Source of the DNA: a virus
Virus record (IMG/VR): IMGVR_UViG_3300009164_000235
Location: 1-30,322 of that record
Reading direction: 5' to 3' (one strand)
DNA: 30,322 bases
Shown: positions 1 through 30,322 of the stretch, in pieces
Position numbering within the stretch: position 1 is the first letter of the stretch
Layout: every line of letters begins with the position of its first letter
Notes under the pieces: model-generated
Told to the model about the DNA's origin: nothing
Databases searched by the model: none
The model's input: only the letters and a program-made list of their open reading frames with translations
Position numbers and translations under genes: made by a program

Positions 1-389
1 CCATCTGCTGTACCACCTGTTGATATTTTAGTTCCCCTTGCTCTAATATTACCTAAATAAGCACTAGTGCCACCACCGTATTTTGACATCATACCAATCT
101 CTCTTCCAGCATTTAAAATACTATCTAATGTGTCATCAATATTGGATCCATAACAAGATATGGGTAAACCCTTTTCTTTACCAAAATTAATCCATACAGG
201 TGTAGAAAGGCTATAAAAACCTTTTGCCATATATTCCTCAAACTTAACAGCAAAACCATCAATTTTTAAATACCCCTCTGCTTTATTAGCAATATCTTTA
301 ATCCTTTGCTCGGGGGTTTCATTTATATACCCCCTTGATAAGAAAAGCCTACTCTCATCATTTAACCAATAATATTTTTCTTTATTCAT
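1..389 (-). CDS. nrdA: Ribonucleotide reductase class I large subunit NrdA, N-terminal part (runs off window)
   Basis: This is the catalytic alpha subunit of class I ribonucleotide reductase, which reduces ribonucleotides to deoxyribonucleotides for phage DNA synthesis. Only the first 129 codons are inside the window; the rest lies beyond base 1. The segment LSTPVWINFG followed by GLPISC (residues 61-79) is the family signature, and Cys79 corresponds to the first active-site redox cysteine. That cysteine comes about 145 residues earlier than in E. coli NrdA, so the N-terminal ATP-cone that senses dATP is absent. The gene starts 12 bases after the nrdB stop, so the two are cotranscribed in the order nrdB-nrdA. 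The ATG at 389 is the only good start, with an A/T-rich leader and no Shine-Dalgarno. Confidence 0.93.
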   Translation of the reverse strand, partial: MNKEKYYWLNDESRLFLSRGYINETPEQRIKDIANKAEGYLKIDGFAVKFEEYMAKGFYSLSTPVWINFGKEKGLPISCYGSNIDDTLDSILNAGREIGMMSKYGGGTSAYLGNIRARGTKISTGGTAD

Positions 390-401
390 TATATTTGTTT
401 T

Positions 402-1379
402 TTAAAATAAATCATCTTCTGTTATACTCTTACTTTTTTTATTGTAATCTATACTTTTTTTATAGAAGAAATCCCCCTCCTTTGTTGATAAAATCTCAAC
501 ATCAAACCATAACGTCTTTTCAATCTCAGTAAAATCAACCTTAAACACTGGCTTCATCCCAATTCTATTTAATGAATTATTAAATCTATTTTGAATGAAA
601 TGTTTGATTGTATCTTTTGATAAAAAACTTAATTCACCATGCTCAAATATCCAATCTAGTATTCCACATTCAGCAGCATATGCTTTATGACAAGCAGAAA
701 CAACTATTGCCTCAAATTCAGCATCAAACCATTCTGGGTTTTCTTCCTTGATAATATTGATAAGTTCTGAACCAAAATTACCATGAATTTCTTCCTCTTT
801 TGAGGTTGCCTCGACCACATTTGAAATACCCTTGAATAGATTTTTCTCCTTGTTAAAGGACATCATAATCAAAAACTGACTAAATAAACTCACATGTTCA
901 ATAAACAATGAGAATAATAATATAGACTTTGTGTACATCTTATTCTCCTTACTCCTTGTTCCATCCAAATATTTTGATAGATAACTAATTCTATTCTTTA
1001 TGGCGGGGATTTCAATAACTGATTTAAACTCATTTTCTAACCCAAGGATTCTTAATAATTGGGCATAAGCATCCTTATGTCTGATCTCCGATTCGGCAAA
1101 TGTCATACCAACATCACCAATTTCAGTTATAGGCATTCTCTTATATAAGTCAGCCCAGAATGTTTTGACATTCACCTCAATCTGTGCAATAGCCAACATT
1201 GACCTTTTAATAACTTCCCTCTCCTCATTTGATATTTTTGTCTTATAATCATCAATATCAGTTGTGAAATTAAATTCACTGTGCAGCCAGTAAGCATGTC
1301 TTATAGCATCCTTATATGCTAATAAAGATGGATATTCATAAGGCAAAATATTTACCCTCTTTTCAAAAATGTTCCTCAT
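402..1379 (-). CDS. nrdB: Ribonucleotide reductase class I small subunit NrdB
   Basis: The beta subunit makes the tyrosyl radical, using a di-iron centre, that starts catalysis in NrdA. The protein has 325 residues, the usual core length. Visible ligands are E98 and H101 (motif EIRHKDAY), E161, and E196 with H199 (motif EEEIH); E68 in the first helix is a likely further ligand. Tyr105, four residues after H101, sits where the E. coli radical Tyr122 lies, so this looks like a normal tyrosyl-radical enzyme. The acidic C-terminus (TEDDLF) fits the R2 tail that docks on the large subunit. No N-terminal ATP-cone is present, unlike some Bacteroidota NrdB proteins. Just before the ATG, AAAAAAAGGAATATG is the only Shine-Dalgarno-like stretch I noticed in this operon. 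A TATTTATC box lies 22 bases upstream (1402-1409). Confidence 0.96.
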   Translation of the reverse strand: MRNIFEKRVNILPYEYPSLLAYKDAIRHAYWLHSEFNFTTDIDDYKTKISNEEREVIKRSMLAIAQIEVNVKTFWADLYKRMPITEIGDVGMTFAESEIRHKDAYAQLLRILGLENEFKSVIEIPAIKNRISYLSKYLDGTRSKENKMYTKSILLFSLFIEHVSLFSQFLIMMSFNKEKNLFKGISNVVEATSKEEEIHGNFGSELINIIKEENPEWFDAEFEAIVVSACHKAYAAECGILDWIFEHGELSFLSKDTIKHFIQNRFNNSLNRIGMKPVFKVDFTEIEKTLWFDVEILSTKEGDFFYKKSIDYNKKSKSITEDDLF

Positions 1380-1457
1380 ATTCCTTTTTTTATTTGGTTA
1401 AGATAAATATAAAACCAGAGGATAAAAGTATCAAATTTTAATGTCAAAATCAATTTT

Positions 1458-1916
1458 TTACAAAAAATTATCATTAGTATTTTTCTTAACCAATAATTCC
1501 TTAATCCTTTCTTTCTTACGTTCAACTTGTTGTTCTTCAAATCCAAGGAATGTTGCAGTTGTATCTGTATCAATTTCAAGCATTTCATTATCAAACTTGC
1601 AATTCTCAAATACTATACCATCTTTTCCAATCCTTGATTTGGTAATAGCAACTGTGGCCAAATTCATCTCCTTTTGTTGAAGACTTTTTGCAATACTAAT
1701 GATAACATGACCTACTTGTGCTTTCTTTATTGAACCCCCCATCTGGTCATTTGTCACCACATTTGCAGATATAGATGAATTGTGTGTGTAAATATCATTG
1801 GCATAAAACATGTGAGTATCATCAACAGTAATGTCAATTGTATCCTCTTCACCTACCAATTCAATTGATTCAATTTCATCTAAAATAAAATCATTCTTGT
1901 TTAAAATTTGTTCCAT
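1458..1916 (-). CDS. 41: Split-intein C-half fused to C-terminal part of gp41-type replicative helicase
   Basis: This 152-residue protein is the downstream piece of a fractured DnaB/gp41-like helicase. Residues 1-46 are an intein C-terminal half. It ends in HMFYANDIYTHN followed by Ser47, which is the intein C-terminal block with the penultimate His45, terminal Asn46 and the +1 nucleophile Ser. Residues 47-152 are the C-terminal end of the RecA-like helicase core (SSISANVVTNDQMGG, then AITKSRIGKDG), matching the end of T4 gp41. The ATG lies inside the 3' end of the endonuclease gene (26-base overlap in another frame), so translation is probably coupled. Trans-splicing with the protein at 3181-4506 would give a helicase of about 457 residues, close to T4 gp41 (475). 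By itself this piece lacks Walker motifs and cannot be a helicase. Confidence 0.93.
   Translation of the reverse strand: MEQILNKNDFILDEIESIELVGEEDTIDITVDDTHMFYANDIYTHNSSISANVVTNDQMGGSIKKAQVGHVIISIAKSLQQKEMNLATVAITKSRIGKDGIVFENCKFDNEMLEIDTDTTATFLGFEEQQVERKKERIKELLVKKNTNDNFL
1779..1916 (-). other. Split intein, C-terminal half (46 residues)
   Basis: The half runs from the start Met to Asn46 and is followed by catalytic +1 Ser47. It is very acidic: 13 Asp/Glu against one Lys, a net charge near -12, opposite to the basic N-half. From memory it resembles the C-half of the metagenomic gp41-8 split intein (similar DEIxSIExVG and ETIDI-type segments). An alignment would be needed to give an identity value. 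Confidence 0.92.
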
Positions 1917-3123
1917 TTTTTAAAAAATTTAAGCAGTTATTTATTACAAAATCTTTATTACTCATATATTCGGATTCCTTGACCCTTTTAACAATATAAC
2001 CTTTTTTAACCAAAAAATCATCTCTATTGCTATCTATTTTTTTTTGTTCATCTTTTGAATGCCAGTAATCCCCATCAAATTCTATTATTTTATTACCTAA
2101 TTTAAAATCAACACTTATTATACTCATATTATTCTCCCAAACATAAAAAACATACTCATTATTTAGTTCATAAAAATAACAATTTAATCTATCATCATTT
2201 TCTAATTTAGAAAAAATACCCCAAAATAAATCTTGTGAAATTTTTGAGTATTTATCTTTGAATAGTGAGATTTTTGCTACCAAAAATTCTTTATACTTAA
2301 CATCCCCATCAAATTCCCCATATTTTTCAATAAAAAATTCTTTGCTTTGTGAAAATTTTATCCTGGATATAAAGTCATCATATCTAATGTTACCCTCAAT
2401 ATCACCATATCTATCTACAAATGAGTTTAAAGTTGTTTTAACCATACTAACACAATACTCATTCCAAAATTTTAACCCATCTACCTCCCCATATTTATCA
2501 ATATAATATGTCAAACTAAACCTATATGATTGCCTTTGATTCCTATCATACCATTTCTTATAACCTAATTCAATACCATATCTATTTTGATATTCAGGTA
2601 ATGTTCTCCCATTCCTATATGGCCTAATTTTTTTGTTTTTAGCCATAGTTGCAATTTTGGAATTTAATGTTTTTTCCCACCTTTTCCTACCCTCTTCTTC
2701 ACCATACCTCTCTATTGCCGGTTTTAACCCATATGAAACAGCTTTTTTATTTCTTTGTTCCCATTTTTTTGTGCCAAGATCAATTCCATATTTTTTTATA
2801 AAGTTATTTTTATCCATCTTAACTTTATCTTTAAACTCATCTTGTTTTATTTTCCAATTATCCCCATATCTTATTTTACAAGCATACTCACTAATGGCAT
2901 CATTTTTTAAATTTCTAACAATAACACCTAACCTACCTAACCATTTAGATTCAACATTGTTTAATATGAAATCAGTTATATTTAGTAATCTATTTTTTAT
3001 AGAATTAGTATCATAATATTCTATAATTTTATAAATTTCATAATATTGATTTTTAGTTATCAAATGTTTAACTTCTTTAATTTTCTTATAATTAAGAAAT
3101 TGTTCAATAGTAATTACCCCCAT
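1891..3123 (-). CDS. Free-standing homing endonuclease, Vsr-like (EDxHD-type) nuclease with six YG repeats
   Basis: The 410-residue protein lies between the two halves of the fractured helicase gene. Its C-terminal domain (about 335-395) has the Vsr/PD-(D/E)xK-like pattern: VDF, then IIEFDGDYWH (E348, D350, D352, H355), R367 and KKGYIVKRVKESEY, like the mismatch endonuclease Vsr. The middle (about 110-290) has six copies of a (K/R)YG-x3-G-x3-(W/Y) module starting at residues 111, 139, 181, 210, 238 and 267, mostly 28-29 residues apart, probably DNA-binding units. By analogy with the known fractured-gene split-intein loci, it likely cuts intein-less gp41 alleles to spread the whole cassette. 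Start is ATG at 3123, inside a hairpin. The 3' end overlaps the next gene by 26 bases. The target site cannot be read from the sequence. It has no LAGLIDADG, GIY-YIG or HNH motif. Confidence 0.88.
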   Translation of the reverse strand: MGVITIEQFLNYKKIKEVKHLITKNQYYEIYKIIEYYDTNSIKNRLLNITDFILNNVESKWLGRLGVIVRNLKNDAISEYACKIRYGDNWKIKQDEFKDKVKMDKNNFIKKYGIDLGTKKWEQRNKKAVSYGLKPAIERYGEEEGRKRWEKTLNSKIATMAKNKKIRPYRNGRTLPEYQNRYGIELGYKKWYDRNQRQSYRFSLTYYIDKYGEVDGLKFWNEYCVSMVKTTLNSFVDRYGDIEGNIRYDDFISRIKFSQSKEFFIEKYGEFDGDVKYKEFLVAKISLFKDKYSKISQDLFWGIFSKLENDDRLNCYFYELNNEYVFYVWENNMSIISVDFKLGNKIIEFDGDYWHSKDEQKKIDSNRDDFLVKKGYIVKRVKESEYMSNKDFVINNCLNFLKNGTNFKQE

Positions 3124-3175
3124 CTAATTTTATTTAAATATAAATATCACAAATGTTAAATAAGTTAGATGGGGG
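3117..3175 (-). promoter_or_regulatory. Long hairpin sequestering the homing endonuclease start codon
   Basis: On the minus strand the arms are 3175-3156 and 3137-3117: eleven perfect pairs (CCCCCATCTAA with TTAGATGGGGG), a small internal loop, then eight A/T pairs, closing an 18-base loop. The endonuclease ATG (3123-3121) lies in the 3' arm. No U-run follows, so it is unlikely to be a terminator. Read-through mRNA from the helicase gene should hide the start codon. The TATTTATA box (3139-3146) lies mostly in the loop, so a transcript begun there would lack the 5' arm and leave the start free. The structure is seen directly; the control role is inference. Confidence 0.7.
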
Positions 3176-3180
3176 CACAA

Positions 3181-4506
3181 TTATTTTTTAATAAAAAGTG
3201 CATCACCAACAGACAACCCACTATCAATGGATAATAAACCCCCACCTAATGTTGGAAATTTGTGTTTTGCTGACACTTTTATTTCCTTTCCACTTTTTGT
3301 CTTAATTCTATAAACAGGCTGTTTCTCAATAGGAAATACATAACTAATTGCTTTATATCCTTTATGTGTTAGAATATTATCCCCAACTATAACATCCTTT
3401 ATTTGAACCAATCCTTTATTCTCAATATCCACAATAGTATCTAAAGAAACACAGCGATTTCCTTGCGTACCAAGCCATCCAGCAATATTTAACTCATGGC
3501 ACATAGCCTCAAAATGACGTATAACAGATCCCTCGTTTTTCCAATCATCATTACCTTGTCTATCAGGCACAACACAATCAATATAATCCAATACAACCAA
3601 ATCAAGTTTAATGCCATCAGCAATAACCTTTCTTATTTGATTCTTTATTTGGTTCATTGTCAATGTGTCAGATGGTAATTTCTTTAATATTAGTTTATTT
3701 GTGTGGGTCTCTTTTATTTTATTAACCGTTTCAAATACTATTTCTTTATTGTTAGGTAATTCATCTGGGGCTATTTTTGTCCAAAGGGTAATATGCTTTC
3801 TCTGAATAATTTTTGGGTTATCTTCAAAAAAGATATGCAACACATTATAATTGTTATTGAACGCAGTATTTGCAACCAAGGTCAATAGGGTTGATTTGCC
3901 AATACCTGGGCCTGCAAATATAATACCAACCTCCCCCTTGGCTAAACCCCCCTTTAAGAGAACGTCTATACCCTTCACGCCCATTGGTATGGGGTGTCTA
4001 TAATCCTCATCTAATACACCAATCAAATCATTGAAAACTTCAAAACCATTTGTTTCTTTAACCCCAACTTGAAGGGCATATCTTAATAATTCTTCAAGTT
4101 GATCATAAGATTCAAAATCACCCTCATTGATAACTTTTTGTGCTTTTTCCAATACAATCTTAACCTCTTCTTGTTTGCAGAATTTAAGTGCCTTTTCTTG
4201 GACAAGTTCAACACCATCAAGTGGTGCTGAACTAATCTTACTTATAGTATCAATGACAATTTTTAAAGCCAATTCTTGTGTTATTTCAGACTTTGCAACA
4301 ACTTCCAATGTTTGAAAGTTGGGGGCAGCATCATATTTCTTATGATACTCCTTAATCATTTGAATGATTAATTTGAAATACTTATTCTCAAAATAAGATA
4401 TCTTAATAAAGTCCAATATTGCCCTAGCAAATTCCTTATCTAATATAATCTGATTGATTAATTGTAGTTGGAACGTCTGCCCCAAATAATCAAAATTCTT
4501 TGACAT
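3181..4506 (-). CDS. 41: gp41-type replicative helicase N-terminal part fused to split-intein N-half
   Basis: This 441-residue protein is the upstream piece of the phage replicative DnaB-family helicase, which unwinds DNA 5' to 3' at the fork and works with primase. Residues 1-351 hold the N-terminal helical domain and most of the RecA-like ATPase core: Walker A AGPGIGKST (198-206) and Walker B LDLVVLDYID (301-310). The helicase sequence stops at TQGNR (347-351) and continues directly into Cys352, the first residue of an intein N-half that ends at the stop codon. The missing C-terminal helicase segment is encoded 1.3 kb downstream after an endonuclease gene. Ligation of TQGNR to SSISA would restore the core. 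The ATG at 4506 lies 10 bases after the stop of the unknown gene upstream. Confidence 0.95.
   Translation of the reverse strand: MSKNFDYLGQTFQLQLINQIILDKEFARAILDFIKISYFENKYFKLIIQMIKEYHKKYDAAPNFQTLEVVAKSEITQELALKIVIDTISKISSAPLDGVELVQEKALKFCKQEEVKIVLEKAQKVINEGDFESYDQLEELLRYALQVGVKETNGFEVFNDLIGVLDEDYRHPIPMGVKGIDVLLKGGLAKGEVGIIFAGPGIGKSTLLTLVANTAFNNNYNVLHIFFEDNPKIIQRKHITLWTKIAPDELPNNKEIVFETVNKIKETHTNKLILKKLPSDTLTMNQIKNQIRKVIADGIKLDLVVLDYIDCVVPDRQGNDDWKNEGSVIRHFEAMCHELNIAGWLGTQGNRCVSLDTIVDIENKGLVQIKDVIVGDNILTHKGYKAISYVFPIEKQPVYRIKTKSGKEIKVSAKHKFPTLGGGLLSIDSGLSVGDALFIKK
3184..3453 (-). other. Split intein, N-terminal half (90 residues)
   Basis: It starts at Cys352 of the upstream gene (CVSLDTIV), the nucleophile for the first N-S acyl shift. 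The block B-type S-x-x-H (VSAKHKF, intein His64) and the GDNILTHKGY segment are present. It ends FIKK-stop with no endonuclease domain. It is basic overall (14 Lys/Arg against 9 Asp/Glu), complementing the acidic C-half. From memory it is closest to the metagenomic gp41-8 N-intein, with similar CLSLDT, KQPVF and VSANHKFPT stretches. Confidence 0.93.
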
Positions 4507-4516
4507 AAAAAAATTA

Positions 4517-4975
4517 TTAATAGTTAGACAATAAATTCTTTTCTAAATACTCGTGTGTTAAATTTTGACTAATTAAAATGTTTGTTAATTCTTTTAATGT
4601 TTCCTTAATAAAATTACGAATATCAACTGTGTATCTTACCTTTGGTGGATAAAGTTTACCATCAATTATCCTGTGAGAAATAACTTGGTCAGAAATTTTA
4701 ACATAAATATTAAAAAATTCAGCCTCATCTGTTGATGATGTTTCCATTATTGTGGGGTCATACAAAATATTATCTTTGTTGTCCACCAAATAACCAATTG
4801 ATTTCATCTTTAAATACTTCTCCAAATCTTCTGAAAAATACTTAACAAAATCATACAATTCTACCGAATCTTTTGCATCTGGATTAATATTTTTAATGTT
4901 TAAAAACCTCTGAACAATAATGTTGTTGTTCAATGTCAATAAAAATTCCACCTTTGTTGTTTCATTCTGTTTCAT
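4517..4975 (-). CDS. Protein of unknown function between rnh and gp41
   Basis: I do not recognise this 152-residue protein. It is soluble, charged and mostly predicted alpha/beta, with no signal peptide, membrane segment or Cys. It opens with a strand-rich stretch (VEFLLTLNNNIIVQRFLNI) followed by helices and ends in a helical region (FIKETLKELTNILISQNL). It sits in a tight replication operon, 17 bases after rnh and 10 bases before the helicase gene. A role in replication is therefore likely, and a helicase loader or accessory factor (the gp59 role) is one possibility, but no gp59 motif is visible. The start ATG at 4975 has an A/T-rich leader and no Shine-Dalgarno. Confidence 0.85.
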   Translation of the reverse strand: MKQNETTKVEFLLTLNNNIIVQRFLNIKNINPDAKDSVELYDFVKYFSEDLEKYLKMKSIGYLVDNKDNILYDPTIMETSSTDEAEFFNIYVKISDQVISHRIIDGKLYPPKVRYTVDIRNFIKETLKELTNILISQNLTHEYLEKNLLSNY

Positions 4976-4992
4976 AAAATGTTGTTTAATTA

Positions 4993-5991
4993 TTAATTTT
5001 TTCTTTCTTTTCTACTCAATTTCATAAATGGTCTAATAAAATCAACCCATGCATCATCCCTCTTTGGAAGGAACTTAAAGAACCCATCCTCATTCATTAA
5101 TTTCATTAAATTATTATAACTCCTATCTGTTGGGTCAAGTTTATCGTTGCAAACCTCATTAACCATTTCCTTTCCGTTATCAGTTATTAATGGATTTTTT
5201 AAATCAATTATTCTACCAATTTTATCAAAAAACTCTTCTCCAACAAAACCAGATTTGCTAATACCTAACACCAAATTATCCAGAGATTTATTCTTTTTTT
5301 CTTCAAGCAAAACTTTTGCCTCATTTAAAATCTCATCCAATTTATAATCCCTCTTCTCAAAATTAGGAAAGAATGTTTTTAATTTCTTTTCCCCAAAATT
5401 TGATATTCCATCAATATTGTCAGATGTGTCACCAACAATTACTTTGTAAATATACACATTATTATGGGGTATGTCAATATCCTTGAAATGAATCAAATCC
5501 CCATTCTTACTATATATCTTTGAACTTGGTGAATACACTGTAACATTTTCCCCAATCAATTGAGTTAAATCTTTATCTGCTGAAAAAATAATTATGCTTT
5601 CGCCTTTGGCTATTTGTGTATAATAAGCAATCAAATCATCAGCCTCATTCTGATTAACCTGGCATTGTCTAACAAAAACTTCTTCAAGATAATCCTTAAC
5701 TCGTTCCCTCTGATATAAATAAGATTCATACTTATGCCCATCCATTGAAATCTTACGATTCTCCTTATATTTTGGATATATTTGTTTTCTTATTAAGGAA
5801 TTCTCATTTCCATCCCAGAATACAACAACCTTATCATGATTATGTTTTTCAAGAAATAACCTAATTGTATTTAAAAAATGGAAAACCCCACCAATGTGCT
5901 TACCATCGGCATAGAATTCTCTTACTCCGTGGAAACCTATTGTAAATAGGTTGTTGCCATCAATTAGTAGGGTTTTCTTCATCTTATTCAA
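4993..5991 (-). CDS. rnh: FEN-family 5'-3' exonuclease (T4 RNase H-like)
   Basis: The protein is a 332-residue flap/5' nuclease that removes RNA primers and trims flaps during lagging-strand synthesis. Acidic metal ligands appear in family order: D11 (LLIDGNNL), D60 (VVFWDG), E116, D118 and D119 (EADDLIA), D139 and D141 (FSADKDL), and D188 and D191 (VGDTSDNIDGI). The last motif is followed by the helix-hairpin-helix element NFGEKKL. R79 and Y75 in YPKYKENR fit the helical arch. The ATG at 5991 overlaps the uvsX stop by 8 bases; a second ATG at codon 4 (5982) would begin just after that stop and cannot be excluded. It is near the length of T4 RNase H (305). Position between uvsX and gp41 supports a replication role. 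Confidence 0.93.
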   Translation of the reverse strand: MNKMKKTLLIDGNNLFTIGFHGVREFYADGKHIGGVFHFLNTIRLFLEKHNHDKVVVFWDGNENSLIRKQIYPKYKENRKISMDGHKYESYLYQRERVKDYLEEVFVRQCQVNQNEADDLIAYYTQIAKGESIIIFSADKDLTQLIGENVTVYSPSSKIYSKNGDLIHFKDIDIPHNNVYIYKVIVGDTSDNIDGISNFGEKKLKTFFPNFEKRDYKLDEILNEAKVLLEEKKNKSLDNLVLGISKSGFVGEEFFDKIGRIIDLKNPLITDNGKEMVNEVCNDKLDPTDRSYNNLMKLMNEDGFFKFLPKRDDAWVDFIRPFMKLSRKERKN

Positions 5992-6985
5992 AAATTATAG
6001 CGTCTTCTTCATCTTTTTCTGAAAAGGTAATATCACCATCACCAGACAAAATACCATTCCAATATTGGGAATATTCTTTTTTATACTTTTCAATTGCCTC
6101 TTTTGTGTCTGGCAAATATCCTTGAGGTACAGCTAATATCTTACCATCTTTATATGCAATACCAGTAACGTGGTTTTTCAATATTGAAACTTTTGTTCTA
6201 ATAGCATAAGAAACTGTTCTGCCGTTCTTTGTTGCTGTTATATGGTTAATGCCTGAATTCTTCTGATTACCAAATAAGAATATTAAAGAAGATGCCAACC
6301 AAAGAGCCTCACCGCCTTTTGCTTTAATTGTTGGCTGACCAAATGGAGAATCTGGTAATTCAACCCAAGGTTGATTGATAACAACCAAGGTATTATGGTA
6401 GGGGTAATCTTCTTTCTTTGATTTTGAAATCCTTGAATGTAAACCCATTCCAACCTTATCAGCAAGAACAGCAGCATTGTGCATCTTACCCCCCTTTCCA
6501 TCAAAGGTCATCTTACAAGGTATTGAACCAATACTATCAATCAAAAATAAAACAGAATAAGGTAAATCTCCTTTCTCTTGCGCATCCAAAATTTCATTTA
6601 TAAATTCTGTCATCTGCTCAATGTAATCAAATGAATCATTAAAAATGAAATCACCATCCCACTCACCATCTTCATTAATTTCAGCATTCAACCCCAATTC
6701 AACAGCATGTGCCCAATTCCATTTCTTTTCTGTTATAATAAAAATAGGTAAATGACCCTTCTTCTGGGCGTCAGCCGCAGCCAATATCATAGCAGTTGTC
6801 TTACTTGTATTGGAATGTCCCAAAAACATACTTATACCCCCCATAACAGGACCAGGTACACCACAAGCATTATAAAAAGCATCACCACAAGAATAATAAT
6901 CTTCAGGCTTATACTTTGTTTTTGTAGAAAACTTATCCTTAATAGCATCAATACTACTCACTGATGCCTTTTTCTTTATAGCCAT
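5984..6985 (-). CDS. uvsX: UvsX, RecA-like recombinase
   Basis: UvsX forms filaments on single-stranded DNA and drives strand exchange for recombination-dependent phage replication and repair. The 333 residues hold a RecA core: Walker A GHSNTSKTT (56-64), catalytic Glu86 (IITEKKW), Walker B VLFLIDSIGS (145-154), and a loop region around INQPWVELPDSPFGQP corresponding to DNA-binding loops L1/L2. The serine in place of Gly before the Walker Lys is also a departure seen in T4 UvsX. The acidic C-terminus (FSEKDEEDAIIFE) resembles RecA-family regulatory tails. It follows gp32 after a large stem-loop and overlaps rnh by 8 bases. The leader is A/T-rich (TATAATATG) with no Shine-Dalgarno and no TATTTATA box, unlike the structural genes. 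Confidence 0.95.
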   Translation of the reverse strand: MAIKKKASVSSIDAIKDKFSTKTKYKPEDYYSCGDAFYNACGVPGPVMGGISMFLGHSNTSKTTAMILAAADAQKKGHLPIFIITEKKWNWAHAVELGLNAEINEDGEWDGDFIFNDSFDYIEQMTEFINEILDAQEKGDLPYSVLFLIDSIGSIPCKMTFDGKGGKMHNAAVLADKVGMGLHSRISKSKKEDYPYHNTLVVINQPWVELPDSPFGQPTIKAKGGEALWLASSLIFLFGNQKNSGINHITATKNGRTVSYAIRTKVSILKNHVTGIAYKDGKILAVPQGYLPDTKEAIEKYKKEYSQYWNGILSGDGDITFSEKDEEDAIIFE

Positions 6986-7010
6986 ATTATATTTTTTTTA
7001 AGAAAAGATA

Positions 7011-7053
7011 TTTTTTGCACAAAGTACCATAAAACAATACTTTGCGCAAAAAA
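7011..7053 (-). promoter_or_regulatory. Sixteen-pair stem-loop between gp32 and uvsX
   Basis: Arms 7011-7026 and 7038-7053 (core TACTTTG..GC) are complementary over 16 positions with one G-U type mismatch and an 11-base loop. On the coding strand the arm ends in six A and no U-run follows, so it is not a standard intrinsic terminator. It may slow read-through, protect the 3' end of the gp32 mRNA, or be a processing site. The structure is clear; the function is not. Confidence 0.65.
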
Positions 7054-7068
7054 TCTATTTTAGTTTAA

Positions 7069-7926
7069 TTAGAATGGTAATTCATCATCATTGTAGTCAT
7101 CCTCAACAACCACATTCGTTTCTTTAACTGTTGCGTTTTTTGCAACAGTTGCCCCACCAAAGGATGCTTCAGAATTTGATGTGTTCAAATAAACATACTT
7201 ACCTTGGGATTCATCCCATCTTGGGGATTCCCCTCTTGAAATTGCTTCAAGATATTCTACTGGTTTTCTACTATAAACATCTCTCCAAGTAGATTCATCG
7301 TCTACCCATTTTTTTACTAAATTAGCATCCGTAGATAGAGGTGCTGGATCATCATACATAATTGTGGAAACACTTGTATATTCCTTTCCTTTTGGACTTT
7401 TTGATTTCACTAACTCGATAATCAAATCTCTTCCATTATCAATATCAGAAATATCCCCCTTGTTTCTGAAGATTGGTATCATCTTGTCTAAAATACCATC
7501 CTTCTTATAATTGTGCTTAAATCTCCAATACTTTGGCCCTTCTTCTTCCTTGTCTCTATCAATAACCTTAACAACATAAAATAGTTTAGCCTTATAATCT
7601 TTAGCTAATTCATCATCATCTTTGCGTTTGGTTGCTTTCAACGCATGGTAAACATCATTCAATGGGGATGCTTCATTGTCATTACCTGCTGGGTCATAAA
7701 TCTTTTGGTAATACCCCCCAACTTGTAATTCATGAAACCACGTCTCCTTAAATACAGATGAGCCATCAGTTGTAGGCAAAATCCTAATTCTCCTTTGTCC
7801 TGTGTTTTCTTTGTCAGAAAGTAATAACGTAAAATAACGTTTCATTCTGTCCTCTTGCGATAATTTTTGGGAATCCCCTTTTTGGTTTTTTTCATACTGC
7901 GCCATTATGGCATCTAAATTCGACAT
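7069..7926 (-). CDS. 32: Single-stranded DNA-binding protein, gp32-like
   Basis: The protein coats single-stranded DNA at the fork and coordinates UvsX, helicase and polymerase. The 285-residue length is close to T4 gp32 (301). The basic N-terminus with RMKRYFTLLL, the OB-fold core with RIRILPT, KLFYVVKVIDRD and YWRFKHNY, and the DPAPLSTD segment fit the family, as does its place directly before uvsX. Two features are odd. There is no cysteine at all, so the gp32 zinc site (His-Cys3 in T4) is lost. The C-terminus DDYNDDELPF resembles the acidic tip of bacterial SSB (DDDIPF) more than the T4 gp32 tail. The ATG at 7926 is preceded by CTATATAATATG. A terminator closes the upstream structural operon, so gp32 probably has its own promoter between 7927 and 7983. 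Confidence 0.92.
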   Translation of the reverse strand: MSNLDAIMAQYEKNQKGDSQKLSQEDRMKRYFTLLLSDKENTGQRRIRILPTTDGSSVFKETWFHELQVGGYYQKIYDPAGNDNEASPLNDVYHALKATKRKDDDELAKDYKAKLFYVVKVIDRDKEEEGPKYWRFKHNYKKDGILDKMIPIFRNKGDISDIDNGRDLIIELVKSKSPKGKEYTSVSTIMYDDPAPLSTDANLVKKWVDDESTWRDVYSRKPVEYLEAISRGESPRWDESQGKYVYLNTSNSEASFGGATVAKNATVKETNVVVEDDYNDDELPF

Positions 7927-7983
7927 ATTATATAGTTTTTGTTTACAACAATATTACATAACAATGATAGGTAACTTTATCAG

Positions 7984-8012
7984 AAAAAAAAAGGGGTGTT
8001 ACCCCCTTTTTT
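7984..8012 (-). terminator. Intrinsic terminator at the end of the structural operon
   Basis: On the coding strand, AAAAAAGGGG-GTAACA-CCCCTTTTTTTTT forms a ten-pair stem with a G/C core and a T-run. It lies 18 bases after the stop of the 238-residue gene and separates the tail genes from gp32. Confidence 0.85.
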
Positions 8013-8030
8013 ATAAAATATTAAAATAAA

Positions 8031-8747
8031 TTATCTTCTGAAATTATAATTATTATCATTCATAAAATCATCCTCTTCATCATCCATAGAACCAAATGAG
8101 TTCTTTATCTCATTTGGATTAATATTTACAACATCATCCGATGTTAAAACATAATCATTTTTTCCACTCTTTTCCATTTCAACTTGTTTATCATCAAAAA
8201 ATTGAGATAATTTTTGATTGAATGGATAAGAATCGTAAGTTCTTAACTCAAGTTTCTCCTCTGGAGTCTTTTCACGATATTTTTCAACCTTTGAATCAAT
8301 AGCATTTAACTTTTCAAATATACTATCCATTTTGGCTAATTTCTCCTCCAACTTGGTAATTTGTGAAAATAAATTATCAAAATATTCAGTCTGTTTTGAT
8401 TCTATATTTTTTTGGCTGGTAACCAAATCAGTAATATCTAATTCTTCTGAATCACCCTCATCACCCTTTTCTTCACTATCCCCTTCATCATCAATAACTG
8501 TAACATCTTCATCAGTCTCAACATCAATTGGTTGTGGATTTGCTGTGCTTAAAGCATCTTCAGCACCCCCTGGTGGGATTGGCGAAACTTCTCCTGGTGG
8601 GGTTAATGGTGCATTTGGCATTGGTGCAGCATTTGGGTCACCCATAGGTGGTGGTGGTGGAGGTAAAGTAGCATCTTGCTCACTAATATATCTGTTGATA
8701 TTATGATATCTACTAATTTCATTTAAAATTTTCTGATCTATTTTCAT
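8031..8747 (-). CDS. Acidic, proline-rich coiled-coil protein of unknown function (probable virion-related)
   Basis: I do not recognise a named family. The 238 residues fall into segments: a basic/helical N-terminus (KILNEISRYHNINRYISEQ), a Pro/Ala-rich linker with six prolines in a row (about 29-75), a highly acidic stretch (about 77-105), a predicted coiled coil (about 108-160, heptad-like KLEEKLAKMDSIFEKLNAID), and an acidic C-terminal region ending NNYNFRR. It has no Cys and no membrane segment. It lies at the end of the tail gene run, 4 bases after a 71-residue gene, and is followed by a terminator. A structural or assembly role is likely from context; scaffold, chaperone or minor virion protein are all possible. 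Confidence 0.85.
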   Translation of the reverse strand: MKIDQKILNEISRYHNINRYISEQDATLPPPPPPMGDPNAAPMPNAPLTPPGEVSPIPPGGAEDALSTANPQPIDVETDEDVTVIDDEGDSEEKGDEGDSEELDITDLVTSQKNIESKQTEYFDNLFSQITKLEEKLAKMDSIFEKLNAIDSKVEKYREKTPEEKLELRTYDSYPFNQKLSQFFDDKQVEMEKSGKNDYVLTSDDVVNINPNEIKNSFGSMDDEEDDFMNDNNYNFRR

Positions 8748-8751
8748 TTTA

Positions 8752-8967
8752 TTAATCGTTTAATAATTCTTTTATCCCACCATGAGTTTTAACTTTAACT
8801 TGTCTGTTAATTGTTTTAGTTTCAGTACGTTCAATTAAACCATCTTTTTCTTTAACAACAAAACATTCACCTGTGATTAAATCACAAACTTCTTTTGAAC
8901 CATCATCTAATATTTGTTCTTTTTTTGATGATGAATGCCTTAAATAACTATTTAAATTCTCAATCAT
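8752..8967 (-). CDS. Small protein of unknown function (71 residues)
   Basis: This is a short charged protein. The N-terminal half has two Cys spaced C-DLITGE-C (residues 28 and 35). The C-terminal half is rich in Lys and Thr (ETKTINRQVKVKTHGGIKELL). It shows no signal peptide or membrane segment. It is credible because it fills the gap between two genes on the same strand, starts at an ATG with the leader AAATAATATG used by other genes here, has a TATTTATA box 16 bases upstream, and ends 4 bases before the next ATG. The function is unknown; co-expression with tail genes suggests a virion or assembly role. Confidence 0.7.
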   Translation of the reverse strand: MIENLNSYLRHSSSKKEQILDDGSKEVCDLITGECFVVKEKDGLIERTETKTINRQVKVKTHGGIKELLND

Positions 8968-8983
8968 ATTATTTTATTTTACA

Positions 8984-8991
8984 TATAAATA
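8984..8991 (-). promoter_or_regulatory. TATTTATA box, putative late promoter
   Basis: On the coding strand it reads GATATATTTATATG, 16 bases before the ATG of the 71-residue gene and in a 53-base gap after the hub gene. It is one of seven exact copies found in intergenic gaps of this window. Confidence 0.4.
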
Positions 8992-9020
8992 TATCAATTA
9001 AACCAATTATTCAAATAATT

Positions 9021-12000
9021 TTAATTTAATTTAGGATATAAAATTAATTTTGTATAATTAACTCTCCAATATTTTATTTTTAATAAAGGAACATCAATAG
9101 AAAAAACATCACCAATAATATCATTATTATTTGAATTTTCATCATTTTTAACGAAATTACTATCACTTTTTATTTTTAACTTAATATCATCTTCTGTTAG
9201 TTTATATTTATTGTCGCTAGTTGTTGCAGATTCAGCAATAAACTTTATCCCAGTATAAGGCACCTTATTACTTTCCTTATCTATTTTAATATTAACTAAT
9301 ATTGTATAAGTTTCAGCAGATTTAACATTAACTTTAAAATCAGATATAACTGGCGCACCATCAAGAACATATAATTTAATTAATGTTTCCTCAATGGTTT
9401 TATTCATATTATCCAAAAATAATAATTCTTTTGGATTTTTAGTTTCAAAGAACAAATCTAAATAATATGGTAAAGTATATGAAGGCTCTTTTGGTATTCT
9501 TGTTGTTTTAATATTATTATATGTATATTCACACACTTTATTTAATTTAGCCAAATTAGAATTATTTTTTGCATTAACATAATTTGCTTCTTGATTTACC
9601 TTAAACTCTGCTGGCGGTGTTAATGCTCTCAATGATGCATATGCACTTTCTAATTTTTTTTCTAATGTACCATAAAACTTAGTTTTCTGTAATCTATCAA
9701 AATTGTTATTAGAACCTAATACAGCGTCATCAGCAGGATTCAACCCATAAAGCCAATATTTTATATATAATTTTATAAAATTAGTTTCAGCACCACTTTT
9801 TAAATATGATGCAAAACCTTCAAGTGCAAAACTCATAAATTTAACGTATGATTCAAATGAACTAAAAATAGCAAAGGGTGTTTGTATCTTTTCATTTTCA
9901 ACACTCTTTGCACAATAAAATGTTGCTTTACCTTGATTAAATTGTGCTATTTCTCCCCTATCATGCATTAACCATACATTTCCAAAGTTATTGTGATTCG
10001 CTTTAAATTTATTATCATTAAAAGATGATAGATAACTTATAACATAAATATAATCAGCCAATTCACCACCAACCGTTTTTGTTATTCCAGAATATATCTC
10101 TGTTGCAGATGAATAAATAATATTATCATCCGTTATTCTTTCATAGTTAACATAATCTTCATATAAGTATGTTCCGCATATACTTGAATTTGTTTGCTTT
10201 GTTCCACTAGTTTGAGAATTATTTGTTTCACTAGATTTTTCTGTCTTTTCATTTTGAATAGATTTAGCATAATTACTTTCTATCTTTGACAACAAATTTT
10301 CATTAATACTAGTTAAGTATGTATCTGTACTTGGGGGTGAGTATATACTTTGTCTAGTTCCAGTAAATGTTGTTTCAAATGTTCCTGGCGCAATTTTATG
10401 TGATACTTCTGTAATGAAATAAGGTCCTCCAAACATTGGGACATGTTCCAAATTGAAATACATTGTTGGTTGAATTAAAGCATTACCAAAACAAGTTATA
10501 GTTGATTTATAACTTAAATTCTTATACAGATTAAACAATGATGCACTTTGCGTAGTTTCACCCCTACCTGAAACCAAATTTCTAACAGTCTCTTGTTGGA
10601 TTAATGATTCCAATGTTGCTGTTCCATTATTCTGGTCAACTGTTACCCCATAGAAAATGGCTTGATTTCTAATTCCAGCATCAACCAAAAAACTAACGCA
10701 TTTATTTGATTGCGACCAATCTTTTTTATTTGTTTGATCCTCCAAGAATGGTATTTTTGCTGGTTTTAACATATCAATTGCATCATCCCCATATCTAAAA
10801 TCTTTTGGACCTTTAGGTGTTGTTGAATCCCTTCCAGAAAAAATACAAACCAATTTTGGTCCTGATTTTCTATAATCAACATCTGTATAATTCCCCCAAA
10901 CATCATTGGCAATATCAGTAGCACTTTCAATTACATCTTCAATATTATCAGTTGGTGATAATGCCCCATAGAAATTAACATAAGATGGCATTGGTAAAAC
11001 ATTAAAGTTATTCTTAACAAGAATTCCACCAATGAAATTAAATACTGGTGTCTTTAAATTTGTTTTTGTCCCTACAAATATTGTCTTCAAATCAAAAATA
11101 TCCACATAATATAAATCACCAATATTCCTACCACCCCTATCTAAAAATAAAACATCCTCAAATAAAGTTCTACTTGTAAAATCACTACTAGAAATCCACT
11201 TATCATTTATCGACTTAAATGTTTCATATAAATCATATTTAGAAAATTTACTGTCCAAACCTGAATTTATTGTATTAATTTCAACAATATCAATATTATT
11301 AATCTCTCTCTCTAATAAAGATAATGTTTCATTTAAATTATCTTCCACAAAAGTATCTAATGAAATTTGATAATTATTCAATAATGTTAAAAACTGTTGC
11401 TTGTTAAATAGGGGATTTTTTAATTTTTGTGTTGCATATATTTTTATTGGTTTTGCTAATGCAATAACATTCGCTTCGGTAAATTCAATATTGTTATCAA
11501 TAAAGAAATCCGTAATATATGAACCATTATTTTTATAAGTTAATGAACTAATTGTTGAAAATCCAACATGTTGTCTTAAAGCCTTCCAAGCATTTTCATT
11601 TGCTAATTCAGACAATTGTAATGCTATATTATTTGGTAAACTATTTGCAACATATCCTTTAAATTTCGCTGGATTTAAAATCCTAGAATTACCCCCTAAA
11701 TGACTAATTAATGAATTATAATAATATCTATCATATTGTGTTGGATTACCATATTTAAATAGCATATCATAACTCAAAAATCCATCCAAAAAGTTAATCA
11801 TATTTTTATCTTGATATTCGGCAGATTGTTTGTAAAATTCATTTTCATCCAAATTAAGATGGTTTGATGGTACTTCCATCAGATTCCTAAACAATAATTG
11901 GAAATTTTTATATGCGGAATCCGGGTTACTATAATCCAATCCAATCAAATTTATCTGATCCTTATTTTGGTCAATATCATATATTGATTTGCTAAAATTT

Positions 12001-15000
12001 AAAAACTCATTCTCAAATAAATTTAATGTATCATAATCAAATATTGAAAATATATCCTCAATTGAGGCGTAATTTTCATTGCCAAAATTTCTTAATAATG
12101 AAAACCCATTTACATCCTTTTTACTATTAAGATATTCTGTATGATTTGGTTTTCTTAAATTATCTAATGTAAATGAATTATATGTATCTTGCATAATCAA
12201 ACTAATTGCCCCATTATGTGCAGTATTTAATAATGAATCAACTGATGAAAAATTTGTAATTAAATTATTATTTGTTGATGGTAATACATAATATTTTGAT
12301 GTTGCACTAAAATTTGCATCCTCACAATAATTGCTAAATGTTGAACTATCGTATATGTTTTTTGGAACTAACGTGGTGTAACAATTAAATGTTAACCCAC
12401 TTATGTTATATGTTAATGTCTTAAACGCTTTAAACCCCCTTTTCTGATTTATGCTTAATTCATTATTTGTAAATCCAGAAAATAAATCATATCCATTTAA
12501 AAAAGCATTAAAATCATTTAATAATACTGGATAAAAACCTATACTAATATTATTATTTTCTTTTAATTTTATTGGTTCACTACCATTAATAATATATTCA
12601 AAATTTGAATCCGAATTAAAATTTGTTTTATAATCAAAATCTTTCCAGACTTCATCCAAAAAGTCTTCTCCAGTCTTAACCGTTTCTTTATACCTATGCC
12701 ATATTGAACCATATTTTAATATCCAAGCGTATGGTAATTTATGTAAAGCAGAATATTTTACAAAGGTTGCAAAAACGTGCCCATCCTTATTAGGATTGTT
12801 ATTTTGAACACCCTTGTCAATGAAAAAATCGGTAAGGGGGGATAATGGTAGCGAATTTAAAAAAAGATAAGCAGAAGCAATATATGGATGTTTATCTCCT
12901 GTTCTCCATTTATTAACCCCAACCTGAATGGCATTGTTAAATATTGGACCATTAATTAAAGATTTTGTCTGATTTGTTAAAAAATTATCTTGATATATTG
13001 AGCCATACATAAGATGTTTTTCTGTTGCAAAAAATTTAAATGGTCTGTTTGTTACACTTTCATTATATTCTTTAAAATTTGTTATGACATTTCTCTTCCT
13101 ATTGAAGAATATTGTTTTTGTTGTATCATATTTATTAGCAAAACTATTATTTAAATTTTCACTAACCCATAGTGCATCCGTAAAAGGATAAGTAAAAGTT
13201 ATATTATCCTCTGTTGGTGCTTTTTGAATTACCTCAACAATTGTTTTAACTTTTTTTTCATCTAAATTATTGGTAAAATTATCTGTTGTTAATTTAAAAT
13301 CACCAATATCATATAATTTACTTGGATTGTTTAATATATCACTAATGTAAGCCGAATTGGAAAATCCATCCAAATATTTATTATATCTTTCAGATATTCC
13401 ACCAGATATTTCTTCCAATATTGTATTATAATTATCATAATTCAAACCACTTACTGAAAATAATATATTTTTTAATTGCTGAATAAATATTACTGAATTG
13501 GTTGATAATGTATTCTTTATATTCTTAAATTCATTTTCTTTAATTAGCATACCAATCCTCTTATCCTTTTCATATATTGATGAAAATCCTGACATATAAG
13601 ATGATAAAAGAATCCTATCCCATAATTCATAAAAGAATTTTGAATTTGATGTTAATTCGTATGGTAATACTTGAAATGGATATTCCATTGTAGTATGCAC
13701 ATAACTATTTCTAATAATTTTATCCAAGTCAAGCGCATCCTTTGGTGATGGCGTTTCCAAACGTTTTGAATACCCAGTTATATATTCTTCAACAAATTCA
13801 ACTTCGGGCCAAACATCATAAAAATTACCTTTTGTTGTATTAACAACTGTCGGATCCCCAGGATAAACCAATTCATATTTATTCGCGTCTTTTTTGTCAT
13901 TTGTCTGAAAAACCAAAGGCCAAGGAAATACAAAATTATCCTCGGTATTCAAAGAATTATCATCTTTTGCTATCTGGTTATCACCCAATACCCCATCTAT
14001 TCTAATTTTGCTATCTCTGGCATTCCAAGCTTTTAAATGAACATCTTCCATCAATCTAAGAAACCCTTCAGTTGTTGCCATAATAACAGCAATAACATTC
14101 TTTACGGTTGGCTTAAACCCAATTCCCGTTTCTTTCTTTTCAATCCTTTTTGCCAATTGTTCAGACAATGCCCTCTCAATACCATTTAATTCATTAATGA
14201 ATTTTGATTCCATTAAATTTCTTTCTTCAACAAATGGTGCAATAACAAAAGTTGATGTCGTTTTTGTTACCCCAGAAATAGTATAAGTGAAAAATATATT
14301 CTTCTCTATTCTAGTTCGACAAGTATCTTCAGTTAAAGAATTTAATTCAGTTAAAGAAAGAGATTTGTTTCTTATTTTATATGTCTGACACCAATCAATA
14401 TCAGAAGGTTTAACACCAATATCAAATGTATTATAATTAATATTATTTTCTATTGCTGATGTACCATATATACCAAAAGTTGGATTATCATTTAATTCAC
14501 TATTGTATTTTGATATAATAGTTTTTAAATCACTTTCAACCAAAAGTATCTTACCATCCTTTGGATTATCTATAATTTCTTTCTTAAACCCATATGCAGG
14601 ATACTTTACCCCTGTCAATATAATAGGGTTACCATCCAAATATTTATTATACCAAGAAGTTATTCCCCCTCTTACCTCTTGATAAAAATTGGAAAGGAAT
14701 TTCTTATATCTCTTACCATCTGTTAATTTCTGAACATCAACTTTGTTTAATGAATTTAAAACATTTTGCTCAAACATCTCAAGTTTGTATGTCAATTCAG
14801 CCAAAGTTAATTCTGGGAAATTAATATCAATTAATCCTTTTGCTTTATATTCTTTATATACCTCAATTATTTTCTGATAACCAAGTTCATTGTTAACCTC
14901 AAAAATTGTTTCATCATTTAATGAACTTTGTATTTGCCCATCTGTTTGATTTACTATATTATTTACTTGTTCTGGAGTTAAATCGGAAATTTTTGTTTGT

Positions 15001-15758
15001 GTTATCTTATATTTTTTTGCATACATATTTGGGCAAGCAATTAAATGACCAACACTTATATCAGATAATACATTATATTTATATCCCAAAAATTCAAGAT
15101 TAACCGTATAATCCCCACTTGTAGTATTGAAATTTGCATTGAATTTTGTCAAAACTAATTCATACCTAACCGCCTTACCATAATATCCTTTAATCGTTAA
15201 ATAAAATGGGGGGTATGGTAAATTAAAAAAGGCAGAGTAAGGTGAATCATTACCCAAACTAAATAACGCCCTACCTTGAATATCCTCCATTGTAATGGTA
15301 ACAGTAGGAACAAATGATGAATTTGTTTTAATATCAATCATTTTAATACCAAACAAAGTATTATTTTCAATATTATCCACACCATTCAAGAAATAAGACT
15401 CTTCACCTTCACCAACCAAATCAATAGTTTTTTGATTAGCACCTTTATTATCTAATGAATTTTTTCCTGTAAATTCATCATAATAACTAGAAGTAAAATA
15501 ATCATCTTTTGTATTTGGTTTTAAAAAATTTATAGAAGCAAGTTTAATATTCTTAATAGAATCCTTGGGTTCGCCCCCAATCAAAAGTTTTGTCCTTGGT
15601 ATTAATTTTGTTTCCAAATTAGCATACATAACAAAATTTTCTGGAATAACAGCCCTGTCTATAACCTCCCCAGTATTGGTGATTATCTTGTTTGGATCGA
15701 TATATATGACATTCTGATAATCATATATAACATGTACATCACCTTGTTCATTTGCCAT
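9021..15758 (-). CDS. Giant baseplate hub-like protein with possible cell-wall lytic domain
   Basis: At 2245 residues this is the largest protein in the window. The N-terminal region (about 150-235) has SPYSAFFNLPYPPFYLTIKG and GYYGKAVRYEL, of a kind seen in large baseplate proteins of marine T4-like phages. Near residues 1755-1805, QPTMYFNLEHVPMFGGPYFI and EVSHKIAPGTFETTF look like the end of a gp27/VgrG-like hub domain. After a Ser/Thr/Asn-rich linker, residues about 1880-1985 contain NHNNFGNVW and later FAIFSSFESY, a pattern like GH73 glucosaminidases, which suggests a tail-associated lysin comparable in role to the gp5 lysozyme. The long middle (about 250-1650) has no motif I recognise. 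It starts at ATG 15758, overlapping the gp53-like gene by 11 bases. Hub assignment is moderate; the lytic domain is tentative. Confidence 0.85.
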   Translation of the reverse strand: MANEQGDVHVIYDYQNVIYIDPNKIITNTGEVIDRAVIPENFVMYANLETKLIPRTKLLIGGEPKDSIKNIKLASINFLKPNTKDDYFTSSYYDEFTGKNSLDNKGANQKTIDLVGEGEESYFLNGVDNIENNTLFGIKMIDIKTNSSFVPTVTITMEDIQGRALFSLGNDSPYSAFFNLPYPPFYLTIKGYYGKAVRYELVLTKFNANFNTTSGDYTVNLEFLGYKYNVLSDISVGHLIACPNMYAKKYKITQTKISDLTPEQVNNIVNQTDGQIQSSLNDETIFEVNNELGYQKIIEVYKEYKAKGLIDINFPELTLAELTYKLEMFEQNVLNSLNKVDVQKLTDGKRYKKFLSNFYQEVRGGITSWYNKYLDGNPIILTGVKYPAYGFKKEIIDNPKDGKILLVESDLKTIISKYNSELNDNPTFGIYGTSAIENNINYNTFDIGVKPSDIDWCQTYKIRNKSLSLTELNSLTEDTCRTRIEKNIFFTYTISGVTKTTSTFVIAPFVEERNLMESKFINELNGIERALSEQLAKRIEKKETGIGFKPTVKNVIAVIMATTEGFLRLMEDVHLKAWNARDSKIRIDGVLGDNQIAKDDNSLNTEDNFVFPWPLVFQTNDKKDANKYELVYPGDPTVVNTTKGNFYDVWPEVEFVEEYITGYSKRLETPSPKDALDLDKIIRNSYVHTTMEYPFQVLPYELTSNSKFFYELWDRILLSSYMSGFSSIYEKDKRIGMLIKENEFKNIKNTLSTNSVIFIQQLKNILFSVSGLNYDNYNTILEEISGGISERYNKYLDGFSNSAYISDILNNPSKLYDIGDFKLTTDNFTNNLDEKKVKTIVEVIQKAPTEDNITFTYPFTDALWVSENLNNSFANKYDTTKTIFFNRKRNVITNFKEYNESVTNRPFKFFATEKHLMYGSIYQDNFLTNQTKSLINGPIFNNAIQVGVNKWRTGDKHPYIASAYLFLNSLPLSPLTDFFIDKGVQNNNPNKDGHVFATFVKYSALHKLPYAWILKYGSIWHRYKETVKTGEDFLDEVWKDFDYKTNFNSDSNFEYIINGSEPIKLKENNNISIGFYPVLLNDFNAFLNGYDLFSGFTNNELSINQKRGFKAFKTLTYNISGLTFNCYTTLVPKNIYDSSTFSNYCEDANFSATSKYYVLPSTNNNLITNFSSVDSLLNTAHNGAISLIMQDTYNSFTLDNLRKPNHTEYLNSKKDVNGFSLLRNFGNENYASIEDIFSIFDYDTLNLFENEFLNFSKSIYDIDQNKDQINLIGLDYSNPDSAYKNFQLLFRNLMEVPSNHLNLDENEFYKQSAEYQDKNMINFLDGFLSYDMLFKYGNPTQYDRYYYNSLISHLGGNSRILNPAKFKGYVANSLPNNIALQLSELANENAWKALRQHVGFSTISSLTYKNNGSYITDFFIDNNIEFTEANVIALAKPIKIYATQKLKNPLFNKQQFLTLLNNYQISLDTFVEDNLNETLSLLEREINNIDIVEINTINSGLDSKFSKYDLYETFKSINDKWISSSDFTSRTLFEDVLFLDRGGRNIGDLYYVDIFDLKTIFVGTKTNLKTPVFNFIGGILVKNNFNVLPMPSYVNFYGALSPTDNIEDVIESATDIANDVWGNYTDVDYRKSGPKLVCIFSGRDSTTPKGPKDFRYGDDAIDMLKPAKIPFLEDQTNKKDWSQSNKCVSFLVDAGIRNQAIFYGVTVDQNNGTATLESLIQQETVRNLVSGRGETTQSASLFNLYKNLSYKSTITCFGNALIQPTMYFNLEHVPMFGGPYFITEVSHKIAPGTFETTFTGTRQSIYSPPSTDTYLTSINENLLSKIESNYAKSIQNEKTEKSSETNNSQTSGTKQTNSSICGTYLYEDYVNYERITDDNIIYSSATEIYSGITKTVGGELADYIYVISYLSSFNDNKFKANHNNFGNVWLMHDRGEIAQFNQGKATFYCAKSVENEKIQTPFAIFSSFESYVKFMSFALEGFASYLKSGAETNFIKLYIKYWLYGLNPADDAVLGSNNNFDRLQKTKFYGTLEKKLESAYASLRALTPPAEFKVNQEANYVNAKNNSNLAKLNKVCEYTYNNIKTTRIPKEPSYTLPYYLDLFFETKNPKELLFLDNMNKTIEETLIKLYVLDGAPVISDFKVNVKSAETYTILVNIKIDKESNKVPYTGIKFIAESATTSDNKYKLTEDDIKLKIKSDSNFVKNDENSNNNDIIGDVFSIDVPLLKIKYWRVNYTKLILYPKLN

Positions 15759-16071
15759 AATAAAAGAAATAATTTTCTGCTGCGTTTTTATAATCTAATA
15801 AAGAAGTTTCTAATGGAAATGGTATTTTCAACATTGCCCCATCATATATATTATTTTCAATACCACCGTGTTCTGGATTTGCAGCCAAAATAAGCCATCC
15901 AAAAAATGGACTCTGATAATATTGTTGAGAAATTTTATCTAATCTACTAACATTTTTTTTATAGAAAAATACATTATCCCCGCTCTTTGGGGGTAATTTC
16001 ACAAATGGCACAACTTTCTGTTCACCATTATTACTAAATAATGAATATCTATTATAATATTTTAAATTCAT
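15748..16071 (-). CDS. 53: Baseplate wedge protein, gp53/LysM-like
   Basis: This 107-residue protein resembles the LysM-like core of T4 gp53, a baseplate wedge component that helps lock wedges around the hub. The pattern is RLDKISQQYYQSPFFGWLIL, AANPEHGG, then YDGAMLKIPFP, matching the family scheme of a Y-G/Q stretch, W-x-x-I, N and G-x-x-L-x-I-P. It is shorter than T4 gp53 (196). It overlaps both neighbours (4 bases with the 1554-residue gene, 11 with the hub gene), so the three are translated together and probably assemble together. No signal peptide or membrane segment is present. Confidence 0.75.
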   Translation of the reverse strand: MNLKYYNRYSLFSNNGEQKVVPFVKLPPKSGDNVFFYKKNVSRLDKISQQYYQSPFFGWLILAANPEHGGIENNIYDGAMLKIPFPLETSLLDYKNAAENYFFYYGK

Positions 16072-19000
16072 CTCATTAATTTATTTTTAACCAAAATAAA
16101 ATTACTATCATTTTTACTCCAAGTATTTTTATTATTATCATAATTTTCATCGCCATTTAAATTTAATAATGCTTTTTTTGTTGCATTGTCTGGCGAACTT
16201 ATTTCATTATAATCAGTAATTAGATTTGCATTATTTATGGTAATACTTTTCAAAAATGTGGTAGCATCTTTAGTATAATTACCCAAAGCACTTAAAAATG
16301 TTGTTGTTTTATTGAAAATTATATTATACCCATTTAATTTTTTATCCCAATATTCCTTGAATACTTTTGATATTTTAATGTTAATATCATTTACTTTATT
16401 ATCTGGATTGACTGATTTAATAAGAATTTGTTTTTCAAAATTTTCAAAACCATTTTTATCTTTTAATGAACCATATAGCAATAAATAAAACAAACTATCT
16501 TGTTGACTCATTTTATATAAACTTTCTGGGTCATAATCAATCAATTTAAAATTAGGTAATATTTTATTTATATTTTCTCTAATACTAGATAAAATATCAT
16601 TAATTATTGTCATTCTATTCTTTAATTCATATACAAAGAATTGCCCACTTTTATCTACATAACCATCATAACCATCATAACCATCATGTGTTGACATAAC
16701 AAACAAAGCCTTACTCAATACTTTTTGAAATTTCTCTTGGGCTTCAATAATTTTTATAGCAAATGAATTAATAATATTGTTAACTTTTGACATTTCACTA
16801 TCAACATATAATTGATAGTTCTTTGAAACTTCAAACTTTGTATTCTTATCTGATGAAAATTCACTATTAATTTTATCAATAAATAAATCACTATTATTTT
16901 TAATATTATCTTTTATTTTTTTAGCATAATCGTCAATATCTTTTTGATAATTTGCTGGTATACCAAATAATTTTAAGTCACTATTGTTTATTGAGTTATA
17001 GACCCCCTCGGTATTATTTAATGTTTTTAATATAACAGAAATCAATTCAATATTGTATGATTTAGAATTTTCTTGGATAACTGAATTTATTGTATCAATA
17101 TATGTAATTGCTGAATTTTTTAAGTCATTAGCCAGATTTGAATATGTTAAAGTTTTATTAACAATATTTAATGTACCAATTGTGGTATACGAATTAACAA
17201 CTGGAATAACATCAAAATTTTCAGTTTTACCTTTCTCTTTCTCTTCAATAAAATCTTTAATCTTCTTGTCCATATCATCCAAACTATCATCTGTTTTTTC
17301 TGCTCTAGCATCATAAACTTCAGTATTAGCATAATAATTAAATGATAAAGCATTTTGCAATTTATCAACGGCTTTGCTTAATCCACTAGCACCAACAAAC
17401 TTAAATGATAAACTAACCTTTGCTATCATTGGTTGAAATCCTATTCCTTCTGGATTCATATCCCAAATTAACGGATCATAACTGATTGATAAATTTTCTG
17501 GTATAATTTTTGTATGATAAAAATCTCCAACCCTTAATATTAAAACAGGGGGAACACCAAAAGAAGTATTCTTTGCATCTCTAACTTCGCTTGTTCCATC
17601 TCCACGTATTGTTGGTATTGTTTCCCCAGGTCTAACGCATTGTTGCAAAAATGTTAATCTACCATTTAATCCTTCTGGCGTTGTTGAATGAAATGCTGGT
17701 GTGAAATATTTTATTTTTTCTTTTAAATTATTATATATAAATGGACTTGTTTCTTCAATTGTTTCAAAATAATCGCATTCCGTTAATAACTTTTGCAAAA
17801 CTTTTTTTGATACGCTTCCATATAATTTATCTTTAACTTTATTTGTTTCCTTTTCTTTTGCTTCAGTAATTACTTTAATTTGAGCCTCACTTGTTTCTTT
17901 TTTTGGTTCAATTTTTGGTGCAACACCTTTCTTTATTGCAGTAACGCCTCCTATAGCAACTCGCCTACAAGCCATAGCCTTTACACTATAAATTGCATTA
18001 TCTGTAAACGCACTACAATTTTCAACTCTAGTTGTTTGGTTAGTTGTTGACTTTGCTGTAACACCAGTGCCTTCACCAAGATTATTTGTTTTTATTGTAA
18101 AATTTGGTGATTTTATATTATTCTTTAAATATGTTATAACACTACTACTACGTCTTTCACTTAATTTTTTATTATAATCAATATCTGCTGGTCTTGATGC
18201 AGATGAATTAAGACTAACTTCAATAGTATTCCCATCGTTTTCTTTTAAGAAATTATTACATTCAGTTATGAATTTGTTTAGTTCTGTAAAATTATTTTTA
18301 ACATAATTATCCATAAAGGTTTTTACCTCCCCCTTACTATAACTTGTTGATGCAGTATACGTATTAAATAATCCAACATAATCAGCATCACTTGATTTGG
18401 GATTATCATTATCAAAATAAAAAGCAAAATCCCCATATTTGTCAAATGCTGTTACTTTTTCATCAGGAGGGGTAGTAACATCAAAAAGTGTAAAAGGGTC
18501 AACACCAGTTATTACTGTGCGTTTAATATATGATACTTCGTCTTTTGTAGATGGAGATTCTTTTACCATTTTTTGAATTTCTTCAAGTTCAGATAAAGTC
18601 ATCGTATTATATATTTTAGCCAAATCATATATATCATATTTTAGGCATCCAGCAAAAAAAGAAGTTAATATCCCATTTATTTGTTCAGAATTATTTTCTT
18701 TCTCTAAAACTCTATTTGCAATTAAATTAAGAATTGATGGATGGTCAACTATAATTTCAAAATCTAATGTACCATTTCTTGATGTATTTTTATAAGTATA
18801 AACTGGTTCAGGTCTACCCAAGAAATCATTTGCATTCCAATTTGCAGTAGAACTATCTGAAACTTTTAAATTATATGGAGGAAACCACATTATTCTACCA
18901 CCATTTGGTCCCTTCTCACATTCTGGCAAATCCAAAAACATATTTGTCGTTCTCCATGCCAAATTCTCAATAGATAACATATATTTTTTAGCATCATTCC

Positions 19001-20732
19001 CCTTCCTTGGGGCAATACTTAAATCAAAAGTTTTATTTATAACCGAACTCTTTAACCTCCTACCCTCAGTAGTTATACCGCTTGACTTCTGCAATCTATC
19101 ATAAGTCATATAAGGAGAATCTTTTGTAAATAATCTGCAATATTCTTGAAATGTACCCCCAACCAAAGTTTCTGGGTTTTGATACTTATATGTCCTAACT
19201 CTTGAACCTTTTGTTATTTCTTTATATCCATCATTAAATACCTTACTAACTTGATCCATTGCATTACCAACATGCTTCAATCTATTTGCCCCATTTGGTT
19301 GGGAATTAATAATTCTTTGAGTATCATCTAATATTGAACCTTTCTTTAATTCATAATTTGTTGATTCTGTTGTATCAAATGTTGTTCTCTTTGTACCATT
19401 GTCACCAAAAACCTCCCCACCTTTACCAACACCCTTACCACTATTTTCTTTATATTTAGGAGATACCCATGTAAACCCACCTTCAATACCCCCACCATCA
19501 ATATCAGATATACCATTCAATGCCATTTGGGGGTTAAAGTTTTCCCCTTCATATACTTTTGAAATCTCTGTTGGTCCATAGACACTTATCTTTATAGGTC
19601 TCCCAAATTGGTCTATTGGTAATTCACCTGCTGGAGATGCAATATCCCCAATATCCAAATTATCACTTCCAACATAATAAGTTTCTTTATTTTTTGTGAA
19701 TAAATCTAAAAAAGAACCTATAATACCACTTCTCTCATAATTTGGCTTATATAAATTTTTATTTATATTCTTATATAAAACTGACCTCTGACCAGCACCC
19801 ATATTATCATAGAATAATTGCGAACCAGTTTTCTTTTGTTGGAAAAGCCCCCCAAGAAATCCCTTATCACCCTTACCATTTAAACTAATTGTTTCATCAA
19901 AATAACTTCCAACAATACCAGGGAAAGGTAATTCACCACCAGCCAATTCTAATGACAATTGCGCAGCACCAACAAGTAAATTATTTGGTTTTGTTATACT
20001 CCAATTAGGTTGTAATATTGGATTTCTACCACTAATAAGATTATATACATCTAATGGGTCATTTAAACTATTAATCGTTTTTTCAAACTTTTTTATTATA
20101 TTAAATCTATCAGTTAATCTACCAACCCTTTCTACAAAATATTCATTTAAAACTTTCGCACCCAATCTTGTAATATACGAATCCGCAGCCAAATTGGATT
20201 TTGTTTCAGCATCATTTGTTAATATACCAAATGCCGTATATGTTGAGGCTTTAAAGTTAGTCACACCTTTATCCCAATAATATAAAATACCCTTCTTTGG
20301 TAAATTGGGATCAAACCAATAATCAAGTTTTTCTAAAAAAATACTTGAGTCAGTAGTATTATTAGCTGTTGTATAATAATTATTTGATAAATTATCTAAT
20401 AATATTTTATTATTAATCTTTAACGCATTGGCATTTTTTATACTATATTCACCAAAATTTGATTTTTTATTATTTAATACGCTAGGGTCAGTAACTTGTG
20501 TGTAACCACCAACAGCACCATATTGATTTAATGGATATAATTGTTTGGAATAAATTGGAGTGTCTATTAATTTATCATCACTATCAATTACTGAAAAAAC
20601 CCTTAATGGTGAGACCTCATAAAAAAATGGAGGATTTTTCCCATATGATGTTTTCTTATATGGGGGTAAATTTTTAGTTGTTAATAAATTCCTATAATTA
20701 AAACTATTTCCAAAATCTAAAGGACTTCTCAT
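16068..20732 (-). CDS. Large baseplate protein with OmpA-like segment
   Basis: The 1554-residue protein lies between the tape measure gene and the gp53-like gene, so it is probably a baseplate or hub-associated part. Residues about 600-665 carry GRIMWFPPYNLKV and a following FLGRPEPVYTYKNTSRNGTL stretch typical of phage tail proteins. Residues about 830-895 match the OmpA C-terminal peptidoglycan-binding pattern (EVSLNSSAS, then DYNKKLSERRSSSVITYLKN). Residues about 1055-1145 have PPVLILRVGDFY and NPEGIGFQPMIAKVSLSFKF, another recurrent baseplate element. The last 350 residues are Lys/Asn-rich, probably helical, and include a DGYDGYDGY repeat. It starts at ATG 20732 with a TATTTATA box 11 bases upstream. 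It has no signal peptide. The exact T4 counterpart is not clear. Confidence 0.85.
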   Translation of the reverse strand: MRSPLDFGNSFNYRNLLTTKNLPPYKKTSYGKNPPFFYEVSPLRVFSVIDSDDKLIDTPIYSKQLYPLNQYGAVGGYTQVTDPSVLNNKKSNFGEYSIKNANALKINNKILLDNLSNNYYTTANNTTDSSIFLEKLDYWFDPNLPKKGILYYWDKGVTNFKASTYTAFGILTNDAETKSNLAADSYITRLGAKVLNEYFVERVGRLTDRFNIIKKFEKTINSLNDPLDVYNLISGRNPILQPNWSITKPNNLLVGAAQLSLELAGGELPFPGIVGSYFDETISLNGKGDKGFLGGLFQQKKTGSQLFYDNMGAGQRSVLYKNINKNLYKPNYERSGIIGSFLDLFTKNKETYYVGSDNLDIGDIASPAGELPIDQFGRPIKISVYGPTEISKVYEGENFNPQMALNGISDIDGGGIEGGFTWVSPKYKENSGKGVGKGGEVFGDNGTKRTTFDTTESTNYELKKGSILDDTQRIINSQPNGANRLKHVGNAMDQVSKVFNDGYKEITKGSRVRTYKYQNPETLVGGTFQEYCRLFTKDSPYMTYDRLQKSSGITTEGRRLKSSVINKTFDLSIAPRKGNDAKKYMLSIENLAWRTTNMFLDLPECEKGPNGGRIMWFPPYNLKVSDSSTANWNANDFLGRPEPVYTYKNTSRNGTLDFEIIVDHPSILNLIANRVLEKENNSEQINGILTSFFAGCLKYDIYDLAKIYNTMTLSELEEIQKMVKESPSTKDEVSYIKRTVITGVDPFTLFDVTTPPDEKVTAFDKYGDFAFYFDNDNPKSSDADYVGLFNTYTASTSYSKGEVKTFMDNYVKNNFTELNKFITECNNFLKENDGNTIEVSLNSSASRPADIDYNKKLSERRSSSVITYLKNNIKSPNFTIKTNNLGEGTGVTAKSTTNQTTRVENCSAFTDNAIYSVKAMACRRVAIGGVTAIKKGVAPKIEPKKETSEAQIKVITEAKEKETNKVKDKLYGSVSKKVLQKLLTECDYFETIEETSPFIYNNLKEKIKYFTPAFHSTTPEGLNGRLTFLQQCVRPGETIPTIRGDGTSEVRDAKNTSFGVPPVLILRVGDFYHTKIIPENLSISYDPLIWDMNPEGIGFQPMIAKVSLSFKFVGASGLSKAVDKLQNALSFNYYANTEVYDARAEKTDDSLDDMDKKIKDFIEEKEKGKTENFDVIPVVNSYTTIGTLNIVNKTLTYSNLANDLKNSAITYIDTINSVIQENSKSYNIELISVILKTLNNTEGVYNSINNSDLKLFGIPANYQKDIDDYAKKIKDNIKNNSDLFIDKINSEFSSDKNTKFEVSKNYQLYVDSEMSKVNNIINSFAIKIIEAQEKFQKVLSKALFVMSTHDGYDGYDGYVDKSGQFFVYELKNRMTIINDILSSIRENINKILPNFKLIDYDPESLYKMSQQDSLFYLLLYGSLKDKNGFENFEKQILIKSVNPDNKVNDINIKISKVFKEYWDKKLNGYNIIFNKTTTFLSALGNYTKDATTFLKSITINNANLITDYNEISSPDNATKKALLNLNGDENYDNNKNTWSKNDSNFILVKNKLMR
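16659..16687 (-). repeat. Three tandem copies of a 9-base unit (ATAACCATC on + strand)
   Basis: It lies inside the 1554-residue gene and encodes HDGYDGYDGY. Slippage could change the copy number without breaking the reading frame. Confidence 0.9.
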
Positions 20733-20743
20733 TATTTTTTATA

Positions 20744-20751
20744 TATAAATA
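20744..20751 (-). promoter_or_regulatory. TATTTATA box, putative late promoter
   Basis: The coding strand reads AATATTTATATATAAAAAATAATG; the box ends 11 bases before the ATG of the 1554-residue gene and directly follows the stop codon of the tape measure gene. Confidence 0.4.
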
Positions 20752-22575
20752 TTACTTATTTGGAATATTTATAGTAATATTTTTACCAAATGCATTATCT
20801 CGAATAGTTTGATTAATCCTCTGAACTTGATTCATTGGTTTTATTGCACCAGTAGAATCTATTGATTTATGAATTACATCAATTGTTAAATTCAAATTAA
20901 CTTTATTATCTTTTAAATTATTTATATTTGTTGTATTATTTTGCATAATTTCAGTACCAAAATACTCTGGACCACCTATAGGTTTTAATGCATTTTTATA
21001 ACTTGGTATTGAAATACCAGTAAATTTACTTAAATTATTAACTACATCTTTATAAACACTATTATCATAACCCCCCTTTTGAAGGGCTTTAGCTATATGT
21101 TCACCAATATTCTCAAAATTAGGAGTTAAATTAGTAATAGCTTTTTCTAATCCAGTTGTAAAACTTTCAGTACCCTCAAATAAATCTGTAAAATCAGTAT
21201 ATGTTGTTTTTAAAAAAGTTCTCATATCTTTCATTTCAGGTACAAGTTCATGTAATATATCATAAGTTGGCTCAACAAATTTACTTCTGGTTGTTTCTTG
21301 GAATTCCAATATACCAGGTGTACCAACTGCACCAAATAATATTTTATATCTTATTGCCTGAAGGTCATTTTTTATAATATCAGTAATAGCCAAAGACTCT
21401 CTTTGTAAATCTTCCATTGTTTTTGGTTTCTCATCTGCAAACTTTTTTAATTCTTTAATTTGTTCTTCTGTTAAATCTGAAACTTTTTTGGCAATCATTT
21501 CACCAGTTTTCTCGTCTTTAATTTTAACAACGTATTCACCCTTTTCATCTAAAAATGCCAAATTGGCAATAAGCATTTGCTGCTCCTCACTTAAATCAAA
21601 TTTAAAATTTATTTGTGATGTTCTTTCATTAAATTCTCTTAACGAAATTGCCATCTGTTTAAGTTTATCCGCACCAATTCCAGATGCCGTGGCAAGTTCA
21701 TTAAACATACCCATAGCAGATGGATTTATTTCAACTCTACCTGTTTCTGAGTTAAACTCCGTAAACATCTCTCCAGCCTTTGCTATACTTTTAATAAGTC
21801 CTTCTGGGTTATTTAGTGAACTATTCATTAATGAGAACGGATCAGCCAAATCACCCATAAAAACACCAAGTCTTTGAAATGCAGCAGATGCTTCAATTGC
21901 ACCCTCCGCATTAAAAACTTTATCTGCAAATGATTGTATATCTCTCATATCTGCTTTTAACAAAGTTGCTGTTGCAGCCATCTTTGAAAATCCTAAAACA
22001 CCTTCTTTAAAATTAAATCTATTTAATAAATCAGTATTACTCACAACTTGGTTCATTATGGATTTAGCATCCATACCAATACTCTTAATATAATTTAATG
22101 AATTTTCAATATCCCCCCCAACTTTAGCAACGGATATACCAGCATTTGAAAAATTTCTTGCAAGTGTATTAGACTCTACGCCTAATAAATCAGTTATAGC
22201 ATATAATTTTTCATAAACTTCTGGTGTAAATAAAACATTTCTACCAAGTGCTTCACCAGTCTGAGTAATCATTTTAGTAATATCATCAATATCACCACCT
22301 AATCTACGAACACCAGGTGCAGTATCTGCTATGGTTGATTTGAATTCATTTATTCTAGTTCTTCCAAGAAGAAAATTTGAACTTAATCTGGCAGATTCTT
22401 TATCCAAAGTAACTAATGCACCACTAAAATCAAAAAAATCTTTTTTTAAGTTTTTTATATAATTTTCATCAACACCAAAAAACTTAGTTTGGGTTTCGTC
22501 AATAAAATCAGTAAATTTATTAATAATGTTAAGAAGACCCCCTTCCGCTTTTTTTATTTTTTCATCATCTGCCAT
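20752..22575 (-). CDS. Tail tape measure protein (gp29-like)
   Basis: The protein sets tail length and is packed in the tube lumen until DNA ejection. At 607 residues it is close to T4 gp29 (590). Sequence features fit: long helical Ala/Leu-rich stretches (IQSFADKVFNAEGAIEASAA), repeated phrases on rounds of selection such as LGVESNTLARNFSNAGISV, and a C-terminal part rich in Asn/Ile. There are no predicted enzyme motifs and no signal peptide. It lies directly after the gp26-like and small overlapping genes, where tape measure genes follow tail assembly chaperones. It is called on composition and position, so its exact family is less certain than that of tube or sheath. A TATTTATA box precedes the ATG by 15 bases. 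Confidence 0.8.
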   Translation of the reverse strand: MADDEKIKKAEGGLLNIINKFTDFIDETQTKFFGVDENYIKNLKKDFFDFSGALVTLDKESARLSSNFLLGRTRINEFKSTIADTAPGVRRLGGDIDDITKMITQTGEALGRNVLFTPEVYEKLYAITDLLGVESNTLARNFSNAGISVAKVGGDIENSLNYIKSIGMDAKSIMNQVVSNTDLLNRFNFKEGVLGFSKMAATATLLKADMRDIQSFADKVFNAEGAIEASAAFQRLGVFMGDLADPFSLMNSSLNNPEGLIKSIAKAGEMFTEFNSETGRVEINPSAMGMFNELATASGIGADKLKQMAISLREFNERTSQINFKFDLSEEQQMLIANLAFLDEKGEYVVKIKDEKTGEMIAKKVSDLTEEQIKELKKFADEKPKTMEDLQRESLAITDIIKNDLQAIRYKILFGAVGTPGILEFQETTRSKFVEPTYDILHELVPEMKDMRTFLKTTYTDFTDLFEGTESFTTGLEKAITNLTPNFENIGEHIAKALQKGGYDNSVYKDVVNNLSKFTGISIPSYKNALKPIGGPEYFGTEIMQNNTTNINNLKDNKVNLNLTIDVIHKSIDSTGAIKPMNQVQRINQTIRDNAFGKNITINIPNK

Positions 22576-22590
22576 AATATATGTTTTATA

Positions 22591-22598
22591 TATAAATA
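22591..22598 (-). promoter_or_regulatory. TATTTATA box, putative late promoter
   Basis: The coding strand reads CTATTTATATATAAAACATATATTATG; the box ends 15 bases before the tape measure ATG. Confidence 0.4.
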
Positions 22599-22601
22599 GA
22601 A

Positions 22602-22630
22602 TAAGGGATGATTTTTAACATCACCCCTTA
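22602..22630 (-). terminator. Weak terminator-like stem-loop
   Basis: The coding-strand stem TAAGGGGTGAT / ATCATCCCTTA has one G-T pair and a 7-base loop. It overlaps the stop codon of the 61-residue gene and is followed by TTCTATTTATA, not a solid T-run, so termination would be partial. Confidence 0.45.
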
Positions 22631-22806
22631 TTATTGTTATTATCCTCAACCCATTTATTTATTAAGAATTTTCTTAAAAAAATGGGCATAATTAAAAAAT
22701 CTGAATACGAAACATTTAATAATTTATTTAAATAATAAAAATCTGTTGATTGTGAAACCCTATAATCCGAAGAAAGGGCGAAAAAACTCAACCCCAAACC
22801 CAGCAT
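22621..22806 (-). CDS. Small overlapping protein, possible frameshift extension of the gp26-like protein (tail assembly chaperone)
   Basis: A 61-codon frame starts inside the 3' end of the gp26-like gene (47-base overlap, +1 frame) and runs up to the tape measure gene. Its C-terminal part (SYSDFLIMPIFLRKFLINKWVEDN) has the Met-Pro plus basic/aromatic helix seen in small T4-type gp51-like partners. It may be made from its own ATG, or as a fusion: at 22780-22789 the coding strand reads GAG TTT TTT CGC, and a +1 slip (TTT to TTC) before a CGC codon would give a product of about 295 residues. Position just before a tape measure gene matches the tail assembly chaperone slot, where programmed frameshifts are common. 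Existence as a real coding frame is likely; the mechanism is conjecture. Confidence 0.55.
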   Translation of the reverse strand: MLGLGLSFFALSSDYRVSQSTDFYYLNKLLNVSYSDFLIMPIFLRKFLINKWVEDNNNNKG

Positions 22807-23509
22807 TCACTATGGTCATATCTCCTGATGGGGTCTTTATATTTCTTTTTAAATTAAGTTTAGGCTCATTGGTACTCAAATACTTACGTATGAATTTTGA
22901 ATCAGCAATAGGCATAGTCTCAACATATTTTACAATAGTTACCTTATCTGGATTACCATTTATTTCAATAATCTCTCTTGATAATCTTAATGTGACTTTA
23001 GGAGCAATTCTATTGGTTGGATAAGAATCAATAATATCATTTATTTCAAGAATTTCACCATATGTTAATGGTTTAATTTTAACGACATCAGAACTTTTAG
23101 GTAATGTAATAGTATATGTTCCATCATCACTTGGAATAATCCCCTTTTCAATAGATAATTCACTCAAATCAACAATAGCATTAAAAAACTTACCAGTCTT
23201 GGGGTCAGGTACTGAAAGTTCAAGATCTGAACCAAATGAAGTATTTCTTAAAAAGATTAAAACCGCCTCAATATCACCTTCAATCATATCTTCTGGTCTT
23301 ATATCATGTTCGTATATCTTGTTTCTTAAAAGTTGCAAAGTAAAGTTCTTACTATTACCTAATAATAAATTCTCATCACTAGCAGTTAAATAACCAATTT
23401 TAATTGATTTCTTTTTATTTTTATAAAATATACCCCCAGATGGTAATTGAACCACATCATGTGGTAAGTCAAAATTTGATTGACCATAGTCTTTAGACTT
23501 ATCTTCCAT
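22760..23509 (-). CDS. 26: Baseplate hub assembly protein, gp26-like
   Basis: The 249-residue protein matches the T4 base plate protein family (gp26): HDVVQLPSGGIFYKNKKKSI near the N-terminus, then IGYLTASDENLLL, a central segment IEGDIEAVLIFLRNTSFG, and a C-terminal strand-rich part (TITLPKSSDVVKIKPLTYGE). T4 gp26 has 208 residues and acts in hub assembly, probably as a tail chaperone. It follows the tail tube gene after a hairpin and is followed by an overlapping small frame and the tape measure gene, consistent with a chaperone function. The ATG at 23509 has a poly-A leader (AATATAAAAAAAATG). It has no signal peptide or membrane segment. Confidence 0.8.
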   Translation of the reverse strand: MEDKSKDYGQSNFDLPHDVVQLPSGGIFYKNKKKSIKIGYLTASDENLLLGNSKNFTLQLLRNKIYEHDIRPEDMIEGDIEAVLIFLRNTSFGSDLELSVPDPKTGKFFNAIVDLSELSIEKGIIPSDDGTYTITLPKSSDVVKIKPLTYGEILEINDIIDSYPTNRIAPKVTLRLSREIIEINGNPDKVTIVKYVETMPIADSKFIRKYLSTNEPKLNLKRNIKTPSGDMTIVNAGFGVEFFRPFFGL

Positions 23510-23569
23510 TTTTTTTATATTAAAAATAATATAACATTATTGAAAAGAAAATACTTTAATTAAACATAT

Positions 23570-23577
23570 TATAAATA
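23570..23577 (-). promoter_or_regulatory. TATTTATA box, putative late promoter
   Basis: It lies one base after the hairpin at 23579-23619 and about 60 bases before the gp26-like ATG, farther than the other copies. A promoter placed right after a terminator would restart transcription for the hub genes. Confidence 0.3.
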
Positions 23578-23578
23578 A

Positions 23579-23619
23579 AAAGTTCATATATCTATGATTA
23601 ACATAAACATATGAACTTT
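23579..23619 (-). terminator. Stem-loop terminator after the tail tube gene
   Basis: An 11-pair perfect stem (AAAGTTCATAT / ATATGAACTTT) with a 19-base loop is followed on the coding strand by TTATTTAT. It lies 25 bases after the tube stop codon. The stem is A/T-rich and the loop large, so strength is uncertain; the + strand also ends in TTTATTT. Confidence 0.6.
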
Positions 23620-23644
23620 ATTTAATAATAAAAAATATATTATA

Positions 23645-24133
23645 TTAATATACTAATATACATCTATCAGGTTGCATAGTAATACTAATATCAGCCAATG
23701 AATCTGAATTATATGCTAAAGCACCAAAATCAGCATTTGTTATAATACAGCCAATTAATTGCCATTTTTCAATAACAACACCAGTTGGATCAAGTAGTTC
23801 TAACGTTAAATCTTGCTTATAACCAGAAGCGTAGCCCATTCTACCAGTAATTGATTCAGCATGTAACCTAACCCATTCCATTAATGCTTGAGCAGCAGAA
23901 GGTCCAATGGGGTCTCTAAATTTAACAGTAATTGGTTCCCATTTAAACCTACCAGAAACAAATGTTGATGTATTTAGAAATTCAATTTCTTTTGATGCTA
24001 TTGATATTTTAGGTCTTGATGCACTTTCAACAAACCATTCATTTATTCCCATAGCCGCAGGAAACCTTAATATGAACCTATTTTGTCTTTTTGGTTCATA
24101 TGGTAAAGGCATTTTCATAAGCAAATCCGCCAT
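23645..24133 (-). CDS. 19: Tail tube protein (gp19-like)
   Basis: The protein forms the inner tube of the contractile tail through which DNA passes. The 162-residue length equals T4 gp19 (163) almost exactly. Family features are PYEPKRQNRFILRFP near the N-terminus, the strand-loop segment IEFLNTSTFVSGRFKWEPIT, VKFRDPIGPSAAQALMEWVR, and the C-terminal TNADFGALAYNSDSLADISI, the usual gp19 ending. It is preceded by a 170-base A/T-rich gap (24134-24303) that contains a perfect 16-base palindrome TATATAATATTATATA (24275-24290) and an AATAAATA variant of the box (24177-24184, + strand), and is followed by a stem-loop. In most T4-like phages sheath and tube genes are adjacent; here two genes separate them. 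Confidence 0.95.
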   Translation of the reverse strand: MADLLMKMPLPYEPKRQNRFILRFPAAMGINEWFVESASRPKISIASKEIEFLNTSTFVSGRFKWEPITVKFRDPIGPSAAQALMEWVRLHAESITGRMGYASGYKQDLTLELLDPTGVVIEKWQLIGCIITNADFGALAYNSDSLADISITMQPDRCILVY

Positions 24134-24303
24134 AATATATTTTTTTAATTTTTTTAAACAATTTATTATTATATTTAATAAATATCCATCAACTATAAAA
24201 AATGTTTAAATATTAATTTTTTTTATAAAAACACTATTTACTTTTTTCTATCAAATCGCATAATTGTATATATATATATAATATTATATATTATAATATA
24301 ACT

Positions 24304-25101
24304 TTATACTTTCTCTTTATTACCTTTATTAGTTGAATATATTGTTAATTCTGGTTTATTTATACTTTTCTTCATTGTTTCAATATTTTTCATATCATCA
24401 TCAGAAAATCCAATTGAGAATTTCAATGATTCCCCATTAACGTCATTTTTAAATTGAAATGCTTTTTTAATTTCATTAGCCATTTCTTTACAATAATCAT
24501 AAAACTCATTAAGTGCTTTCACTTTTTCTTCTTCTGGATTAGCTGCACTACCAGAACCAAAAGAAACTGGGTAGAATTTACATAAATCCAAATATTCATC
24601 AATGATATCACCATCCGTTTGACTTGGAATTAAATCTCTATATTTATTAAGATTATATATAACTTTCTTTTTATTAATTCCAAGAAATTCTTTTTCAATA
24701 TATATTTTAACTGCTTTTTTCAATGTTTCAGGATTATGTCCCCTTGCTGTGATAATTGAGAAAATAGATCCATTATTAACTGCTTCTTTAAAGTCATCAA
24801 ATGCTGGGCCTATTTTTGCTATTAAAATATCTTTTAAAAATTGTTCATCACCTGTAACTTTAAATTGTCTAAATGGTAAATCAGCATAATTAACTATTGT
24901 TGTTCCCCTATATTTAAATTCAGTTTTTCCAATATCTCCTCTATATTTTGCAAAATCATGTGTTGACATCCCAACTTCATCATCATTATTATCAATTAAT
25001 ATTATTTCTGTTGGCATATATACAATATTATCATCCCAGTCAAATGCGTAATATTTCATATCTGGAGTTGATTTTTCATTAAATCCTTCAATTATCTTCA
25101 T
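24304..25101 (-). CDS. HAD-superfamily phosphatase-like protein
   Basis: The 265-residue protein has the haloacid dehalogenase motifs: motif I YYAFDWDDN (D21 nucleophile, D23 acid/base), motif II SIITARGH (Thr in the SIITARG strand), and a C-terminal SIGFSDDD resembling motif IV acids. A separate cap-like region (about 120-205) contains a long helical insert. The substrate is unknown; HAD proteins act on phosphate esters of sugars, nucleotides or proteins. The same kind of DWDDN protein is found near tail genes in other T4-like environmental phages, as I recall. The ATG at 25101 has the AAATAATATG leader, with a TATTTATA box 12 bases upstream, and a strong terminator separates it from the lysin-like gene before it. 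It is probably expressed late with the tail tube. Confidence 0.82.
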   Translation of the reverse strand: MKIIEGFNEKSTPDMKYYAFDWDDNIVYMPTEIILIDNNDDEVGMSTHDFAKYRGDIGKTEFKYRGTTIVNYADLPFRQFKVTGDEQFLKDILIAKIGPAFDDFKEAVNNGSIFSIITARGHNPETLKKAVKIYIEKEFLGINKKKVIYNLNKYRDLIPSQTDGDIIDEYLDLCKFYPVSFGSGSAANPEEEKVKALNEFYDYCKEMANEIKKAFQFKNDVNGESLKFSIGFSDDDMKNIETMKKSINKPELTIYSTNKGNKEKV

Positions 25102-25110
25102 ATTATTTTA

Positions 25111-25130
25111 TTTTATAAATATTTATAAAA
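25111..25130 (-). promoter_or_regulatory. Perfect 20-base palindrome containing a TATTTATA box
   Basis: TTTTATAAATATTTATAAAA is its own reverse complement. It carries the exact TATTTATA box on the coding strand (25114-25121) and lies 9 bases upstream of the HAD-like ATG, directly after a terminator. It may be a promoter, or a symmetric protein site. Confidence 0.4.
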
Positions 25131-25132
25131 GC

Positions 25133-25170
25133 AAAAAAAAAAATGGTTGCTCAAATTTAATGAACAACCA
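25133..25170 (-). terminator. Strong intrinsic terminator after the GH73-like gene
   Basis: The coding strand reads TGGTTGTTCA-TTAAATT-TGAGCAACCA followed by eleven T. The stem has ten pairs with one G-T wobble and begins 7 bases after the stop codon region of the upstream gene. Confidence 0.88.
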
Positions 25171-25177
25171 AGTTAAA

Positions 25178-26047
25178 TTAAAATTCTTCTATAATGATTG
25201 GAAGGTTTTCTGTTTTGAATTTCCAAAATTCTGCCATAAATTGTGCTCTAAACTTATACTTGGGGTCTGTATGATATCCAGATTCATAAACGCATTTGCA
25301 TATGCTTTCATATAATTGTTTCTTTGGTAATTTATAATTTGCTTTCTTGCAGTCATAATATCTTCCTGAATTTAATACTTTTGCCCAAGCCTCAATTCCT
25401 TCTTGAGTATTTTTTGCACTCATAAATTTTGCTTTCATAGTTACATTTTTTCCCCTTATCACCTCATAGGTTCTATATGTCACAGAACCATGCCCCTTAA
25501 ATGCCTTCATTCCTCCCGCATTTGCGTGCAGTCGCCATAAGTTGGTCTCAATGCCATTAGTGGTTGCCTCAATGATAAAGAATGAATAGAGCATAGATAT
25601 GGGGAATTCTGTCAGTAGATGTAAATTCATTAACATACTCTCATAATGAAATGCCATCCACATTCTTCTCATCTGAACCAAAGTGGCTTTATCCAAATTT
25701 CTAAATCCATTAATTTTAAGATGTTTTCTTAATGCAGTCTTATCCATATTTCGAATATCATAAACATATGACCTTTTTGAATAAGCATCCTCATCAATTA
25801 TTGTAACACCTTCAAGCACATCATTTTCTGGTATGATTGATTCTGTTATATCAACTTTCACTTTAATGGGCTCAATCACCTTTTCAATAAAAACCGTTTC
25901 TTGTTGAATTATTGGGAGATAAGATTGTTTTTCATATTTAATTTTGCTTGGGGTATATATTACCCCCAATAAAAATGAACCCCATAATCCAAATGCAATA
26001 TACATTGCAACATTGGGGTTGCTCTTTGGTAAAGTATTTTTTTTCAT
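25178..26047 (-). CDS. Membrane-anchored GH73-like N-acetylglucosaminidase (probable endolysin or tail lysin)
   Basis: The 289-residue protein has an N-terminal membrane segment (about 12-31, VAMYIAFGLWGSFLLGVIY) after a short basic stretch, so it looks like a signal anchor. After a linker (about 32-100), residues about 140-265 resemble the FlgJ/GH73 glucosaminidase pattern: FFIIEATTNGIETNLW (Glu160 likely catalytic), LHANAGGMKAFKG, and a C-terminal GYHTDPKYKFRAQF typical of the family. It would cut peptidoglycan glycan strands. The anchor would place it in the inner membrane facing the periplasm, like signal-arrest endolysins. It lies between sheath and HAD-like genes and has terminators on both sides (26134-26170 upstream, 25133-25170 downstream), so it is likely a separate transcription unit. 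Family assignment is moderate; no holin was seen beside it. Confidence 0.75.
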   Translation of the reverse strand: MKKNTLPKSNPNVAMYIAFGLWGSFLLGVIYTPSKIKYEKQSYLPIIQQETVFIEKVIEPIKVKVDITESIIPENDVLEGVTIIDEDAYSKRSYVYDIRNMDKTALRKHLKINGFRNLDKATLVQMRRMWMAFHYESMLMNLHLLTEFPISMLYSFFIIEATTNGIETNLWRLHANAGGMKAFKGHGSVTYRTYEVIRGKNVTMKAKFMSAKNTQEGIEAWAKVLNSGRYYDCKKANYKLPKKQLYESICKCVYESGYHTDPKYKFRAQFMAEFWKFKTENLPIIIEEF

Positions 26048-26133
26048 TAATTTATATATTATATAAAAAAATAATACTTGATATTATGAAAGTAAACTAA
26101 TTGCTCATAACATATACAAAAACCCCAAATATT

Positions 26134-26170
26134 AAAAAACCCCCACCTCAAATTAGAAGCAGGGGGGTTT
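26134..26170 (-). terminator. Intrinsic terminator downstream of the tail sheath gene
   Basis: On the coding strand AAACCCCC and GGGGGTTT pair (arms 26163-26170 and 26137-26144) and are followed by a T6 run. It lies about 60 bases after the sheath stop and is the second of two hairpins. Confidence 0.85.
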
Positions 26171-26177
26171 GTTGGAA

Positions 26178-26220
26178 ATATCCATCATTATCAACCATTA
26201 TGGTATTTAATGATGGATAT
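26178..26220 (-). promoter_or_regulatory. Perfect 13-pair stem-loop just after the sheath stop codon
   Basis: Arms ATATCCATCATTA and TAATGATGGATAT are exact complements around a 17-base loop, starting 8 bases after the sheath stop. There is no T-run, so it is not a terminator by itself. It may protect the 3' end of the abundant sheath mRNA ahead of the terminator. Confidence 0.65.
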
Positions 26221-26228
26221 AATCATCA

Positions 26229-29200
26229 TTATATATCTTCAAACGAAGCGCCAGTAGGTGTTATGACAAATTCCAAAGAGATAAATTCAAGACTTTTTGA
26301 TGGCTTGATGTAGATTTTTCCACTCATTGTATTTCTATCAATATCCTCTGGGTCATTTGAAACTGTAACACGGAAATCAGTTAAACCACGATCCCTTCTA
26401 ATACCATCTAAGATTGGATTTACCGTATCCAAAAACTGTTGGCGTACTATCTGGTCATTTTGTTCAAAAAGTAATCTCACAGCCACAGCAGAGATTAATT
26501 TACGCGCTTGCAATAACAACCTACGAACATTAAGTCTGTTTAATGCTGATTCTCTAACTTGCAAGGTTTTATTTCCCCAAATCACAGTATTCACATCAGA
26601 GAATGTTGCAATTGGATTTATTCTTCCTTGGTATAAAGTATCCCTATCATCTTGTGTTAACTTTAATCTTGCTTTAACTGAATTAACTAAACCCCTATTA
26701 TAACCTGCTGATGCAAACCAAGGGAATGCCACATTATCAGTTAATGCCAAATTCCTACAAACCTCTGCTGTTGGTGGGATATAAACTTGGGTATTATTAA
26801 CTTGGTCTCTAACCAAAATCCAAGGATAATATGTTGCTGTATAATTTGAATCAATGTTTGTTTCCTCCAATGATACAATGGATTCTTGGGGATAAATAAC
26901 ATTATTAACATCAGTTGTGAATAAATTAGCATCTGGCGTTGTAACAATATAAATTGAATCTGCTCTATCGCTTTCAACCATATCAATAGTACTTTCAACC
27001 AAATTACTATTATTAAGGTAGTCAATACCAGGTGTAACAAATACATTTATATTTGTTGATTCTGGGTTTTTAAACGTTAAGATACCTTTAAGATATGCAT
27101 AATAATCTGTTGTGGCAAAATCAATTGTATTATCACCTTCAATTATTTGTTTAAATGTACCTTGACCTGTTGCTCCAGCGTATTTACCTATAACAGATAA
27201 TGCACCCCTCATATAATCACTTCCACCAATTTGATAAGTATCACCATTGGTTCTCTTTTCAGAATAAACATCCCAACCATCAAAACCACCTTCAAATAAT
27301 AAAGTGAATTTCCTTGAATATAAATAATAGTAAGGATTTGTATTACCTTCTGGTTCAGATGTAAAATCACCCGCACCTACCTCAAAGGCTGTTTGACCAC
27401 TTGTTGTATAAAGATTAGCTATATTAACAACTGTTGCACCAGAATCCATATGGAATCCTTTTGTAACCACATTCCATTCATCACCATCTGATATTATATA
27501 ACTTGGATTTACCTTTCCTTTATAAGATAAGAATGAATTATCATAACCATAAGAAGTTGAGAATCCAAGATAAGTTCTTTTTAAATTATCAGCAGCCACT
27601 GCATTTGATGCAGCAAATGGTTCGTTATTAACAACCTCATTGTTATAGTTATATTTTGTTTTATATAATAAACTTGGCGTTAATTTTGTTCCATATTTTC
27701 TGTGGGGATATCCCATAAAACCAGAAGGTATAGCATCTGTTGGAAAATCATCTCCCATTTCAAGCATAATATATTTTGAAACTAAATTATATTCCCCATC
27801 ACTTGTACCTATTTTTTTACCAATAAAACTATTTTGTGTCTCATCCAAACTACAATTTGTATACTTCTCTAAAACAATAGGTGAACTATCTGAATCGTAG
27901 AAACTTCTAACCAATACATCAAATGTCCTATTCTTAAATGACATATTAATTATTGATACTTTTATTTCAGTATTGGCATTACTACCATCAGATATTGAAA
28001 TAAACTTAAATAAATTATAAACTTTATTACCCCTCAATTCCGAAACAACAAAAGGTGTTTTTGGTGATTGAAACTTTTCAAGATACCACCCAATTGAAGA
28101 AGCATTAAGGCTTCTTGCATTAGGTAAATAAGTTAAAACACTTCTTACCCCTCTAATATAACCAAGTTTATATGCTTGATTAAGTAAATTTGGATAATGC
28201 TCTTCAACAAATATTGGCACATCATTTCTATCCTTACCAAAATTATCAACACCTAATACATTTGTTATGTAATTTGAATTTGTATTCTTTAAAGAAACAT
28301 TAAATGTGAAATTATTATTTGATGTTGTTTTCCCACTTAATACAAAATTATTATATGGACTACTATCAATTTTACCACTATTAAGTGTATCAATATTTAA
28401 TGAATTACCTGTTAATGAATATATTTGACCATGATTAACAACAGAATAGTTTGTTATACCACGAGATCTGATAGTCGCAACAACCATATCATTGAATTGA
28501 TTGTATGGCGTTCCTGAAAATTTATACGTGTTACCAGATACTACTCCAGAAAAAGACCCACCAGTTTGACTCCAAGATGCAATATTGTAATAAAATGAAT
28601 AACCAACATATACGTTGGGGTCGATTGGGGTATCACCATCAACAGCCAATAAACTACCATTTATATCAATACCTGTTGCCAAATCAAATGTTGCATAATA
28701 CCAAAAATCATTTTCACTATCAGGTTTGTTATCACTACCCAAAGATACTGTTGTACCAAAATAATTATAACTAGTTAATCCAGATTTAGTTGACCCTGTT
28801 ATTGAGTTATATGCACTAACTGGAATTGAACCATAAGTTGTTGTCTGTCCAGTTAAGGTATTAGACAATGCAACACTATTAACAAATGATTTTAAATCGT
28901 CAAAAAAAGTTGTTGTAGTACCTACACTTGTTGTGTATGTATTTGACGAAAAAGAAGAAATGTTCATATTGTTTGGATATGTTCCAGATACATTAAAAGT
29001 TGCAGTTGAACCAGTTGTTCCAGTAAATGAAATATTAAATGAATTACCCGTAGTAGTGTAACCAATAGTTGAATGGTTAACGTTCGCAATTGTAGTTATA
29101 GACCAAGATGGACCAGCATCATAGCCAGATAAACCCAATACTCTTGTAACATACATTTGATTTGATTGCTGCAAATATGATTTGGCAATATATGCAGACT

Positions 29201-29423
29201 CATATTTTGGTATTTGTGTGTTTATATATTTTTCAGGTGATGTGCCACCAAAATACAATTGAAATTCATCATAACTAGTAATGAATATAGGCTCAAATGC
29301 GGGACCTTTAATTGTTTCACCAACCATACCTAGTGTTGTTACACCAATACTTTGAGAAACAAATGTTAAATCTGTTTCAGATGTATATACACCAGGCGAT
29401 ACGAATACTTTTTGATTTGCCAT
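26229..29423 (-). CDS. 18: Tail sheath protein (gp18-like), enlarged
   Basis: The protein forms the contractile sheath around the tail tube. The start VFVSPGVYTSETDLTF and the C-terminal third (about 785-1064) are typical: NVFVTPGIDY, YPWILVRD, NVAFPWFASAGYNRG, NRLNVRRLLLQARKLI and the end SLEFVITPTGASFEDI. With 1064 residues it is about 400 longer than T4 gp18 (659). The extra length is a Ser/Thr/Gly/Asn-rich region (about 115-400 and beyond) of strand-forming, low-complexity type, such as the run TGTTGSTATFNVSGTYPNN. In T4 gp18, insertion domains point outward from the sheath, so these are probably surface domains. The ATG at 29423 has an A/T leader and a TATTTATG box about 22 bases upstream. 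Two hairpins follow the stop. Confidence 0.95.
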   Translation of the reverse strand: MANQKVFVSPGVYTSETDLTFVSQSIGVTTLGMVGETIKGPAFEPIFITSYDEFQLYFGGTSPEKYINTQIPKYESAYIAKSYLQQSNQMYVTRVLGLSGYDAGPSWSITTIANVNHSTIGYTTTGNSFNISFTGTTGSTATFNVSGTYPNNMNISSFSSNTYTTSVGTTTTFFDDLKSFVNSVALSNTLTGQTTTYGSIPVSAYNSITGSTKSGLTSYNYFGTTVSLGSDNKPDSENDFWYYATFDLATGIDINGSLLAVDGDTPIDPNVYVGYSFYYNIASWSQTGGSFSGVVSGNTYKFSGTPYNQFNDMVVATIRSRGITNYSVVNHGQIYSLTGNSLNIDTLNSGKIDSSPYNNFVLSGKTTSNNNFTFNVSLKNTNSNYITNVLGVDNFGKDRNDVPIFVEEHYPNLLNQAYKLGYIRGVRSVLTYLPNARSLNASSIGWYLEKFQSPKTPFVVSELRGNKVYNLFKFISISDGSNANTEIKVSIINMSFKNRTFDVLVRSFYDSDSSPIVLEKYTNCSLDETQNSFIGKKIGTSDGEYNLVSKYIMLEMGDDFPTDAIPSGFMGYPHRKYGTKLTPSLLYKTKYNYNNEVVNNEPFAASNAVAADNLKRTYLGFSTSYGYDNSFLSYKGKVNPSYIISDGDEWNVVTKGFHMDSGATVVNIANLYTTSGQTAFEVGAGDFTSEPEGNTNPYYYLYSRKFTLLFEGGFDGWDVYSEKRTNGDTYQIGGSDYMRGALSVIGKYAGATGQGTFKQIIEGDNTIDFATTDYYAYLKGILTFKNPESTNINVFVTPGIDYLNNSNLVESTIDMVESDRADSIYIVTTPDANLFTTDVNNVIYPQESIVSLEETNIDSNYTATYYPWILVRDQVNNTQVYIPPTAEVCRNLALTDNVAFPWFASAGYNRGLVNSVKARLKLTQDDRDTLYQGRINPIATFSDVNTVIWGNKTLQVRESALNRLNVRRLLLQARKLISAVAVRLLFEQNDQIVRQQFLDTVNPILDGIRRDRGLTDFRVTVSNDPEDIDRNTMSGKIYIKPSKSLEFISLEFVITPTGASFEDI

Positions 29424-29445
29424 TATTTTTTATTTTATTTATTTA

Positions 29446-29453
29446 CATAAATA
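29446..29453 (-). promoter_or_regulatory. TATTTATG box, putative late promoter variant
   Basis: The coding strand reads AGATATTTATGTAAATAAA, ending 22 bases before the sheath ATG. It is one base off the TATTTATA form. Confidence 0.3.
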
Positions 29454-29514
29454 TCTAAAAAATAACTAAAAACTATTAACATAATTAATTAATTGTTTTT
29501 TTTGACAAACCAAA

Positions 29515-29522
29515 TATAAATA
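29515..29522 (-). promoter_or_regulatory. TATTTATA box, putative late promoter
   Basis: The exact box lies just past the stop of the Cys-rich gene (coding strand TTATATTTATATTTGG), about 90 bases before the sheath ATG. Confidence 0.3.
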
Positions 29523-29526
29523 TAAT

Positions 29527-30322
29527 TTAAGAGCCTCCTCCAACAGAACAAAATTGCCCAGTATTTGTTACATCTATTTCTGGGTCACTTGGTGCTGGTG
29601 GGAAAGCAGTAGCAGCTACGCATATAGATGCATTTTCACCAACCTCTAAAAACCATTGTGAACCACCTCCATCACATCCAGTATATACAACAGACCCAGG
29701 ATAAGGTGATAAATTTGTTATAGAATAAATTGTACAACACTGACAGAATGTGCTATTAGATTCTACAAGGCTACCTTGTCTTGTTGTGTTATATCCATCA
29801 GCACATGGATTGTTTTGTACTTCAACATTATACTTGTTACATGTTCCATAACAATTAAATGAACCACTATTTACCCAATTTTGTGCTGTTGATTGACCAC
29901 AACATCCTCCACAGAATGTGGAATTTGTTGCCACAAGGCTACCTTGTCTTGTTGTGTTATATCCAGATGCGCATATGTTGTTTTGGATTTCAACATTGTA
30001 TTTGTCACATGTTCCATAACAATCAAATGAACCAGTATTTACCCAATTTTCGGTTGCATTACAAGGTGTTCCAGTATTAATTATTCGTGTTTGATTATAT
30101 GTTGGACTACATAGATTATCGTCTCTTTGTGGTTGTCTAAGAGTACAACCCACACAAGTTGGTGAACCATTAGTAACCCAATTTTGTGCTGTTGATTGAC
30201 CACAACATCCTCCACAGAATGTGGAATTTGTTGCCACAAGGCTACCTTGTCTTGTTGTGTTATATCCAGCAGCACATGAATTGTTTTGTACTTCAACATT
30301 ATACTTGCTACATGTTCCATAA
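29527..30322 (-). CDS. Cys-rich repeat protein, C-terminal part (runs off window; likely virion adhesin)
   Basis: The frame is open to the window edge, so the true start is outside; a GTG at 30237 is not the start because the repeat continues upstream of it. About 264 residues are visible. They consist of tandem units of about 56 residues beginning YGTC(S/D/N)KYNVE, continuing CA-x-GYNTTRQGSLV and NSTFCGGCCGQSTAQNWV, ended by a non-repeat C-terminal cap (from about CTIYSITNLSP onward). One unit is replaced by a related half-unit containing DDNLCSPTYNQTR. Similar Cys-rich, SPTYNQTR-type repeats occur in proteins of Bacteroidota and their phages, as I recall. Position before the tail sheath suggests a tail fibre or surface adhesin. 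The fold is unknown and disulfides or metal binding are both possible. Confidence 0.85.
   Translation of the reverse strand, partial: YGTCSKYNVEVQNNSCAAGYNTTRQGSLVATNSTFCGGCCGQSTAQNWVTNGSPTCVGCTLRQPQRDDNLCSPTYNQTRIINTGTPCNATENWVNTGSFDCYGTCDKYNVEIQNNICASGYNTTRQGSLVATNSTFCGGCCGQSTAQNWVNSGSFNCYGTCNKYNVEVQNNPCADGYNTTRQGSLVESNSTFCQCCTIYSITNLSPYPGSVVYTGCDGGGSQWFLEVGENASICVAATAFPPAPSDPEIDVTNTGQFCSVGGGS
29873..29966 (-). repeat. 94-base perfect direct repeat, copy 1
   Basis: It is identical to 30176-30269, 303 bases away, inside the Cys-rich gene. It encodes the QSTAQNWV and NTTRQGSLV part of the repeat unit. A third, partial copy of the ACAAGGCTACCTTGT stretch is at about 29765. Confidence 0.95.
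30176..30269 (-). repeat. 94-base perfect direct repeat, copy 2
   Basis: It is the exact second copy of 29873-29966. Base identity rather than only protein similarity points to recent duplication or gene conversion. Confidence 0.95.

What the first reader, a model, noticed from the sequence alone, without database searches (positions are those of the whole stretch)
29527..30322. Cys-rich tandem repeats with a 94-base perfect duplication
Base-level identity between 29873-29966 and 30176-30269 in a gene likely to encode an adhesin suggests recent copying or gene conversion, a way to vary length and specificity. The Cys pattern is unusual for a protein assembled in the cytoplasm.
Basis: partly seen in the sequence, partly recalled or inferred. 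Interest (0 to 1): 0.5.

Follow-up and report, generated by a model that had tools for sequence, protein, structure and literature searches.

The report
Swappable cysteine-repeat phage adhesin end
The end of this viral contig encodes the tail end of a probable cell-binding protein of a bacterial virus, built from copied cysteine-rich modules that sit at a genome position where close relatives carry quite different binding proteins; this suggests the virus changes its grip on bacteria by copying and swapping modules, but it rests on one unfinished contig.

Summary
The 94-base perfect direct repeat is real in the contig (29873-29966 = 30176-30269, maximal). The gene is on the minus strand, ends at 29527 and runs off the contig; 264 residues are visible: four Cys units (B and D shorter) and a 69-residue C-terminal cap. 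The upstream unit is a mosaic of two others, switching at the edge of a 33-nt block common to all three, which points to intragenic recombination (misassembly is not excluded: the contig stops 53 nt beyond the repeat). The unit matches no Pfam, NCBIfam or PHROGs family at a meaningful score. It recurs in 30 other IMG/VR contigs, with differing copy number. AlphaFold2 predicts three strands per unit. The gene lies next to the tail sheath. A relative with 99% identical sheath protein keeps the cap but has Thr/Pro-rich linkers and other small modules in place of the array; identity breaks at the cap's first Cys codon. In other relatives this site is empty, or holds Fib_succ_major proteins, in three loci with a diversity-generating retroelement. 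Best reading: a modular adhesin at a swappable site. Receptor binding is inferred, not shown. Phage adhesin shuffling is a known kind; the Cys-module family appears undescribed.

The parts
29527..30322 (-). 3' part of a probable adhesin gene (264 codons visible, runs off the contig)
   Evidence: open frame to stop at 29527
30154..30321 (-). Cys unit A (residues 1-56); first part like unit D, then 94 nt identical to unit C
30019..30153 (-). Cys unit B (residues 57-101), shorter type without the GGCCGQ segment
29851..30018 (-). Cys unit C (residues 102-157)
29743..29850 (-). Cys unit D (residues 158-193), last unit before the cap
29873..29966 (.). 94-nt perfect repeat, copy in unit C
30176..30269 (.). 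94-nt perfect repeat, copy in unit A
30236..30268 (.). 33-nt block identical in units A, C and D; unit A is C-like up to its edge and D-like beyond
29530..29736 (-). C-terminal cap domain (residues 196-264); shared with L003, where the rest of the gene differs
26229..29423 (-). tail sheath gene next to the adhesin gene
   Evidence: phrog_23 E 5.9e-59
23645..24133 (-). tail tube gene
   Evidence: phrog_4542 E 9e-29

Best explanation
This is the distal part of a modular virion adhesin of a contractile-tailed phage, probably of Bacteroidota. Small three-stranded Cys modules are strung into a rod and end in a conserved Cys cap. By analogy with the nearest relative, the gene probably begins with a conserved structural domain (by synteny perhaps a neck or tail-terminator protein) that holds the rod on the particle. 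Specificity changes in two ways: the stretch between anchor and cap is exchanged as a block (shown by comparison with one relative), and units inside the array are copied onto one another by homologous recombination (shown as a mosaic in this contig). Inferred, not shown: attachment to the particle, receptor binding, and disulfide formation after release from the reducing cytoplasm.
For: Perfect 94-nt block, a clean run that 0 of 200,000 shuffles reached; beyond it unit A differs from D at 2 of 53 sites and from C at 12 of 53; 7 C-like informative sites are followed by 10 D-like (two-run order about 1e-4). Protein constraint alone does not explain it: in the best 31-codon stretch the window pair A/C shares 31 of 31 residues with 30 of 31 codons identical, whereas the best pairs in other arrays share 29 of 31 residues with 23 of 29 or 19 of 29 codons identical (only pairs with at least 20 of 31 residues kept). 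L003: 97% DNA identity through sheath and cap, broken at the cap's first Cys codon. Variable site: of 72 sheath loci examined, 38 are of the window's clade and 25 of these show the conserved upstream gene; 5 of 25 have only 63-70 nt between it and the sheath, 20 of 25 have 1.0-5.3 kb. RT matches in 4 of 72; TR/VR pairs in L008, L020 and L026 with 10 of 10, 7 of 7 and 8 of 9 mismatches at template A. Fib_succ_major-type matches in 21 of the 38 (family named). Arrays of 2-10 units in 30 other IMG/VR contigs; two-unit model pLDDT 93.5.
Against: No array was found in any of the 80 sheath-linked loci (many of them end before the site), so its presence at this site rests on one contig that ends inside the array. 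No binding function is known for the unit or the cap; no confident fold match. The upstream conserved protein matched no named family, so 'neck' is synteny only. The longest exact repeats in arrays of other phages are 38 nt, and in most none reach 21 nt, so recent copying is not a general habit of these arrays.
Confidence: 0.6

Rival explanations
1. Assembly artefact: the true array has other units, and the assembler joined unit C's 94-nt block to a D-like flank, making a false mosaic unit A at the contig end.
For: The contig ends 53 nt beyond the repeat, inside the array; the switch lies at a block shared by three units, where graph assemblers go wrong; no independent contig carries the repeat.
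Against: In the last 53 bases unit A has two private bases (30279 and 30308) that match neither C nor D, and on the other side of the block it differs from C at 7 of 22 sites, so it is not a plain splice of the two; exact repeats up to 38 nt also occur in other arrays.
Confidence: 0.25
2. Structural rather than receptor-binding: the Cys array is a decoration or stabilising rod of the virion and does not set host range.
For: Similar arrays end very different long proteins without adhesin annotation; no known carbohydrate-binding family matches P0001.
Against: Exchange with other modules at the site, and DGR-type diversification of proteins at the same site in relatives, are typical of binding proteins (PMC8143477 passages).
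Confidence: 0.25
3. No recent copying: strong purifying selection on protein or RNA keeps the 94 nt identical.
For: The segment encodes the most conserved part of the unit.
Against: Codons of identical residues differ in every other listed pair, and the flanks of the same two units differ at all codon positions.
Confidence: 0.05

Closest known systems
Adhesin module exchange in T-even phage distal tail fibres (recalled literature, not read here)
   Same: block exchange of distal adhesin modules between conserved flanks, driven by recombination at shared motifs
   Different: here the modules are Cys units with a conserved C-terminal cap, the gene lies next to the sheath, and the relative's gene is fused to a conserved upstream protein
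DGR-diversified Fib_succ_major / C-type lectin proteins of Bacteroides phages (PMC8143477, passages read)
   Same: the same site in the window's relatives carries Fib_succ_major proteins, in three loci with TR, VR and RT
   Different: the window gene shows no such domain; its variation is block exchange and unit copying, not adenine mutagenesis
BACON / DUF5977 protein of epsilon crAss-like phage csAssE-Sib (OR575929, WOZ57277.1)
   Same: contains three units detected by the Cys-unit profile
   Different: the units there stand among 12 DUF5977 and 3 BACON stretches, in a phage of another kind
Tentaclins (PMC10743442, passages read)
   Same: string of small beta domains with a conserved C-terminal domain in phage binding proteins
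   Different: Ig-like domains with an N-terminal hypermutated C-lec domain; none of these was detected in the visible part
Thrombospondin type 1 repeats (properdin)
   Same: small three-stranded Cys/Trp unit; properdin chains appear among weak structural rows (Z 2.1-2.8)
   Different: tied with unrelated rows; no TSP_1 match in Pfam at E up to 1

Membership tests
Contractile-tailed T4-like phage | tail sheath and tail tube genes near each other | tested here: met
   phrog_23 sheath E 5.9e-59 and phrog_4542 tube E 9e-29; sheath related to Flavobacterium phage immuto and T4-like phages
DUF5977 (PF19404) | Pfam profile match | tested here: not met
   no match of P0001 at E up to 1; the same library finds 12 stretches in the csAssE-Sib protein
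BACON domain | Pfam profile match | tested here: not met
   no match of P0001 at E up to 1; 3 stretches in the csAssE-Sib protein
Thrombospondin type 1 repeat | three-stranded fold with stacked Trp/Arg and three disulfides (definition recalled) | tested here: inconclusive
   three strands per unit predicted; properdin rows weak, tied with unrelated folds; disulfides not tested
Diversity-generating retroelement target | variable repeat with adenine-directed differences from a template repeat, plus RT | not testable with these tools
   the window gene and its upstream region are cut off; the feature was seen in L008, L020, L026 only
Modular phage receptor-binding protein | exchange of modules between close relatives with conserved flanks | tested here: met
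   window versus L003
Modular phage receptor-binding protein | binds a host receptor and is present on the virion | not testable with these tools
   no experiment

The most novel reading that the evidence does not exclude
A previously undescribed family of Cys modules forms an extensible binding rod in Bacteroidota phages. In one phage lineage a single genomic socket beside the sheath gene accepts interchangeable recognition cassettes, some diversified by a retroelement and some by recombination among repeats, so that the diversification engine itself is swapped between relatives.
Probability: 0.3. Interest if true: 0.65.

Novelty: new variant of a known kind. Interest (0 to 1): 0.45.

Why it matters
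If true, one site in closely related phages offers a natural comparison of empty site, retroelement-diversified lectin-type protein and recombining Cys-repeat adhesin, all beside the same sheath gene. It would also put a widely distributed, unnamed phage repeat family on the map, and raise a testable question of how Cys-rich virion proteins mature when they are made in a reducing cytoplasm.

Tried and rejected
Single-protein searches: P0001 gave no relative in IMG/VR and one weak phage hit; the repeat alignment was needed. Profile matches of P0001 in Pfam, PHROGs and NCBIfam were all weak, and below the curated cut-offs where these are given. Solved-structure sequence searches gave nothing meaningful. 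Foldseek found no match at E 0.001 in the PDB or BFVD. VIA-align gave best Z 3.3 (cap, complement C4b2) and 2.7 (two-unit model, monellin); the thrombospondin idea came from properdin rows and a similar recalled Cys spacing and is kept only as a lead. The upstream conserved protein (A7, 13 rows) matched nothing in the PDB set, no PHROG at a useful score (9 of 13 members hit phrog_4841, best E 0.039, unnamed) and no phage record. Cellular homes: the strict profile found none in genome contigs, the looser one 1 Chitinophagaceae MAG contig with one unit. Literature: no paper held all terms for Cys-rich tandem repeats in Bacteroidetes phage tail fibres, Flavobacterium phage Cys-rich repeats, or DUF5977 with phage; a search for intragenic repeats and recombination in tail fibres found none. 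These searches cover open-licence PMC only. No Rfam match in the window.

In the informative-site count I set aside sites left of position 30214, because there unit D is replaced by the cap and is not homologous, and one site (30279) that fits neither unit. From, 72 of 80 sheath loci entered the site analysis; 8 (L031, L041, L048, L063, L067, L069, L073, L075), most of them with the sheath start or its upstream region cut off, were left out. Many loci are near copies of one another (L011-L017 and L027, for example), so the counts are of loci, not independent events.

Full report
Observation. They lie in a minus-strand frame that is open from the contig end to a stop at 29527. The contig is a 30,322-base virus record with nothing else held for it. 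The visible 264 residues comprise Cys units A, B, C, D and a cap. In an alignment of 14 units from the window and relatives, C1, C17, Y21, N22, R25 and C37 are invariant.

The repeat is a mosaic. Unit A matches unit C over 94 of 94 bases and then, over the last 53 bases of the contig, resembles unit D (2 differences) rather than C (12 differences). Ordered along the homologous part, 7 informative sites are C-like and the next 10 are D-like, with one site fitting neither; a two-run order has a chance of about 1e-4. The change falls at the edge of a 33-base block that all three units share. As a control, unit pairs of other arrays with nearly the same protein conservation keep fewer identical codons. 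This supports recent copying or conversion between units. It does not exclude misassembly, because the contig ends 53 bases beyond.

Surroundings. The neighbouring gene is a tail sheath, followed by an endolysin-like gene and a tail tube gene. L003, with 99% sheath identity, has the cap at the C-terminus of a 1141-residue protein. Its N-terminal 250 residues are a conserved domain that stands alone in other loci; after that come Thr/Pro-rich linkers and a few small Cys modules unlike the window's. The DNA identity of 97% runs through the sheath and the cap and stops at the first Cys codon of the cap. L003 and the window therefore differ by exchange of everything upstream of the cap that can be seen.

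The site is a socket for different genes. Of 72 sheath loci examined, 34 belong to a more distant clade (59-62% sheath identity); 33 of these show the conserved upstream gene, with its own short extension and no other cargo in most. Of the 38 in the window's clade, 25 show the upstream gene: 5 have 63-70 nt between it and the sheath, 20 have 1.0-5.3 kb of cargo. The other 13 do not show it, in part because the contig ends. Cargo includes Fib_succ_major-type proteins (21 of 38 loci by tblastn; family named by Pfam for L006 and L018), and a reverse transcriptase (4 of 72 loci by tblastn, one of them partial; L008 identified as phage RT by PHROGs and RVT_1 by Pfam). In L008, L020 and L026 I found template/variable repeat pairs: 10 of 10, 7 of 7 and 8 of 9 mismatches in the best 80-base stretch of each pair are at template adenines; a second stretch of L008 (5336 against 6018) was less clean, 9 of 14. 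Adenine-directed difference beside an RT is the hallmark of a diversity-generating retroelement. Similar targets are reported in Bacteroides uniformis phages whose tropism is thought to depend on them (PMC8143477, passages read).

The Cys unit elsewhere. Three scans of IMG/VR and an iterated profile on all held loci (210 domains in 45 frames of 127 sequences, with contigs fetched more than once and the window twice) show it in 30 other IMG/VR contigs, in phage csAssE-Sib, and, as one weak unit, in a Chitinophagaceae MAG. None of the 80 sheath-linked loci carries it. It usually stands towards the C-terminus of long, otherwise different proteins, often behind Thr/Pro-rich linkers, and many of these end in a relative of the window's cap (25 frames have caps, duplicates included; L003, L094, L095 and L038 have the cap without the array, L003 and L094 being the same contig). 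Copy number differs between related proteins: 10 units in L110 and L111 (identical DNA over the 9 kb compared), 7 in L112, at 69-74% protein identity. L110, L111, L112 and L102 also contain exact repeats of 24-38 nt; the other arrays have none of 21 nt or more.

Structure. AlphaFold2 with a 9-row alignment gave mean pLDDT 80.6 and pTM 0.36 for the 264 residues. A two-unit model (residues 90-195, 25 rows) gave pLDDT 93.5 and pTM 0.62, with three strands per unit. Foldseek and VIA-align gave no confident match. A likeness to thrombospondin type 1 repeats is a lead only.

Mechanism. Shown: the repeat, the mosaic in the contig, the exchange with L003 at the cap boundary, the variable site, and retroelements at that site in relatives. 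Inferred: that the protein is on the virion, that it binds the host, that the array is a rod, and that disulfides form after lysis. The host is probably a member of Bacteroidota, judged from relatives (Flavobacterium phage immuto sheath, 34.7% identity; csAssE-Sib from human gut; Fib_succ_major), which is indirect; the best-covered sheath match among named phages is from a Microcystis phage (29.8%).

Novelty. Shuffling and repeat-driven recombination of phage adhesins are known kinds (recalled). The Cys-unit family has no entry that P0001 or its relatives match in the libraries searched, and my paper searches found no description. I rate it a new variant of a known kind.

Noticed in passing
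window 1458-4506 (minus strand): A DnaB-like helicase gene appears fractured: its upstream part ends in an intein N-terminal segment (3181-4506), its downstream part starts with an intein C-terminal segment (1458-1916), and a separate ORF with a weak MTES_1575/DUF559 nuclease match lies between. This looks like a split-intein fractured gene of the kind described in the literature (recalled).
   Followed up: partly
L008 5431 and 6110, L020 48 and 729, L026 5428 and 6111: Template/variable repeat pairs with adenine-directed differences beside a reverse transcriptase, in the gap upstream of the sheath gene.
   Followed up: partly
window 16658-16687: A short 9-base tandem repeat (3.3 copies) inside the 1554-residue ORF, giving a YDG repeat.
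   Followed up: no
L010, L021, L022, L028, L029 upstream of the sheath: Apparent empty sites: only 63-70 nt separate the conserved upstream gene from the sheath gene.
   Followed up: partly
window 16068-20732: A 1554-residue ORF has a weak OmpA-like stretch (Pfam E 0.0026, below cut-off, residues 825-900).
   Followed up: no
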